A DNA stretch of 64,000 nucleotides from Sphingobium sp. CR2-8. Its GTDB lineage: Bacteria > Pseudomonadota > Alphaproteobacteria > Sphingomonadales > Sphingomonadaceae. The notes below the pieces were generated by a model. The model was given only the letters and a program-made list of their open reading frames with translations, did no database searches and was not told the DNA's origin. Positions 1 to 64,000 of this stretch are shown here, one piece after another; position 1 is the stretch's first letter; every line of letters starts with the position of its first letter. The stretch spans positions 1,862,501 through 1,926,500 of the forward strand of contig NZ_JAYKZY010000002.1 in assembly GCF_035818615.1 (NCBI RefSeq), written 5' to 3'. Both the position numbers and the translations under genes were made by a program.

Positions 1-310
1 GATCGCAGATCGGGCAGTCGAGCGGGTGGTTGATGAGCAGGAACTCCATCACCCCTTCGCGCGCCTTCTTGACCATCTCGCTATCGGTGCGAATGTCCTG
101 ACCCTCGGCCGCCGGGAGCGCGCAGGAGGCCTGCGGCTTGGGCGGTCCGGGCTTCACCTCGACCAGGCACATGCGGCAATTGCCCGCGATGGACAGCCGC
201 TCATGATAGCAGAAGCGGGGGATTTCCTTCCCCGCCAGCTCGCACGCCTGGAGGACTGTCGCGCCCGCCGGGACTTCGAGTTCTACGCCGTCAACTTTGA
301 CCTTCGGCAT
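1..310 (-). CDS. nuoG: NADH-quinone oxidoreductase subunit G, N-terminal part (cut by window edge)
   Basis: Only the first 103 codons are in the window; the gene continues below position 1. NuoG carries iron-sulfur clusters in the peripheral arm of respiratory complex I. The visible part is the ferredoxin-like [2Fe-2S] domain with C34, C45, C48 and C63, followed by the start of the next cluster-binding segment (H95, C99, C102). The ATG at 310 lies 2 bases after the nuoF stop, so it is the next gene of the nuo operon. Seen: the cysteine pattern and operon position. Known: NuoG family architecture. The catalytic C-terminal part cannot be judged here. Confidence 0.95.
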
Positions 311-312
311 GA

Positions 313-1659
313 TTACTCCGCTGCCTCCATGACGGGGGCGCTACCCTTGTTTTCATTGATCCGGCGCTCGATTTCCGGGCGGAAATGCTTGATGAGGCCC
401 TGGATCGGCCAAGCCGCCGCGTCGCCCAGCGCGCAGATGGTGTGGCCTTCGACCTGCTTGGTGACCTGATGCAGCATGTCGATTTCGGAAAGGTCTGCGT
501 CGCCGGTGCGCAGCCGCTCCATCACCCGCCACATCCAGCCGGTGCCTTCGCGGCACGGCGTACACTGGCCGCAGCTCTCATGCTTGTAGAAGTAGGAGAG
601 ACGCGAAATGGCGCGGACGATGTCGGTGGACTTGTCCATGACGATGACGGCGGCGGTGCCAAGGCCCGAACCGACCGCCTTCAACCCGTCGAAATCCATC
701 GGCGCGTCCATGATTTCCCGCGCAGGGACTAGCGGCACCGAGGAGCCGCCGGGGATCACCGCCAGCAGATTGTCCCAACCGCCGCGAATGCCGCCGCAAT
801 GGCGGTCGATCAGTTCGCGGAACGGGATCGACATCAATTCCTCGACGACGCAGGGCTTGTTCACATGGCCGCTGATCTGGAACAGCTTGGTGCCGCGATT
901 ATTCTCACGGCCAAAGCCATTGAACCAGGCCGCCCCACGACGCAGGATCGTCGGCGAAACCGCAATGCTCTCGACATTGTTCACCGTCGTCGGGCAGCCA
1001 TAGAGGCCCGCGCCCGCCGGGAAAGGCGGCTTTAGGCGCGGCTGGCCCTTCTTGCCTTCCAGGCTTTCGATCTGCGCGGTTTCCTCGCCGCAGATATAGG
1101 CGCCCGCGCCACGATGGACGAAGACGTCGAAATCATAGCCCGAACCGCAGGCATTCTTGCCGATGAAGCCCTTTTCATAGGCCTGCTCGACCGCAGCGAA
1201 GAGCACCTTCGCCTCATAGATGAACTCGCCCCGGATATAGATGTAGGCGGCGCGCGCCCGCATCGCGAAACCGGCGATCAGCGCACCTTCGATCAGCTTG
1301 TGCGGATCGTGGCGAATGATCTCTCGGTCCTTGCAGGAGCCGGGTTCGGATTCATCGGCGTTGATGACCAGGAAGCTGGGACGGCCGTCCTTGCTTTCCT
1401 TGGGCATGAAGCTCCACTTCATGCCGGTCGGGAAGCCAGCGCCGCCACGGCCGCGCAGGTTCGACGCCTTGATGGTGTCGATAATCGCGTCCTGGCCGAT
1501 TTCCATCAGCTTCTTGGTATTGTCCCAATCGCCGCGCTTCATCGCCGCGTCGATGCCCCAATCCTGGAAGCCATGGACGTTGGTGAAGATGCGGTCCTTG
1601 TCGGACAACGGGCCGACAAAAGGTGCGGGTGCCGGTGCGGAGGCCTCTGGCATCACCAT
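313..1659 (-). CDS. nuoF: NADH-quinone oxidoreductase subunit F
   Basis: A 448-residue NuoF, the subunit that binds NADH and FMN and passes electrons to cluster N3. The glycine-rich nucleotide/FMN segment [13 protein letters not shown] is near residue 70. The C-terminal [4Fe-4S] motif [14 protein letters not shown] and a later HTICALGD cysteine complete the N3 ligands. The start overlaps the nuoE stop by 7 bases; a second ATG two codons later (1653) is an equally possible start. A short Ala/Pro-rich leader precedes the conserved domain. Full length for the family and no disruption. Confidence 0.97.
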
Positions 1660-2318
1660 TCTCCCCGATAGTCGTGATTTTCCGTGACCATCTCCTTGAG
1701 GGTCGTGGGACCGCCTTCGGGTGCGCTGGTCTGGCGATCGATCTGCGGGCCGATCTTGGGCTGGCCGCCGGTGGCCAAAGTCTCCAGCACCGCGCTCATG
1801 CTGTCATAGGTCAGATCTTCGTAATTATCGTCGTTGATCTGGACCATCGGCGCGTTGGCACAGGCGCCCAGGCATTCGACTTCGGTTAGGGTGAACAGGC
1901 CGTCTGGCGTCGTGCCGCCCTTGATCAGCCCCTTGTTCTTGCAGGCCGAAAAGACATCGTCCGATCCGCGCAGCATGCAGGGCGTCGTGCCGCACACCTG
2001 CACATGATAGCGGCCCACGGGGGCCAGATTATACATGGTGTAAAAGGTCGCGACTTCATAAACGCGCATGTAGGGCATGTCGAGCTGACGCCCGATATAC
2101 TCCATTACCGGCACCGGCAGCCAGCCATTGGTCTGCGTTTCCGCACCCACTTGACGCTGCGCCAGATCCAGTAGCGGCATCACCGCCGACTGTTGGCGAC
2201 CGGCGGGATAGCGCGCGATCACCTTCTTGGCCTGCTCGGCATTGTCGGCCGTCCACTCGAACGCGCCCCAGCGCGCGCGGGTTTCGGCCTCGTCCGGGAT
2301 ATGCACTGCGTCAGCCAT
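1653..2318 (-). CDS. nuoE: NADH-quinone oxidoreductase subunit E
   Basis: A 221-residue NuoE, the thioredoxin-like [2Fe-2S] subunit (cluster N1a) that pairs with NuoF. The four ligands are visible as C109/C114 (CGTTPC) and C149/C153 (CLGAC). The protein has an acidic, disordered-looking C-terminal tail of about 40 residues beyond the conserved fold. Its ATG overlaps the nuoD stop by one base, which indicates translational coupling in the nuo operon. Confidence 0.97.
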
Positions 2319-3553
2319 TAGCGGTCACACTCTCCAAACACGATGTCCATGGCGCCGAGGACAGCGGTGGTGTCGGCCAGCATGTGGCCCTTCATCATGA
2401 AATCCATCGCCTGCAAATGCGAAAAGGCGGTCGGGCGGATCTTGCAGCGATAGGGCTTGTTGCTGCCGTCGCTGACCAGATAGACGCCGAATTCGCCCTT
2501 GGGGCTTTCGGTTGCCACATAGACTTCGCCGGCAGGCACGTGGAAGCCCTCGGTATAGAGTTTGAAATGGTGGATCAGGGCTTCCATCGAGTGCTTCATC
2601 TCACCGCGCTTGGGCGGCGAAACCTTGCGATCGAAGCTGGCGATCGGCCCTTCAGGCATCTCGTTCAGGCACTGCTTCATGATGCGCGCGGACTGGCGGA
2701 CTTCCTCGACGCGGACCATGAAGCGGTCGTAGCAGTCGAACTGGGTGCCGACGGGAACGTCGAATTCCATCCGATCATACACGTCATAAGGCTGCGACTT
2801 GCGGATATCCCAGGGGATGCCGGAGCCGCGGATCATGGGACCGGAAAAGCCCCATTTCAGCGCATCTTCCTTGGACACGATGGCGATATCGACATTGCGC
2901 TGCTTGAAGATGCGGTTGTCGGCCACCAGGCTAATCGCGTCTTCGAACAGGCGCGGCAGGCGCGTGTCGAGCCAGTCGGCGATGTCGGTCAGCAGCTTGA
3001 GCGGCACGTCCTGATGCACGCCGCCCGGCCGGAAATAGGCCGAATGCATGCGGGCACCCGACGCACGTTCGAAGAAGTTGAGGCAATCCTCGCGAATTTC
3101 GAACAGCCACAGGTTCGGCGTCATCGCGCCGACGTCCATCACATGGCTCCCAAGGTTGAGCATGTGATTGCAGATGCGGGTCAGTTCCGCGAAGAACACG
3201 CGCAGATATTGCGCGCGCAGCGGCACTTCCAGATTCAGCAGCTTTTCGATCGCCAGCACATAGCTATGCTCCATGCCGAGCGGCGAACAATAGTCCAGCC
3301 GATCGAAATAAGGCAGCGCCTGCATATAGGTCTTATATTCGATCAGCTTTTCGGTGCCGCGGTGCAGCAGGCCGACATGCGGATCGCAACGCTCGACGAT
3401 TTCGCCTTCCAGCTCCATCACCAGACGCAGAACGCCATGGGCGGCGGGATGCTGGGGGCCGAAGTTGATCGTGTAATTCTGGATTTCCGTGTCGCCATAG
3501 GCCGGGTCGGCCGCGTCGACATGATGGTCCAGCTTTTCCAGATAGTCGGACAT
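2318..3553 (-). CDS. nuoD: NADH-quinone oxidoreductase subunit D
   Basis: A 411-residue NuoD, the 49-kDa-type subunit that with NuoB forms the quinone-binding pocket of complex I. The N-terminal signature [15 protein letters not shown] is at about residue 30, and the family ending CDR is intact. Separate nuoC and nuoD genes, rather than a nuoCD fusion, are the usual alphaproteobacterial arrangement. Start and stop overlap the neighbouring genes by single bases. Confidence 0.97.
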
Positions 3554-4338
3554 TATGCCTTGTCCTCCGGCTTGGCTGCGCCCTTGCCTTCATCGGTGGC
3601 GGCGGCGGGCTTGGTCGGCGCGTCTGCCGACTTTTCCTCCGCCTTCTTGTTCGCGGCTTCGCCAGCGCCGGTGTCAGCCTTGCTGTCGGTCGCCTTGGGC
3701 GTGGGGGCGGCGGCAGGCGGCGGCGGCACGGCCGCCTTTTCGTCGCCCGGCAGCACATATTGCGCGCCTTCCCACGGCGACATGAAGTCGAAGCTGCGGA
3801 AGTCCTGCGCCAGCTTCACCGGCTCATAGACGACGCGCTTATCCTCTTCGGAATAGCGCAGCTCGACATAGCCCGTCAGCGGAAAATCCTTGCGCTGGGG
3901 ATGCCCCTTGAAGCCGTAATCGGTCAGGATGCGACGCAGGTCGGTGTTGCCGTCGAACACGACGCCATACATGTCGAACACTTCGCGCTCCAGCCAGCCT
4001 GCGACCGGCCAGAGATGCGTGACGGTGGGGACCGGCGTATCTTCGTCGGTCGACACCTTCACACGGATGCGGTGGTTCCGCGTGACGCTGAGCAGATGGT
4101 AGGCGACCTCGAAACGTTCGGCGCGATCGGGATAGTCGACGCCCGCGATTTCCATCAACTGCTGGTAATGCGCCATGTCGCGCAGCGCGACCATGGCATT
4201 TACCAGATCGTCGCGCACGACGATGAAAGTCAGCTCATCGGCATGATCGATGGTTTCGATCAGCATCGATCCCAGCAGGGCGCCGATTTCATCGGCAATC
4301 CCGTCGATGGTCGCGATCTTGGGTGCGGAATGGGCCAT
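3553..4338 (-). CDS. nuoC: NADH-quinone oxidoreductase subunit C with an Ala/Pro/Lys-rich tail
   Basis: A 261-residue NuoC, the 30-kDa-type subunit of the peripheral arm. The conserved core covers roughly residues 1-195 and includes the family segment [15 protein letters not shown] and the end motif [15 protein letters not shown]. After that comes a low-complexity tail of about 60 residues made mostly of Ala, Pro, Lys, Glu and Asp, which is not part of the known fold. It starts 1 base after the nuoB stop and overlaps nuoD. The tail is likely disordered; its role is unknown. Confidence 0.95.
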
Positions 4339-4339
4339 A

Positions 4340-4894
4340 TCAGCGCTCGATCGTCCCGATGCGGCGGATCTTCCGCTGCAACTGCATCACACCGTAGAGC
4401 AACGCTTCGGCGGTCGGCGGGCAACCGGGCACATAGATGTCGACCGGCACGATGCGATCGCAGCCGCGCACGACCGAATAGCTGTAGTGATAATAGCCGC
4501 CGCCATTGGCGCAGCTGCCCATCGAAATCACATATTTCGGGTTGGACATCTGGTCATAGACCTTGCGCAGCGCAGGCGCCATCTTGTTGCACAGCGTACC
4601 CGCGACGATCATCACGTCCGACTGGCGCGGGGACGCGCGCGGCGCGGCGCCGAAACGCTCCATGTCGTAGCGCGGCATGTTCACGTGGATCATCTCGACC
4701 GCGCAGCAGGCGAGGCCAAAGGTCATCCACCAGAGCGAGCCGGTGCGCGCCCAGGTAAACAAATCCTCCGTCGAGGTGACGAGGAAGCCCTTGTCGTTCA
4801 CTTCGCTGTTGAGCGAGTTGAAGAAGTCCTGGTCGGGCTGCGTGCCCTGCGGGGGCAAGGTGCCGGGCGCAGGGTTATAGAGTTCTACTCCCAA
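4340..4894 (-). CDS. nuoB: NADH-quinone oxidoreductase subunit B
   Basis: NuoB holds cluster N2, the last iron-sulfur centre before quinone. With the start chosen here the ligands are C63, C64 (GLACCAVEM), C128 and C158 (VPGCPPT), almost identical to the usual numbering. I chose the TTG at 4894 because AAGGGAG lies about 9 bases upstream and the protein then begins with the family-typical [14 protein letters not shown] at 4915 would add seven residues. The gene overlaps nuoA by 10 bases. Confidence 0.95.
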
Positions 4895-5259
4895 TCGAGT
4901 GCTCCCTTCTTCCACGCATAGACGAGGCCAAGCACCAGCTCCGCTATGAAGATCATCATGGTCGCCCAGCCGGCCCAGCCGATCTGGTCGAGGCTAACAG
5001 CCCAGGGGAACAGGAACGCCGCTTCAAGATCGAAGATGATGAAGAGGATGGCGACCAGATAGAAGCGCACATCGAACTGGCTGCGCGGTTCCTCGAACGC
5101 GGGGAAGCCGCATTCATATTCGGACAGCTTGGCCGGATCAGGCTTATGCGCGCCCGTCAGGCGACCTACCAGCATGGGCAGGAAAACAAAGGTGCCTGAG
5201 AGCAGCAAGGCGACCCCGAGAAAAATCAGGATCGGCAGATATTGGGCGAGATCGACCAA
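4885..5259 (-). CDS. nuoA: NADH-quinone oxidoreductase subunit A
   Basis: A 124-residue membrane subunit of complex I and the first gene of the nuo operon. Three hydrophobic helices are visible, at about residues 7-30, 63-85 and 95-116. The family motif [11 protein letters not shown] sits in the second helix, and the loop motif YECGFP is near residue 48. The 132 bases upstream, up to the end of suhB, must hold the operon promoter; I cannot pick out clear -35/-10 boxes there. Confidence 0.96.
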
Positions 5260-5351
5260 TGGAATCCCCTGGGCGAAAATTGTGTCTTGGGGCGCGCTTT
5301 AGGCCTGCTGCATATGCGAAGCAAGGCCCCAAGGACGTGAGAATGAATCGC

Positions 5352-5381
5352 AAAAAGGCCAAGTGGTTGAACCGCTTGGCC
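5352..5381 (-). terminator. Rho-independent terminator after suhB
   Basis: Read on the minus strand, an interrupted stem GGCCAAG-c-GG / CC-a-CTTGGCC with a five-base loop is followed at once by TTTTT. It lies 11 bases after the suhB stop and before the nuoA leader, so it separates suhB transcription from the nuo operon. Confidence 0.85.
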
Positions 5382-5391
5382 TCATGGGACT

Positions 5392-6207
5392 TTAGCGCAA
5401 TGCGCCAGCAACAAGCTTGTGCAATTTGGAATGGATCGCGTCGTTCCCGGCGATCACTTCCTTGCGTTCGATGACCTGATCGCCACCGCGAAAATCGCTG
5501 ACGAAGCCGCCTGCTTCACGGACCAGCAACAGCCCGGCGGCAACGTCCCAGGGCTGCAATCCGCTTTCCCAATAGCCGTCGTAGCGGCCGGAGGCGACAT
5601 GGGCGAGGTCGAGCGAGGCGGCCCCGAAACGACGGATGCCCGCGACCGACGGCGCGACCGCGCCGAAGATGCGCGTCCATTCGGCCATGTTGCCATGCCC
5701 CATGAACGGAATGCCGGTCGCGATGACGCAATCGGCCATGTCGCGGCGAGCCGACACGCGCAGGCGCTGGTCATGACGCCATGCGCCACGGCTCTTTTCC
5801 GCCCAATAGCTTTCGTCGGTGACGGGCTGATAGATGAGGCCGGTCGTGATCTCGCGCTTGCCGCTGCCATATTGTGGTTCTTCGACCGCGATCGAAATGG
5901 CAAAGTGCGGGATGCCGTGCAGGAAGTTGGTCGTGCCGTCGAGCGGATCGATGATCCAGCGCGGCTTGGTGGGATCGCCCGGGATCTCGCCCGCCTCTTC
6001 CACCAGAAAGCCCCAGTCCGGGCGCGCCTTCTGAAGCTCTTCGACCAGCGTCTTTTCCGCCTGCTGGTCGGCCTTGGACACGAAATCGGCAGGCCCCTTG
6101 CGGCTGACCTGAAGATGCTCGACTTCGCCGAAGTCGCGGCGCAGTTTCGAGCCAGCCTTGCGCGCGGCGCGCTCCATGACGGTGAGGAGGCCGGAATGCG
6201 ATGCCAT
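5392..6207 (-). CDS. suhB: Inositol monophosphatase family protein (SuhB-like)
   Basis: A 271-residue Mg2+-dependent phosphatase of the inositol monophosphatase family. The signature metal-binding motif WIIDPLDGTTNFLHG is present, followed by the second motif WDVAAGLLLVREAGG. The start is the ATG at 6207 with GGAG 8 bases upstream; an open frame continues further upstream but is not conserved-looking. SuhB proteins act on inositol-1-phosphate and related sugar phosphates, and some also take part in ribosome biogenesis. Followed by a strong terminator. Confidence 0.92.
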   Translation of the reverse strand: MASHSGLLTVMERAARKAGSKLRRDFGEVEHLQVSRKGPADFVSKADQQAEKTLVEELQKARPDWGFLVEEAGEIPGDPTKPRWIIDPLDGTTNFLHGIPHFAISIAVEEPQYGSGKREITTGLIYQPVTDESYWAEKSRGAWRHDQRLRVSARRDMADCVIATGIPFMGHGNMAEWTRIFGAVAPSVAGIRRFGAASLDLAHVASGRYDGYWESGLQPWDVAAGLLLVREAGGFVSDFRGGDQVIERKEVIAGNDAIHSKLHKLVAGALR

Positions 6208-6244
6208 ATAGTGTCTCCGCCGCCCCATAGGGCGGTCTAGTAAG

Positions 6245-6616
6245 TTATTTCTTGGGGGCGGGCTTGGCGGCCGGGGCGGCGGGGCGATAACCGCACACCC
6301 CCGCGATGACCGCCAGCATCTGCGACGCATCCTTGCGATCGACCTTGCCAGCGTTGGCGGCGATCACCTTGTCGGTCGCTTCGCTGATCTTGGCGACCGA
6401 ATTGGAATAGAGGCATTCGAACAGCGCGTTCTTGACCGGCTGTTCGACCTGGTCGGACTGGAGCGCGGTCGTCACCACGCGCAGCACATGCGCTGCGCTG
6501 TCGAGTTGCGCCTTGGACGGCGCGGTCGTCTGCGCCACGGCCTGTGTGGGGACCGCAGCCGACAGGGTTGCGATCGCGAGGATGGCGGCCGATGCCGTGC
6601 TGCGGTCCACGGTCAT
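6245..6616 (-). CDS. Small secreted protein of unknown function
   Basis: A 123-residue protein with a cleavable-looking signal peptide (hydrophobic stretch at about residues 8-27, ending AVAQ). The mature part is mostly helical in composition, has two cysteines (in FECLYS and GVCGY) that could form a disulfide, and ends in an Ala/Pro/Lys-rich tail. Its ATG overlaps the efp stop by one base (TGATG), so it is probably co-translated with efp. I do not recognise the family. Confidence 0.75.
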   Translation of the reverse strand: MTVDRSTASAAILAIATLSAAVPTQAVAQTTAPSKAQLDSAAHVLRVVTTALQSDQVEQPVKNALFECLYSNSVAKISEATDKVIAANAGKVDRKDASQMLAVIAGVCGYRPAAPAAKPAPKK

Positions 6617-7182
6617 CAGTCCGCGCGCTTCACATATTCGCGGGCATAGACGTCCACGACGATGCGGGTGCCGCTGACGATATGCGGCGGGACCATGACG
6701 CGCACGCCATTGTCAAGAATTGCGGGCTTGTAGCTGGCAGAGGCGGTCTGGCCCTTCACCACGGCGTCGGCTTCGACCACGGTCGCTTCGATCGTGTCGG
6801 GCAGCTGGACCGAGATCGGCCGTTCCTCATACATTTCCAGGGTCACTTCCATGCCGTCCTGCAGAAAGTCGGCGGCGTCGCCCAGCAATTCGGCGGGCAG
6901 GTTGATCTGCTCGTAATTCTCATTGTCCATGAAGACGAGCATGTCGCCTTCGGCATAGAGATACTGGAAATCCTTCGTGTCGAGGCGGATGCGCTCGACG
7001 CTTTCTGCGGAGCGGAAGCGGACGTTGTTCTTGCGGCCGTCGATCAGGTTCTTGAGTTCGACCTGCATATAGGCGCCGCCCTTGCCGGGCTGGGTGTGCT
7101 GGATCTTGACGGCGCGCCACAGGCCGCCCTCATATTCGATATTGTTGCCGGGACGAATGTCCACGCCGCTGATCTTCGCCAT
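6616..7182 (-). CDS. efp: Elongation factor P
   Basis: A 188-residue EF-P, which relieves ribosome stalling at proline stretches. All three OB/KOW-like domains are present. The tip loop is QPGKGGA with a lysine at about position 34, the residue that is beta-lysylated by EpmA/EpmB where those enzymes exist. No efp modification genes are in this window. The 234 bases upstream (7183-7416) contain no convincing gene and must include the promoter. Confidence 0.97.
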
Positions 7183-7416
7183 GGGAAGAGCCTGCCTATA
7201 TGTCTGAAGGTGGAAAAGAGCCGGCCTCTTGGAGGCTGCGCGGCGCTTTACAGCGGGACGACGCCAAGGGCAAGGGGGCGCGGGTCGACCCTTAACTTCG
7301 CACTTTTCCCGCCGATCGCGACATTGTGTTTCCTAAATAGGATATTTTCGGAAAGTCGGCGTGCCCGACGATCGGCTATATCCAAGGCATAGCAAACGGG
7401 CCGATCATAGGACAGG

Positions 7417-7998
7417 TCAGCGCTTCGCCAGCAGCGGATAGGGATTGATGGCCCTGCCTCCATACCAGGGTTCTCCGACCTGCATGGCGTGGATCGCGAA
7501 ATGCAGATGCGGCGCGGACGGATCGGCATTGCCGGTGCTGCCGACCGTCGCGATGCGCTGCCCGCGCCGCAGCATCTGCCCTTCGTGCAGGCCCGGCGCA
7601 TAGCTGTCGAGATGTGCGTAATAATAGATCAGACGCCCGTCCTTCGAACGCTGATAGAGGGTGCGTCCGCCACCCTGGCTCCAGAAGATTTTCTCCAGCC
7701 TGCCATCCGTCGCCGCCAGCACCGCCCTGCCCCGCGCCGCCATGATGTCGATCGCGTCATGCGGCCGTGCGCCCCCGGCGCGGGCCTGGGTGAAGGTGTC
7801 GGTGAGCGCGGACGCCGGAACGCCGTCCGCCGGGATCAGCAGGACGCCATTGTCCGGGCGATCCCGCTCGGCCTCATTCGGCGCTGGTGCGGGCGCCGAC
7901 CCCGGCGCGTCGGCCGGGACGATCCGCACGCAAAAATGCGCGAAGGCGACGCAGAGCAGCGCCGCCAGCGCCGCGCCGCCCCATCGCCGCACCCTCAC
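7417..7998 (-). CDS. M23 family metallopeptidase-like protein
   Basis: A 193-residue envelope protein with an N-terminal membrane anchor or signal (about residues 8-27), a Pro/Ala-rich linker and a peptidase M23 (LytM-type) domain. Zinc ligands are visible as H80-x3-D84 (RPHDAID) and H164-x-H166 (APHLHF). Such enzymes cleave peptide cross-links in peptidoglycan. It begins with GTG, 10 bases after the stop of the L,D-transpeptidase gene, so the two cell-wall genes are probably one operon. Confidence 0.9.
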   Translation of the reverse strand: MRVRRWGGAALAALLCVAFAHFCVRIVPADAPGSAPAPAPNEAERDRPDNGVLLIPADGVPASALTDTFTQARAGGARPHDAIDIMAARGRAVLAATDGRLEKIFWSQGGGRTLYQRSKDGRLIYYYAHLDSYAPGLHEGQMLRRGQRIATVGSTGNADPSAPHLHFAIHAMQVGEPWYGGRAINPYPLLAKR

Positions 7999-8008
7999 GG
8001 CCTCGCCC

Positions 8009-9100
8009 TCATGCCTGGAACTTCGCCTTGACCCCGCTTTTCACCATCTGGGCCAGCCGCGCGGCATCCCAGTTGGTCAGGCGGATGCAGCCATGGCTCT
8101 CCGTGCGCCCGATCGTCTGCGGCTCGGGCGTGCCATGGATGCCATAATGATCCTTGGAAATGTCGATCCACACCACGCCGACGGGACCGTTGGGACCGGG
8201 TTTCAGCACCGCCTTCTCGTCCTTGGACGACGCGTCCCAGAAAAGGTCGGGATTATAATGGAAAACCGGGTTTCGGCTGACGCCCTTGATGGTCCATTCG
8301 CCCAGCGGCAACGGATCATGTTGCGACCCGGTCGTCACCGGGAATTGCGCGATCAGGCGGTTTTCCGCATTATAGACCTTGAGCAGGCCTTCGGATTTGT
8401 CGACGACGATATGGTCGGCTTGCGGCTGGTCCTTAGCCACGCCCAGACCGGCGAGCGTCTCGCCCCAGCCTCGCTCGTCCCCTTCGATCTGCGCGACCGG
8501 CTGATTGTCGATCGCGGGCACGCGGATGGTCGTCCCGGCCCCGACCTTCGTGTTCGGCGGGTTGAGCGCCGTCAGCGCTTCGGGCGTCGTGTGGAAACGC
8601 TCGGCCAGTTTTTCCAGCAGATTGCGGTAGGTCAGCGCGGGCAGGCCCGCCTGGGCGTTCAACCCCTTGGGCATATCGAAGAAGGGACCGCGCGCGAAAT
8701 CTTCGGGAATCCTGACCAGATAGGTGGTGGGTCGCGCTTCGCCCTCCAACAAAGCAGTGGCGGTCTTCTGGTCATATTCGCCCGTCACGGGCAGGTCATG
8801 CGCCGTTTGAAAACCGCGCAACGCCGCCTTGAAGCTCATGCCGTCCTTGCCGTCCAGCACGCCAGGGGAAAAGCCCCAGCGGTCGAGCGCGACCTGTGCC
8901 TGCAGAAATTTGCTGGCGAGAAAGGCGTTATGTTCCGGCTCTATCGTGAAGGTATAGGCCTCGTTTTTGGCCGCGACCGCCGCGGCCGCCCCGTTATCGC
9001 TCGGCGCGGCGCTGTTCGGCTGCGCGCTGCTATTGGCGTCGGTCACGCTGACATTGCAGGCGCTGCACAGCAAAGCCGCAAACAATATACGGGTTTTCAA
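8009..9100 (-). CDS. L,D-transpeptidase with peptidoglycan-binding domain, probable lipoprotein
   Basis: A 363-residue cell-wall cross-linking enzyme. The N-terminus has a signal with lipobox-like CSAC (lipidated Cys about residue 15). A PG_binding_1-like repeat is at roughly residues 65-115. The YkuD catalytic domain is C-terminal with the SHGCIR motif (C338) and an upstream HGT histidine. I read the start as TTG at 9100 because GAGGGAGA lies about 9 bases upstream; a nearby ATG is closed after two codons. It heads a two-gene unit with the M23 protein. Confidence 0.92.
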   Translation of the reverse strand: MKTRILFAALLCSACNVSVTDANSSAQPNSAAPSDNGAAAAVAAKNEAYTFTIEPEHNAFLASKFLQAQVALDRWGFSPGVLDGKDGMSFKAALRGFQTAHDLPVTGEYDQKTATALLEGEARPTTYLVRIPEDFARGPFFDMPKGLNAQAGLPALTYRNLLEKLAERFHTTPEALTALNPPNTKVGAGTTIRVPAIDNQPVAQIEGDERGWGETLAGLGVAKDQPQADHIVVDKSEGLLKVYNAENRLIAQFPVTTGSQHDPLPLGEWTIKGVSRNPVFHYNPDLFWDASSKDEKAVLKPGPNGPVGVVWIDISKDHYGIHGTPEPQTIGRTESHGCIRLTNWDAARLAQMVKSGVKAKFQA

Positions 9101-9163
9101 GACATTCTCTCCCTCTTCGAGCGAGGAAGAAACGCATGAGCGGGCGGAAGGGTGCGCGCCGCG

Positions 9164-9871
9164 TCAGCGCGGCGGTGGCGGCTTGCTGGCCAGCACCTCC
9201 GCGAAGGCGGCTACCCCGGCCTTCGGGCCTTCGGGATGGTTCCACACCGCGCTGCTGACCGCCAGGAAATCCGCCCCGGCGGCCACCAGTGGTCCGGCAT
9301 TGTCCGCCGTGACGCCGCCGATCGCAACGCAGGGCAGTTCGAACAGGGTGGTCCACCACCCCAGGATCGAGGGTTCGGGGCGGTGGAAGGTTTCCTTCGT
9401 CGTGGTGGGATAGAAAGCGCCGAAAGCGACATAGTCCGCCCCCGCCTCTCCCGCTTCCATCGCCAGATGACGGCTGTCGTGGCAGGTGACGCCGATCTGG
9501 ACCTTCGGACCCAGTTGCTTGCGCGCATCGCGCGGGTCGCCATCCTCCTGCCCCAGATGGACGCCGTCCGCGTTCAGGCGCTTAGCCAGGCCGATACTAT
9601 CGTTGATGATGAAGGCGACGCCCCGCTCCGCGCACAGCGCCTGGATCGGCGGGGCGAGCGCAGCGATGGCATGATCATCCAGCCCCTTGAGCCGCAACTG
9701 AAACGCCGCGACGCCGCCGCCATCGAAGGCCGCCGCGAGTTGCTCGACGAAATCGTCGCCGATGGCGGGCGGCGAAATCAGGTAAAGCTGGCAGGCGGGG
9801 CGGAAGCCCGCATCGAACTGGTCGGCAAAATGCGGATCGAGCGCCAGCTCTTCATCGGTGAAATCGGTCAT
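9164..9871 (-). CDS. thiE: Thiamine phosphate synthase
   Basis: A 235-residue TIM-barrel enzyme that joins the thiazole and pyrimidine phosphates to make thiamine phosphate. Family motifs are present: FQLRLKG early, [30 protein letters not shown] and VAIGGVT for phosphate binding. No TPP riboswitch-like sequence is visible in the short leader, and no other thi genes are nearby. Confidence 0.93.
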
Positions 9872-9940
9872 GGGCGCTTTATAGCCATTCGGACTGTTAC
9901 GCCAAGGGCGCTATGACCGAATGCGCCCCATACTTTTCGT

Positions 9941-10018
9941 CCGTTCGGGCTGAGCCTGTTAAAGTCCTTTCCTTTTTAACGGGGAAGGGAAGCCCTTCGA
10001 CAGGCTCAGGGCGAACGG
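9941..10018 (+). repeat. Inverted pair of sphingomonad-type palindromic repeats (family 1, copy 1)
   Basis: Two arms in opposite orientation: left 9941-9964 (CCGTTCGGGCTGAGCCTGTT, degenerate at its inner end) and right 9992-10018 (complement begins CCGTTCGCCCTGAGCCTGTC). It lies between thiE and the aldolase gene. The same unit recurs at 13724-13800 and 21769-21863. Confidence 0.9.
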
Positions 10019-10036
10019 GGTTATAAATAGCGATGA

Positions 10037-10064
10037 ATGCCGGGCGGCTTGATCCGCCCGGCAT
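10037..10064 (-). terminator. Hairpin after the class I aldolase gene
   Basis: A perfect 11-bp stem, ATGCCGGGCGG / CCGCCCGGCAT, with a six-base loop, 7 bases after the aldolase stop. The sequence after the stem on the minus strand is AT-rich but has no clean U-run, so termination strength is uncertain. Confidence 0.6.
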
Positions 10065-10071
10065 CTCCCAA

Positions 10072-10977
10072 TCAGGCCGCTACCGGCTGCTTTGCGGTCG
10101 AGGCGCCATGGATTTCATCGATCGCTTCGCCCAGCGATGCGTCGAATTCCGCGTCGGTCATCTGGTGACGAAGGTCGTTGAGCAGCGCCCGGCTGAAGCT
10201 GGCGATGATGCCGCGATTCTTGGCGAGTTCGACGCAGGCCTCGGGACGGGCGAAGCCACCCGACAGGGCGACAACGCGCAGCACGGCGGGATGATCGACC
10301 AGCGGATCGAACAGGCCGGGCTTGGTCGGCAGAGACAGTTTCAACATCACCTGAACGCCGTCGGGCAAGGCATCGAGATTTTTGAGGATTTCTTCGAGCA
10401 ATATCTGGTCAGCTTCGGCGCGCTCGGGCGACTTGATGTTCACTTCCGGCTCGATGATCGGCATCAGACCGGCGGCCAGCACCTGCTTGCCGACTTCGAA
10501 CTGCTGCGCGACCACGGCGGCGATGCCTTCGCGGTTGGCGAGGTTGACGACCGAGCGTTCCTTGGTGCCGAATACGCCCAGCGCCTTCGAGCGGTGGAGC
10601 AGGATGTCGAGATCGGGATTGGGCTTCATCAGCTGCACGCCGTTCGCCTCTTCCTCCAGACCCTTGTCGATCTTGATGAAGGGCACCACGCCGCGCTCCA
10701 GCAGCGCCTGCGGGGTCGGCTTGCCATCGACCGTGCCGTCCATGGTGCGCTCGAACAGGATCGCGCCCAGCACCTTGTCGCCGGTGAAGGCGGGCGAGGT
10801 GATGACGCGGCTGCGCATAGCGTGGATCAGGCCGAACATTTCCTCGTCGCTGGTCCAGGCGTCTTCTTCGATACCATAGCCCTTGAGCGCCTTGGGCGTC
10901 GAACCGCCGCTCTGGTCGAGCGCGGCGATAAAGCCTTCGCCCGTCGCGATCTTCTGCTTCATTTCCTGATCCAGCAT
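10072..10977 (-). CDS. Class I fructose-bisphosphate aldolase
   Basis: A 301-residue Schiff-base (class I) aldolase that splits fructose-1,6-bisphosphate into DHAP and glyceraldehyde-3-phosphate. Visible family segments are ALDQSGGSTPKAL at the N-terminus, PFIKIDKG, LMPIIEPEVNI and the substrate-lysine region VMLKLSLPTKPG. I use the ATG at 10977, behind GGAAGG; the open frame runs further upstream but is not conserved-looking. It sits beside pgk, gap and tkt, though the intervening MFS gene runs the other way. Confidence 0.92.
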   Translation of the reverse strand: MLDQEMKQKIATGEGFIAALDQSGGSTPKALKGYGIEEDAWTSDEEMFGLIHAMRSRVITSPAFTGDKVLGAILFERTMDGTVDGKPTPQALLERGVVPFIKIDKGLEEEANGVQLMKPNPDLDILLHRSKALGVFGTKERSVVNLANREGIAAVVAQQFEVGKQVLAAGLMPIIEPEVNIKSPERAEADQILLEEILKNLDALPDGVQVMLKLSLPTKPGLFDPLVDHPAVLRVVALSGGFARPEACVELAKNRGIIASFSRALLNDLRHQMTDAEFDASLGEAIDEIHGASTAKQPVAA

Positions 10978-11176
10978 CTGCACATACCTTCCCTTGGGCG
11001 CCGCCCGTTGGCGGCAAAATAGACTGATGGCAGGCGCTCCAATCGCCTGCCCGCCGGGTGCGGCCTCGGCATCATGATCGCCGATCTTCGGGCTGTTAGC
11101 CAGTCCCATGCCGCACTGCAAGACGCGTTCCCGATCGACCCCGGCGGAACCGTGCCATTATGGCTGGCTTCGCGGC

Positions 11177-11217
11177 ATGTGGCGCCACAAAGGGCGGCCG
11201 GACCTGATGCGCCACAT
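11177..11217. promoter_or_regulatory. Inverted repeat in the divergent region before the MFS gene
   Basis: ATGTGGCGC at 11177-11185 is repeated in inverted form as GCGCCACAT at 11209-11217, 23 bases apart and 57 bases before the MFS start. It could be an operator for the exporter. Only the symmetry is seen; no regulator gene is adjacent. Confidence 0.35.
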
Positions 11218-11273
11218 AATAAATCGGACGGCGGCGATTGAAAGGGTAGGCGCGGCGGCCCATTAGGCAGCAC

Positions 11274-12476
11274 ATGACCGATCCCGCCATCGCTTCCGAC
11301 CGTCCCGACCTGCCCCACGGCGCCATCCTGCTGATGGCCGTGGCGTGCGGCGTGATGGCCGCCAACCTCTATTATGCCCAGACGCTGATCGACGTGATCG
11401 GGCCGGAAATCGGGATGTCGGCCAGTGTGGCGGGGCTGATCACGACCTTGACCCAGCTGGGCTATGGCGCGGGCCTTTTCCTTGTCGTACCGCTGGCCGA
11501 TCTGTTCGAAAACCGGACCATCGTCCTGACGTCGATCGCGACCACCATAGTGGGTTGCATCGCCATTGCCCTGTCGAATGGCCCGACGAGCTTCCTGGTC
11601 GCGTCGATCCTGACCGGCGTCGGCGCGACGGGCGCGCAGGTGCTGGTCCCCCTCGCCTCGCACCTCGCCGCGCCGGAAAAACAGGGCCGCGTGGTGGGTA
11701 CGGTAATGAGCGGCCTGCTGTTCGGCATCATGCTGTCGCGGCCCATCGCCAATTTCCTGGCCGGATCGGTCGGCTGGCGCGCCACCTTCATCCTGTCGGC
11801 GGTCGTCATGGCGGCGGTCGGTGCCGCGCTGATCGCGGCCTGCCCGAAGCGCAAGCCCCAGGGCGGCATGCATTATGGACAGGTGCTGGCGTCCACCTTC
11901 GCGCAACTGGGCAAGCATCGGGTGGTGCGGATGCGCGCCTTCTATCAGGCGGCGATGTTCGCGGCGTTCAACCTGTTCTGGACCGCCGCGCCGCTGGCGC
12001 TGATCCACGAATTTCATCTGGGCCATGCCGGGATCGGCGCTTTCGCGCTGGCGGGCGCAGGCGGGGCGCTGGTCGCGCCGATCGCAGGGTGGCTGGCGGA
12101 TCGCCGCCTCACCCGCCCCGCCTCGCTCATCGGCTTGGGTGGCCTTACGATCGGTTTCCTGCTCGCCGACTGGACCGTGGCGGCGGGCAGCCTTATCGGC
12201 TTCACCATCATGGCCGTACTGATCGACGGGGCGGTGCAGATGAGCCAGATCACCGGGCAGAAACTGATCTTCTCGCTCGATCCCGACGCGCGGGGGCGCA
12301 TCAACGCGGCCTATGTGACCGTGATGTTCCTGGTCGGCGCATTGGGATCGGTGATCGGGTCGGTCACGTATGAAGCGGGCGGGTGGAGCGCCAGCGCGCT
12401 GGCGGGGGCCGCGATCGGCGGCGTCGCCACGATCGTCTTCCTGCTGTTCGACCGGGGCGCCAGCATCGCGCGCTGA
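11274..12476 (+). CDS. MFS transporter
   Basis: A 400-residue major facilitator with about twelve hydrophobic helices. The early segment ANLYYAQTLID and the loop-2/3 motif LVVPLADLFENR are typical of drug/metabolite exporters of this superfamily. It is a single gene, divergent from the aldolase gene and convergent with pgk, whose stop is only 20 bases away. The substrate cannot be inferred from the sequence. Confidence 0.88.
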   Translation: MTDPAIASDRPDLPHGAILLMAVACGVMAANLYYAQTLIDVIGPEIGMSASVAGLITTLTQLGYGAGLFLVVPLADLFENRTIVLTSIATTIVGCIAIALSNGPTSFLVASILTGVGATGAQVLVPLASHLAAPEKQGRVVGTVMSGLLFGIMLSRPIANFLAGSVGWRATFILSAVVMAAVGAALIAACPKRKPQGGMHYGQVLASTFAQLGKHRVVRMRAFYQAAMFAAFNLFWTAAPLALIHEFHLGHAGIGAFALAGAGGALVAPIAGWLADRRLTRPASLIGLGGLTIGFLLADWTVAAGSLIGFTIMAVLIDGAVQMSQITGQKLIFSLDPDARGRINAAYVTVMFLVGALGSVIGSVTYEAGGWSASALAGAAIGGVATIVFLLFDRGASIAR

Positions 12477-12496
12477 CGCCCCGCATTGCTATCGGG

Positions 12497-13699
12497 TCAG
12501 CCCATCAGCGCCTTGACGCCCGGCAGTTCCTTGCCTTCCATCCATTCCAGGAAAGCGCCGCCGGCGGTCGAAACGAAGGTGAAGTCGGCCGCCACACCCG
12601 CATGGTTGAGCGCCGCCACGGTATCGCCGCCGCCCGCTACGGAGGTCAACTGCCCTTCCTTGGTCAGCGCCGCCGCCGTCTTCGCCAGCGCGACGGTCGC
12701 AGCGTCGAACGGTGCGATCTCGAACGCGCCGAGCGGCCCGTTCCACACCAGCGTCCGGCAGTTTTTGAGCGCATCGCCTAGCGCCTCTACGGCGGCGGGG
12801 CCGACGTCCAGGATCATCTCGTCTTCGGCGACTTCATGCACGTTGCAGGTGCGCAAGCTGGGCGGATTGGCCGCAAATTCCTTCGCGACGACCACATCAT
12901 AGGGCAGATGGATGATGCAACCGGCCGCTTCCGCCGCGTCGAAGATCGCCTCGGCCGTGTCGGCCAGATCCTTTTCGCATAGCGACTTGCCGACATCGAC
13001 GCCGCGCGCGTGGAGGAAAGTGTTGGCCATGCCGCCGCCGATGATCAGGTGATCGACCTGTTTCACCAGATTGTTGAGCACGTCGAGCTTGGTAGACACT
13101 TTCGCGCCGCCGACCACGGCCGCAACCGGCTTGACCGGTTCGCCCAGCGCCGCCTGCAACGCGTCCAGTTCCTTTTCCATGGAACGACCGGCGAAGGCGG
13201 GCAGCTTGTGCGCCAGCCCTTCGGTCGAGGCATGGGCGCGGTGCGCGGCGGAGAAGGCGTCATTGACGTAGAGATCGCCGATCGCCGCGATCGCATCGAC
13301 CAGCGCAGGATCGTTCTTCTCCTCGCCACCGTGGAAGCGCGTGTTTTCCAGGATGGCGATGTCGCCGGGGCGCATCACCGCTATACCGTCAACGGCCGCC
13401 TCACCCTGGCAATCGGGGATGAACTGCACCTCACGGCCCAGCACCTGGGTAAGCGGCCTGGTGATCTTCGACAGCGAAAATTCGGGGTTCTTCTGCCCCT
13501 TGGGACGGCCGAAATGCGCCAGGATCAGCACCTTCGCGCCGCGATCGGCCAGTTCCAGCACCGTCGGCATCGCCGCGCGCAGACGGGTGTCGTCGCTGAC
13601 CGCGCCATCCTGCATCGGTACGTTCAGATCTTCGCGCACCAGCACCACCTTGCCGGTGATGTCGCCCATATCGTCGAGCGTCTTGAACGGCTTGGTCAT
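12497..13699 (-). CDS. pgk: Phosphoglycerate kinase
   Basis: A 400-residue glycolytic kinase making ATP from 1,3-bisphosphoglycerate. The N-terminal motif [12 protein letters not shown], the hinge-region [18 protein letters not shown] and the nucleotide-binding [11 protein letters not shown] are all present. The start is the ATG at 13699. A palindromic repeat sits 25 bases upstream, inside what would be the leader between gap and pgk, so pgk may be processed or expressed separately from gap. Confidence 0.97.
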
Positions 13700-13723
13700 G
13701 TCTTCTCCCCTGATTACCCAGCC

Positions 13724-13800
13724 CCGTTCGGGCTGAGCCTGTCGAAGCCCTGCACTTCTTTTCAAGAAGAACAGCCCTTCGACAAGCTCAGGGCGAACGG
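13724..13800 (+). repeat. Inverted pair of palindromic repeats (family 1, copy 2)
   Basis: Left arm 13724-13750 (CCGTTCGGGCTGAGCCTGTC...) and right arm 13774-13800 in inverse orientation, separated by 23 bases. It lies between the gap stop and the pgk start. The outer edge also forms a 7-bp hairpin with CCGTTCG at 13808-13814, just after the gap stop, which could help end gap transcription. Confidence 0.9.
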
Positions 13801-13819
13801 AAACTATCCGTTCGTTAGA

Positions 13820-14830
13820 TTACAGAAACTTCGCGACGACGCCGGTGGTGTCGATCATGCGGTTCGAGAAGCCCCATTCATTGTCGTACCAGCTAAGCAC
13901 ACGGACCAGCTTGCCGTCGACAACGGCGGTTTCCAGACTGTCGACGGTCGAGCTGCGCGGATCGCCATTATAGTCGATCGAAACCAGCGGTTCGTCCGAA
14001 TAGCCCAGCACGCCCTTCAATGGGCCGGATTCCGACGCAGCTTTGAGCAGGCTGTTGACTTCGTCCTTCGTTGTCGGGCGCTTGGGAATGAACTTGAGGT
14101 CCACGACCGAGACATTGGGCGTCGGCACGCGGATCGACGATCCATCCAGCTTGCCCTTCAATTCGGGCAGAACTTCACCCACCGCGCGAGCGGCGCCGGT
14201 GGAAGTCGGTATCTGCGAGAGCGCGGCGGCGCGAGCGCGACGCATGTCGCTATGCAGCTGATCCAGCGTGTTCTGGTCGTTGGTATAGCTGTGGATCGTC
14301 GTCATGAAACCGCTTTCGATGCCGATGGCGTCGTTCAGCACCTTGGCGAGCGGGGCCAGGCAGTTGGTGGTGCAGCTGGCGTTCGAAATGACGATGTCGT
14401 CGGCGGTCAGCGCGTCATGGTTGACGCCGAACACGACGGTGCGATCGACGTTGGTGCCGGGCGCGGAAATGATGACGCGCTTGGCGCCTGCAGCCAGATG
14501 CGCGCTCGCCTTGTCCTTGGTGGTGAAGATGCCGGTGCATTCCAGCGCGATTTCAACGCCAAGGGCGGCGTGCGGCAGGTTGGCGGGATCGCGCTCAGCC
14601 GTTACCTTGATCTTCTTGCCGTCGACGACGAGGAAATCGCCATCCACGCTGACATCGCCCTTCCAGTTGCCATGGACGCTGTCGCGCTTGAACAGCAGGG
14701 CGTTGGACTTGACGTCGCCCAGATCGTTGATGCTGACCAGTTCCAGGTCATGGTCGGTGCGCGACAATATTGCGCGCGCCACCAGGCGTCCGATACGTCC
14801 GAAACCGTTAATTGCTACCTTCGTCGCCAC
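13820..14830 (-). CDS. gap: Glyceraldehyde-3-phosphate dehydrogenase, type I
   Basis: A 336-residue NAD(P)-dependent glycolytic dehydrogenase. The Rossmann start [13 protein letters not shown] and the active-site motif [12 protein letters not shown] (catalytic C153) are intact. Translation starts with GTG at 14830, chosen because AAGGAGG lies about 8 bases upstream. It lies between tkt and pgk, all transcribed leftwards. Confidence 0.97.
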
Positions 14831-14874
14831 TGCACTAGCCTCCTTAAGGTGTTGTTGTTCGGTTGTTTATGAAT

Positions 14875-16836
14875 TTAAAGCGCGGCCGCGATCTGCGGCG
14901 CGATCTTCGCGGCGGTCAGGCCGAAATGGTCGTAAAGATCTTCGGCGGGTGCCGACGCGCCGAAGCCGTCGATGCCGAAACGCAGCCCGTCAATGCCGGT
15001 ATAGCGTTCCCAGCCGAAGGTCGTGCCCGCCTCGATCGACACGCGCAGCGCGTCGGCGGGCAGGATGTCGGCCTTGTAGGCGGCGCTCTGCGCATCGAAA
15101 TGCGCGAAACTGGGCATGGAGACGACGTCCGCGCCGATGCCCTGTTCTTCCAGCAGCTTCGCGGTGGCGACGGCGATCTCGACTTCCGATCCGGTGGCGA
15201 CGATGACGACCTTGCGCGCAGCCGTCGCCGCTACAAGGCGGTATCCACCCTTGGCCGACAGATTGTCGCTCTTTTCCAGGCGCAGTTGCGGCAGGTTCTG
15301 GCGGGTCAGCGCCAGCACCGATGGGCCGGTCGCATCCTTCAGCGCCAGTTCCCAGCATTCCGCCGTCTCGACAATGTCGGCCGGGCGATAGACGTCCAGG
15401 TTCGGGATCATGCGCATCGACATGACATGCTCGATCGGCTGATGGGTCGGGCCGTCTTCGCCGAGGCCAATGCTGTCATGGGTCAGGACGTGGATGACCC
15501 GCTGCTGCTGGAGCGCGGCGAGACGAATGCCGCCACGCATATAGTCGGAGAAGACCAGGAAGGTGCCGCCATAGGGGATCACGCCGCCATGCAGCGCCAT
15601 GCCGTTCATCGCGCAGGCCATGCCGAATTCGCGGATGCCGTAATAGACGTAGCGGCCCGCATAATCGTCCTTGGTCAGCGGCCCGGTCGACTTCGTCTTG
15701 GTGTTGTTGGAGCCGGTAAGGTCCGCCGAACCGCCCAGCGTTTCGGGCAGCAGATCGTTGATCGCGCCGAGCGCCAGTTCGCTCGCCTTGCGGGTCGCGA
15801 CCTTCTGCGGATTGGCGATCAGGCTGTCGATATAGGCGGTCAGCGAGAAGTCGGCGGGCAGTTCGCCAGCCATGCGGCGGGTAAATTCCGCGCTATTCTC
15901 GCTGCTTGCAAGGCGGGCATCCCATGCCGCGCGAACATCCTTGCCCTTCGCACCGATCGCGCGCCAGGCGGCGGCGATGTCTTCGGGAATGACGAAGGGC
16001 GCGTCGGCCCAGCCCAGAAATTCGCGGGCCGCCGCGACTTCGTCCGTACCCAGCGCAGAGCCATGGACGCCCGATGTGCCGGCCTTGTTCGGCGCGCCAT
16101 AGCCGATCTTGGTCGCGCAGGCGACGATCGAAGGTCGCGTATCGGCCACCGCTTCCGCCAGCGCACGGCGCACGTCGGCGACGTCATGGCCGTCGCACGA
16201 CACGACATGCCAGCCGGTCGCAGCATAGCGGGCCAGCACGTCCTCGCTGCTCGACAGGTCGACCGCGCCGTCGATCGTGATCTTGTTATCATCCCACAGC
16301 ACGATCAGGCGGCCGAGGTTCAGGTGGCCTGCCAGGCCGATCGCCTCATGGTTGATACCTTCCATCAGGCAACCGTCGCCCGCGATCACCCAGGTGCGGT
16401 GATCGACCAGATCGTCGCCGAACTGCGCGTTCAGGTGCCGTTCGGCGATTGCCATGCCGACCGCTGTTGCCAGCCCCGAACCCAATGGGCCGGTGGTCGC
16501 CTCGACGCCTGCCAGCTCGAAATTCTCCGGATGACCGGCGCACGGGCTGTGCAACTGGCGGAAATTGCTGATGTCCTCGATCGTGGGGCGCGCATAGCCG
16601 GTCAGGTGCAGCAGCGAATAGATCAGCATCGATCCATGGCCAGCCGACAGGACGAAACGGTCGCGGTCCGCCCATTTGGGCTGCGTCGGATCGAACTTCA
16701 TATAGTCGCTGAACAGCACGGTGGCGACGTCCGCCATGCCCATCGGCATGCCCGGATGGCCGCTATTGGCGGCCTGCACCGCATCCATGGAAAGCGCCCG
16801 AATGGCGTTGGCGAGCGACTTTTCGGAAACTGTCAT
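14875..16836 (-). CDS. tkt: Transketolase
   Basis: A 653-residue thiamine-diphosphate enzyme of the pentose phosphate pathway, full length. The ThDP-binding segment GDGCLMEGINHEA and the substrate-channel motif HDSIGLGEDGPTHQP are visible. The ATG at 16836 opens a family-typical N-terminus (NAIRALSMDAVQ). It is the first gene of the tkt-gap-pgk series, spaced 44 bases before gap. Confidence 0.97.
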   Translation of the reverse strand: MTVSEKSLANAIRALSMDAVQAANSGHPGMPMGMADVATVLFSDYMKFDPTQPKWADRDRFVLSAGHGSMLIYSLLHLTGYARPTIEDISNFRQLHSPCAGHPENFELAGVEATTGPLGSGLATAVGMAIAERHLNAQFGDDLVDHRTWVIAGDGCLMEGINHEAIGLAGHLNLGRLIVLWDDNKITIDGAVDLSSSEDVLARYAATGWHVVSCDGHDVADVRRALAEAVADTRPSIVACATKIGYGAPNKAGTSGVHGSALGTDEVAAAREFLGWADAPFVIPEDIAAAWRAIGAKGKDVRAAWDARLASSENSAEFTRRMAGELPADFSLTAYIDSLIANPQKVATRKASELALGAINDLLPETLGGSADLTGSNNTKTKSTGPLTKDDYAGRYVYYGIREFGMACAMNGMALHGGVIPYGGTFLVFSDYMRGGIRLAALQQQRVIHVLTHDSIGLGEDGPTHQPIEHVMSMRMIPNLDVYRPADIVETAECWELALKDATGPSVLALTRQNLPQLRLEKSDNLSAKGGYRLVAATAARKVVIVATGSEVEIAVATAKLLEEQGIGADVVSMPSFAHFDAQSAAYKADILPADALRVSIEAGTTFGWERYTGIDGLRFGIDGFGASAPAEDLYDHFGLTAAKIAPQIAAAL

Positions 16837-16994
16837 CTGGGGCGGGCGTCTTTCCTGAACTGGCTATGACATGGGTCCGCGCGCGCGGACGAGTCGAGGT
16901 CGCGCATCCTTTGTCGTGTCAAGTCCGATGCGTCAACCGCGGCTGCCCCCAAAGACCGCTTTTGCGCGGCCCCGACTTTCGCTATGAGTGGACC

Positions 16995-17189
16995 ATGGCA
17001 AGCGACCGCATGATGCAGGCGATTGGTACGCTGGAGCGTGCCGTGAGTCGGCTTGAACAGGATGTGGCGGGGCTGATCCAGTCAGTCCCGGCTGATCCCC
17101 TCCCCGCTATGGACCAGGGCGCCGCGCGCGCCGCGCTCCGATCGCTCGACGATCTGATCGACATGTTGAAAGAGCGTCCCCATGGCTGA
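16995..17189 (+). CDS. Small conserved-type protein upstream of zapA
   Basis: A 64-residue hydrophilic protein with heptad-like leucines in its first half (MMQAIGTLERAVSRLEQDV), suggesting a short coiled coil. Its last 8 bases overlap the start of zapA, so the two are translationally coupled. The ATG at 16995 is the natural start; an open frame runs further upstream without coding character. A role in division with ZapA is inferred only from position. Confidence 0.7.
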   Translation: MASDRMMQAIGTLERAVSRLEQDVAGLIQSVPADPLPAMDQGAARAALRSLDDLIDMLKERPHG

Positions 17190-17517
17190 AACGACATTGG
17201 TCATTGCCGGTCGCCATTATCAGATACGCTGCCGCGATGGCGAAGAGGCGCATCTGGGCCACCTCGCCACCCTGATCGAGGAAAAGGCGCGGGTGGCGCA
17301 GCAAAGCACGCCGGGCCTGACGGAGGTGCGGACATTATTGTTCGCCGCCCTGTTCCTGGCGGACGAATTGGGCGACCTGCGGCGCGACATCGCCGGTCGG
17401 CAGGAGAAACTGCCACTGGACGATGCGGACGAGCCGGGCGCCCAGGCGATCGAGGCTTTGGCCGGACGGATAGAAAAGCTGCGCGACCGGCTTGCCGCAC
17501 GGGCCACGAACGCCTAG
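17182..17517 (+). CDS. zapA: Cell division protein ZapA
   Basis: A 111-residue ZapA, which binds and bundles FtsZ at the division site. The N-terminal fold has the typical pattern VIAGRHYQIRCRDGEEAHL, followed by a long helix for dimerisation and tetramerisation. Position supports the call: zapA followed by 6S RNA and fau is a widely conserved proteobacterial order. Confidence 0.9.
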   Translation: MAETTLVIAGRHYQIRCRDGEEAHLGHLATLIEEKARVAQQSTPGLTEVRTLLFAALFLADELGDLRRDIAGRQEKLPLDDADEPGAQAIEALAGRIEKLRDRLAARATNA

Positions 17518-17524
17518 ATTGATT

Positions 17525-17687
17525 GCGACGGGCACTGCGCGGTACGAGCTTTAGCGAACATCCCTGAGGCGATAATCACATCCAAGGGGGCTGTCCCTGG
17601 GCGGGCTCCGGTCCGTTCTAAATGGTCCCCACCTGACGTTGAGGCGTCAGAGGATATTCCAGCACACGGCCGAGGCGGTCCCGTCAC
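17525..17687 (+). ncRNA. ssrS: 6S RNA
   Basis: Lies between zapA and fau, the usual place of ssrS. The terminal stem is visible as GACGGG at 17527-17532 pairing with CCCGTC at 17680-17685. The conserved blocks TCCCTGAGGCGAT, GGGGCTGTCCCTGG and TGGTCCCCACCTGACG match the alphaproteobacterial 6S consensus as I recall it. 6S RNA binds sigma-70 RNA polymerase and mimics an open promoter. Ends are estimated from the closing stem. Confidence 0.85.
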
Positions 17688-17725
17688 CCTCCCCCTCCTT
17701 CAAACCCTCTCCACCGAAGGTTCCC

Positions 17726-18313
17726 ATGAGCGACGAGACGCCCGGCGCCGACAAGACGACATTGCGCGACATCGCGCGGCAACGGCGGCGCAGCTTCGTC
17801 GCGGCGCTCGATCCGCTGGCGCACCGGCTGGCGTTCAAGGCCGTGCCCTCGCCTCTAGCGCGCCGGATGGAGGATGCGCAGGTCGTGGCGCTTTATATGG
17901 CGGTGGATGACGAGGCGCCTGCCCAGCGGATGGCGGCGCAGTTGCAGACGATGGGGAAGGCCGTGGCCTTGCCGCGTGTGCTCGACCGGCTGGGCAGCAT
18001 GGACTTCATCGCCTGGAACGATGGCGAACTGCTTGTCCCCGGCCTTTTCCGCACCAGCCACCCCGAACCGAGCGGTGGCATTGTCAACCCCGACGTCATC
18101 TTCGCGCCGCTGGTCGGGTTCGACCGGGCGATGAACAGGCTGGGCCAGGGTGGCGGCTATTATGATCGCGCCTTCGCCCGCTTTCCCGATGCGCTGCGCG
18201 TGGGCATCGCCTGGTCCGCGCAGGAAATGGACGCCCTGCCCGCCGACCCGTGGGATCTGCCGCTGGACATCATCATGACCGAAGTCGAACTGATCGAAGG
18301 ACCAATGGCATGA
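17726..18313 (+). CDS. fau: 5-formyltetrahydrofolate cyclo-ligase
   Basis: A 195-residue enzyme converting 5-formyl-THF to 5,10-methenyl-THF with ATP. The C-terminal signature LGQGGGYYDRAF is clear, as is the N-terminal basic segment RQRRRSF. The ATG at 17726 follows the 6S RNA directly, an arrangement in which 6S and fau are often co-transcribed. Its stop overlaps the next start by four bases (ATGA). Confidence 0.93.
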   Translation: MSDETPGADKTTLRDIARQRRRSFVAALDPLAHRLAFKAVPSPLARRMEDAQVVALYMAVDDEAPAQRMAAQLQTMGKAVALPRVLDRLGSMDFIAWNDGELLVPGLFRTSHPEPSGGIVNPDVIFAPLVGFDRAMNRLGQGGGYYDRAFARFPDALRVGIAWSAQEMDALPADPWDLPLDIIMTEVELIEGPMA

Positions 18314-18546
18314 GCATCGACCCGCGCCATTATCACCAGCCCAGCTGGCGCAAGCCCGTCGGCATGTTCGCCATCGTCGGGCTGATCGCTTTATGGGCGG
18401 TGATGGTGGGCAGCCTGTCGGGCCTGATCGGCGCACTGCCCATGTGGGCGCAGGCGCCGGTCTATGTCGTGCTGGGGATCATATGGATCTGGGTACTGCC
18501 GCTGCGGCGGCTGCTTGCCTGGATGGAAACCGGGCGCTGGCGCTGA
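18310..18546 (+). CDS. DUF2842 family small membrane protein
   Basis: A 78-residue protein with two hydrophobic helices (about residues 18-41 and 45-63) and the DUF2842 hallmarks: an N-terminal WRKPVG and a C-terminal WMETGRW. The ATGA overlap with fau indicates coupling. DUF2842 proteins are alphaproteobacterial and of unknown function. Confidence 0.8.
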   Translation: MSIDPRHYHQPSWRKPVGMFAIVGLIALWAVMVGSLSGLIGALPMWAQAPVYVVLGIIWIWVLPLRRLLAWMETGRWR

Positions 18547-18572
18547 CGCCACATTCCCACCGCTCTGAGCGG

Positions 18573-18649
18573 TGGCGCGAGTGACGGGGCTCGAACCCGC
18601 GACCTCCGGCGTGACAGGCCGGCACTCTAACCAACTGAGCTACACCCGC
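18573..18649 (-). tRNA. tRNA-Asp (GUC), copy 1
   Basis: A 77-base cloverleaf on the minus strand with acceptor stem GCGGGTG/CACTCGC, anticodon GTC in the loop CTGTCAC, T-loop TTCGAGC and encoded CCA. The CCA is also part of an 8-bp hairpin (CCACCGCT/AGCGGTGG, 18557-18575) that probably acts in 3' processing or termination. Confidence 0.98.
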
Positions 18650-18734
18650 GTAAGGCGTTTGCATCCCTGCCGACCCCAAGGGGCCGCCAGACGAAGCGAA
18701 ATCTGGGAGAAATTCACCTTCCGGTCAGAGAAGG

Positions 18735-18811
18735 TGGCGCGAGTGACGGGGCTCGAACCCGCGACCTCCGGCGTGACAGGCCGGCACTCTAACCAACTGA
18801 GCTACACCCGC
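18735..18811 (-). tRNA. tRNA-Asp (GUC), copy 2
   Basis: Identical in sequence to the copies at 18573 and 18893. On the minus strand the encoded CCA is followed by an inverted repeat (CACCTTC / GAAGGTG) that includes the CCA bases. Confidence 0.98.
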
Positions 18812-18892
18812 GCAGGGCGACATCTTTCGTGACTTTTCAGTCACCAGACGATGTAGTCTGGAACACCATTTCCACCTTCCGGTCAAGGAAAG

Positions 18893-18969
18893 TGGCGCGA
18901 GTGACGGGGCTCGAACCCGCGACCTCCGGCGTGACAGGCCGGCACTCTAACCAACTGAGCTACACCCGC
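18893..18969 (-). tRNA. tRNA-Asp (GUC), copy 3
   Basis: The promoter-proximal copy of the tandem array. The 3' flank again forms an imperfect hairpin that starts in the CCA. The spacer to copy 2 (81 bases) resembles the copy 2 to copy 1 spacer (85 bases) only next to the CCA ends. Confidence 0.98.
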
Positions 18970-19011
18970 GTTTGGTGTGGAAGCGCCGTCTATGAGCGTC
19001 CTGCGATGCTG

Positions 19012-20166
19012 TCAACCGTCCGCAACGGGACTTTCCGCTTTCTCGTCATTTTCTTTGCGCGGGGCCACCGTCAACGTGCCCTGCTCGAACAGAAAACCAG
19101 CAATATCCGGGGTTCCCGCCGCCGCCACGACCGTCTGGATGATGATGAGCAGCGGCACGCCCAGCAGCGCGCCCGGCGTCCCCCACACCCACCCCCAAAA
19201 GGCGAGCGAAACGAGAATCAGCAACGGGTTCATCGTCAACCGCCGCCCCAGCAGCATCGGCGTGATGGCGTTCGCTTCCACCAGGTGAAAGCCCACCTGC
19301 AACGCGGCGGGGAGCAGCGCGACATAGACATCGTCGAACACCATCAGCCCGCCCAGCCCCAGCAGCGCCGCAGCCAGCATCGGGCCGAAATAGGGGATGA
19401 AATTGAGGAGTGCGACGATCCCGCCCCACATCAGGGGCGAGGGCATGCCGATCAGCCACAGCGCCAGCGCGACCGCCAGGCCCAAACACAGGTTGATGAC
19501 CGCGATGGTGATGACATAGGCCGATGTCGCGTCGACCACATTCTGGATCACCCGCGCCACCGCCATCGCCCCGTCGAAGCTGCCCCGACTGTTGATCGTG
19601 CGCCGCCGCAGCCGGGTCCATCCGGCCAGGAAGAAATAGATGATGAGCAGCGCGAACACCATCTGGATGATGGCGGCGGGGGCCGACGTCGCGGCGAATT
19701 GCAGCAGCGACCGGGGCGCATCGACCGCCGCTGTCTGTGCAGCGGCCACCGGGCCGGTCGCCAGCATCTGCACCGTTTCATCCACGAACCGCTGAAGGTT
19801 CGCGTAGAAGTCGATCACCGGCGCCAGGTTCGCCTGTATCTGCGGCAGGCGCTGGGGCAGGATGCGGAACCAGTCGGTCGCTGGCACGACGATCAGCACC
19901 AGCGCCGTGTTCGCCACCAGCAGAAAGCCGACCATCGCGAGCAGCGCCGCGAAGGCCGAAGGCAATCCGCGCCGCTCCATCCATTCGAGCAGCGGCACCA
20001 AAGCGATGGCGACCACCAGCGCGGCCGTGAGCGGCAGGAAGAATTCCGACCCGGCGCGCAGGGCGAAGGGCAGCGCGATGGCCAGGCCGATGCCAGATGT
20101 CAGCGCGATCGACGCGAGCAGCCGGTCGCGCCGCCGGTTTACCTCTTGCTGTTCCGTCGCTGTCAC
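19012..20166 (-). CDS. AI-2E family transporter
   Basis: A 384-residue polytopic membrane protein of the AI-2E (PerM/TqsA/YdiK) superfamily with about eight hydrophobic helices: two pairs near the N-terminus, a central soluble stretch (residues ~90-170) and a C-terminal block ending in the typical segment WGTPGALLGVPLL. It starts with GTG at 20166. Members export small signals or exchange ions; the substrate here is unknown. The 162 bases to the next, divergent gene must hold both promoters. Confidence 0.88.
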   Translation of the reverse strand: MTATEQQEVNRRRDRLLASIALTSGIGLAIALPFALRAGSEFFLPLTAALVVAIALVPLLEWMERRGLPSAFAALLAMVGFLLVANTALVLIVVPATDWFRILPQRLPQIQANLAPVIDFYANLQRFVDETVQMLATGPVAAAQTAAVDAPRSLLQFAATSAPAAIIQMVFALLIIYFFLAGWTRLRRRTINSRGSFDGAMAVARVIQNVVDATSAYVITIAVINLCLGLAVALALWLIGMPSPLMWGGIVALLNFIPYFGPMLAAALLGLGGLMVFDDVYVALLPAALQVGFHLVEANAITPMLLGRRLTMNPLLILVSLAFWGWVWGTPGALLGVPLLIIIQTVVAAAGTPDIAGFLFEQGTLTVAPRKENDEKAESPVADG

Positions 20167-20328
20167 GCCCGCTCGATTCCCTTTTCGTTCACCCCGATGT
20201 GCGCCGCCAGCCCCGCAGCGTCAATTTACAAAGGACGTCGAACCTTTGATGAGAAAGGAAAAGGCAGGCTTAACCAAATATTTGCGCGTCCTTGCTAGCG
20301 GGATTTCAGGGGACAAAGACGGGGTAAG

Positions 20329-20823
20329 ATGATGATGCGTAGGATCGTGCCTTGGCTGGCTTTGGCGGCGGGCATGACGGCGGCGATATCGCCCGCCCTG
20401 GCCCAGCCTGCCCTTTCTCAGCCCGTCATGCGGCTGGGCACGCAGATGTTTGTGGAGCGGGTGTCGACCGATATCAACGGTCGTCCACGACGGACATTGG
20501 CGAGCGCGGACCGCGTCGGCCCCGGGGATGCGCTGATCGTGATCGTCCATTGGCGCAACGAAGGCCCGCATCCTGTACGCGACTTCGCCGTCACGCGCCC
20601 GGTCCCGCGCGGCGTACGCCCGGACCTGAGTGACCCGACGATGCAGGTGTCGATCGACGGGGGCGCACACTGGGGCAGGATCGACCAGCTATGGCTGCCG
20701 ACGCCTCTGGGCGGCGTGCGCCGTGCCGTTCCGGAGGATGTGACCCATATCCGTTGGCAAGTGCAGGACATGGCCCAGCCCGGCCGCGCCGGACGCTTCA
20801 GCTATCGCGCGATCATAAGATAG
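20329..20823 (+). CDS. Secreted protein of unknown function
   Basis: A 164-residue protein with a clear signal peptide (hydrophobic residues 7-25, cleavage near ALAQ). The mature part looks like a single beta-rich domain, with the segment ALIVIVHWRNEGP resembling the DUF11/Ig-like repeats found in surface proteins. Three ATG codons in a row open the gene; I use the first. It ends 54 bases before the convergent bkdB stop. No close family recognised. Confidence 0.7.
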   Translation: MMMRRIVPWLALAAGMTAAISPALAQPALSQPVMRLGTQMFVERVSTDINGRPRRTLASADRVGPGDALIVIVHWRNEGPHPVRDFAVTRPVPRGVRPDLSDPTMQVSIDGGAHWGRIDQLWLPTPLGGVRRAVPEDVTHIRWQVQDMAQPGRAGRFSYRAIIR

Positions 20824-20877
20824 CAGCATAGGTTATTGATATCGGGTGACGATGATGCCATCCGATACAGGAGCCGC

Positions 20878-22194
20878 TCAGTCCACGAACAGGAAAGCCG
20901 GTGCCTCCAGCAGCTTGCGGACAGCCTGCACGAAGCTGGCCGCGTCCCATCCATCCACCACGCGATGATCGCAGCTGATCGACAGGTTCATCAGCTTTGC
21001 AGCGACGATGTCCTTGCCCCGAAAGACCGGCCGTTCGATCACGCGGTTGGGGCCGATGATCGCCACTTCCGGGCGATTGATGACCGGTGTGGTCGCGATC
21101 CCGCCGAGCGGCCCGAGCGATGTCAGCGTCAGCGTGGAACCGGACAGTTCGTCCGACTTCGCCTTGCCGGTGCGCGCGGCGTCGGCCAGGCGGCGGATTT
21201 CGCTCGCCAACTGCCAGACGTTGCGATCCTGCGCATCGCGGATCACCGGCACCATCAACCCCGCATCGGTCTGGGTCGCCAGTCCCAGATGCACCGATCC
21301 ATGGCGCGTCACCACGCCCGCTTCGTCATCATAACGCGCATTGAGCATCGGAAAGTCCGGCAACGCCTTGCACAGGGCCACGATCAGCAGCGGCAGCATG
21401 GTCAGCTTGGGCCGGTCCCCGCGATGATCGTTCAATTGCTCGCGCAACGCCTCCAGCGCCGTGACGTCGATTTCCTCAACATAGGTGAAGTGCGGGATAT
21501 GACGCTTGGAGGCGGCCATATTCTCCGCGATCCGGCGGCGCATGCCGATGACCTTGATCGCCTCGTCGGCGCGCTTGGGCGCGCGACCAGCGGGGCGATA
21601 GCCCTGACCCTGACCGTAGAGCAGATAGGCGTCGAGGTCGGAATGGCGGACATGGTCGCCGCTGGGCTTAACCTGGCTGAGATCGACGCCCAGTTCCTTC
21701 GCGCGTGCGCGGACGGCGGGGGATGCGAGGATGGGATCAATATGGAGAGATGCAAGTTTAGCCTCTCCCCCGTTCGGGCTGAGCGTGTCGAAGCCCCCCT
21801 CTTCTGTCGAGGAGTCGGATCGCGAGGATAAGGAAAGCCCTTCGACAGGCTCAGGGCGAACGGGTTGGGAGACTGGATCGTAAACCACCGCCTCCCCCGG
21901 CGTTTCCGCTTCGATCACCGCGTCCGACGGCGGCGGCGCGGCGACAGCCCCACCCTCCATCTCGATCTCCACCAGCATCGCACCGATTGAGATCTGATCG
22001 CCCGGCTCGCCCGCCAGGCGGACCACGGTGCCCGCCACGGGACTTTCCATTTCGACCGTCGCCTTGTCGGTCATCATGTCCGCGATCGGCTGGTCTTCCT
22101 CGACCCGGTCGCCGACCTGGACGTGCCAGCCGACGATCTCAGCCTGTGCGATGCCTTCGCCGATGTCCGGCAGCTTGAATGTGAACAGCGCCAT
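20878..22194 (-). CDS. bkdB: Branched-chain 2-oxoacid dehydrogenase E2 (dihydrolipoamide acyltransferase)
   Basis: A 438-residue E2 core of the branched-chain 2-oxoacid dehydrogenase. Domains in order: one lipoyl domain (lipoylated K44 in TDKATVEME), a linker, the peripheral subunit-binding domain (about 152-190) and the acyltransferase domain with SCDHRVVDG (H410, D414). The linker at about residues 111-143 is translated from a palindromic repeat (21769-21863), so a mobile-type repeat has become part of the protein without breaking the frame. It is the third gene after bkdA1 and bkdA2; no E3 gene is in the window. Confidence 0.93.
   Translation of the reverse strand: MALFTFKLPDIGEGIAQAEIVGWHVQVGDRVEEDQPIADMMTDKATVEMESPVAGTVVRLAGEPGDQISIGAMLVEIEMEGGAVAAPPPSDAVIEAETPGEAVVYDPVSQPVRPEPVEGLSLSSRSDSSTEEGGFDTLSPNGGEAKLASLHIDPILASPAVRARAKELGVDLSQVKPSGDHVRHSDLDAYLLYGQGQGYRPAGRAPKRADEAIKVIGMRRRIAENMAASKRHIPHFTYVEEIDVTALEALREQLNDHRGDRPKLTMLPLLIVALCKALPDFPMLNARYDDEAGVVTRHGSVHLGLATQTDAGLMVPVIRDAQDRNVWQLASEIRRLADAARTGKAKSDELSGSTLTLTSLGPLGGIATTPVINRPEVAIIGPNRVIERPVFRGKDIVAAKLMNLSISCDHRVVDGWDAASFVQAVRKLLEAPAFLFVD
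21769..21863 (+). repeat. Palindromic repeat pair inside bkdB (family 1, copy 3)
   Basis: Left arm from about 21769 to 21797 (CCGTTCGGGCTGAGCGTGTC...) and right arm 21837-21863 in inverse orientation with three mismatches. The unit lies wholly inside the bkdB reading frame, in the stretch encoding the linker after the lipoyl domain, and is read through on the minus strand as PVRPEPVEG...GGFDTLSPNG. Confidence 0.9.
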
Positions 22195-22200
22195 GACTGG

Positions 22201-23223
22201 TCAGTCCTTCATGATCTTGTTGATGGCTTCGCGGATACGCACCGGTCCCGGAAAATACGCCCACTCCAGGCTGTGCGGATAGGGCGTGTCGAACCCTGTG
22301 ACGCGCTCGATCGGCGCTTCGAGATGGTAGAAGCAACGCTCCTGCACCTGCGCCATCAATTCCGCGCCGAAACCGCTGGTGCGGGTCGCTTCGTGCACGA
22401 TCAGGCAGCGGCCGGTCTTCTTGACCAACTCTTCGATCGTGTCGATGTCGAGCGGGACCAGGCTGCGCAGGTCGACGATCTCCGCGTCTATGCCCAGCGT
22501 CCTGACCGTATCCTCGACCACATGGACCATCGTGCCATAGCAGAGGATGGTCAGCGCTTCGCCCGCACGCGCGATCCGCGCCTTTCCCAATGCTATCCGA
22601 TAATAGCCGGTCGGCACCTGCGCATCCGCGTGACCCGCCCAGCTTTTCGCCGGCGTATCATAATGGCCGTCAAACGGGCCGTTATAGATACGCTTGGGTT
22701 CGAAGAAGAGCGTCGGATCATTATCCTCTATCGCGGCGATCAGTAGCCCCTTGGCATCATAGGGGGTGGACGGGATCACGGTCTTGATCCCCGAACAATG
22801 GGTGAAGATGCCTTCGGGCGACTGGCTGTGCGTCTGCCCGCCGAAGATGCCGCCGCCAAAGGGCGAGCGCACTGTCATCGGCGCGATGAACTCGCCTGCC
22901 GATCGATAGCGCAACCGCGCCGCCTCCGACACGAGTTGGTCGAGCGCGGGATAGATATAGTCGGCGAACTGGATTTCCGGCACTGGCCGAAGACCATAGG
23001 CGCCCATGCCCACCGCCACGCCGATGATCCCGCATTCGGTGATCGGCGTGTCGAACACCCGGTTCTTGCCATATTTCTGTTGCAGCCCGGCGGTGGCGCG
23101 AAACACCCCACCGAAAAAGCCGACATCCTCGCCCATCACGACCACGGTCAGGTCGCGCTCCATCATCACGTCCATGGCGCTGTTGATCGCCTGGATCATG
23201 TTCATATGTGTCGTTTCAGTCAT
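22201..23223 (-). CDS. bkdA2: Branched-chain 2-oxoacid dehydrogenase E1 beta subunit
   Basis: A 340-residue transketolase-like E1 beta subunit. Typical segments are VVMGEDVGFFGGVFRAT, PITECGIIGVAVGMGAYG and the C-terminal VDLRSLVPLDIDTI. With E1 alpha it binds thiamine diphosphate and decarboxylates the 2-oxoacids of Val, Leu and Ile. I use the ATG at 23223; the upstream in-frame extension is repeat sequence. It is 6 bases from bkdB. Confidence 0.95.
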   Translation of the reverse strand: MTETTHMNMIQAINSAMDVMMERDLTVVVMGEDVGFFGGVFRATAGLQQKYGKNRVFDTPITECGIIGVAVGMGAYGLRPVPEIQFADYIYPALDQLVSEAARLRYRSAGEFIAPMTVRSPFGGGIFGGQTHSQSPEGIFTHCSGIKTVIPSTPYDAKGLLIAAIEDNDPTLFFEPKRIYNGPFDGHYDTPAKSWAGHADAQVPTGYYRIALGKARIARAGEALTILCYGTMVHVVEDTVRTLGIDAEIVDLRSLVPLDIDTIEELVKKTGRCLIVHEATRTSGFGAELMAQVQERCFYHLEAPIERVTGFDTPYPHSLEWAYFPGPVRIREAINKIMKD

Positions 23224-23418
23224 GGCACATCCTTCCCTCGCCCCAGCAGGGAGAGGGTTGCGCAGACTTGGCAGCGTGCTGCCTAGTCGAAGCTGGGAGA
23301 GGGGGAACAGCGATTGAGGAACGAGCGGACGCAGCCCCCTCTCCAACCTTCGCCAGACGGCAAGCCGTCAGGCTGCGGTATCCTCTCCCCGCCGGGGAGA
23401 GGCGGTGATTGAACCCCA
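23224..23418. repeat. Repeat-filled gap between bkdA1 and bkdA2
   Basis: 195 bases without a gene separate the two E1 subunits. They hold three compact palindromes: GGCAGC-GT-GCTGCC (23270-23283), GACGGC-AA-GCCGTC (23356-23369) and CCTCTCCCC-GCC-GGGGAGAGG (23382-23402), plus further CTCTCCC-like stretches. This is an unusual interruption inside an enzyme operon and may stabilise or separate the transcripts. Confidence 0.75.
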
Positions 23419-24761
<1,343 letters not shown>

Positions 24762-24844
24762 AAATTACAAAGCCTCGAAGGGCAAGCCTTACTGACCCAT
24801 TCCCATTTCGATTTTCCGTTTCAACTGTCCAACTCGCTGTCTCT

Positions 24845-25779
24845 TTATACGGCGACGGGCGCGGAAATATGGGTTTGGGGGGCGTAATCCAGCACTTCGA
24901 AATCTTCGATCCTGTAGTCAAAAATGCTCGAAGGCCGCCGATTGATCCGCAACCTGGGGGCGCCCGAGGGGATCCGGCGCATCTGCTCTTCCACCAGATC
25001 GGCATGGTTCAGATAGAGATGGACGTCCCCCCCTGCCAGACCACTTCGCCCGGCTCCAGATCGCACTGCTGCGCCAGCATGCGGGTGATCATCGACAGGC
25101 CGAAAATGTTGAAGGCAAAGCCCAGCCCCAGGTCGCAGCTGCGCTGGAACAGCAGGCCATTGAGCTTTCCGTTCGAAACCTGGAACTGATAGGTCATGTG
25201 GCAGGGTGGCAGCGCCATCTGCGCCACTTCCGCGACATTCCATCCGGTGAACAGAAGGCGGCGCGATCCGGGCGTCGTGCGAATCGCGTCGACCAGCGCC
25301 GTGATCTGGTCGTACCCCTTCTCCGCCTTGCGATAGAGGCCGTCACCGGCCGCTTCGTAGCGGGGCCAGTTCACCCATTGCGCGCCATAGACCGGACCCA
25401 GATCGCCCCACTTGCGGGCGAAATCATCGTCGCCCACAATGCGCATCTCGAACGTGTCGCGATCCAGATCCTCGCCCGTCGCCCTGCGATAGGCGTCCAG
25501 CGGCCAGTCGGTCCAGATATGGACGCCCTGCCGCACCAGTTCTCGGATATTGGTATCACCCGTCAGAAACCACAGCATCTCCCGCGCGGCGACCTTCCAA
25601 TAGACGCGCTTGGTGGTGAGCAGCGGCACCGCGTCGTCGGCCAGCGAGAATCGCATCGTCGCGCCCAGGATCGATCGGGTGCCCACACCGGTACGATCGA
25701 CCCGTTCGTCGCCATGGCGCCAGATGTGCCGCATCAGGTCCAGATATTGCTGCTCATAATGAGGGGAAGAAGACGGCAT
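24845..25779 (-). pseudogene. thyA: Thymidylate synthase, interrupted by a one-base frameshift
   Basis: Thymidylate synthase makes dTMP from dUMP and methylene-THF. From the ATG at 25779 the frame encodes the expected protein through the catalytic region (ALPPCHMTYQFQV) and GEVVWQGG, then shifts at a run of seven C on the plus strand (25027-25033; seven G in the gene). The rest of the protein, DVHLYLNHADLVEEQM to the family-typical end, continues in another frame down to 24845. One more G would restore a 311-residue enzyme. Either the gene is truly disrupted or the run is miscounted in the assembly. No thyX is visible in this window. Confidence 0.9.
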
Positions 25780-25948
25780 GTCGGTCAAGGCAGGTTCCTG
25801 CGATCGTGAGTTTGTATGGCGACGGCTGTAGCCGAGCGCCGCACCTGCGCCAATGTTACCGTCATTATGGGGGCAACAGGTTCGGTTGACGCCGCAATGG
25901 ACCCGATTGCGCTGGCGCGGGCCGATGGCGCAACGCCAAGATCGCGCG

Positions 25949-26248
25949 ATGACCGATCGCGACATGCTCCTGCTTGCCCTGTTGGATGAGGATTGGCGGC
26001 CTTACAACATCGTCCCCTTGCGGCAGGATTGGCGCGGGGCGTTCGGCCGGTTGCTGGATGCGGATGGCCGTTGGCTGGCGCTGATCCAGCAGAGACCGGT
26101 CCATGCCTGCCCCAAACCCCGCCCGGACGACATCATGCTGACCCGCACACTGGCGCGGCGGCTCAGGCCGCTGGACATGAAACTGGCCGACCATATCATC
26201 CATGCCGGTGAAACCCGCTTCAGCTTCCGCTCGGCAGGCCTTTTATAG
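25949..26248 (+). CDS. RadC-like JAB-domain protein lacking metal ligands
   Basis: A 99-residue protein divergent from thyA. Its second half follows the RadC/JAB pattern: an acid-containing PKPRPDDIMLTRTLA in place of the family's HPSG...PSxxDIxxT, then ADHIIHAGETRFSFRSAGLL resembling the C-terminal DHxIIG...SxxxxGLL. The family's HxHP metal-binding motif is replaced by QxRP, so it is unlikely to be an active metalloprotease. The start at 25949 is chosen by size; 25925 is possible. The family call is my reading of the pattern, moderate certainty. Confidence 0.6.
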   Translation: MTDRDMLLLALLDEDWRPYNIVPLRQDWRGAFGRLLDADGRWLALIQQRPVHACPKPRPDDIMLTRTLARRLRPLDMKLADHIIHAGETRFSFRSAGLL

Positions 26249-26366
26249 ACGCCGATAGGGCGACTGCAAAAAAAGCGTCACTGCCCGCTTGCCAGCCTAC
26301 AAACCCCTCTCTATAGGCGCACTCCTGCCTTACGGAGCCGCCCTGAAAAGCGGTTTCGGCATCGGT

Positions 26367-26443
26367 CGGGGAATAGCTCAGCCTGGTAGAGCACTGTCTT
26401 CGGGAGGCAGGGGCCGGAGGTTCGAATCCTCTTTCCCCGACCA
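26367..26443 (+). tRNA. tRNA-Pro (CGG)
   Basis: A 77-base cloverleaf: acceptor CGGGGAA/TTCCCCG, D-stem GCTC/GAGC, anticodon stem CTGTC/GGCAG with loop TTCGGGA giving anticodon CGG, T-arm GGAGG-TTCGAAT-CCTCT, and encoded CCA. The 275 bases that follow, up to the next gene, contain no convincing feature beyond short imperfect palindromes. Confidence 0.97.
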
Positions 26444-26718
26444 CATTTTGCATAGCGTATATGACGATTGATCAGCGGGATGGCCTAGCCATTTCCGCCG
26501 ATTTCTCGTGTCAGTGCAGTCTCCTTCGACCAGTGATTTTCGACAGATGACATGTGTCGAAAGGGCCGCTCGGCTTCTTGCGCATCTGTAAAAGATGTTT
26601 GACCGCGCCCGTCCACGCGGCAATGATCCCGCCTTATCAAACCGGTACGATCATAGGATCGTGATCCAAACATAATCCGACCCGCGCCACGCGGGCATCG
26701 TCAGGCGGGAGACAAGCT

Positions 26719-28353
26719 TTGCACAGACGCGATTTTCTGGCTTTTGGGGCCATGGGCGTAGGGGAACTCGTCCTTCCCTCCATGTTCGGCAAGGTGATTG
26801 CCGCCGAGGAATTGCACAGCGCCATCGACGTGGCGGTCAAGAAAGCGCTGGCTGACGCGGCGATGAACGCGGCCAAAAGCGCGGGCGCATCCTATTGCGA
26901 CGTGCGCGTGGGCCGCTACCTGCGCCAGTTCGTCATCACCCGCGAACGCAATGTCGAAAATGTGGTAAACACCGAATCGACCGGCGTCGGCATCCGCGTG
27001 ATCGCGAACGGCGCCTGGGGCTTTGCCGCCACCAATGAAATGACGAAGGAGGCAGTGGCCAAGGCGGCGGCGCAGGCCGTCGCCATCGCCAAGGCCAATG
27101 CGCCGGGCCAGAGCGCGCCGGTCCAGCTTGCCCCGGTCAAGGGCGTGGGCGAGGTCAGCTGGCGCACGCCGATCGTCAAGAACAGCATGACCGTGCCTAT
27201 CAAGGACAAGGTCGATCTGTTGATGGGCGTCAACGCTGCGGCATTGGATGCCGGGGCCAGCTTCATCCGCTCCATCCTGTTCCTGGTGAACGAGCAGAAA
27301 TATTTCGCCAGCACCGACGGCAGCTATATCGACCAGGACGTGCATCGCATCTGGGCGCCGATGGAAGTCACCGCCGTCGACAAGGCGAGCGGTAAGTTCC
27401 GCGTGCGCGAAGGCCTGTCCGCGCCGATGGGGCTGGGCTATGAATATCTGGACGGGGCAGCCAGCGGCAAGACCGTGCTGCCCAATGGCGTCGTCGTCTA
27501 CGGCCAGTCCTACGATATGAAGGAAGACGCCGTGGCTGCCGCCAAGCAGGCGATGGCAAAGATCAAGGCGCCGTCGGTCAAGCCGGGCAAATATGATCTG
27601 GTGCTCGACCCGTCGCACACCTGGCTGACGATCCACGAATTGGTCGGCCATCCGCTCGAACTGGACCGCGTGCTGGGTTACGAGGCCAATTATGCCGGGA
27701 CCAGCTTCGCCACGATGGACAAGCTGCAAAGCCATTTCCAATATGGCAGCGACAAGGTGAACATCGTCGCCGACAAGACGCAGCCGGGCAGCCTGGGCGC
27801 GGTGTCCTACGACGACGAAGGCGTGAAGACCAAGAAGTGGGACCTGATCCGCGACGGCAAGCTGGTCGGCTATCAGGCGATCCGCGATCAGGCGCATATC
27901 GAGGGCAAGACCGCGTCGGACGGCTGCGCCTATGCCGACAGCTGGTCCAACGTGCAGTTCCAGCGCATGGCCAACGTCAGCCTGGAGCCGGGCAAGGCCA
28001 AGCAGAGCGTGGCGGACATGATCGCGGGCGTCGAGGACGGCATCTACATCATCGGCGACGGCAGCTTCTCGATCGACCAGCAGCGCTATAATGCCCAGTT
28101 CGGCGGGCAGCTCTTCTACGAGATCAAGAACGGTAAGATCACCCAGCAAGTCGAAGACGTCGCCTACCAGATCCGCACGCCGGAATTCTGGAACGCCTGC
28201 GCTGGCGTGTGCGACGCCAGCGACTATCGCCTGGGCGGCTCCTTCTTCGACGGCAAGGGGCAGCCTGCGCAGGTATCCGCCGTGTCGCATGGGTCATCCA
28301 CCGCGCGCTTCAACGGCATCAACGTCATCAACACCGCCCGTTCGCTCGGTTGA
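26719..28353 (+). CDS. TldD-like metallopeptidase with a twin-arginine-like N-terminus
   Basis: A 544-residue TldD/PmbA family protein. The metal-binding HExxxH motif is present as HELVGH (about residue 312), followed by the conserved YEANYAGTSF region and a later cysteine (DGCAYADSW). TldD works with TldE as a heterodimer that degrades unfolded or modified peptides. The N-terminus reads HRRDFLAFGAMG, a twin-arginine pattern followed by a weakly hydrophobic stretch, so periplasmic export is possible. I read a TTG start at 26719 with GGGAGA upstream. First gene of an eight-gene plus-strand locus. Confidence 0.88.
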   Translation: MHRRDFLAFGAMGVGELVLPSMFGKVIAAEELHSAIDVAVKKALADAAMNAAKSAGASYCDVRVGRYLRQFVITRERNVENVVNTESTGVGIRVIANGAWGFAATNEMTKEAVAKAAAQAVAIAKANAPGQSAPVQLAPVKGVGEVSWRTPIVKNSMTVPIKDKVDLLMGVNAAALDAGASFIRSILFLVNEQKYFASTDGSYIDQDVHRIWAPMEVTAVDKASGKFRVREGLSAPMGLGYEYLDGAASGKTVLPNGVVVYGQSYDMKEDAVAAAKQAMAKIKAPSVKPGKYDLVLDPSHTWLTIHELVGHPLELDRVLGYEANYAGTSFATMDKLQSHFQYGSDKVNIVADKTQPGSLGAVSYDDEGVKTKKWDLIRDGKLVGYQAIRDQAHIEGKTASDGCAYADSWSNVQFQRMANVSLEPGKAKQSVADMIAGVEDGIYIIGDGSFSIDQQRYNAQFGGQLFYEIKNGKITQQVEDVAYQIRTPEFWNACAGVCDASDYRLGGSFFDGKGQPAQVSAVSHGSSTARFNGINVINTARSLG

Positions 28354-28374
28354 TCGGTTAGGGGAGAAAGAATA

Positions 28375-29709
28375 ATGAGCATCCTTTCCGAAGCACAGGC
28401 CAAGGCGATCCTGACCAAAGTCGTGGGCTTTTCCAAGGCGGACGAATGCACCGCGCAACTGACCGGGGCGATCCGGGGCAACGTGCGCTTCGCGCGCAAC
28501 GACGTGTCGACCGCCGGCATCACCGACAATATCGAATTGTCGGTCCAGGTCGCGTTCGGCAAGCGCGTGGGCACCGCGACGATCAACCAGTTCGACGACG
28601 CCGCATTGGAACGCGTCGTGCGCCGGGCCGAGGAACTGGCCAAGCTGGCGCCGGAAAATCCCGAGTTCATGCCGGCGGTGACGAAGCAGGCCTATAAGCC
28701 CACCGACACGTTCAGCGCATCGACGGCCGGGATCGACGCCGCCTATCGCGCGAAAGTCGCGACCAATTCGATCGGTCCGTGCCGCACCGAAAAGCTGATC
28801 GCGGCAGGCTATCTGGAGGATCAGGCAGGCTTCGTCGCGTTCCTAAACAGCAAGGGCAATTACGGCTACCAGACCTCCACCAGTTCCGACTACACCTGCA
28901 CCGTCCGGACCGAGGATGGGCGCGGATCGGGCTGGGTCGGCCATAATGTGCAGGATGTCGCAACGTTCAAGGCGGGCGAGGACATCCGCGTCGCCATGCG
29001 CAAGGCGAGCGCATCAGCCGACGCCAAGGCGCTAGAACCAGGCAAATATACCGTGATTCTGGAACCCGCCGCTGCCGCCGGGCTGGTCGCGTTCATGATG
29101 TTCTTCTTCGACGCGCGATCAGCCGACGAAGGGCGCAGCTTCCTGTCCAAGAAGGGCGGCGGCAACAAGCTGGGCGAACAGGTTTACGGGCCGCAGGTGA
29201 CGATGTTCACCGACCCGGCCTATCCCGGCGCGGCGGTGCTGCCCTGGGACGAGGAAGGCCTGCCCCGTGCCAGGCTGCCCATCATCCAGGGCGGCAAGCT
29301 GGCGAACATGAACTATAGCCGCTTTTGGGCGCAAAAGCAGGGCAAGCCGCAGCAGGCGCAGTTCGGTAACATCATCATGGAAGGCGGCACCAAGTCGACC
29401 GCCGACCTGATCCGCACCACCGAACGCGGCATATTGGTGTCGCGCACCTGGTATATCCGCATGGTGGACCCGCAGACGGTGCTGCTGACCGGCCTGACCC
29501 GCGACGGCACCTTCTATATTGAGAACGGCCAGATCAAATATCCGGTGAAGAATTTCCGCTTCAACGAAAGCCCGGTCATCATGCTCAACAATGTCGAGGA
29601 ATTCGGCAAGCCGGTACGGGTGAAGAGCGACGAATTGGACATGGTCATGGTGATCCCGCCGATGAAGCTGCGCGATTTCACCTTCACCTCTTTGTCGGAC
29701 GCGGTGTGA
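28375..29709 (+). CDS. TldE/PmbA-like partner without the metal motif
   Basis: A 444-residue member of the TldD/PmbA family, 21 bases after the TldD-like gene. It lacks HExxxH and so matches the non-catalytic TldE role; LEPAAAAGLVAFMMFFFDARSA marks the corresponding position. It has no signal peptide. If the TldD partner is exported by Tat, this subunit could travel with it as a folded complex; that is inference. A palindromic repeat pair follows 25 bases after the stop. Confidence 0.87.
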   Translation: MSILSEAQAKAILTKVVGFSKADECTAQLTGAIRGNVRFARNDVSTAGITDNIELSVQVAFGKRVGTATINQFDDAALERVVRRAEELAKLAPENPEFMPAVTKQAYKPTDTFSASTAGIDAAYRAKVATNSIGPCRTEKLIAAGYLEDQAGFVAFLNSKGNYGYQTSTSSDYTCTVRTEDGRGSGWVGHNVQDVATFKAGEDIRVAMRKASASADAKALEPGKYTVILEPAAAAGLVAFMMFFFDARSADEGRSFLSKKGGGNKLGEQVYGPQVTMFTDPAYPGAAVLPWDEEGLPRARLPIIQGGKLANMNYSRFWAQKQGKPQQAQFGNIIMEGGTKSTADLIRTTERGILVSRTWYIRMVDPQTVLLTGLTRDGTFYIENGQIKYPVKNFRFNESPVIMLNNVEEFGKPVRVKSDELDMVMVIPPMKLRDFTFTSLSDAV

Positions 29710-29734
29710 GCCAAGGGATGGCGCCAGTAAACTG

Positions 29735-29798
29735 TTCCCCGGCGAAGGCCGGGGTCCGGTTGATGCGTTGGAACTGGACCCCGGCCTTCGCCGGGGAA
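29735..29798 (+). repeat. Inverted palindromic repeat pair (family 2)
   Basis: Two identical 23-base arms in opposite orientation (29735-29757 and 29776-29798) around an 18-base spacer. Each arm is itself a hairpin with core CCCCGGCGAAGGCCGGGG. The core differs only by a compensated base pair from CCCCAGCGAAGGCTGGGG in the repeats that flank the GIY-YIG gene at 42099-42483. Confidence 0.92.
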
Positions 29799-29827
29799 TC
29801 ATATGTTCAGCTTTTCACGATCTAATC

Positions 29828-30526
29828 ATGACGCGCAGCGACTTTCTTCGGTTGATGGCGGGTGGTCTGGCCAGCGGGTTGCTGGCCCGGCCGCTCGCCG
29901 CTGCCGGAGGCTATGATTTCTGGTTCACCCGGCTGCGTTACGATTCCGGCGACTGGGATGTCGACCAGCGTATGCCGTCGAACATGATTACGTCGCTGAT
30001 CGACTATACGACGTTGCGGGTCGACCCGAAGGAGCATGTCGTCGCTTTGTCGGACCCCAGGATGCTGACCGCCCCCTTCTGTTACATGGCGGGGCATAAG
30101 CTGGTCGAATTTTCGGCGGCCGAGCGGCGCAATTTCGAGCGCTATGTCCGCAATGGCGGCTTCGTCATGGTCGATGACTGCAATCATGACATAGACGGCC
30201 TGTTCGCCCGCTCCTTCGAAGCGCAAATGGCCAAGATCTTCGGGCCGAAGGCGTTGAAGACGCTGCCCAAGAGCCATGGCCTCTACCGCAGCTTCTTCAA
30301 GTTCGATGATGGGCCGCCCAATACCGGGCTGGAACTGAATGGCTGGGGCGACGACCTGGTCCACGACTATCTGAAAGGGATAGAAGTGAACGGGCGGCTC
30401 GGCCTTCTCTACAGCAACAAGGATTATGGCTGCGAGTGGGATTATGACTGGCGCAACAAGCGCTTTCTGGCCGAAGATAATACCAAGTTTGCGGTCAATA
30501 TCGTGATGTACGCGCTGTCGGTGTGA
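29828..30526 (+). CDS. DUF4159 domain protein with signal peptide
   Basis: A 232-residue exported protein: a signal peptide (TRSDFLRLMAGGLASGLLA, ending ALAAA-like) followed by one DUF4159 domain. Recognisable segments are FTRLRYDSGDWDVD, NGGFVMVDDCNHD and the C-terminal NKFAVNIVMYAL-type ending. DUF4159 has a class I glutamine amidotransferase-like fold of unknown function and commonly occurs with MoxR/DUF58 genes, often fused to a BatA N-terminus; here it is a separate protein. Start at 29828. Confidence 0.85.
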   Translation: MTRSDFLRLMAGGLASGLLARPLAAAGGYDFWFTRLRYDSGDWDVDQRMPSNMITSLIDYTTLRVDPKEHVVALSDPRMLTAPFCYMAGHKLVEFSAAERRNFERYVRNGGFVMVDDCNHDIDGLFARSFEAQMAKIFGPKALKTLPKSHGLYRSFFKFDDGPPNTGLELNGWGDDLVHDYLKGIEVNGRLGLLYSNKDYGCEWDYDWRNKRFLAEDNTKFAVNIVMYALSV

Positions 30527-30574
30527 CGACGCCCCTTCCCCCACTCCCGCCTCTCGTCCAGCAAGGGACATGAC

Positions 30575-31564
30575 ATGACCGAAATCAGCGAAGCCGAAAT
30601 CCAGAGCCGCCTGGCGCGATTGACCACATTGCGTGCGGCAATCGGCCAGGCGATCGTGGGTCAGGCGGAGGTGGTGGAGCAATTGCTGATCGGCCTGTTG
30701 GCTGGCGGCCATTGTCTGCTGGAAGGCGTGCCGGGCCTGGGCAAGACATTGCTCGTCCGATCGTTGGGCGAGGCGCTCAAGCTCGATTTCCGACGCGTCC
30801 AGTTCACGCCCGACCTGATGCCCAGCGACATATTGGGCACCGAATTGCTGGAGGAGGACCATGGCACCGGCCATCGCAGTTTCCGCTTTCAGCAAGGTCC
30901 GGTCTTCACCAACCTGTTGCTAGCCGACGAACTCAACCGCACGCCGCCCAAGACGCAAGCCGCGCTGCTGGAGGCGATGCAGGAGAAGACGGTCAGCTAT
31001 GGCGGTGTGACCCATCGCCTGCCCGCGCCCTTCTTCGTGCTGGCAACACAAAATCCGCTGGAACAGGCGGGCACCTATCCCCTGCCCGAAGCGCAGCTCG
31101 ACCGTTTCCTGCTCCATGTCCGGGTCGATTATCCGACCGAGGAAGAGGAGCGCGCCATCCTGGCCCAGACCACCGGCGCCAAGGTCGGCGTGGTGCCGAT
31201 GGTGATGGAAGGCGAAGAGGTGTTGGCGCTCCAGCAGCTGGTGCGCGACGTGCATTTCAGCGACGACTTGCTCCATTGGGTGACGCGGATCGTGCGGGCG
31301 AGCCGCCCCGGCGACGGCGCACCGGAAGATATCCGCAAATATGTGAAATGGGGCGCAGGTCCGCGCGCGGGCCAGTCACTGATCCTGTGCGCGAAGGCGC
31401 GCGCACTGCTCCACGGTCGGCTGAGCGCGACGCGCGACGACATCGCGGCGCTCGCCGCGCCGGTGATGCGGCATCGCCTGCTGCTGTCCTTCGCTGCGGA
31501 GGCGGAGGGACGAGGCGCCGATGACGTCGTGGCCGCCCTGATCCGCGCTGTCCCCCTCGCCTGA
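30575..31564 (+). CDS. MoxR family AAA+ ATPase
   Basis: A 329-residue AAA+ protein of the MoxR group. Walker A is [10 protein letters not shown] (about residue 50) and Walker B is [20 protein letters not shown], with the sensor-1 region [22 protein letters not shown] typical of MoxR. These ATPases act as chaperones for assembly or metal insertion of von Willebrand-domain partners, normally encoded next door, as here. Confidence 0.94.
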
Positions 31565-31600
31565 GCATTCGGCATCGATGGTCGACCTCCTCCCCCCGAT

Positions 31601-32470
31601 GTGCGCAACCGCCTGCGCGGCCTGCGCCTCGTAACGCGCCGGGCGGTGGGGGCGCATGGTTTGGGCCTGCATCAAAGCCACAGCCGCGGCGCGGGACTGG
31701 AGTTCGCCCAATATCGGGCATATGAACCGGGCGACGAACTGCGGCAGATCGATTGGAAACTCTACGCCCGTTCGGACAAATTCTTCGTGCGCGAGGCCGA
31801 GCGCGAAAGCCCGGTAGCAGTGTGGATATTGATCGACGCCAGCGCCTCCATGGGCCAGGCGGATACCGCGCGACCCGACTATTGCCGCCTGGACGCCGCC
31901 AAGGCTATCGCCGCCGCCGTTGCTGATCTGGCCTTGCGACAAGGCGATCGTTTCGGCTTCATGGCGCTGAGCGACGGGGGGCTGGCCCTGTTGCCACCCG
32001 CGACCGGGGCGCGGCACCGCGACCGTTTGCTGCTCGACCTGCTGACCATAAGCCCAGCGCGCGGCTTTGCCGCCGACGCACAATTGGGTCCGTTATGGGA
32101 ACGGATCGGCGCGCGTGACTTGGTGATCCTGCTGAGCGATTGTTTCGATGAAGGGGCGGTGGCGCTGGCAGAAAAGCTGGCCGCCGCCGGACGCGAAGTG
32201 CTGGTGATCGAGATGCTGACGGTGGCCGAGCGGGACTTCCCGTTCGACGGTGGTTATCGTTTTCGCGATCCCGAAACGGGCGAGGAATTGCTGGCCGATG
32301 GCGCGGCGCTGCGAACGGAGTTTCTCGCCCGCTTCGCGCAGGCGCGCGCAGCACTGCATGCGCGACTGGATGGCGCGGGCATCCGCCATGCCGCCCATAT
32401 GCTTGACGAGCCGATCGACCTGCCGCTGCGCCGCCTCTTTGCCGCCCATGGCGCGGCGGACCATGTATGA
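31601..32470 (+). CDS. DUF58 domain protein with von Willebrand-like fold
   Basis: A 289-residue protein with the DUF58 signature YEPGDELRQIDWKLYARSDK followed by a MIDAS-like metal site (LIDASASMG). The only in-frame start is the GTG at 31601, since a stop lies close upstream. It is the expected client of the neighbouring MoxR ATPase. Its stop overlaps the next start by four bases. Confidence 0.9.
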   Translation: MRNRLRGLRLVTRRAVGAHGLGLHQSHSRGAGLEFAQYRAYEPGDELRQIDWKLYARSDKFFVREAERESPVAVWILIDASASMGQADTARPDYCRLDAAKAIAAAVADLALRQGDRFGFMALSDGGLALLPPATGARHRDRLLLDLLTISPARGFAADAQLGPLWERIGARDLVILLSDCFDEGAVALAEKLAAAGREVLVIEMLTVAERDFPFDGGYRFRDPETGEELLADGAALRTEFLARFAQARAALHARLDGAGIRHAAHMLDEPIDLPLRRLFAAHGAADHV

Positions 32471-33612
32471 GCATGGGATTGCTGTTCCCGGCAGCGTTGG
32501 TGGCGCTGTTTGCACTGGTCGTGCCGCTGGTCATCCATATCGCCCGCAAGAGCGAGCAACGCCCGACCGATTTCGCGGCGTTGCGTTGGCTGCGGCAGAA
32601 GCCCCGTCCGCGATCCCGGCTGCGTTTCGACGAATGGCCCTTGCTGCTGGTACGGCTGGCCCTGCTGACGCTGGCGGCGTTGTGGCTGGCGCAGCCCGTC
32701 CTGTTCGGCGCGGCCGATCGGGAACCTTATGTCGCTATAGTCCCTGGCGCGCAGTTCGACGCGGCGGCGTTCGAAAACGATCGTGCGCATTGGATCGCGC
32801 CGGGCTTCCCGCCCATCGACGCGCCGCGACCCACCGGCGTCCTGCCGATTGCCAGCCTGATCCGGCAGATCGACGCGGAATTACCGACAGGAACGCCGCT
32901 TACCATCATCACGCCTGCCGTTATCGACGGCGCCGATGCGGATCGGCTGCATCTCTCACACAAAGCAAATTGGCGGATCACGAGCGGCGCCATGCCGCCA
33001 GCGGGCAACAGGACTGTACCGCCCCCTGCCCTGTCCGTCCGCTTCGATGCCGACCATCGTGGCGGATTGCGCTATCTGCGTGCAGCCGCCTTCGCCTGGC
33101 AACCGGCCGGACGCGCCGGGGATATCGAAACGGCCGCTCCTGATGCACCAATGCCGAATCGCCAGCGGATATTGGTCTGGCTTGTCGGCGGGAGTTTGCC
33201 GGACAGCGTCCTGCGCTGGGTGAAGGAAGGCGGCACGTTGCTGGCAGCCAACGATGTGCGCTTGCCCGGAGATCGTCCTGCGGTGCCGGTCTGGCGTGAC
33301 GATCTGGGCGCGCCGCTGGCCGAGGGTGGGACTTTGGGAAAAGGCCGCATGCTGCGCTTTGCTCGCGTGCTGTCGCCCGCGCAGATGCCCGTATTACTGG
33401 ACGCGGATTTTCCTGACCAGTTCAGGACATTGCTCCGACCCGTTGCTTCGCCAACCCGCGTTACAGCGTCCGATTATCGCCCTTTGACCGGCGCGCGCAG
33501 CTATGACCAACCGCCTCTTTCGTTACAGGACTGGCTAGGCATCCTGATCGCCGTGCTGCTGGTCGTGGAACGCTGGATGGCGACCCGCCGCAGCCGGAGC
33601 GTCGCGCCTTGA
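32467..33612 (+). CDS. BatA-like membrane protein
   Basis: A 381-residue protein with the aerotolerance BatA N-terminal region: a hydrophobic helix (residues ~4-25), the RKSEQRPTDFAALRWLRQ motif and a second helix near residue 60. A soluble, probably periplasmic middle part follows, and a C-terminal helix is at about 353-370. Overlaps on both sides (4 bases each) show tight coupling in the locus. Confidence 0.8.
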   Translation: MSMGLLFPAALVALFALVVPLVIHIARKSEQRPTDFAALRWLRQKPRPRSRLRFDEWPLLLVRLALLTLAALWLAQPVLFGAADREPYVAIVPGAQFDAAAFENDRAHWIAPGFPPIDAPRPTGVLPIASLIRQIDAELPTGTPLTIITPAVIDGADADRLHLSHKANWRITSGAMPPAGNRTVPPPALSVRFDADHRGGLRYLRAAAFAWQPAGRAGDIETAAPDAPMPNRQRILVWLVGGSLPDSVLRWVKEGGTLLAANDVRLPGDRPAVPVWRDDLGAPLAEGGTLGKGRMLRFARVLSPAQMPVLLDADFPDQFRTLLRPVASPTRVTASDYRPLTGARSYDQPPLSLQDWLGILIAVLLVVERWMATRRSRSVAP

Positions 33613-35723
33613 ACGGGAGCGCTTTGCTGGCCCATTGGGTCGCGCCTGCGCGGCGTCGCGCGCTGGCGGACACACTGGCTCTCGCGTTCCCGCTACTTGT
33701 CGCGGTCGGCGTGGCCGGGTGGCGTCTGCTGGGACTGGTCACGGCGCTGATACTGGTCATAATGGGTGTGGCACTAGCGCTGCTGATCGCCCGCCGACGT
33801 GCCGCGCGTTTCGACCGCAACTGGCTGATCCGCAGCCTGGATAACAGCCGCCCGGAACTGGAGGACAGCAGCGCCCTGCTGTTCGCAGACGACCCGCCCC
33901 GCACGGCGTTGGAAATGCTTCAGCGCACACGCATCGCTGGGCGCCTCGATCAGGCCAGCCCGCAGGATATGGCGCCCGGCTGGTCGCGGCGGATGCTGAT
34001 GCTGTTCAGCATCTTGGGCCTGACGCTCGTTGCAGCCGCATTGCTGTGGCCTCGCCAGGGCGCGGGTCCGCCCGCTCTTGCGCCCAGCCGCGAAGGCCTG
34101 CCGGTCCGGCCCGGCGTCCCTCGCCTCGTCGCGCAGAATTTGCGGATCATTCCGCCGCCTTATACCGGCCTGCCGGTTCGCGATTCCGCCGCACTCGACA
34201 CCCGCGCACCGCAGGGTTCCCGGCTGGAGTGGACGTTGCGGTTCGATCCGCAGGCGACCGCGCCTGCACTTGCTATGGTCGCGGGGCCGCCGCTGGCCCT
34301 GCGACGCGACGGAGGCAACTGGATCGCCAGCCGGATGCTCGATGCGTCCTTCCTCTATCGCGTCAATCCGGGAGGCCGGGGGACGACGCCGCCGCTGCAT
34401 CGTATCGACGCCATCGCGGACATGCCGCCGCAGGTGAAGGCGGTGGCACCCATGACCAGCCTGTCGATGGTAAAGGCTGGTCAGCGAAGCTGGACCCCGG
34501 TCTTTGCCGCTACCGACGATTATGGCGTTGCCGCCACCGCCCGCTTGCGCGTGACGCTGGCGATCGGCGAAGGTGAGAATGTGACCTTCAGCGAGCGGGA
34601 GATAGCGGTATCAGGCAGTGGCCCGGCGCGCGACCGGCGCTTTGCCCCGCCACTCGACTTTGCCCGCTTCGGTGTTGCGGCTGGCGGCGACATGGTGGTA
34701 CAACTGATCGTTCGTGACAACCGATCCCCTACGCCGCAGGAGGTGCGCGGTCCCAGTATGATCCTGCGCTGGCCGTCGGCCAAACAGTCTGAAAGCGGCG
34801 GGATGGAGGGCATGGTCAACACCACCTTGCCCGCCTATTTCCGCAGCCAGCGGCAGATCATCATCGACGCAGAATCCCTCATCAAGCAGAAACGCGCCTT
34901 AGCCCCGGCCCGCTATGTCGCACGGTCGGCCGCGATCGGCGGGGACCAGCAGATTTTACGGGGGCGCTACAGTCAGTTTCTGGGCGGTGAAGAGGAAGGC
35001 GAGCCTGACTTGCCGACCGCTGACGCGGACGGTCATCATGACGGTGATGGCCACGACCATGGCGGGGCACCCACACAACCGAGCGCAGGCTTTGGCGCGC
35101 CCGAAGATGTGCTGGCGGATTTCGGGCATCCGCATGACAAGTCTCCGGCATCGAGCCTGGCCCCTGAAACGCGGGCGATCCTGAAACAGGCGGTCGATGA
35201 AATGTGGCAGTCCGAACGGGAATTGAAACAGGGGCGGCCCGACTTGGCGCTGCCCTTCGCCTATAAGGCGCTGCGGTTCATCAAGGAGGTGCAGCAGGCG
35301 ACGCGGATATTCCTGTCGCGCGTCGGGCCAGAGCTGCCGCCGATCGACGCGACCCGGCGCATGACGGGCAAGCGGGACGGCTTGGAGAGCCGCGCCTTGG
35401 CGGTCGCGCCAGTCGAAGGGGATGACGGTCCGGCAGCGGCCGCCTGGCGTGCGCTGGGCGATGGGCCGGACGCAATCCGCGGACCCATCGCGCTAGGCGC
35501 CCTGGAAGACTGGGTAAGACGCAACGCCACGCGCCTGCCCGATGCGCTGGCGTTGATCGGCGCGATCGATACGCCGCGCAGCGATCCCGCCTGCCAGCCC
35601 TGCCGCACGAAACTGCGTGCGCTGCTGTGGACCGCGATGGAGCGGCCGGCGCGGCTGGCCCGGCGTCGCCCGGCCGATGCCATCGGTGCGCGCTATCTCG
35701 ATTCGATCGGCGGTGCGCAATGA
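33609..35723 (+). CDS. DUF4175-like large envelope protein with His-rich segment
   Basis: A 704-residue protein with three hydrophobic helices in its first 140 residues and a large soluble remainder. The layout and position fit the DUF4175 group found in alphaproteobacterial MoxR loci. A notable stretch around 35030-35140 is rich in His and Asp (HHDGDGHDHGG, HPHDK), which could bind metal. Stop and next start overlap (ATGA). Family assignment is by context and general form, so moderate confidence. Confidence 0.75.
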   Translation: MNGSALLAHWVAPARRRALADTLALAFPLLVAVGVAGWRLLGLVTALILVIMGVALALLIARRRAARFDRNWLIRSLDNSRPELEDSSALLFADDPPRTALEMLQRTRIAGRLDQASPQDMAPGWSRRMLMLFSILGLTLVAAALLWPRQGAGPPALAPSREGLPVRPGVPRLVAQNLRIIPPPYTGLPVRDSAALDTRAPQGSRLEWTLRFDPQATAPALAMVAGPPLALRRDGGNWIASRMLDASFLYRVNPGGRGTTPPLHRIDAIADMPPQVKAVAPMTSLSMVKAGQRSWTPVFAATDDYGVAATARLRVTLAIGEGENVTFSEREIAVSGSGPARDRRFAPPLDFARFGVAAGGDMVVQLIVRDNRSPTPQEVRGPSMILRWPSAKQSESGGMEGMVNTTLPAYFRSQRQIIIDAESLIKQKRALAPARYVARSAAIGGDQQILRGRYSQFLGGEEEGEPDLPTADADGHHDGDGHDHGGAPTQPSAGFGAPEDVLADFGHPHDKSPASSLAPETRAILKQAVDEMWQSERELKQGRPDLALPFAYKALRFIKEVQQATRIFLSRVGPELPPIDATRRMTGKRDGLESRALAVAPVEGDDGPAAAAWRALGDGPDAIRGPIALGALEDWVRRNATRLPDALALIGAIDTPRSDPACQPCRTKLRALLWTAMERPARLARRRPADAIGARYLDSIGGAQ

Positions 35724-37512
35724 CCATGCAAGCTGCGATCGCGGTGATATTGGGCCTCGCCACGCTGTTGGCCTGGGCGCGGCTATGGCGGTGGCATCGC
35801 ACAGCGCGGGCACTGGGACAGGGAGCGATCCGGCGGCTTGCGCTACTCGGGCTACTCCAGCCTGTCAGTGCGGCGCTGCTCCACCTCGCCCTGTTTCCGC
35901 CCATGGCGAGCGACGATGTGACATCCCTTCGCGTGGCTACGGCCGGGACATCGCGTCTGGCAGGCGCGAATGGCGGCGCGCCGCTGGTGCTGCTGCCGGA
36001 AGCCCCGATAATGAGCGGGGGCGAAGCCGTGCCGGATCTTGCCACCGCCTTGCGCCGGCATCACGGCGTCACGTCGATCGCCATATTGGGCGAAGGCCTT
36101 GGTCCCCGCGACATCGATGCGGCACGCAATTTGGATGTGCGGTTCGATCCGCCGCCCTTGCAGGCTGGCATGGTCGATATCGCGCCGCCACCGATCGTTG
36201 CGCCAGGTGCGCAATTCGCTGTGGGGGGGCGGTGGCCAGGTTGCCGGGCGCAACTGTCGCGTTGCTGGACCCGGCGGGACGGATCACCGATAGCGGGACG
36301 GCGGACAAGGACGGACGCTTCATGCTGGTCGGCACCGCGCGGGCGGCCGGTCCGGTCATATTCACGCTACAGGTGCGGTCGGGCAAAGCCCTTGTCGAAC
36401 AGGCCGCCGTGCCGGTCTGGGTTGCGGACAGCGCCCGCCCGCGCCTGTTGATCGTGGCGGGCGCGCCGGGGCCGGAGGTCAAATATCTGCGCCGATGGGC
36501 GAGCGATGCCGGGTTCGACGTCACGACCCAGATGAGCGCGGGCGGCGGGATCGCGCTGGGCGACGCGCCGATCGCGCTGGAGGCGGCCAGCCTGCGCCGG
36601 TTCGATGTGGCGATCGTCGATGATCGACGCTGGCCCGGGCTACGGGGACCGCTATTGTCGGCAGTGCGCGGGGGCATGGGGCTGGTTTTACGCACTGGCG
36701 GTCCGATCGATGGGGCTACGCTCTCGCAGTGGCGGAGCATCGGGTTCGATCTGGCTGGACCAGGCGGGGTCGTTCCGCTGGCCCTGCCCAAGGCGCCGGA
36801 CCGGGCGATCGCGCAGACACGCCATGGCATAGGCAGCGCAGACATACCGGTGGATATCGCGTCGCCCGAAGACATGGTGCCTGATGTCAATCGGCTTGGG
36901 CTGATCCCGGGCGGGGCGGACGCCGTCTCTCTGCTCCGGGATGCGGGTGGGGCCAGCCTGGCGGCATGGCACGCCCTGGGTTCGGGGCGGGTGGCGTTGT
37001 TCACCGCGATCGACAGCTACGGCCTGAGCCTGACCGGGCGTGGCGATCTGTATGGCGACTGGTGGAGCGCGATACTGGGCGCTGTGGCTCGACCGGCGGC
37101 GGCCAGCCACATGGTGACGGACATGGTCTGGGCCGGAGAGCGGATGACCATGTGCGGACTGGGCTCCGACAGCCGGGTGGAGACGCCCGATGGCGGACAG
37201 GCCCACATGTTGCCGGTGGCGGGTTGCGCGGCCTTCTGGCCCGTGACCGCAGGATGGCATTATCTGCGTGATGGGCGAGCATTGCGCCCCTTCTACGTTC
37301 AGCCTCGCGCAGCGCTGACGACCATGCGTGGCGCTCGTGACCGGCAGGCGACAGCTATGTTGCACCAGTTCGACGCCCCGGCCACCACGAAAGTAGTGTC
37401 TGTCCGATCGGGATCGAACTGGGTTTTCTGGTTGGCCTGGCTTGCCGTCAGCGCCCTGCTGTGGTGGCTGGAACGATCGCGGCTGGGGCGGCGTCCTCAG
37501 TCGGCCATGTAG
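35720..37512 (+). pseudogene. Membrane-anchored amidotransferase-like protein, interrupted by a frameshift
   Basis: The frame from the ATG at 35720 runs through two hydrophobic helices to GAQFAVGG, then meets a run of seven G (36223-36229) where the sensible frame changes by one base. The downstream part reads ARLPGATVALLDPAGRI and goes on to a soluble domain resembling class I amidotransferase-like folds (LLIVAGAPGPEVKYL) and a C-terminal helix (FWLAWLAVSALLWWLE), ending at 37512. An eighth G would give one intact protein of 597 residues. Last gene of the MoxR locus; overlaps the convergent exoribonuclease gene by 16 bases. Confidence 0.8.
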
Positions 37513-37946
37513 AAGTCGCGCAACGCCCGGGCGTCGTGCAGGGCATTGTGCGGCACGCGGCTGTTGGCGGCGGCGCTGAAACCCGCGGCGTTGATGAGTT
37601 CCAGCCGCAAGCCGAAATCGACACCGGCCATTTTCCCCGGCCCCGTCACCAACAGCGCGCAGAAATGCGACAGATCCTCCGGCCAGTCGGCGATGATGAC
37701 CGGATCGCTGTCCCCCTCCAGATAGGAGGCGACATGATCGGCCGCCTCCACCCGGTTGAGTTCCAGATCGATGCCGGGCGGCACATGGCGCAGATAGGGA
37801 ATGACATGCTTTTCGACCCAGGGTTCGATCGCGTCGGGAAGCGGCAGGGTCACGTAAAATTCCTGGTCGCCATGTTCCGGGACCAGCGCCACGCTGATGA
37901 GCGTGCCGCCAAAGCCGTTGAATTCGGTGTCGAGGAAATAGCGCAT
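37497..37946 (-). CDS. Rv2179c-like 3'-5' exoribonuclease
   Basis: A 149-residue single-domain DEDDh exonuclease. Exo I is YFLDTEFNGFGGTLISVALV (the D and E ligands), Exo II includes IIADWPEDLSHF, and Exo III is HNALHDARALRDF. This fits the small Rv2179c-like RNase family. The ATG at 37946 starts directly at the conserved domain. Transcribed against the MoxR locus. Confidence 0.85.
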   Translation of the reverse strand: MRYFLDTEFNGFGGTLISVALVPEHGDQEFYVTLPLPDAIEPWVEKHVIPYLRHVPPGIDLELNRVEAADHVASYLEGDSDPVIIADWPEDLSHFCALLVTGPGKMAGVDFGLRLELINAAGFSAAANSRVPHNALHDARALRDFYMAD

Positions 37947-38118
37947 GAAGAGGAAAACTGCCTGCCTGTGAAGCGCGCCAAAAGACATGACGCGGGGTTG
38001 TCGGTGCCTGTAGCATTTGCGCGACGGATGCCAAGCTGCCATGCGCATGCCGCGCGACGGGCCGTCCGATAAACGGCGACGTGATGAACGCCGTGCGACA
38101 GATGGAAGGAAGCAGACC

Positions 38119-38790
38119 ATGATCCCCCGCGAATATCTGGGTTCGGCGCAGGTGCCGGGCGGGCAGGAACTGAAACTCTATCGGCGCGGCAACGACCATA
38201 TGATCGTGCTGGACCGCAACGAGTTGATGAGCAGCCGGATGAGCGGGTCCGAAAAGCAGCTGGCGTTGATGACGATAGAGCGGCTGCACGGGCGCAAGGC
38301 CCCGCATCTGTTGATCGGTGGTTACGGCATGGGCTTTACCCTGCGCGCGGCGCTGGGCGTGCTGGATGGATCGGCGCGCGTCACCGTCGCCGAACTGGTG
38401 CCGGAGATCATCGCGTGGGCGCGGGGACCAATGGTGGATTTGATGGCCGGATGCCTGGACGATCCGCGCGTCGAGCTGGTCATAGACGATGTCGTGCCGT
38501 TGATCGCTGCGGGACGGGCGACCTATGACGCGATCCTGCTGGACGTCGACAATGGTCCGGACGGACTGACCGCCGCCGCCAACGACCGGCTCTATTCGGC
38601 TAGCGGGCTGGCAGTGGCCAAGACGGCGCTGAAGCCCGGCGGCATATTGGCGGTCTGGTCGGCCGGATCGGACGACGTCTTTGCCCGCCGCCTGCGCAGC
38701 AGCGGGTTCGATGTCGATGAGGTCGTAGTGAAGGCGCGCGACAATGGCAAGGGGCCGCGCCACGTCATCTGGTTTGCGCGGAAGCGCTGA
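38119..38790 (+). CDS. Spermidine synthase-like methyltransferase-fold protein
   Basis: A 223-residue Rossmann-fold protein. The nucleotide-binding glycine motif is LLIGGYGMGFTLRAAL, with a following acidic end (VTVAELVPEII) and LLDVDNGPDGL, as in spermidine synthase-like proteins. It lacks the N-terminal beta domain of true spermidine synthases, so the polyamine activity is unproven. ATG at 38119 with GAAGGAAG upstream. Confidence 0.8.
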   Translation: MIPREYLGSAQVPGGQELKLYRRGNDHMIVLDRNELMSSRMSGSEKQLALMTIERLHGRKAPHLLIGGYGMGFTLRAALGVLDGSARVTVAELVPEIIAWARGPMVDLMAGCLDDPRVELVIDDVVPLIAAGRATYDAILLDVDNGPDGLTAAANDRLYSASGLAVAKTALKPGGILAVWSAGSDDVFARRLRSSGFDVDEVVVKARDNGKGPRHVIWFARKR

Positions 38791-39510
38791 GGCGGGCGCG
38801 TCGGTCCGGGCCGGTCGGTGCGGGCGGACCTTGGATGACAGGCTGGCGCCGCTTTTGAGGTCACACCGACGCGGCAACCCGAAGTTCACGGCGTCGTCAG
38901 CGGTTTTCGGCCTTTGCGTCCCCAAAGCGCGCGCGATGCGTTCGCGAAGCCTCATCCACGCGTCACCGACGCGACAGTGACGCGCCACCATGGTCACGGC
39001 CACGCGCCGCAGACGCGCCGGGGGCATGGTTATTTGGATGGGGTGCCACGGATCGGCGATGCTGGCTGTCGAACGCGCTGTCATCGCCCAGGATAAATCA
39101 GAGAAAATCCTACATTGAAAGGGTAACTTTGGGCGGGAATTGCGGGCTGTGTGAAGGCGGCGATGGCAGTCCGTGATGGAGGGATGGGACGAAAAGCTGT
39201 CGGTCGGGCATCGTTTAGGGTTTCGGACGCCGTGAGGTGTCGGAAAGTCGGCGATGCCCGAACCGCGGGCCTCGGGAGGTGGTCTATGGGGATTTCGGTT
39301 TTAGGCGGGTCGAGGCGCTGGTGAGGGTTGCCGAAATGCGGACGTATTTGAGAGCGGACGGCCTGCTTTTTGGACGGCGATGACGTTGCGTAAATGCAGA
39401 AGGTCCGATTTTGGCGGGTCTGCGTCCGTTTTGGGGCGGGTTGGGTGCAAGCACTCCCGTTCCCCGACGCATGGTTGCTGCGAGGGCGATCCGTACTGAG
39501 CCGTGCCGGG
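38791..39510. other. 720-base stretch without a recognisable gene
   Basis: No open frame here has convincing coding character. The segment is GC-rich, contains repeated ACCGACGCG and several GT-rich tracts, and ends at the transposase stop of the IS91-type element. The rolling-circle origin end (oriIS) of that element is expected somewhere in its last part, but I cannot place its border. Confidence 0.6.
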
Positions 39511-40701
39511 TCACGACGCCGATCTCCCGGTTGCGGTTACGAAGGGCGGCGGGGCGCGCGGTTGATATCGACGTTTGAGTATCTCGATGATGATCATTTG
39601 GCCGCCGCAGCACGGGCATGGCGGTCGGGTATCTGTCGGCTCGACGGACATGTCGGCGGTGGCAGGTGGCGCGATCGCGAGCAACTGGCGGGCGCGTTCG
39701 AGGTTGCCCTTGCGCGTGCCGCTGGCGAGCAGACCATAGTGGCGGATGCGGTGGAACCCGCGCGGCAAAGCATGTAGCAGGAAGCGGCGGATGAACTCGT
39801 CGGGGCTGAGCGTCATGACCTGCTGACGCTCGGTGCCGCTGCGGCGATAATCCTTGTAGCGGAACGTGACGCCCGCCTCGTCGAAGCCGATGAGGCGACT
39901 GCTCGAGATGGCGACGCGGTGGGTGTAGCGCGCTAGATAGGCGAGCACCGCCTCGGGCCCGGCAAACGGCGGCTTGGCATAGACCACCCAGCGTTTTTTT
40001 CGCACCGGCGACAGGTGACGTAGGAACGCGCGGCGTTCGGCGAGAGGTGCCATGCTGCCATAGAAGCCAAGCCGACCGGCCTGATGGAGCGCGATCAACC
40101 GCGTCAGGAACAGGCGACGGAACAGCGCGCCGAGCACCCGCACGGGTAGGAGGAACGCCGGTCGCGCGGAGACCCAGCGCTCTGCGTCAAGCGAGATACC
40201 GCCGCCGGGTACGATCATGTGGATGTGCGGATGATGGGTGAGCGCGGAGCCCCAGCTGTGCAGCACGGCGGTGATGCCAATCCGCGCACCGAGATGCTTC
40301 GGGTCGGCGGCGATGATCTGCATCGTCTCGGACGCGGCCTTGAACAGCAGATCGTAGACCAGCGCCTTGTTCTGGAACGCGATGGTGCCGATCTCGGCTG
40401 GCAGCGTGAACACGACATGGAAGTACCCGACCGGCAACAGGTCGGCCTCGCGCTCGGCCAACCAGATGCGCGCGGCCGCACCCTGGCACTTTGGGCAGTG
40501 CCGGTTACGACAGCTGTTATAGGCGATCCGCCAATGGCCGCAGTCGTTGCAGGCCTCGACATGACCACCCATCGCATCGGTGCGGCATTGCTCGACCGCC
40601 GACATGATCTTGAGCTGGTGCAGGCTCAGATGCCCGGCGTGCGCCGCGCGATACGCAGGGCCTGCCGCCCGGAAGATGTCGGCGACCTCGATGGCGGGCA
40701 T
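39511..40701 (-). CDS. IS91 family transposase
   Basis: A 396-residue rolling-circle transposase. A zinc-finger region has C51/C54 and C64/C69/C72 (CNDCGHW...CRNRHCPKC). The HUH motif is HHPHIHMIV (H157, H159, H161) and the catalytic tyrosine region is YLARYTHRVAIS. A second CPCC cluster is near the C-terminus. All are intact, so it could be active. Confidence 0.93.
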   Translation of the reverse strand: MPAIEVADIFRAAGPAYRAAHAGHLSLHQLKIMSAVEQCRTDAMGGHVEACNDCGHWRIAYNSCRNRHCPKCQGAAARIWLAEREADLLPVGYFHVVFTLPAEIGTIAFQNKALVYDLLFKAASETMQIIAADPKHLGARIGITAVLHSWGSALTHHPHIHMIVPGGGISLDAERWVSARPAFLLPVRVLGALFRRLFLTRLIALHQAGRLGFYGSMAPLAERRAFLRHLSPVRKKRWVVYAKPPFAGPEAVLAYLARYTHRVAISSSRLIGFDEAGVTFRYKDYRRSGTERQQVMTLSPDEFIRRFLLHALPRGFHRIRHYGLLASGTRKGNLERARQLLAIAPPATADMSVEPTDTRPPCPCCGGQMIIIEILKRRYQPRAPPPFVTATGRSAS

Positions 40702-40707
40702 CGGCCC

Positions 40708-41610
40708 TCAACCGTCGGGCGTTCCCCCGCCAGGCAGCAGTAGCCGGTCCAGCGGACTGGTCACCGCGCGCATCGTCTTGGTCGCCACCTGCGTGTAAAA
40801 GGCGGTGGTGTTGAGCTTGGCATGGCCGAGCAGCGCCTGGATGACGCGGATATCGACGCCGTCCTCGAGCAGATGCGTGGCGAAGCTGTGCCGCAAGGTG
40901 TGCGGCCCGACGCGCTTGGTGATGTCGGCCGCTTCGGCTGCCTCGACGACGACCCGGTACAGCTGCCGTGTGCTGATCGGCACCATTGCGCTTTGCCCCG
41001 GAAAGAGCCAGCCATCGGGGTACAACACGCCCTGCTGTCGCCCGGCGCGCCACCAGTCGCGCAACAGCACGAGCAGACCTTCGGGCAGCATGGCGTTGCG
41101 GTATCGTCCGCCCTTGCCCTGCTCGATGCGGAGCAGCATGCGCTCGCTGTCGATGTCGCGGACCTTGAGATGCGACACCTCGGCGACGCGCAGGCCTGAG
41201 CCATAGGCGACTGACAAGGCGGCCTGATGCTTCAGGCACGTGGTTGCTTCGAGCAGCCGCTTCATCTCCTCAAGCGTCAAGACCACCGGGATCTTGCGGG
41301 CATGCGCGGTTCGGACCAGCTTGCGCGCGAGGTCGGGCCGGTCGAGCGTGTGCGTGAAGAAGAACCGCAGCGCCGCGACGATGCTGTTCATCGTCGGGGC
41401 GGGCACGCCAGCATCCTGCTGCTCGATCTGGAACTGGCGAAGATCCTCTGCCGTCGCGGTATGCGGCGAGCGCCCCAGCCACGTTGCGAACCGCCCGACG
41501 TCGCGGATATAGTTGCGCTGCGTCTCGCGTGAAAACCGGCGCATGGTCATGTCGTCGATCAGCCGCTGACGCAGCGGGCTGGCAGCAATAACGGGTATCA
41601 GGTCGTTCAT
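40708..41610 (-). CDS. Tyrosine recombinase of the IS91-type element
   Basis: A 300-residue XerC/D-like integrase. The N-terminal SAM-like domain has the segment RRFSRETQRNYIRDVGRF. The catalytic set is visible: SGLRVAEV, HTLRHSFATHLL, LLGHAKLNTT and the nucleophile in AFYTQV. It lies immediately before the transposase gene. Confidence 0.92.
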   Translation of the reverse strand: MNDLIPVIAASPLRQRLIDDMTMRRFSRETQRNYIRDVGRFATWLGRSPHTATAEDLRQFQIEQQDAGVPAPTMNSIVAALRFFFTHTLDRPDLARKLVRTAHARKIPVVLTLEEMKRLLEATTCLKHQAALSVAYGSGLRVAEVSHLKVRDIDSERMLLRIEQGKGGRYRNAMLPEGLLVLLRDWWRAGRQQGVLYPDGWLFPGQSAMVPISTRQLYRVVVEAAEAADITKRVGPHTLRHSFATHLLEDGVDIRVIQALLGHAKLNTTAFYTQVATKTMRAVTSPLDRLLLPGGGTPDG

Positions 41611-41612
41611 CG

Positions 41613-41640
41613 TTCGACTCCTCGTGTTGAAGGAGTCGAA
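41613..41640. repeat. 10-bp inverted repeat at the recombinase-side end of the element
   Basis: TTCGACTCCT (41613-41622) and AGGAGTCGAA (41631-41640) form a perfect palindrome with an 8-base loop, directly upstream of the recombinase ATG. It may be the terIS hairpin or an operator for the recombinase. Confidence 0.7.
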
Positions 41641-41832
41641 ATGTTCTGCCCAAGACCTGCACCGCTCAATCCAGGCGAAGCGCTCGAGTGCCTGACCTTA
41701 CCTCACAGCAAACGCCACTCCGCGCAGCGGTTCGTGCACCGACCATTTGTTGCCATTCGCGACATGAGAAGTCCCATCTGATAGCAGACGTAGGCTCTTG
41801 GCGTTTCAACGATAGCCCATCATACATCGATT

Positions 41833-42042
41833 ATGACTTTTTCCCTTTTCTGCGTGTTGGCACTCACGTTCTTTGCGGGACAGTTTGTAGCGTGGAGAAT
41901 TTTCCGCAGTCGCGCGGGAACCTACAAAAGCGCATTGAAGTGGTCAGCCATTGGCGGCTTTGCAGGATGGCTCACTATGATCGCTACTTTTCTTTTGATT
42001 GGCGATCTGAGCAATTGGCTCGGTTTCTCACTCGGTAGATGA
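41833..42042 (+). CDS. Small two-helix membrane protein, uncertain
   Basis: A 69-residue open frame with two hydrophobic segments (about residues 2-20 and 39-56) split by a basic loop (RIFRSRAGTYKSALK), a layout typical of real small membrane proteins. Codon use is less GC-biased than the neighbours, and I see no Shine-Dalgarno sequence. Lies between the IS91-type element and the GIY-YIG unit. No known family recognised. Confidence 0.45.
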   Translation: MTFSLFCVLALTFFAGQFVAWRIFRSRAGTYKSALKWSAIGGFAGWLTMIATFLLIGDLSNWLGFSLGR

Positions 42043-42098
42043 CGACCAGAAGTCGCCTCTAGAATATGCTGTGCGATGACTTGGAAGCGGCCATTCCC

Positions 42099-42135
42099 TT
42101 TATCGTCACCCCAGCGAAGGCTGGGGTCTCAGGCG
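42099..42135 (+). repeat. Left 37-bp inverted repeat arm (family 2)
   Basis: Perfect inverse match to 42447-42483; the internal hairpin core is CCCCAGC-GAAG-GCTGGGG. Confidence 0.95.
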
Positions 42136-42426
42136 TCAGAAGATAACGTATGAAATATCGCGCCAATCTGGATTGCCTTCTTCCATAAGCCGGATTTTCC
42201 ATTCGCGTTTCCAGGCTTTGAGCGCCTTCTCCCGGGCGATGGCGAGCCTGATGTCTTCATGTGGCTCGACCAGCACAAGGCGGGTCAACCCGTATTTCTT
42301 GCAAAAGGCGGAGCCGGTGCCGTTTCGATGTTGTTCGGCGCGCACAACGATGTCGGCTGTGACGCCGATATAAAGAACGCCTCTCGGCTTGTTTGTCATG
42401 ATGTAGGTGTAGCCGCCTTGCGTCAT
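42136..42426 (-). CDS. GIY-YIG domain nuclease
   Basis: A 96-residue single-domain GIY-YIG protein of the UvrC-like/YhbQ type. The signature halves are GYTYIM (residues 5-10) and VLYIGVT (17-23). Other catalytic-type residues are R29, H33 and E66 (REKALKAW), and the C-terminal GNPDW motif is present, so it looks active. There is no extra DNA-binding domain. It is enclosed between two exact inverted repeats, unlike ordinary housekeeping genes. DNA cleavage is expected from the family; its target is unknown. Confidence 0.92.
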   Translation of the reverse strand: MTQGGYTYIMTNKPRGVLYIGVTADIVVRAEQHRNGTGSAFCKKYGLTRLVLVEPHEDIRLAIAREKALKAWKREWKIRLMEEGNPDWRDISYVIF

Positions 42427-42446
42427 ATTCCATGGTATCGCACCGC

Positions 42447-42483
42447 CGCCTGAGACCCCAGCCTTCGCTGGGGTGACGATAAA
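42447..42483 (-). repeat. Right 37-bp inverted repeat arm (family 2)
   Basis: Exact inverse copy of 42099-42135, 20 bases upstream of the GIY-YIG start codon; it could overlap the promoter of that gene. Confidence 0.95.
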
Positions 42484-42651
42484 TCTATGTCAGCTATGCG
42501 GAAATTGCATCCGTAAACCGCCTAGCTGCTTCCCACCCCTTCAGGCCATCGACAATAGCGCTTCGGCATTAGGCTGCTGTGCAGTTTTGGGCGGGAAAGC
42601 AATCGAGGCGAGAGGATGGTTCGCCGCTCGCTTCGCTCGCACCCACCCCAA

Positions 42652-42673
42652 CCCCTCCCTTGGAAGGGAGGGG
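42652..42673 (+). repeat. Perfect 10-bp hairpin CCCCTCCCTT/AAGGGAGGGG
   Basis: A 10-bp stem with a two-base loop, followed on the plus strand by CTTTTG. It sits in the gene-free stretch between the GIY-YIG unit and dnaE2. It could terminate plus-strand transcription, but the motif is also a common dispersed repeat type, related to the CTCTCCC palindromes at 23224-23418. Confidence 0.6.
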
Positions 42674-42740
42674 CTTTTGTTGTGTCCGCCCATTTCCACT
42701 ATTCCCCCATGCGCCGGGAGGACGGTCATCCCGGCTTCGT

Positions 42741-45700
42741 TCAATGAAAATCGCGGGACTTGGGCAATATCCGCACATCGCGCGGATGGCGGCGGGGGGA
42801 TGGGGCCGCGCGCGGGCGGCCCGGATGCGTCACCTCGTCCCCGCGCATCATCGGCTGTTCGTTCAGCCATTCCAGCGCGGCGCTGGCGTCGATGACGCGG
42901 TCGACCATCAGGTGGACGACATTCTCCTTGCTGCGCTGGACTTCCCCATCGATCAGCATCAGGCGGGAGGCCATCACCGCGCGGCGCTGTTTTTCCATCT
43001 CGCGCGCCCAGAGCAGCGCATTGACGATGCCGCTTTCATCCTCGATCGTGATGAAGACCGCATTGCCCTTGCCCGGTCGCTGGCGGATCAGCACCACGCC
43101 CGCCACGCGCACCTTCGTCCCATCCTTGGCCGCATTGATCGACGCACAATCGATCGCGCCGCGCTCGGCAAAATGGCTACGCAGAAACTGCATCGGATGC
43201 CCTTTGAGCGACAGGCGGTGGGTCGCATAATCGATGGCGACCTCTTCGGACAACGGCATGGTGGGCAGCGCCGGGTCCGGCTCCTGCCCCAGTTCCGGCA
43301 GATCCTGCGCGGCAAAGAGCGGCAATTGGGCGGGCGGGACGCGGCGCGCCTCCCACCCCGCTGCGCGCCGGTTGCTGCCGATCGAGCGCAGCGCGTCGGC
43401 ATCCGCCAGTAGATGGAGCGCCCGCGCGGGCATCCCCGCGCGCCGGGCCAGATCCTCCATGTCGCGGATCGGCGCGTCCGCCCGCGCCGCGATCAGCGCC
43501 TTCGCCCATTCCTCGCGAAAACCATCGATCCGGTTGAGGCCGAGGCGGAGTATCCGTTCGCCTTCCAGACTGCTGTACCATAGGCTTGCCTGGACATCGA
43601 TCGGCCGGGCTTCGACGCCATGTTGCTGCGCGTCGCGCACCAACTGGGCGGGGGCGTAGAAGCCCATCGGCTGGCTGTTGAGCAGGGCGCAGGCGAAGAC
43701 GGCGGGATAATGGCATTTCAGCCAAGAGGAAACATAGGCGAGCCAGCCGAACGCCTGCGCATGGCTTTCGGGGAAGCCATATTCGCCGAACCCTTCGATC
43801 TGTTTGAAACAGCGTTCGGCGAAATCGCGCTGATAGCCGCGCGCCACCATGCCCTCGATCAACTGTCCCTGATACAGGCTGACCTTGCCGGTGCGGCGGA
43901 AGGTCGCCATGGCGCGGCGCAAGCCATCGGCCTGTACGGGCGTGAAACCACCCGCCACGATGGCGAGCCGCATCGCCTGTTCCTGGAACAGGGGCACGCC
44001 CATCGTCTTACCCAATACGTCCTTCAATTCATCCGGGCTGCCGGGCGGTCCGGGCAATTCGGGGTCCTCCTCGCCGTTTCGTCGCCGCAGATAGGGATGG
44101 ACCATGCCGCCCTGGATCGGCCCGGGTCGCACGATCGCGACCTGGATGACGAGGTCGTAGAGTTCCTTGGGCTTCATCCGGGGCAGCATGGCGATCTGCG
44201 CGCGGCTTTCGACCTGGAAGGTGCCGATGCTGTCGCCCTTTTGCAGCATGGCGTAGGTGTCGGGATCTTCCAGTGGGACGGTGTCGAGGGTCAGGTCGCC
44301 CAGGCCGTGGAGGCGCATCAGATCGAAACTCTTGCGGATCGCGGTCAGCATGCCGAGCGCCAGCACGTCCACCTTCATCAGCCTGAGCGTTTCGAGATCA
44401 TCCTTGTCCCATTCGATGAAGGTGCGGTCGGGCATGGCGGCATTGTGGATCGGCACCAGTTCGTCGAGCCGCCCCTGGCTGAGCACGAAGCCGCCGACAT
44501 GCTGCGAGAGGTGGCGGGGGAATTCGAGCAATTGGCTCGCCATGTCGCGCAGCCGGGCGAGTTCGGGGTTGGCGGGATCGAAACCGGCCTGGGTCAGGCG
44601 CGCTTCGGGCACTTCGTCGCCGCCCCAACTGCCCCAGACCGTGCCGGACAGGCGCGCCGTCACATCCTCCGTCAGGCCCAGCGCCTTGCCGACTTCGCGC
44701 AGCGCGCTGCGCTGGCGGTAGCGGATGACGGTCGCGGCGATCCCGGCCCGCTCGCGCGAGTAGCGGCGGTAGATATATTGCATCACCTCCTCGCGCCGCT
44801 CATGTTCGAAATCGACGTCGATGTCGGGCGGTTCTGCGCGTTCTTCGGTCAGGAAACGGGAGAAGAGCAGTTTCTGTTCGACCGGGTCGATCGGGGTGAC
44901 GCCGAGCAGATAACAGACCAGCGAATTGGCGGCGGACCCGCGCCCCTGGCACAGGATCGGCGGATCGAGGCTGCGGGCATGGGCGACGATGTCGTGGACG
45001 GTGAGGAAATAATAGGCGTAATTCTTGTGCCGGATCAGGCGAAACTCTTCATCCAGTATCTTGCGATAGGCGGGAGGCAATCCGTCGGGGAAGCGGGCTT
45101 TCGCTTTTTCCTCCACCAGATGTTCCAGCCAGTCCTGCGGCGCCCAGCCATCGGGCACAGGCTCGTGCGGATATTCGTAGACGAGTTGGTCGAGGGTGAA
45201 ATCGATGCAGTCCAGCACGTCCTGCGTCGCGGCGATCGCCTGCGGACAGGCGGTAAAGAGGCGCGCCATTTCGGTGGGCGGTTTCAGGTGACGCTCGGCA
45301 TTGGGGGCAAGGCGGCGGCCCGCGGTCTGGATGGTCAGGCCTTCGCGGATGCAGGTCAGCACATCCTGCATCGGCCGATCCGCCGCTTGCGCATAAAGCG
45401 GATCGTTGGTGGCGATCAGCGGCACGCCGCTTTGTGCGGACAGCGTCATGCGCCGCGCCAGCAGCCGGGCGTCGCGCCCGGACCGTCCCATCGTCGCGGC
45501 TAGCCAGAGATGCGGTGTCAGCGCGCGCAATCGGGCCAGCAGAGCGGGATCGCCATCCATTGCGATCAGCGCCATGTCCTGCGCATGGTCGATCAGGTCG
45601 GAAAGCCCGAGTGCGCATGCGCCCTTCGTCGTACGGCGGTTGCCCAGCGTCAGCAGGCGGGTCAGCCGTCCCCAGCCGAAACGAGTGCGGGGATAGGCGA

Positions 45701-45968
45701 CGATATCCGGCGTGCCATCAGTAAAGACCAGTCGCGCGCCGACGATGAGGCGCATCGTGACACCCAGCGGCTTCAGATCCTTGAGCGCCTGATGCGCGCG
45801 CACGACCCCCGCCACGCTGTTGCGATCGGCGATGCCGATGCCGGTCATGCCCAAATGGGCGGCCTGACGCACCATGTCGCCAGGATGGGACGCGCCACGC
45901 AGGAAACTGAAATTGGTCGCGGCCACGACCTCCGCAAAGGCCGGTATCTGGCCGGGCAGGCCGCTCAT
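42741..45968 (-). CDS. dnaE2: Error-prone DNA polymerase DnaE2 (ImuC)
   Basis: A 1075-residue C-family polymerase without a proofreading exonuclease. An N-terminal PHP domain (NFSFLRGASHPGDMV) is followed by the polymerase core, with the active-site acids in PDIDVDFEHERR at about residue 381, and an OB domain near the C-terminus. It ends with the DnaE2-typical HPRDVRILPKSRDFH. ATG at 45968 overlaps the imuB stop by four bases. It extends mismatched or lesion-containing primers during SOS mutagenesis, together with ImuA and ImuB. Confidence 0.97.
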   Translation of the reverse strand: MSGLPGQIPAFAEVVAATNFSFLRGASHPGDMVRQAAHLGMTGIGIADRNSVAGVVRAHQALKDLKPLGVTMRLIVGARLVFTDGTPDIVAYPRTRFGWGRLTRLLTLGNRRTTKGACALGLSDLIDHAQDMALIAMDGDPALLARLRALTPHLWLAATMGRSGRDARLLARRMTLSAQSGVPLIATNDPLYAQAADRPMQDVLTCIREGLTIQTAGRRLAPNAERHLKPPTEMARLFTACPQAIAATQDVLDCIDFTLDQLVYEYPHEPVPDGWAPQDWLEHLVEEKAKARFPDGLPPAYRKILDEEFRLIRHKNYAYYFLTVHDIVAHARSLDPPILCQGRGSAANSLVCYLLGVTPIDPVEQKLLFSRFLTEERAEPPDIDVDFEHERREEVMQYIYRRYSRERAGIAATVIRYRQRSALREVGKALGLTEDVTARLSGTVWGSWGGDEVPEARLTQAGFDPANPELARLRDMASQLLEFPRHLSQHVGGFVLSQGRLDELVPIHNAAMPDRTFIEWDKDDLETLRLMKVDVLALGMLTAIRKSFDLMRLHGLGDLTLDTVPLEDPDTYAMLQKGDSIGTFQVESRAQIAMLPRMKPKELYDLVIQVAIVRPGPIQGGMVHPYLRRRNGEEDPELPGPPGSPDELKDVLGKTMGVPLFQEQAMRLAIVAGGFTPVQADGLRRAMATFRRTGKVSLYQGQLIEGMVARGYQRDFAERCFKQIEGFGEYGFPESHAQAFGWLAYVSSWLKCHYPAVFACALLNSQPMGFYAPAQLVRDAQQHGVEARPIDVQASLWYSSLEGERILRLGLNRIDGFREEWAKALIAARADAPIRDMEDLARRAGMPARALHLLADADALRSIGSNRRAAGWEARRVPPAQLPLFAAQDLPELGQEPDPALPTMPLSEEVAIDYATHRLSLKGHPMQFLRSHFAERGAIDCASINAAKDGTKVRVAGVVLIRQRPGKGNAVFITIEDESGIVNALLWAREMEKQRRAVMASRLMLIDGEVQRSKENVVHLMVDRVIDASAALEWLNEQPMMRGDEVTHPGRPRAAPSPRRHPRDVRILPKSRDFH

Positions 45969-47503
45969 GCGAACAGGCCGTGCAGATACCAGCCGATATC
46001 GGCCTCTTCCCCGAACAGCCCGTAGCGAAACATCCAGTAGCGACGGCCATCGCCATCCTCGATCCGGTAATAGTCGCGCGTTCGACCGGCCCCTCCCGGC
46101 TGATGCCCGTCGCGCCTGCGCCACCATTCCGCCGCGATCCTTTCCGGCCCTTCGGCCAGCCGCACCTCATGCAGGCGGTCGCGCCAGCGGAAACGCTGGG
46201 GCGGGCCATCGGGCACCCCGGCGATCACCGATACGGGCTGGGGCGGGTCGAACAGCAGCAGCGGTCGGGGCGCACGATCCACCGTTGCAGGCCAAGGCCG
46301 GGATTGCGCCTGGGTCGCGGGGACCAGTTGCTGCGCACCTTCGGGCAGATGGCGGTCGCAGGGCTGCAAGCGGCGCACATTGTCCGGGCCGAGCCGGATG
46401 CCGAGCCGGTCGATCAAGGCGACGATGCCATCCTCTCTCGCCTGCGCCTCCTCTCCTTCCATCACCTGTTGCCGTTCGACCATCGGCTCGACCCGTGGCA
46501 CCGCCAGAAGCACCGCGTCGAAGCCGAAGCCGGGATCGAGCGGGTCGGCCATCGTGTCGATCCGCTCATGCAGCAGGCGCAATATGGCGGAGGGATCGCG
46601 CACCGGTTGTCCGGTTTCGATTGCCAGCCCCTGCCGCGCGCCATCGCTGCGCAGCAAGCGGATGACGAAGCGCCGCCCGCCAAGCTTGCGCGCCTCCATC
46701 TGTCGCACGGCCTGGCCCAGCAGATCCTCGATCACGTCCATCACATCCTCGGTGCGGGCGATCGGTTCGGGGAAGCGGGCTTCGGCGCGGATCGCCACGA
46801 CGGGACGGCGCGGCGTGATCGGGCTGGGCGCTTCGCCCAATATCTGGCGCAGGCGGGTGACGGCCTGTTCGCCGAACCGCGCGGCGATCATCCCCATCGG
46901 TCGTCGGGCAAGGTCGCCGATGCTGCGCAGTCCGGCACGGCGCAAGGCGGCAAGCGCGCCATCGTCCAGCTCCAGCGCCGCGACCGGCAACGCCTGGACA
47001 TCGTTCGACCGGCCGCCGTGCCGCGCCATCGCCCGCGCTGCCATGGCGTTGGGACCGAAACCATGCCGACTGGCATGGCCCGCCATCGCCCGCGCCTGTC
47101 GCGCCAAGGCGCGCTGGCCACCGAACAAATGGGTGCAACCGCTGATGTCCAGAACCAGTCCATCGGGGGCGTCGAGTGCGACCATGGGCGTGAAATGCCG
47201 CATCTTTTCCAGCAGCCGGTCGAGCGCATCCGCATCGGCGACGGGATCGGCCGGACGCGTGGTCAGCGTAGGGCAACGCGCCCGTGCATCGGCCAGCGTC
47301 ATGCCGGACGACAGCCCCTGCCCGGCCGCCAGCCCATCCACCGCCGCCAGACGCAACGCATTGCCGACCCGCGCCACAAGGGCGAGCGGCTGCGCGCCAT
47401 CCTCAGGCGACCTTTCGCCGGCCGTCGCCATCGTCGCCCGCATCCGTTCGCAGGCGAGAAAAGGGAACCACAGCGCCAGGCACAGGCGCTCTCCAGTCTG
47501 CAT
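45965..47503 (-). CDS. imuB: ImuB, Y-family polymerase-like protein of the mutasome
   Basis: A 512-residue relative of Y-family polymerases that lacks the usual catalytic acids and acts as the hub linking the beta clamp, ImuA and DnaE2. The opening LCLALWFPFLACERMR is typical. The segment LVLDISGCTHLFGG corresponds to the palm, and RSIGDLARRPMGMIAARFG is the helix-hairpin-helix region. I use the ATG at 47503; 47527 is possible. Either way it overlaps the imuA 3' end by about 100-125 bases in another frame. Confidence 0.93.
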   Translation of the reverse strand: MQTGERLCLALWFPFLACERMRATMATAGERSPEDGAQPLALVARVGNALRLAAVDGLAAGQGLSSGMTLADARARCPTLTTRPADPVADADALDRLLEKMRHFTPMVALDAPDGLVLDISGCTHLFGGQRALARQARAMAGHASRHGFGPNAMAARAMARHGGRSNDVQALPVAALELDDGALAALRRAGLRSIGDLARRPMGMIAARFGEQAVTRLRQILGEAPSPITPRRPVVAIRAEARFPEPIARTEDVMDVIEDLLGQAVRQMEARKLGGRRFVIRLLRSDGARQGLAIETGQPVRDPSAILRLLHERIDTMADPLDPGFGFDAVLLAVPRVEPMVERQQVMEGEEAQAREDGIVALIDRLGIRLGPDNVRRLQPCDRHLPEGAQQLVPATQAQSRPWPATVDRAPRPLLLFDPPQPVSVIAGVPDGPPQRFRWRDRLHEVRLAEGPERIAAEWWRRRDGHQPGGAGRTRDYYRIEDGDGRRYWMFRYGLFGEEADIGWYLHGLFA

Positions 47504-48146
47504 CCCTGAAACATCCATGTTCGCCATCCCATATCAGCCGCCAGCGGCCACCCGCAGGGCCGCTGCGGCAGCGGAGCAATTCGACATCCAGTGCGGGCCA
47601 GCCAGGGGCATCGGCTTCCAGGGCGACCGATGGCGCGCTTTGGATCACCCAGCGGGTCTGCGCGCCGCTGGATCGCGGTTCGGCCTCGTTCCGTAACAGC
47701 AGGATACAGGCGCGCGATGCTTCGGCCGCCAGCACGAGCCGACGGCTGGCCGTCAGATCATAGTCGGCGAACCGCCCTTCGCTTTCCATCAGCACCGTGG
47801 ACACGCCCGGACAGCGCGCCGCCTCCAGCCCGGCGCGCAGCATGTCCACATCGGTTTTCGTTTCGACGATCGTCAGCCTGTCCGGCTGGATACCCAGCAA
47901 GGCCAATCCATCGCCGGAAAACAGTGTCGACAGGCGCTTGCGATGCAAGGCGCGCAGGGCAAATATCGCCCCTGGCCGAACGGCCTGTCCCTGGGTCAGG
48001 GCAAAGGCGAGCGCGGCGGCCTTATCCTCGCTGCGGCAGTGAATTTCATGCAGATATCCCTGCTCAAGCGTCGGAAAGGACGCCTGCATATCCGACGCAT
48101 GCCGTTCGGCCGGATGCGCGGCGTTGATGGGGAAACTGCCAGTCAT
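47403..48146 (-). CDS. imuA: ImuA, RecA/SulA-like accessory protein
   Basis: A 247-residue ImuA, required with ImuB and DnaE2 for damage-induced mutagenesis. The core includes IHCRSEDKAAALAFALT, a RecA-like middle part (LTIVETKTDVDMLRAGLEAA) and ACILLLRNEAEPRSSGAQTRW. A perfect LexA box lies 20 bases upstream of the ATG. Its last 100-odd bases double as the start of imuB. Confidence 0.9.
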   Translation of the reverse strand: MTGSFPINAAHPAERHASDMQASFPTLEQGYLHEIHCRSEDKAAALAFALTQGQAVRPGAIFALRALHRKRLSTLFSGDGLALLGIQPDRLTIVETKTDVDMLRAGLEAARCPGVSTVLMESEGRFADYDLTASRRLVLAAEASRACILLLRNEAEPRSSGAQTRWVIQSAPSVALEADAPGWPALDVELLRCRSGPAGGRWRLIWDGEHGCFRDADWRAPVPGAVVPFSRLRTDAGDDGDGRRKVA

Positions 48147-48165
48147 ATCTCGAATCGCTCACTAT

Positions 48166-48180
48166 GTTCCCTTTATGTTC
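48166..48180. promoter_or_regulatory. LexA (SOS) box upstream of imuA
   Basis: GTTC-CCTTTAT-GTTC is an exact match to the alphaproteobacterial SOS box GTTC-N7-GTTC. It is 20 bases from the imuA start and 95 bases before the divergent metal-resistance gene. Confidence 0.92.
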
Positions 48181-48274
48181 CATCGCCTGCCAAGCGTCCA
48201 GTTGGAAATTCCCTATGGGCCAAGCGTCGCAGTTTACCATGACAAGGATCGGCAAATCGGTTAGGGCAGGGCCG

Positions 48275-48604
48275 ATGTTTCGTGGCACCTTCCTGTTTGT
48301 CTGCTTGCTGCTGGCGTCGCTGACCACGGCGACGGCCATTCATGCGCGCGAACTGGCCGGGGCGTTCGACATCGAATGTTCGGGCTATGTGCATAGCGAA
48401 ACCGATGACGATCGTGCGCCCGGCGACAGCGACAGGGCGGTCACGCATCACCATGGCAGTTGCCATGGCGCCGCCGCTTTCCTGCCTGCCAGAAGCGTGG
48501 CGCCCAATATCCTCGCCTTCCTCAGCACGCCGGCCAAGCCGCAGGACAGGTCAGCGATGGGTCGCTGGATTGCCGGGCCGGACCTGAGACCCCCTATCGC
48601 CTGA
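48275..48604 (+). CDS. Small periplasmic protein of the metal efflux operon (CzcI-like)
   Basis: A 109-residue protein with a signal peptide (hydrophobic residues 6-20). The mature part has a Cys, an acidic stretch and a metal-ligand cluster, THHHGSCHG, and ends in GPDLRPPIA. Size, His/Cys content and position directly before czcC fit CzcI-type periplasmic proteins, which modulate heavy-metal efflux. The start at 48275 is set by the signal peptide. Identification rests on context. Confidence 0.65.
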   Translation: MFRGTFLFVCLLLASLTTATAIHARELAGAFDIECSGYVHSETDDDRAPGDSDRAVTHHHGSCHGAAAFLPARSVAPNILAFLSTPAKPQDRSAMGRWIAGPDLRPPIA

Positions 48605-48673
48605 TCGACGTTCCACCGGTCGCGGCCTGTTTTGCAGGGCGCGGCCCGATGCGATTCGATCAGGATGTCATCC

Positions 48674-49942
48674 ATGCATAAAATCATCGCGGTCTTTCTG
48701 GCCGCTGCGCATTGCGTCATCATCGCGCAGGCGCAGGAGGGTGCCGCCGTGGCATCCGACCCTGCCCGCGCGCGCTTTACACTGGACCAGGCGTTGGCTG
48801 CGGCTGGCGCCAGCGCGCCTGCCGCCGACGCTGCAAAGGCGAACATAGACGCCGCCCGAGCCGCGCGCGCGGTGGCGGGCCTGCGCCCCAACCCCACCGT
48901 CCAGACCGAGGTCGAGAATATTGCCGGGTCTGGCCCCTATGACGGTTTCAGCCAGGCCGAAACCACGGTTGGCCTCAGCATCCCCATCGAACTGGGCGGC
49001 AAACGCCCCGCGCGCATGGCGGTGGCGGACGCGCAGGCGCATCGCGCACGGTTGGGCGCGGCGATCGTGGAGGCCGACGTCCGCCTGCAAATCACCGCGC
49101 TCTATATAGAGGCGGTCGCGGCGCAGAGGCGCGTGGCCATTGCCGACGACCAGTTGCGCATCGCGCAAAATGCGCTGGACGCCGCCGCGCTGCGGGTCCG
49201 AGCCGGACGGGCGTCGCCGATCGAAGAACAGCGTGCCGCCGTCGCCCGCCTCAACGCGCAGGCCAATGCGGACAAGGCGAAGCGTTTGGCCGATGCGACG
49301 CAGGCCAATCTGGCCCGGCGAATAGGCCAACCGATCGACGCGCCGCTGGACGCCGATATGATCGATCAACTTCCCGCAGCGATCCAGGGACCATCGCCCG
49401 TGGACAGTCGCGGGACGCTGGCGCTGGCGGCGGCGGATGCGGATCTTTCGACGGCCGATGCGGGCATAAGGCTCGCCCGCTCGCAACGCATCCCCGACCT
49501 GACGGTCGGGCCAGGCGTTCGCCGCCTGTCCGCGACCAACGATGTGGCGGCGGTGTTCAGCATCTCCATGCCGATCCCGCTCTTCAATGCGGGTCGGGCG
49601 GGCATCGCGCAGGCCCATGCCGAACGACGCAAGGTCGAAGCCGAGCGGCGTATGACCGCCCTGGATGTCGAGCAGGCGATCACCGATGCGCAGGCGCAGG
49701 CGGATATCGGCGCGACCATGGCCCGCAACGCGCAGGGCCCTGCCCTTGCCGCCGCGCAGGAGGCCGCCCGGATTGCCCGCATCGGCTATCGCGAGGGCAA
49801 GTTCGGCCAACTCGACCTGCTGGATGCGGAGCGCACGCTGGCCGACACACGGCTCGCGGCGATCGATGCGCTGGCCGCCTATCAGAATGCCAAGGCCCGG
49901 TTGGAGCGCCTGACCGCTCCCGCGCCGCAACAGGATAATTGA
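48674..49942 (+). CDS. czcC: TolC-family outer membrane component, CzcC type
   Basis: A 422-residue outer membrane efflux protein with a signal peptide (residues 1-20). Two alpha-helical repeats rich in Ala and Arg include AKANIDAARAARAVAGLRPN and a central RVRAGRASPIEEQRA segment, the usual TolC duplication. It begins the CBA efflux operon, 69 bases after the CzcI-like gene and 3 bases before czcB. Confidence 0.9.
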   Translation: MHKIIAVFLAAAHCVIIAQAQEGAAVASDPARARFTLDQALAAAGASAPAADAAKANIDAARAARAVAGLRPNPTVQTEVENIAGSGPYDGFSQAETTVGLSIPIELGGKRPARMAVADAQAHRARLGAAIVEADVRLQITALYIEAVAAQRRVAIADDQLRIAQNALDAAALRVRAGRASPIEEQRAAVARLNAQANADKAKRLADATQANLARRIGQPIDAPLDADMIDQLPAAIQGPSPVDSRGTLALAAADADLSTADAGIRLARSQRIPDLTVGPGVRRLSATNDVAAVFSISMPIPLFNAGRAGIAQAHAERRKVEAERRMTALDVEQAITDAQAQADIGATMARNAQGPALAAAQEAARIARIGYREGKFGQLDLLDAERTLADTRLAAIDALAAYQNAKARLERLTAPAPQQDN

Positions 49943-49945
49943 TCG

Positions 49946-51112
49946 ATGACGATGATGAAAATCCATGCGGCCCTGCTGCCGCTGCCCCTTGCCCTGATGC
50001 TGGCGGCCTGTGGCGGCGGCGGGGATGCGGGCAATACAGCCGCCCCGAGTGAAGACAAGGAGCATGCCGAAAACGCCGCCCATGAGGATGAAGGCAAGGT
50101 GGTCCTGACGGACGACCAGATCGCTTCGGCGGGCATCCAGATCGGCGGCCCGACGATCGGAGGGTCCGGCACGCTGGAAATGCCCGCCACCATCGAAAGC
50201 GATCCGCAGGCCATGCATGTCGTGTCCGCTGCGATCGGGGGGCGCATCGTGTCGCTGACGCGCAATCTGGGCGAAACGATCGGTCGCGGCCAGACGCTCG
50301 CCGTGATCGAAAGCCGCGAGGCTGCGCAGATGAAGGGCGAGGTCGAGGCATCGCGCGCGCGCATGACGCTGGCCAATTCCAACCTCGCCCGTGAACAAAG
50401 GCTGTTCGCGCAGCGCGTGTCGCCCGAGCAGGATCTGATCGCCGCACGGACGGCGGCAGCGGAGGCGCGTATCGCCTACAACCAGGCGATCGGCCAGTTG
50501 TCGGCGGCGGGCGGCGGTGGCGGCGGCCTCAACCGGATCGGTATCAGCGCGCCCGCCGCCGGGCAGGTGATTGCGCGCAGCGTCGCGCTTGGCCAGACGG
50601 TCGACGCCAATGCCGAACTCTATCGCATCGCCAACCTGACGACGGTGTCGCTCTCGCTCCAGCTTCAGCCGGGCGATGCCGGGCAGGTGAAGCCGGGCAA
50701 CAGCGTGCAGGTAACCGCGTCGGGGCGTCAGGCGACCGCGCGCGTGCGCTTCGTGTCGCCGGTGCTGGACGAACAGACGCGGCTGGTGCCCGTGGTCGCG
50801 ATGCTGGACAACCGAGGGGGCCAATGGCGCGCAGGCGAACCGGTCATGGCCGCCGTGCAGCTTTCAGGCGAAGGGGGCGACAAGGCGATCCGCGTGCCCT
50901 CTACCGCCGTGCAGACGGTCGAGGGGAAGCCCATGATCTTCGTGCGGACCGCCGGTGGTTTCCAGGCGACGCCCGTGACGCTGGGGCAGTCGAGCGGCGC
51001 CATGGTGATCATACGATCGGGCCTGCGCGGCAGCGAACGGATCGCCACGACCAACAGCTTCACGCTCAAGGCCGAACTCGGCAAGGGCGAAGCGACACAT
51101 GAGGATCATTGA
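49946..51112 (+). CDS. czcB: Periplasmic adaptor of the metal RND pump, lipoprotein
   Basis: A 388-residue membrane fusion protein. The signal peptide ends in the lipobox LAAC, so it is probably lipid-anchored. The HlyD-like core follows: a barrel-sandwich region (VVSAAIGGRIVSLTRNLGE), a coiled-coil hairpin (~residues 108-165) and a beta-barrel domain. A His/Glu/Asp-rich N-terminal segment (EDKEHAENAAHEDEGK) may bind metal. Followed by czcA after 3 bases. Confidence 0.9.
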   Translation: MTMMKIHAALLPLPLALMLAACGGGGDAGNTAAPSEDKEHAENAAHEDEGKVVLTDDQIASAGIQIGGPTIGGSGTLEMPATIESDPQAMHVVSAAIGGRIVSLTRNLGETIGRGQTLAVIESREAAQMKGEVEASRARMTLANSNLAREQRLFAQRVSPEQDLIAARTAAAEARIAYNQAIGQLSAAGGGGGGLNRIGISAPAAGQVIARSVALGQTVDANAELYRIANLTTVSLSLQLQPGDAGQVKPGNSVQVTASGRQATARVRFVSPVLDEQTRLVPVVAMLDNRGGQWRAGEPVMAAVQLSGEGGDKAIRVPSTAVQTVEGKPMIFVRTAGGFQATPVTLGQSSGAMVIIRSGLRGSERIATTNSFTLKAELGKGEATHEDH

Positions 51113-51115
51113 GCG

Positions 51116-54100
51116 ATGATCGCCCCTATCGTCAACTGGGCGGTCCGCAGGCGCTGGCTCGTCCTGCTGCTGACCGCCATCGCCGCCGCCATTGGCGGCT
51201 TCGCCCTGCATCGCCTGCCGATCGACGCGGTGCCGGACATCACCAACAATCAGGTGCAGATCAATGTCCGCGCGCCCGCGCTGTCGCCCGAACTGGTCGA
51301 AAAACAGGTGTCCTTTCCGATCGAGAATGCGCTGGCAGGCATTGCGGGTCTGGACCATACGCGATCGATCAGCCGTAACGGCTTTGCCCAGATCACGGCC
51401 GTCTTCGATGAGGCGACCGACATCTATTTCGCGCGGCAGCAGGTGGGCGAACGGCTGAGCGGGGTCACCGAAAGCCTGCCCGACGGGGTCGCGCCGGAAA
51501 TGGGACCAATCGCCACGGGCCTGGGCGAAGTCTATATGTGGACCGTCCGGCTGGAGCATCGCCGGGACGACACGCATCTGCCCGGCGAACCGGGGATGCA
51601 GCCCGATGGCAGCTATATCACGCCGGAAGGCGACCGGCTGACCACCGACATCGACAAGGCGACCTATCTGCGCACCGCGCAGGACTGGATCGTCGCGCCC
51701 CTGCTGAAGAATACCAAGGGTCTGGCGGGGATCGATTCCATCGGCGGCTATTCCAAGCAATATATGGTGATACCCGATGTCCAGCGCCTGGCCGCGCTGG
51801 GGCTGACGCTGACGGACCTCGGCAATGCGCTGGAGCGCAACAACAGCAGCGTGGGCGGCGGCGTCATCGATCGGAATGGCGAAGGGCTGGCAGTGCGATC
51901 CGATGCGCTGGTGCGCAATGCGACCGAGTTGTCGCGCATCGTCGTAGCGACGCGCGAAGGCGTGCCGATCACGTTGAACCAGGTCGCGACCGTGAAGACG
52001 GGACAGGCGGTGCGGATGGGGTCGGCTTCGGAAAACGGCACTGAGGTTGTCGTCGGCACGGCGGTGATGCGGATCGGCGAAAACAGCCGCACCGTCGCCA
52101 CTGCCGTCGCCGATCGACTGAAGTCGATCAACGCGTCGCTGCCGCCCGATGTCATCGTGGAGCCGGTGCTGGATCGCACGGCGCTGGTCAACGCGACGAT
52201 CGGCACGGTGGCCAAGAACCTGTCCGAAGGCGCGTTGCTGGTCATCGTCGTTCTGTTCGTCCTGCTGGGCAACTGGCGCGCGGCGTTGATCGCGGCGATG
52301 GTGATCCCGGTTACGATGCTGCTCACCGGCTTTGGCATGCTCCAGATCGGTGTGTCCGCGAACCTGATGAGCCTGGGGGCGCTGGATTTCGGACTGATCG
52401 TCGACGGCGCCGTCATCATCGTGGAAAATGCGCTACGCCGCATGGCGCAAGCGCAGCATCGGCAAGGCCGACTGCTGACGACGGACGAACGGCTCGATAC
52501 CGTGGCCACGGCCGCACGGGAGATGATCCGCCCGTCCGTCTATGGCCAGGCCATCATCATGCTCGTCTATGTGCCGTTGCTGACGTTGACCGGGGTCGAG
52601 GGCAAAAGCTTCGTGCCGATGGCCCTGACCGTCATCATCGCACTGGCCTTCGCCTTCGTGCTGTCGTTGACCGCCGTGCCCGCCGCGATCGCCATATGGC
52701 TCTCGAAGCGGATCGAGGAGAAGGACGGGCGGATCATCTCCTGGCTCAAGGCCCGATACGAACCCGGCCTTGAACGCGCGATGCAACGGCCGAAGGTGAC
52801 GATTGGCGCAGGGCTGGCCGGGTGCGCCGTTGCTGTCGCCGCTTTCCTGTCATTGGGGCAGGTATTCCTGCCGCAACTGGACGAGGGTGATCTGCTGATC
52901 CAGGCGCTGCGCATTCCCGCCACATCGGTGCAGCAGAGCCAGGCGATGCAGGGACCGATCGAACGCATGATCGGCCAGCAGCCGGAAGTCCGCTTCGTCT
53001 TTTCCAAGACGGGTACGGCGGAACTGGCGTCCGACCCCATGCCGCCCAACGCCACCGACATGTTCGTGATCCTGAAACCCCGCGACCAGTGGCCCGATCC
53101 GTCCTTGCCCAAGGCGGAACTGGTCGAGCGGCTGGAGACGAAACTCCACCATTTCCCCGGCAATGCCTATGAAATCACCCAGCCGATCCAGATGCGGTTC
53201 AACGAACTGATCGCAGGGGTGCGTGGCGATGTGGCGGTCAAGGTCTTCGGCGAGGATTTCGACGCCATGAACAGGACGGCAGCGAAGATTGCGGGCGTGC
53301 TGCGCCGCACGGAAGGCGCGACCGATGTGAAGGTCGAGCAGACGGCAGGCCTTCCCATGCTGGACATTCGGGTCGATCGCGACGCAATGGCGCGCGTCGG
53401 CGTCACTGCGCAGGATGTGCAGGATATGGTGACGGCCACGATCGGCGGCCGGGTGTCGGGGATGATCTTCGAAGGCGACCGGCGCTTTCCGGTGGTGATC
53501 CGCCTGTCCGACGCGCAGCGCGCCGACATTGCGGCATTGGGCCAGATCCAGATGCCGGTGCCGGGCGGTCGCTTCGTCCCGCTCGCCAGTGTCGCGCATA
53601 TCCGCGTGATCGATGGTCCCAACCAGATCAGTCGGGAAAATGGCAAGCGTCGCGTCGTCGTTCAGGCCAATGTGCGCGGGCGCGACATCGCAGGCGTGGT
53701 GGAGGACGCGCAGGCCGCCATTGCGCGCGACGTTCGGTTGCCTGCGGGCAGTTATCTGGAATGGGGCGGCCAGTTCGAAAATCTGGCGTCCGCGCGGGAA
53801 CGGTTGCAACTGGTGGTGCCGGCCTGCTTCATCCTGATATTGCTGCTGCTCCATCTTGCCTTGGGATCGGTGCGGGATGCGGCGATCGTGTTCACCGGCG
53901 TGCCGATGGCGCTGGTGGGCGGGGTATTGGCGCTGTTCCTGCGCGGCATGGACTTTTCGATCAGCGCCGCCGTGGGGTTCATCGCCCTGTCCGGGATCGC
54001 GGTGTTGAACGGGCTGGTCATGCTGTCTTCGATCCAGGATCTGATGCGATCGGGCATGGACCGGATGGAGGCCGCCCGCGTCGGGGCAACGCAGCGGCTT

Positions 54101-54334
54101 CGCCCCGTGATCATGACCGCACTGGTGGCGAGCCTTGGCTTCGTGCCGATGGCGATCGGCGCCGGGGCCGGGGCGGAAGTGCAGAAGCCACTGGCCACGG
54201 TGGTCATCGGCGGCCTGATTTCCGCGACGCTGCTGACGCTGTTCGTCCTGCCGACGCTCTATGCGCGCTATGGCGGACGGCGTCGGATCGAGGTTGACAG
54301 TGCGGTTGTTCCGCAGCCTGATCCTGTAGCGTGA
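51116..54334 (+). CDS. czcA: Heavy-metal RND efflux pump, CzcA type
   Basis: A 1072-residue inner membrane proton-driven pump with twelve helices and two large periplasmic loops. The transmembrane motif DFGLIVDGAVIIVEN (D424-N438) is the form found in pumps for divalent cations such as Zn, Co and Cd; copper/silver pumps have a different motif here. The N-terminal AVPDITNNQVQI is typical of the heavy-metal subgroup. Completes the CzcCBA system. Confidence 0.92.
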   Translation: MIAPIVNWAVRRRWLVLLLTAIAAAIGGFALHRLPIDAVPDITNNQVQINVRAPALSPELVEKQVSFPIENALAGIAGLDHTRSISRNGFAQITAVFDEATDIYFARQQVGERLSGVTESLPDGVAPEMGPIATGLGEVYMWTVRLEHRRDDTHLPGEPGMQPDGSYITPEGDRLTTDIDKATYLRTAQDWIVAPLLKNTKGLAGIDSIGGYSKQYMVIPDVQRLAALGLTLTDLGNALERNNSSVGGGVIDRNGEGLAVRSDALVRNATELSRIVVATREGVPITLNQVATVKTGQAVRMGSASENGTEVVVGTAVMRIGENSRTVATAVADRLKSINASLPPDVIVEPVLDRTALVNATIGTVAKNLSEGALLVIVVLFVLLGNWRAALIAAMVIPVTMLLTGFGMLQIGVSANLMSLGALDFGLIVDGAVIIVENALRRMAQAQHRQGRLLTTDERLDTVATAAREMIRPSVYGQAIIMLVYVPLLTLTGVEGKSFVPMALTVIIALAFAFVLSLTAVPAAIAIWLSKRIEEKDGRIISWLKARYEPGLERAMQRPKVTIGAGLAGCAVAVAAFLSLGQVFLPQLDEGDLLIQALRIPATSVQQSQAMQGPIERMIGQQPEVRFVFSKTGTAELASDPMPPNATDMFVILKPRDQWPDPSLPKAELVERLETKLHHFPGNAYEITQPIQMRFNELIAGVRGDVAVKVFGEDFDAMNRTAAKIAGVLRRTEGATDVKVEQTAGLPMLDIRVDRDAMARVGVTAQDVQDMVTATIGGRVSGMIFEGDRRFPVVIRLSDAQRADIAALGQIQMPVPGGRFVPLASVAHIRVIDGPNQISRENGKRRVVVQANVRGRDIAGVVEDAQAAIARDVRLPAGSYLEWGGQFENLASARERLQLVVPACFILILLLLHLALGSVRDAAIVFTGVPMALVGGVLALFLRGMDFSISAAVGFIALSGIAVLNGLVMLSSIQDLMRSGMDRMEAARVGATQRLRPVIMTALVASLGFVPMAIGAGAGAEVQKPLATVVIGGLISATLLTLFVLPTLYARYGGRRRIEVDSAVVPQPDPVA

Positions 54335-54437
54335 TTTCCCGTGATCGGGGCGGTGCGGTATCGATCCCACGCCGTCCCGACGCTGCCGCATCGGGGCAAG
54401 ATATAGCCATCAAAAGATAGGAAGAATTTTCATCCGA

Positions 54438-55787
54438 TCATGCGGCATCGCGTCGGGCGGGTGCGGGCTTGTGGCGGCTTTCGGGGATAGGCAGCCCCAG
54501 ATTGCCGCGCAGCGTATCAGCGGTGTAGTCGGTGCGGAACAGCCCACGTTCCTGCAGGATCGGCACGACTTCCGCGACGAAGCGCCTGAACTGCGCCGGA
54601 TGGCCGAGATGGACATTGAGGCCATCGAGCGCGCGTCCTTCGAACCAGCGCTGGATTGTATTCGCTACCGTTTCGGCCGAGCCGACGAAGGGACTGCCGC
54701 GCCCGGCACGCAGTCGCTCCACCGCCTGGCGCAAGGTCAATCCCTGCTCGACGGCCTGTTCGGTGATCTTCCTGGCCTGGGTGTAGAAACTGCTTTTGGC
54801 ATATTCCAGCGCCTGCACCGGGAAAGGCGCGTCGGGATCATATTGTCGGAAATCATGCCAGCCAAAGGGGCGACCGAATTCCGCCAGCGCCTGATCGAAA
54901 CTTTGGTCGAGCTGGCGATAGTGGTTTTCGATCTCCTTTGCCTGCGCATCGGTATCGCCGACCGTGACGAAGAATCCGGGCAGAATAACGATATTGTCCG
55001 GGTTACGGCCCTGCCGCGCGGCGCGGCCTTTCAGATCGGCGTAAAAGGCCTGTCCCTGCTCGATCGTCGCGGCGTGGGTGAAGATGGCGTCGGCGACGGT
55101 CGCGCCCAGATCGCGACCCTGGTCGCTATCCCCCGCCTGGAAGATGACGGGTTCACCCTGCGGCGATCGCTGGAGATTGAGCGGTCCCGCCACTTGGAAA
55201 AATTCGCCGCGATGGTCGAGGCTATGGAGCTTGTCCGCGTCCAGGAACTGGCCGGTGGTGCGGTCGCGGACGAGCGCGCCCTCCTCCCAACTGGACCACA
55301 GGCCGCGTGCGACATCGAGAAATTCGACGGCGCGGCGATAGCGGGTGTCATAGTCGAAATGTTCGGGCTGGCTGAAATTGCCTGCCGTACCCGCGTCGCC
55401 GCTGGTGACGACATTCCAGCCCGCGCGCCCCTTGCTGATGAGATCGAGCGAGGCGAAGCGGCGGGCGAGGTTGAACGGATCGTTGTAGGATGTGGTGAGC
55501 GTGGCGACCAGACCGATATGCCTAGTCGCCACGGCCAATGCCGACAGGAGGGTGAGCGGTTCCAGCCGGTTGAGATAATGGGGCGGCGAGTTCGCGGTGA
55601 TGAACTGGCTATCGACGATGAAGACGAGGTCGAACTTCGCCGCCTCCGCCTGGCGCACGACATCGATATACCAGTCTATGCTGACGCTGGCATCGACCGG
55701 AATATCCGTGTCGAGCCACCGATTGCTGTCGCCGGGGCCGCCGACCCCGGTCGGGACCAGGCCCAGTTTCAATTGGCGTTGGGACAT
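54438..55787 (-). CDS. NtaA/SnaA/DszA-type flavin monooxygenase
   Basis: A 449-residue LLM-class (FMNH2-dependent) monooxygenase with the layout of the nitrilotriacetate / pristinamycin / dibenzothiophene-sulfone group: LVFIVDSQFI, a central SYNDPFNLARRFASLDLIS and GRAGWNVVTSG. These enzymes oxidise sulfur or nitrogen compounds with a separate flavin reductase, which is not in the window. It is 16 bases after the aldolase-like gene. With the sulfur genes to its right, an organosulfur substrate is likely but not proven. Confidence 0.9.
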   Translation of the reverse strand: MSQRQLKLGLVPTGVGGPGDSNRWLDTDIPVDASVSIDWYIDVVRQAEAAKFDLVFIVDSQFITANSPPHYLNRLEPLTLLSALAVATRHIGLVATLTTSYNDPFNLARRFASLDLISKGRAGWNVVTSGDAGTAGNFSQPEHFDYDTRYRRAVEFLDVARGLWSSWEEGALVRDRTTGQFLDADKLHSLDHRGEFFQVAGPLNLQRSPQGEPVIFQAGDSDQGRDLGATVADAIFTHAATIEQGQAFYADLKGRAARQGRNPDNIVILPGFFVTVGDTDAQAKEIENHYRQLDQSFDQALAEFGRPFGWHDFRQYDPDAPFPVQALEYAKSSFYTQARKITEQAVEQGLTLRQAVERLRAGRGSPFVGSAETVANTIQRWFEGRALDGLNVHLGHPAQFRRFVAEVVPILQERGLFRTDYTADTLRGNLGLPIPESRHKPAPARRDAA

Positions 55788-55803
55788 GGCGATTCCTTGA
55801 TGA

Positions 55804-56595
55804 TCAGGCGTCGAAACCGGGGGACTGGCGCGCCGCCTTGCGCAGCGCGGCTTCCCAGACGAGGTCGTAATGGGACTTGCCGCCTTCCACGGGCTTGCGT
55901 TCCCGGCTGATCTGGCGGCGGACTTCCTCCTGTGCCTCTTCCGGCGCGATCAGGATCTTGTCGCGGCCGATGGAGAGGGTGCGGACCTGCGCCTTGCAGG
56001 CTTCCTCCAGATGATAGATGCCGCTGAACGCTTCGCCCGGCGATGCGCCCAAGGCCAGCGTGCCGTGGTTGCGCAGCAGCATGACCTTGGTATCGCCAAG
56101 ATCGGCGACCAACCGTTCGCGCTCGTCCAGATTGAGCGCCACGCCTTCATAATCATGATAGGACAGGCGCGGGATCAGCGCGAGCGCGCGCTGGTTCAAA
56201 GGCAACAGCCCTTCCGCATGGGCGGAGACGGCCATGCCGTCGGCGCTGTGAAAATGCGCGATATAATGGGCATCGTCGCGCGCGCCGTGGATCGCCGAGT
56301 GGATCACATAGCCTGCATAGTTGATGCCATAGTCGCTTTCGCCGATGACATTGCCGTCGAGATCGACCTTGACCAGGCTGGACGCGGTGATTTCATCGAA
56401 CATCAGGCCGAAGGGGTTGATGAGGAAATGATGATCCGGCCCCGGCACGCGGGCGGAGATATGCGTATAGATGAAATCGTCCCAGCCATAGAGGGCGGAC
56501 AGGCGATAGAAGGCGGCGAGGTCGACGCGGACCTTCCATTCCGCCTCGCTGATGCCGTTCTGACGGAAACGATCGTCTTTCAGGACAGTGGCCAT
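55804..56595 (-). CDS. Class II aldolase/adducin family protein
   Basis: A 263-residue zinc aldolase-fold protein. Metal ligands are visible in AHFHSADGMAV (two His) and in LLRNHGTLALG (His of the third site), and DFIYTHISARVPG gives the substrate loop. Enzymes of this family cleave or epimerise phosphorylated sugars, and some handle other small hydroxyacids. Its place before the monooxygenase suggests a shared role, but the substrate is unknown. Confidence 0.88.
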   Translation of the reverse strand: MATVLKDDRFRQNGISEAEWKVRVDLAAFYRLSALYGWDDFIYTHISARVPGPDHHFLINPFGLMFDEITASSLVKVDLDGNVIGESDYGINYAGYVIHSAIHGARDDAHYIAHFHSADGMAVSAHAEGLLPLNQRALALIPRLSYHDYEGVALNLDERERLVADLGDTKVMLLRNHGTLALGASPGEAFSGIYHLEEACKAQVRTLSIGRDKILIAPEEAQEEVRRQISRERKPVEGGKSHYDLVWEAALRKAARQSPGFDA

Positions 56596-56677
56596 AGCAA
56601 TGCTCCTTTGCAGGCAAATCTAATGCGGGGACGACGGGCCGCCCAATGAGAAAAACTGAAGGATGGGCGCGTGTCGC

Positions 56678-57643
56678 TCATGCCGGGAAAATGCCGGGAT
56701 CGACGATGCGTGCGACATCGACATGGACAGGTAGTTCGCCATCGGCGTGGAAGCGGTCGACCACATGCTGGAGCGGTTTGATGACGGATGCATCGGGCCG
56801 GACGAGTATCCCCCGCTGACGCTGCGCCATGATGGCGGCGACTTTGGGATCGACCTTCGTCAGTTTGACGATGATCGCGGCATATTCTTCGGCATGGTCC
56901 ACTCCCCACAGCGCAGCCTTCTGCTGACGCGCCAGAACGTCGCGCAACGCGGCGCGCTTGGCCGGATCGTCAAGCGCCTCCTGCGATGCGGCGATCAGGG
57001 CGTAGGGGCTGTTGATGCCATCCCCGTCCCGCAGCAGTCGCGCGCCGTTCAGTTCCGCCGCGATCTGATAGGTGCCGAACGTCGCCCACACGTCCACCCG
57101 TCCCGTGGCGAAGGCAGCGGCGGCATCATTGGGCAACATGAAGCCGATGTCGACCTTGCGCCTGTCGACCTTCGCTTCCTTGAGCGCTTCGAGCAGCAGA
57201 TAATGGGCAATGCTGCCGCGCGCGCTCGACACGATGACCCGATGCCCGGCCAGGTCCGCTATGCGGCGCAGGTTCGATCCCTTGGGCACGATGATGCCGA
57301 TATCGCGGGTGGAAAAGCGTGTTCCCGCGATGATCTTGAGCGGCGCGCCCGCCGCCGCCGCCAATATCACCGGAAGATCGCCCGCTGGTGCGGTGTCGAC
57401 CGCCCCGGCGTTGAGCGCTTCGAGCAGTGGCGCAGCGCCCACGAAATTGGCCCATTCGATATCGTAGGACAGGTTCTTGAGCGCGCCCGCCGCTTCCGCC
57501 TTCGACTGGAGCAGGTGGACCTGATCGCCCAGGACCAGTTTCGTGCGGCCGCCCTTCCCGCCCCCGCCGCAAGCGGCGAGGCCCAGCGCGGCGGCGCCGG
57601 CAAGGAACGTCCGGCGATCAGAAAGCAAGAGCGATGCGCCCAT
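56678..57643 (-). CDS. ABC transporter substrate-binding protein, sulfonate type (1)
   Basis: A 321-residue NMT1/SsuA-like periplasmic binding protein. The N-terminus is DRRTFLAGAAALGLAAC, with both a twin-arginine-like pair and a lipobox, so it is probably a lipoprotein. The core shows APAGDLPVILAAAAGAPLKII and VIVSSARGSIAHYLL, as in aliphatic sulfonate/taurine binders. The ATG at 57643 overlaps the TonB receptor gene by 26 bases. No permease or ATPase genes are in the window. Confidence 0.88.
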   Translation of the reverse strand: MGASLLLSDRRTFLAGAAALGLAACGGGGKGGRTKLVLGDQVHLLQSKAEAAGALKNLSYDIEWANFVGAAPLLEALNAGAVDTAPAGDLPVILAAAAGAPLKIIAGTRFSTRDIGIIVPKGSNLRRIADLAGHRVIVSSARGSIAHYLLLEALKEAKVDRRKVDIGFMLPNDAAAAFATGRVDVWATFGTYQIAAELNGARLLRDGDGINSPYALIAASQEALDDPAKRAALRDVLARQQKAALWGVDHAEEYAAIIVKLTKVDPKVAAIMAQRQRGILVRPDASVIKPLQHVVDRFHADGELPVHVDVARIVDPGIFPA

Positions 57644-60203
57644 AATAATAACCGCCTGCGGGATTGAAGGGCGACGGGCCATAATAGCCTTGGCCCGTTT
57701 GGGGATTGCCCGGTCCGTTGGTTTCGGGACGGACGTCGAACAGGTTTGTGGCGCCGACGGACAGGGTCGCGAAATCCGTCACCTTCGCGCTGATGCTGGC
57801 GTCGGTGATGATCTTCGCGCCGAAATAGCGATCGTCGCCCGCGGCGGTGCGCTGCGTATATTTGCCGTAGCGGGTGTTGGTGATGCTGACGCCGAAGATG
57901 CCCCTGGACCAGTTCAGGGTGCTGACCAGCTTGGTGCGGGGCTGGAGCACTTCGAGTTCGCCGATCTTGTCGCCGCCGAAGAAGACAGAGCCTGCGCCGA
58001 GCAGCGACGCGCCATTGGCGCCGAACAGCTGGGACGGCGTGGCGACGATGTCGGTGACCTTCGTCCTGCTGTAGTTGAAGGCGAAGGTGACGCCCAGCTT
58101 GCCGAAATCGCCGAGGCCGGTCGCATAATCGGCGACGAGGTCGAAGCCCTTCGTTTCGGTGTCGGCGGCATTGATGAAATATTCCGCCTGCTCGATGTCC
58201 GACAGGCCGTTGGCGGCGAGGATCGCGGAAATGCCGGTGCCGAACAGGCGACCGGTGCGTTCGATCCGATCCTTGATCTTGATATAATAGCCGTCGAGCG
58301 TGATGGAGAGCGAAGGCAACGGCGTGAAGACGAGGCCGAGGCCTGCATTCCAGGTCTTTTCCGCTTTGAGCGGCTTGGCGCCCAGCAATTGGCCGACCGT
58401 GCTGTCCGCCGTCACCAGCTTGGCGACAGTGGGGCGCAGTTCGGTCTGGCCGGTTTCGGCGTTGAAGAAGGAGGAGGTGCGGCCGTCCGTCTGGGCATAG
58501 CCGATCTGCGTCAGCGAGGGCGCGCGGAAGCCGGTGCCCACCGTACCACGAAGGGCGAGCGTTGGGCTGAATTCATAGCGGCTGTTGAGCTTCAGGCCGA
58601 TCGGACTGCCCGACCCGTCGCTATAATGTTCGGCGCGGAGGGCGGCGCCGATATACCAGGCGTCGAGCGGATAGATGCTGAGGTCGACATAAGCGGCATA
58701 AACCTTGCGGCTGATATCGGCTTCGTCGGCGGGCGACAGGACGATCGCGCCCTGCACCACCGGCGAGGCGATACGGCCGACATTCCAGTCATATTGCTGG
58801 TCGCCCGGCCGGAAGGTGTAGGTCGCGGGTTGATAGGCCAACGGATCGCCGGCGAAGGTGCGGAAGCGATCAAGCCTGTATTCGCCACCGACCGAAACCT
58901 GGAGCGGCCGGGCCAGGCCTATGTCGAATTCCCGATGCAGGTCGACATTATGGGTCCATTGGCGAAATTCGAAATTGGCGAGATTGGGCCAGTTGGTGGG
59001 ACTGGTGGGACCAAGCGAGGGGCGGATGGAGAGTTTCGAAAACTGGCGGCTGGCGTCGCGGCCGAAGGAGGAGGAGAGATCATAGTCCCAGCCCGCCAAC
59101 GTCCCTTTCAGCCCGCCGACGAACTGGAAATCCGTTTCGTCAATATTGTTGAGCGGATAATAGCCATCGGGAAACAGCGCCGTGAAATTGGCGGTGCTGT
59201 TGGGCCGACGGAAGTTGTTGCCGATCTGGGCGTCGCGCTCACCATAGGTGCCGAAGCTGTAGAGGGTGACATTCTCGGTCACCGGCAGTTGGGCGTTGTA
59301 GCCCAGGTTGAACGCCTCGATCTGCGGGTCGCCATTATGCGCGCCGTCGCGGTTCCACGCCGCGTTGCGGACGTTTGCGGCGGCGACGTTTGCTTCCACC
59401 TGCGCGCGAGTCAGGCCGCTGGTCGCCACGACCTGATCGATGGTGCGGCCTGCGGGCAGGCCATAAAGGTTGGTGTCGGTCGCGGGCAGATTCCACCACG
59501 CGCCGCCGCGCTTGCGGATGTCGCCGCTGACGGTGAGGAAACCGCCATCGTCGCCGATCTTCGTGCCGTAGCGGATCGTGCCCTTCCAGCTGTCCGGCTT
59601 GCCATTGGCCGAATAGAGCGTGCCATAGGTGAAGTCGCCGCTCAGCCCTTCCTTTTCGGCCAGTTGGATGTTGATGACGCCCGCGATCGCGTCCGTGCCA
59701 TATTGGGCGGCGGCGCTGTCCTTGAGTATTTCGATCCGGTCGATGCCGCTGGTCGGGATGAGGTCGATATCGACCGGGTTGGACCCCGATGTATCGGCGG
59801 TCGAATTGCTGAGGAACGCCCCATTGTGGCGGCGCTTTCCGTTGACCAGCACCAGCGTATAGGCCGGGGCCAGGCCGCGATTGGTGACGGGACGGCCGAT
59901 CGAAAAGACGCCGGCATGGGTCGAGCCGAAATTGAGCGAGGGCAGCAGTTTCGACAGCGCTTCGCCAAATTCGGCCGATCCCGTCGCCTGGAGCTTATCC
60001 GCGCCGACGACGTCGATCGGAGCCGGGCTTTCCGCCACGGTCCGGGGCGCACCGCGGACGCCGGTGACGATGATCGTCCCGGCGTCGGCCGCCGCGTCGG
60101 CCGCCACCTGCGGGGCGATAGCGGTCTGCGCCGCCGCAGGTGCGACACCGAAAGCGACAGCTGCAAGCGCTGTAGAGGAAAGATAGCGGGCGACGGTTTT
60201 CAT
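57618..60203 (-). CDS. TonB-dependent outer membrane receptor
   Basis: An 861-residue receptor: signal peptide (about residues 1-25), plug domain with RIEILKDSAAAQYGTDAIAG, and a 22-strand-type barrel ending in aromatic YYGRIALAF. No extra N-terminal signalling domain is seen, so it is a plain transporter. Its neighbours, monooxygenases and sulfonate-type binding proteins, suggest uptake of an organosulfur compound rather than a siderophore. A hairpin in its leader covers the likely Shine-Dalgarno sequence. Confidence 0.93.
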   Translation of the reverse strand: MKTVARYLSSTALAAVAFGVAPAAAQTAIAPQVAADAAADAGTIIVTGVRGAPRTVAESPAPIDVVGADKLQATGSAEFGEALSKLLPSLNFGSTHAGVFSIGRPVTNRGLAPAYTLVLVNGKRRHNGAFLSNSTADTSGSNPVDIDLIPTSGIDRIEILKDSAAAQYGTDAIAGVINIQLAEKEGLSGDFTYGTLYSANGKPDSWKGTIRYGTKIGDDGGFLTVSGDIRKRGGAWWNLPATDTNLYGLPAGRTIDQVVATSGLTRAQVEANVAAANVRNAAWNRDGAHNGDPQIEAFNLGYNAQLPVTENVTLYSFGTYGERDAQIGNNFRRPNSTANFTALFPDGYYPLNNIDETDFQFVGGLKGTLAGWDYDLSSSFGRDASRQFSKLSIRPSLGPTSPTNWPNLANFEFRQWTHNVDLHREFDIGLARPLQVSVGGEYRLDRFRTFAGDPLAYQPATYTFRPGDQQYDWNVGRIASPVVQGAIVLSPADEADISRKVYAAYVDLSIYPLDAWYIGAALRAEHYSDGSGSPIGLKLNSRYEFSPTLALRGTVGTGFRAPSLTQIGYAQTDGRTSSFFNAETGQTELRPTVAKLVTADSTVGQLLGAKPLKAEKTWNAGLGLVFTPLPSLSITLDGYYIKIKDRIERTGRLFGTGISAILAANGLSDIEQAEYFINAADTETKGFDLVADYATGLGDFGKLGVTFAFNYSRTKVTDIVATPSQLFGANGASLLGAGSVFFGGDKIGELEVLQPRTKLVSTLNWSRGIFGVSITNTRYGKYTQRTAAGDDRYFGAKIITDASISAKVTDFATLSVGATNLFDVRPETNGPGNPQTGQGYYGPSPFNPAGGYYYGRIALAF

Positions 60204-60213
60204 GAATATATAT

Positions 60214-60231
60214 CCCCAAGAAACATTGGGG
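60214..60231 (-). promoter_or_regulatory. Leader hairpin containing the likely RBS of the TonB receptor
   Basis: CCCCAA-GAAACA-TTGGGG forms a 6-bp stem 10 bases before the ATG. On the minus strand the arm nearest the gene is TTGGGG, followed by AT, the only purine-rich candidate for ribosome binding, so pairing would hide it. Confidence 0.45.
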
Positions 60232-60325
60232 CTTGATCTATTTTCTACTTATATAGTTGAGAAATGACTTCCAACGCCGATCGATGAGTTTTAGTGAACT
60301 TTAGATGGTCTTTGCCTACGCCAAC

Positions 60326-61291
60326 TTATTGTTTCTGCGTGCTGGCGAAGCTGGTGTCGAAGGCCTGCGCCACGTCGCGCTTGCCGTCCGTCAGGCCCGC
60401 CTTCTGGAAACGAGCGGTGATCGCCTGTTCGTGCGCGATCATCTTTGCGTCGATGGGCTGGGCTATGCGGTTGTTCCGGTCGAAGCTGGCGCGGGCGATA
60501 TCCAACGGCAGGCCTGTTTCCTTTGCCAGCACCTGCGCGAACTGATCGGGATGCGCGCGCGCCCAGGCCACCGCCTTGGCTTCACGTTGTAGAAAATCTG
60601 CCAGTAGCGCGCGCTTGGGCTGAATGGAATCGGCGTTGGCGATGTCGATATAAAGCGGCAAGCCATAATCCTTGGCGTCGACCACGGCGCGGGCGCCTTC
60701 CTTGATCGCGACATTGGTATAGGGCGTCCAGATGGCCCAGGCGTCGATCGAGCCGCTGTCGAAGGCCGCCTTGGCGTCGCCCGGCGGCAGGAAGGTGACA
60801 TGGACCTTGTCGGCCGGTATCTTCGCTCGCTCCAGTGCCTGGAGCAGGAGATGATGGCCGATCGAACCGCGCGTGGTGGCAACAGATTGGCCGATCAGAT
60901 CCTGCGCGCTTTTGATCGGCGATCCGTTCTTGACGAGGATGGCCAGCGCTTCTCCCGCTTGCTTCGCGAGGGCCTGCACCCCGATCGCCTTGACCGGGCT
61001 GCCGCTTTGATAGGCGAAGATGAACGGCGCGTCGGCGGCCAGGCCAAGATCCGCCGCGCCACCGCCTACGGCTTCCAGCAAGGGCTGGGCCGCCGGAAAT
61101 TCCGACCATTCGACCCTATAGGGTGCGCCCTTCAGCACACCCGACGCGATCATCATGGATCTGACCTGCCCCTTCTGGTTCGCGACGCGCAGGACATTGT
61201 CATCGCCGCCCCTAAAGGTCGCGGCGGCAAGGCCGAGGCCCGCCACCGCGATAAGGGACGCCGACAGGATGACGACGGTCTTCTTGGACAT
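60326..61291 (-). CDS. ABC transporter substrate-binding protein, sulfonate type (2)
   Basis: A 321-residue SsuA/TauA-like binding protein with a Sec signal peptide (hydrophobic residues 6-25). Conserved parts include VEWSEFPAAQPLLEAV, QSVATTRGSIGHHLL and DAWAIWTPYTNVAI. It is a clear paralogue of the protein at 56678. It ends the unit that starts beyond the right edge, 3 bases after the SsuD-like gene. Confidence 0.9.
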   Translation of the reverse strand: MSKKTVVILSASLIAVAGLGLAAATFRGGDDNVLRVANQKGQVRSMMIASGVLKGAPYRVEWSEFPAAQPLLEAVGGGAADLGLAADAPFIFAYQSGSPVKAIGVQALAKQAGEALAILVKNGSPIKSAQDLIGQSVATTRGSIGHHLLLQALERAKIPADKVHVTFLPPGDAKAAFDSGSIDAWAIWTPYTNVAIKEGARAVVDAKDYGLPLYIDIANADSIQPKRALLADFLQREAKAVAWARAHPDQFAQVLAKETGLPLDIARASFDRNNRIAQPIDAKMIAHEQAITARFQKAGLTDGKRDVAQAFDTSFASTQKQ

Positions 61292-61294
61292 GGA

Positions 61295-62383
61295 TCAGCC
61301 CGCCAGTGCGAAGCTGGCAGCGTCGCGTTCGGCGACCTTGCGACGCACCACGGGCAGCAGTTCGCGGCCGTAAAGGATCGAGTCCGCCAGCGGATCGAAG
61401 CCCCGGATCAGGAAATGGTCGATGCCGATGTCATAATAATCGAGCATGGCGTCGGCCACCTGTTCAGGCGTGCCGACCAGGCCGGTGCTGTTGCCCGCCG
61501 CGCCGGTCAGTGCGGCGACGCCGGTCCACAGACGCTTGTCCTGTCGATTGGCGCTGGCGGTTTCCAGCAGGCGCAGCGCGCCGACATTGGGCGGGCGATG
61601 GCCGGTGATCGGCAGGCCTGCGGCGACGCGGTTTTCGCGCACCTGTTCCTCGATTTCCGCCGCCAGTTTCCAGGCGGCTTCCTCCGTATCGGCGATCACC
61701 GGGCGCAGCGAGAGCGAGAAGCCGGGATCGCGGCCATAGCGCGAGGCGGACTTGCGCACGGCGCGCACCGTGTCCTGTACCGCTTCGAGCGTTTCGCCCC
61801 AAAGCGCATAAACATCGGCATGGCGGCCCGCGACGTCGATCGCTTCATCCGACGAGCCGCCGAAGAAGACCGGCAGATTGTCGGGCTTGATCGCGCTGAA
61901 CGCCTGGCGGATGTCATAATATGTGCCCTGATGGTCGAAGGGCTTGGCCTGCGTCCATTCCTGGCGAAGGATATTGAGATACTCATCCGTGCGGGCATAG
62001 CGTTCCGCCTTCACCGTCTTGGTGTCGCCGTCGCGCGCCATTTCCTCATCCGCGCCGCCGGTGATGATGTGGACCGCGACGCGGCCGCCCGACAGCTGGT
62101 CGAGCGTGGCAAGCTGGCGCGCTGCCACGGTCGGCTGGGTAAAGCCGGGGCGATGGGCAACCAGGAAGCCCAGTTTCGTGGTGATGGCTGCGGCATGCGC
62201 CGCGACGATCTGGCTTTCCGGGCTGTTGGACCCGAAGGGGATGAGGACGCGGTCGAAGCCGCCCTCTTCCTGCGCTTTGGCCGCCGCGTTGACATAGTCG
62301 GTGTCGAGCACGCGGCTGCGCACGGCAGCCTGCGTTTCGGACCCGTTGTTGAAACCGATATAGCCGATGAACTTGACGCTCAT
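61295..62383 (-). CDS. SsuD-like alkanesulfonate monooxygenase
   Basis: A 362-residue FMNH2-dependent monooxygenase close in form to SsuD: FDRVLIPFGSNSPE, VAHRPGFTQPTVAARQLATL, GGRVAVHIITGG and LPVFFGGSSDEAI. Such enzymes release sulfite from alkanesulfonates. The gene lies between the rhodanese gene and a sulfonate-type binding protein, which supports desulfonation as its role. The exact substrate and the flavin reductase are not given by the window. Confidence 0.9.
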   Translation of the reverse strand: MSVKFIGYIGFNNGSETQAAVRSRVLDTDYVNAAAKAQEEGGFDRVLIPFGSNSPESQIVAAHAAAITTKLGFLVAHRPGFTQPTVAARQLATLDQLSGGRVAVHIITGGADEEMARDGDTKTVKAERYARTDEYLNILRQEWTQAKPFDHQGTYYDIRQAFSAIKPDNLPVFFGGSSDEAIDVAGRHADVYALWGETLEAVQDTVRAVRKSASRYGRDPGFSLSLRPVIADTEEAAWKLAAEIEEQVRENRVAAGLPITGHRPPNVGALRLLETASANRQDKRLWTGVAALTGAAGNSTGLVGTPEQVADAMLDYYDIGIDHFLIRGFDPLADSILYGRELLPVVRRKVAERDAASFALAG

Positions 62384-62401
62384 GGAAATTCTCCTGAAAA
62401 T

Positions 62402-63676
62402 TCAGATGACGGTAAAGCCGTGGGTGCCGTCGCGCTCCAGCTGGGCGACGAGGCCATATTCCCATTCGAGATAGGCCTGCATCGCAGCGGCCTTGTTGTC
62501 CGTGCCTTCGTAGGGCCGCTTATAGCGCCCCTCCGGTCCGCGTGGCGTGGGTGCGCCGTCCGGCCCCTTTTCCAGCGCGACCGCGGACCAGTCGATGTCG
62601 AGGATCGACACGTCCCAGCCCAGTTGGGCCAGCCAGGACGCGGTCATGTCCGCGCGCGGGCCGACATTGTCGGTGACGACGATGCGCGCGCCACGCACCG
62701 GGGCATTATGGTCGGTTTCCTGCACCAACTGGCCGCCCTGCGCATTGCGGAAGCCGGGCAGATGGCCGCTTTCATATTCGCGCGGCTGGCGCACGTCGTA
62801 GAGATAGAGGGTGCGGTCGGTATCCGCCTGGAACTGTGCGAGTTCGTCCCAGCCGATGCGCTTGACACCTGCGCGATAGGCGACGTCGCGGGCATGAACG
62901 CGCGCTTCCTCGATCGCGGCGCTATCGACTTCGGGCGCGGCGCGGGTCTGGCCGGTTTCCAATTGCTGACCCGCCAGCGTCCAGCCGATCGTGCCGTTGC
63001 GCAGCGCGAACACTTTGTTGGGAACGCCGGCATTGACCAGCGACTGCGCACCGATGATGGAGCGGGTGCGACCGGCGCAGTTGACGATGATGGTGGTGTC
63101 GGGATCAGGCGCGATCGTGCGCGCGCGCAGCGCCAGTTCCGCGCCCGGCACGCTGGTGCCGGTGGGGATGCTCATCGTGTTATATTCGTCGTAGCGGCGG
63201 GCGTCGACGATCTTGATATCAGCCTTTTCGTCGATCAGCGCCTGCACATCTTCCGCCGCAAGACTGGGCGTATGGCGGCGATGTTCGACCAGTTCGCCGA
63301 ACGCCTTGCTGTAGCTGTTGACGTCTTCGAACAGTTCGTAACCGGCCGCCGCCCAGGCGGACAGGCCCCCGTCCAGTTCGCGGACATCGGTATAGCCCAA
63401 TCCCTCGAGCCTTATGGCGGCCTTGTGCGCCAGTCCTTCGCCATTGTCGTAGACGATGATCGGCGTCGCCAGACGCGGGATGCGCCAGCGCGCCTCCGCA
63501 TCGATGCGGCGCAGCGGGATCTGCGCGGCGAAGAGAGGATGGCCCTGCGCAAATTCATGCTCTTCGCGCACGTCGATGATGGCGATCTCGCTCCCGACGA
63601 GCAGGGCGCGGCGGATGTCCTGCGGGGTGGCGGTCTGGATACGGTCGCCGATGCGATCAAGGGTCTGAATAGTCAT
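62402..63676 (-). CDS. Triple rhodanese-domain sulfurtransferase
   Basis: A 424-residue protein with three rhodanese-like domains (about residues 15-115, 140-240 and 285-380). Only the middle one has the catalytic cysteine (IIVNCAGRTRSI, C200); the first and third have Asp there (VYDNGEG, VTDNVGP). Rhodaneses move sulfane sulfur between thiols, sulfite or cyanide. The ATG at 63676 overlaps the cysteine-dioxygenase-like gene by four bases, which links sulfite or sulfide handling with cysteine oxidation. Confidence 0.9.
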   Translation of the reverse strand: MTIQTLDRIGDRIQTATPQDIRRALLVGSEIAIIDVREEHEFAQGHPLFAAQIPLRRIDAEARWRIPRLATPIIVYDNGEGLAHKAAIRLEGLGYTDVRELDGGLSAWAAAGYELFEDVNSYSKAFGELVEHRRHTPSLAAEDVQALIDEKADIKIVDARRYDEYNTMSIPTGTSVPGAELALRARTIAPDPDTTIIVNCAGRTRSIIGAQSLVNAGVPNKVFALRNGTIGWTLAGQQLETGQTRAAPEVDSAAIEEARVHARDVAYRAGVKRIGWDELAQFQADTDRTLYLYDVRQPREYESGHLPGFRNAQGGQLVQETDHNAPVRGARIVVTDNVGPRADMTASWLAQLGWDVSILDIDWSAVALEKGPDGAPTPRGPEGRYKRPYEGTDNKAAAMQAYLEWEYGLVAQLERDGTHGFTVI

Positions 63677-64000
63677 GCGGTTTTCGATCTGTCCCAAAGG
63701 TTGGGGATCACGCGGTTGGCGTAACCCGAGATGAAGCTTTTGGATGTGCCGTCGAGAGCGTAGGTCGCGCGCTCGACCGCGCCGATATTGGCGCCATAGA
63801 CATGGATGCTGACGGACGGCCGGTCCGAAAGGCCGTTGGTGACGCGATGGATGTCGCCGATGCACGGGGAGACGGCGTCCACCGCCCCTTCGTGCAGAAA
63901 CTCCTCACCCTCTTCGACCAGCGCCCCGTCGGGCAGGCGACGGAAGCGCTCCACCTTCTCGACGCCGCGCAACATGCCGACCAGGCCCCAGACGCTATGG
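63673..64000 (-). CDS. Cysteine dioxygenase-like cupin protein, C-terminal part (cut by window edge)
   Basis: The last 108 codons of a gene that begins beyond the right edge. The visible part has HSVWGLVGM, then GDIHRVTNG and SVSIHVYGANIGAVERATY, as in the cysteine dioxygenase (CDO) family of iron cupins, where the late His is an iron ligand. It ends with a typical SKSFISGYAN segment. Probably part of the sulfur operon, acting on cysteine or a related thiol. Confidence 0.82.
   Translation of the reverse strand, partial: HSVWGLVGMLRGVEKVERFRRLPDGALVEEGEEFLHEGAVDAVSPCIGDIHRVTNGLSDRPSVSIHVYGANIGAVERATYALDGTSKSFISGYANRVIPNLWDRSKTA

Follow-up and report, generated by a model that had tools for sequence, protein, structure and literature searches.

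The window analysed here, a 64,000-nt stretch of the Sphingobium sp. CR2-8 genome, carries on its minus strand (42136..42426) an intergenic gene for a single-domain GIY-YIG nuclease of 96 amino acids, recognised as an open reading frame (ORF) whose product matches the Pfam profile PF01541 (E 6.4e-12; domain spanning residues 5-77) and has no other Pfam match at E <= 0.001. The gene is enclosed by two arms of 37 nt each, located at 42099..42135 (plus strand, on the 3' side of the gene) and 42447..42483 (minus strand, on the 5' side), which are 100% complementary and have 311 nt between them. The stop codon abuts the first arm and the ATG lies 20 nt from the second, across a spacer at 42427..42446 (minus strand). 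Both arms are CGTC-tagged REPs: the CGTC foot occupies 42104-42107 in the first, with the tail directed inward, and 42475-42478 of the minus strand in the second, and both have an 8-bp stem and a 4-nt loop (stem 42108-42115/42120-42127 and loop 42116-42119 in the 3'-side arm). The first-pass annotation of this DNA had described two exact inverse 37-bp arms enclosing a GIY-YIG gene, with the stop touching one arm and the start 20 bases off the other, and the coordinates and profile match bear this out; the hairpin that it proposed was tested on one arm, folded singly, and is likewise confirmed (-9.9 kcal/mol, z -3.8 against shuffles). In the DNA fold of the arm at 42099-42135, the CGTC foot is not free and pairs with GGCG of the tail, an arrangement reminiscent of the foot-guide pairing of IS200/IS605 elements. 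The 18-nt core has four matches in the window at up to 3 mismatches, against an expectation of 0.14; no shuffle among 100 gave as many.

The unit extends beyond its arms, and the earlier estimate of 385 bp for the whole was too small: pairwise alignment with the nearest paralogue shows homology from about 42043 to 42538, and occupied and empty sites in relatives differ by units of 490 and 496 bp (see below). The outer flank on the 3' side of the gene (42043..42098) is common to the nearest paralogues and ends near GACCAGAAGTCGCC, and that on the 5' side (42484..42538) is common to the nearest paralogues except L007 and ends near GCTTCCCACCC; no strand is assigned to either. Within 41900-42700 there is no Rfam match at the gathering score, and an intron or structured RNA around the gene was ruled out on this basis. 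Transposase-like and tyrosine-recombinase-like ORFs, named by eye, adjoin the unit at 39511-41610. In six relatives the ORF at 38017-38790 directly adjoins the dnaE2-like ORF (by eye), and therefore the whole stretch by 39511-41610 appears to be extra in the window.

The window also holds a gene-less inverted pair at 29737..29796 (no strand assigned; foot, tail and outer ends read by eye), which belongs to class B (CCCCGGCGAAGGCCGGGG). This pair had been taken to share the core of the nuclease arms, and that view was not upheld: the copies at 29737/29779 differ from the 18-nt core at 2 of 18 positions and form a second, though related, repeat class by eye. Further class B doublets were noted in CR2-8 at L013, L014, L016, L018-L020, L031 and L033, besides that at 29735-29800 of the window; several have long outer flanks with TATACCA/TGGTATA-like ends and resemble by eye a MITE-like family of about 130 bp. 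At C2:1130396, a decayed GIY gene lies between class B-like arms.

Copies of the unit and unit-free sites

Flanking arms were scored as the best inverted repeat between the 170 bp on each side of a gene, with a threshold of at least 30. The CR2-8 genome has 10 PF01541 matches. Inverted copies of the core flank five of them at nearly equal spacing, and two of these five have an internal stop; a sixth, decayed unit at C2:1231720-1232070 was detected through its arms. Of the remaining five matches, two lie between different inverted palindromes and three do not. The flanks of L002 and L003 score 56 and 65, and these remaining genes were consequently rejected as arm-free controls; L001 (25), L008 (24; UvrC-like) and L010 (18) fall below the threshold. 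Four paralogues and the decayed unit align pairwise over 430-499 bp, from which it follows that the common sequence reaches up to about 55-65 bp past the arms (less for L007), and their outer neighbourhoods differ. The degenerate 18-nt core has 157 matches in the genome at up to one mismatch and none in a backward-read control. Class A REPs, the type of the window arms, number 30 in CR2-8 and up to 77 in genomes of the genus, and among the matches listed many are close plus-then-minus pairs.

Units of one genome occupy different, unrelated sites. At the site of the window unit, beside the dnaE2-like ORF (named by eye), the unit is absent in all 15 of the relatives' loci compared (L277-L291, 1.5 kb flank). 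In genome G079, the first unit spans 490 bp against 55 bp in the G014 counterpart without it, and the second 496 bp against 57 bp in the unit-free G015 counterpart. No target-site duplication was resolved in these two empty/occupied pairs, whose boundaries are too diverged and in which different sequence, of 55 and 57 bp, occupies the empty sites; by eye, neither empty site has a CGTC pair. GGGTGG- and GGTCG-like ends are present at some empty sites, and for this reason may belong to the target and not to the element. The first G079 site has the unit in G015, has it with only the right side alike in G034, and carries in G081 a gene-less pair of a different class (by eye). In CR2-8 itself this site corresponds to L312 (C2 near 604000), a gene-less class A pair in which an arm, the spacer and some of the unit's left flank survive. 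A class B element is nested inside the arm pair of L312. In two further gene-less pairs, L032 and L015, the last 27 bp of the gene are matched beside a full arm, and because this remnant persists next to the arm they look like deletion derivatives. One locus (L127; G077:C1:659272-661875) holds three complete subfamily 2 arm-gene-arm units in tandem with a period of 467 bp.

These alignments show that units at unrelated sites, apparent gene-less derivatives and sites without the unit all exist. The possibility that the arms are fixed by descent, with no empty sites, is contradicted by the varied sites within each genome and the unit-free sites in relatives.

In a homing-like process, the nuclease would cut sites that have gene-less REP pairs, or REPs without a gene, and break repair using the shared arms would copy its gene into them, which would make the REPs target and homology and not transposon ends. 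GIY-YIG is a classic fold of homing nucleases, and G026 has four identical copies of a 438-bp core whose outer flanks diverge; all four lie at contig ends, so that the pattern may be an assembly effect and was set aside as proof of recent movement. The three gene-less pairs L032, L015 and L312 look like derivatives of the unit and not like its precursors, and L312 was dropped as a pre-existing homing target because it retains parts of the unit; the two empty sites without a CGTC pair by eye, and a protein with no further domain, also speak against homing, which we consider improbable.

Matching between enzyme and arms

In 74 of the 78 genus loci (described below), arm similarity follows protein similarity (Mantel r 0.81, a value that none of 2000 permutations reached), with r of 0.81 and 0.83 in the 75-bp bins beside the gene. 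Beyond 75 bp, r falls to 0.31-0.38, which is still above the permutations, and just 2-3% of locus pairs align; the residual correlation is taken to come from pairs at orthologous sites. From this fall in both correlation and alignability, we conclude that the gene is tied to its arms much more closely than to its neighbourhood. Among same-genome pairs with a protein similarity below 0.7, arm similarity is below 0.5 in 25 of 29 and 0.59-0.81 in the other four.

Conservation was compared in 17 of 24 class A units, with broken, truncated and identical copies omitted. Identity is 92% and 98.5% in the arms, 92% at codon positions 1 and 2, 66% at third positions, 69% in the spacer and 57-63% in the outer flanks; arms and gene are thus conserved relative to third positions and flanks, and therefore both may be kept by selection, or the arms by exchange among copies. 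The gene is under purifying selection, with a median dN/dS of 0.12 in 117 of 120 pairs (dS > 0.05) of 16 copies chosen with the same omissions, and Nei-Gojobori values inside single genomes range from 0.12 to 0.42. As far as sequence comparison can tell, the arms match the protein subfamily, and arms and gene are conserved while their surroundings are not.

Purifying selection would also suit a housekeeping role, in which an Slx1-like nuclease processes REP hairpins or cruciforms, the arms are terminators or autoregulatory hairpins, and the units are not themselves mobile. Slx1, a structure-specific nuclease, is among the best structural matches of the window protein (1zg2 ranks first in the profile search), and replication is reportedly stalled by large REP-dimer hairpins, according to the accessible text of PMC3733652. 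Such a role fits poorly with multiple unrelated sites, a tandem array, pseudogenes and unit-free sites, with flanks past the arms that are seldom shared, and with arm classes that track the subfamily, and we rate it as distinctly unlikely.

Repeat numbers and gene content

In a comparison of 94 genus genomes, the class A REPs in excess of the two at each gene have a median of 17 in the 43 genomes with a class A gene and of 5 in the 51 without (p 1.6e-6, a value that, like the others of this comparison, ignores shared descent); whether a genome has a class A or subfamily 2 gene was decided manually, on the identities and E-values listed. All 19 genomes without an exact class A REP also lack the class A gene, and class A REPs show no association with the subfamily 2 gene in the 94 genomes (p 0.62). 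The link between subfamily 2 REPs and the subfamily 2 gene is weak (p 0.025) and unspecific, as these REPs differ by presence of the class A gene too (p 0.003). The number of repeats thus clearly follows the nuclease for the subfamily of the window, and only weakly for subfamily 2. At least 10 class A REPs occur without a class A gene in 16 genomes; enzyme loss with surviving repeats would explain such REP-rich genomes, which are evidence against strict dependence. Genome G006 has 52 exact subfamily 2 REPs and five Y1_Tnp matches, with no subfamily 2 GIY match at E 1e-30.

Passive arms mobilised by a RAYT (Y1 transposase) encoded elsewhere in the genome are very unlikely. A Y1_Tnp match does occur in 23 of the 94 genomes, yet 71 have none, the only match in CR2-8 has an internal stop, and REP numbers across the 94 genomes are not associated with Y1_Tnp presence (p 0.25 for class A, and 0.21); a RAYT as the driver was rejected for want of such a link. 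In addition, the authors who described CGTC REPs in 2013 found no tyrosine transposase gene between them, going by the available part of that paper (PMC3733652).

Inverted arms across taxa

An inverted hairpin pair surrounds the gene in 143 of the 182 GIY-YIG loci scored, so that the flanks of homologous genes, which the first-pass annotation had allowed might prove unrelated, are mostly alike in this respect. Positive loci amount to 73 of 78 in the genus set (45-100% protein identity), 19 of 30 in the phylum set and 51 of 74 in the set of named genomes. The genus set comprises 60 loci hand-picked for diversity among the matches listed and 18 of L050-L069, with L057 and L062 dropped at contig ends and L070-L079 omitted as repeats of L100-L109; the phylum set includes one CR2-8 copy and counts five contig-cut loci as misses; and the named set consists of the best 80 of 581 relatives minus six with short flanks. 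A looser rule would give 55 of 74 in the named set, and 51 is the figure used. Under that looser rule, named loci with arms include those of Rhodanobacter, Xanthomonas, Pseudoxanthomonas, Kaistia, Nitrospira, Ectothiorhodospira, Planctomycetes and Omnitrophus, among others. Records of Novosphingobium aromaticivorans, Sinorhizobium meliloti, Sphingobium sp., Aeromonas caviae and Neisseria gonorrhoeae score 42-63, and a Planktothrix locus stays under the threshold at 28. In an even phylum-wide search, the subfamily alignment matches 133 of 398 genomes.

Windows shifted by 700-1150 bp at the same loci reach the threshold in 5 of 912 cases (1/148 genus, 3/223 phylum, 1/541 named), as does 1 of 177 other ORFs, which were chosen mechanically from the window, from L084-L099 and from three stretches of 20 kb; this control leaves out seven GIY-like ORFs, two of which scored 15 and 17 with mechanical start codons. 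Chance flanking of any small intergenic gene by REPs, which are abundant in genomes of the genus, is rejected by these two controls as the least credible explanation, since arms also match the subfamily and, in the genus, are mostly no more than tens of bases away from the gene. The Neisseria gonorrhoeae pair, located in DNA rich in repeats at distances of 82 and 116 bp from the gene segment that was matched, could be such a case. The loci compared here show a specific association of small single-domain GIY-YIG genes with what appear to be inverted CGTC REP pairs.

Arms as CGTC-tagged REPs

According to the accessible text of Di Nocera, De Gregorio and Rocco (2013; PMC3733652), CGTC-tagged REPs have an unpaired CGTC or TGTC tetranucleotide at one end, a stem of 8 or 9 bp with complementary A-T at its first two positions, a loop of 4 or 5 nt and a short tail fitting CCA. 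They occur in high copy number, mostly as inverted dimers, mainly in alphaproteobacteria (species of all orders, sphingomonads included) and also in Neisseria, and the Neisseria dRS3 and Rickettsia RPE-4/6 repeats belong to them (PMC3733652, same text). Most arms flanking GIY-YIG genes appear to fit this description. The 143 positive loci have 286 arms; a tagged hairpin could be fitted to 263 of them, a number that depends on the choice of demanding a [CT][GA]T[CG] foot, and 240 have a [CT]GTC foot directly before the hairpin. Stem and loop of the 263 fitted arms measure 8/4 in 193 and 8/5 in 32, and the stem opens with an A-T pair in 206; in 107 of the 125 loci with both arms fitted, both feet face outward. 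The commonest tails are of CCA type (CCAG in 74, CCAT in 32), and the class of the window has CTCA (56 arms). The second stem pair is C-G in the window arms and in class A arms of that type, so that the CCA tail and second-position A-T of the published description (PMC3733652, available text) are not shared by the class of the window. The fitted arms comprise 51 different stems. Left and right stems differ in 58 of the 125 loci, and most of the 30 differences listed are paired changes that keep the stem, for example ATGCCAGC/GCTGGCAT against ATCCCAGC/GCTGGGAT.

A second GIY-YIG clade (L002 type; L336, L337-L362) is present in 20 of 299 genomes. At 21 of 27 loci its genes lie between inverted palindromes, a large share of which are of the CCTGAG..TCGAAGG type (CCTGAGCTTGTCGAAGG / CCTGAGG..CCTCGAAGGA).

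Interpretation

We conclude, with a probability of roughly 70%, that the window holds one copy of a mobile unit of about 0.5 kb, and that its small Slx1-like GIY-YIG protein is a dedicated nuclease of CGTC REPs. The mobile GIY-YIG/REP unit proposed in the first-pass annotation, by analogy with REP-RAYT, thus gains support from the 143 of 182 loci with arms, the varied sites and the unit-free sites. The unit would be ordered as outer flank, CGTC REP, GIY-YIG gene, inverted CGTC REP and outer flank. The protein would recognise its cognate hairpin once this is extruded in single-stranded or cruciform form, as expected of an Slx1-like structure-specific nuclease, and would cut each arm on its outer side, at the CGTC foot or close to it. 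Such cleavage could promote excision or copying of the DNA between the two inverted arms, where the cargo would be either the nuclease gene itself (an autonomous unit) or a short spacer (a gene-less REP pair), and integration might, as one possibility, proceed by break repair using dispersed REPs as homology. Both the cutting and the transposition by the GIY-YIG protein are inferred here from sequence.

On a broader scale, we lean slightly towards a large, unnamed class of elements in which Slx1-like GIY-YIG nucleases excise and spread CGTC REPs, which would explain the origin of these repeats; the second clade would do likewise for the CCTGAG..TCGAAGG palindromes, and in generating the intergenic palindromes of bacteria, GIY-YIG nucleases may have as wide a role as RAYTs. 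The data suggest that a very common bacterial repeat owes its spread to the GIY-YIG family, which would be its missing partner. In the available text of the 2013 paper, CGTC REPs apparently lack a dedicated transposase and the question of what mobilises them is left open (PMC3733652). If the reading is correct, this question becomes testable at the bench, many proteins named merely "GIY-YIG nuclease family protein" gain a function, and subfamily-matched hairpins offer a ready enzyme/substrate series for recognition studies. Further, transposition-like spread of REPs would have evolved at least twice, with unrelated catalytic chemistry.

Comparison with known systems

In the open-access literature, among the matches listed and mostly by title and the start of the abstract, no link between GIY-YIG proteins and bacterial REPs was found, and an earlier description outside that literature is possible. 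The only paper combining GIY-YIG with RAYT or extragenic palindromes does so, in its accessible part, in an unrelated gene list (PMC9465073), and GIY is not mentioned in the available text of RepRanger 2025 (PMC12306157). The term is likewise absent from the accessible text of PMC3733652. With the CGTC REPs as described there, the arms share the CGTC foot, an 8-bp stem usually opening with A-T, a 4- or 5-nt loop, a short tail and the arrangement as inverted dimers, and they differ in that a dedicated GIY-YIG partner is proposed here and none was there (PMC3733652, same text).

With respect to known nucleases, the window protein resembles the stand-alone Slx1/UPF0213 GIY-YIG nucleases, which we take to be COG2827, in consisting of a minimal stand-alone GIY-YIG domain. 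Orthodox Slx1 lacks the UvrC-type C-terminal Asn. The family described here has a near-invariant C-terminal Asn (Asn 85 in 41 members), which may be of that type, and has neither a RING finger nor Slx4, is multi-copy and is tied to REPs; the C-terminal RING finger of orthodox Slx1 is described in the available part of PMC1564403. Compared with GIY-YIG homing endonucleases of the I-TevI type, the protein has no C-terminal DNA-binding module (NUMOD or similar), no intron was found by Rfam within 41900-42700, and the gene is flanked by REP hairpins.

Enzyme-matched repeats and a foot beside the hairpin belong to the general picture of REP-RAYT systems. The unit is most like such a system (REPtron) in its small nuclease gene between inverted palindromic repeats that also exist in many gene-less copies, in a repeat sequence that tracks the enzyme lineage, and in a short conserved foot beside the hairpin (PMC3733652, accessible text). 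The differences are that the enzyme is a 96-amino-acid GIY-YIG protein here and an HUH/Y1 tyrosine transposase there, that the foot is CGTC here and GTAG there, and that flanks past the arms belong to the unit here. The GIY-YIG/CGTC REP pairing works like a REPtron yet falls outside the REP-RAYT systems, having no HUH enzyme and no GTAG, and the best reading is that these GIY-YIG nucleases are a probable counterpart of RAYTs with unrelated chemistry.
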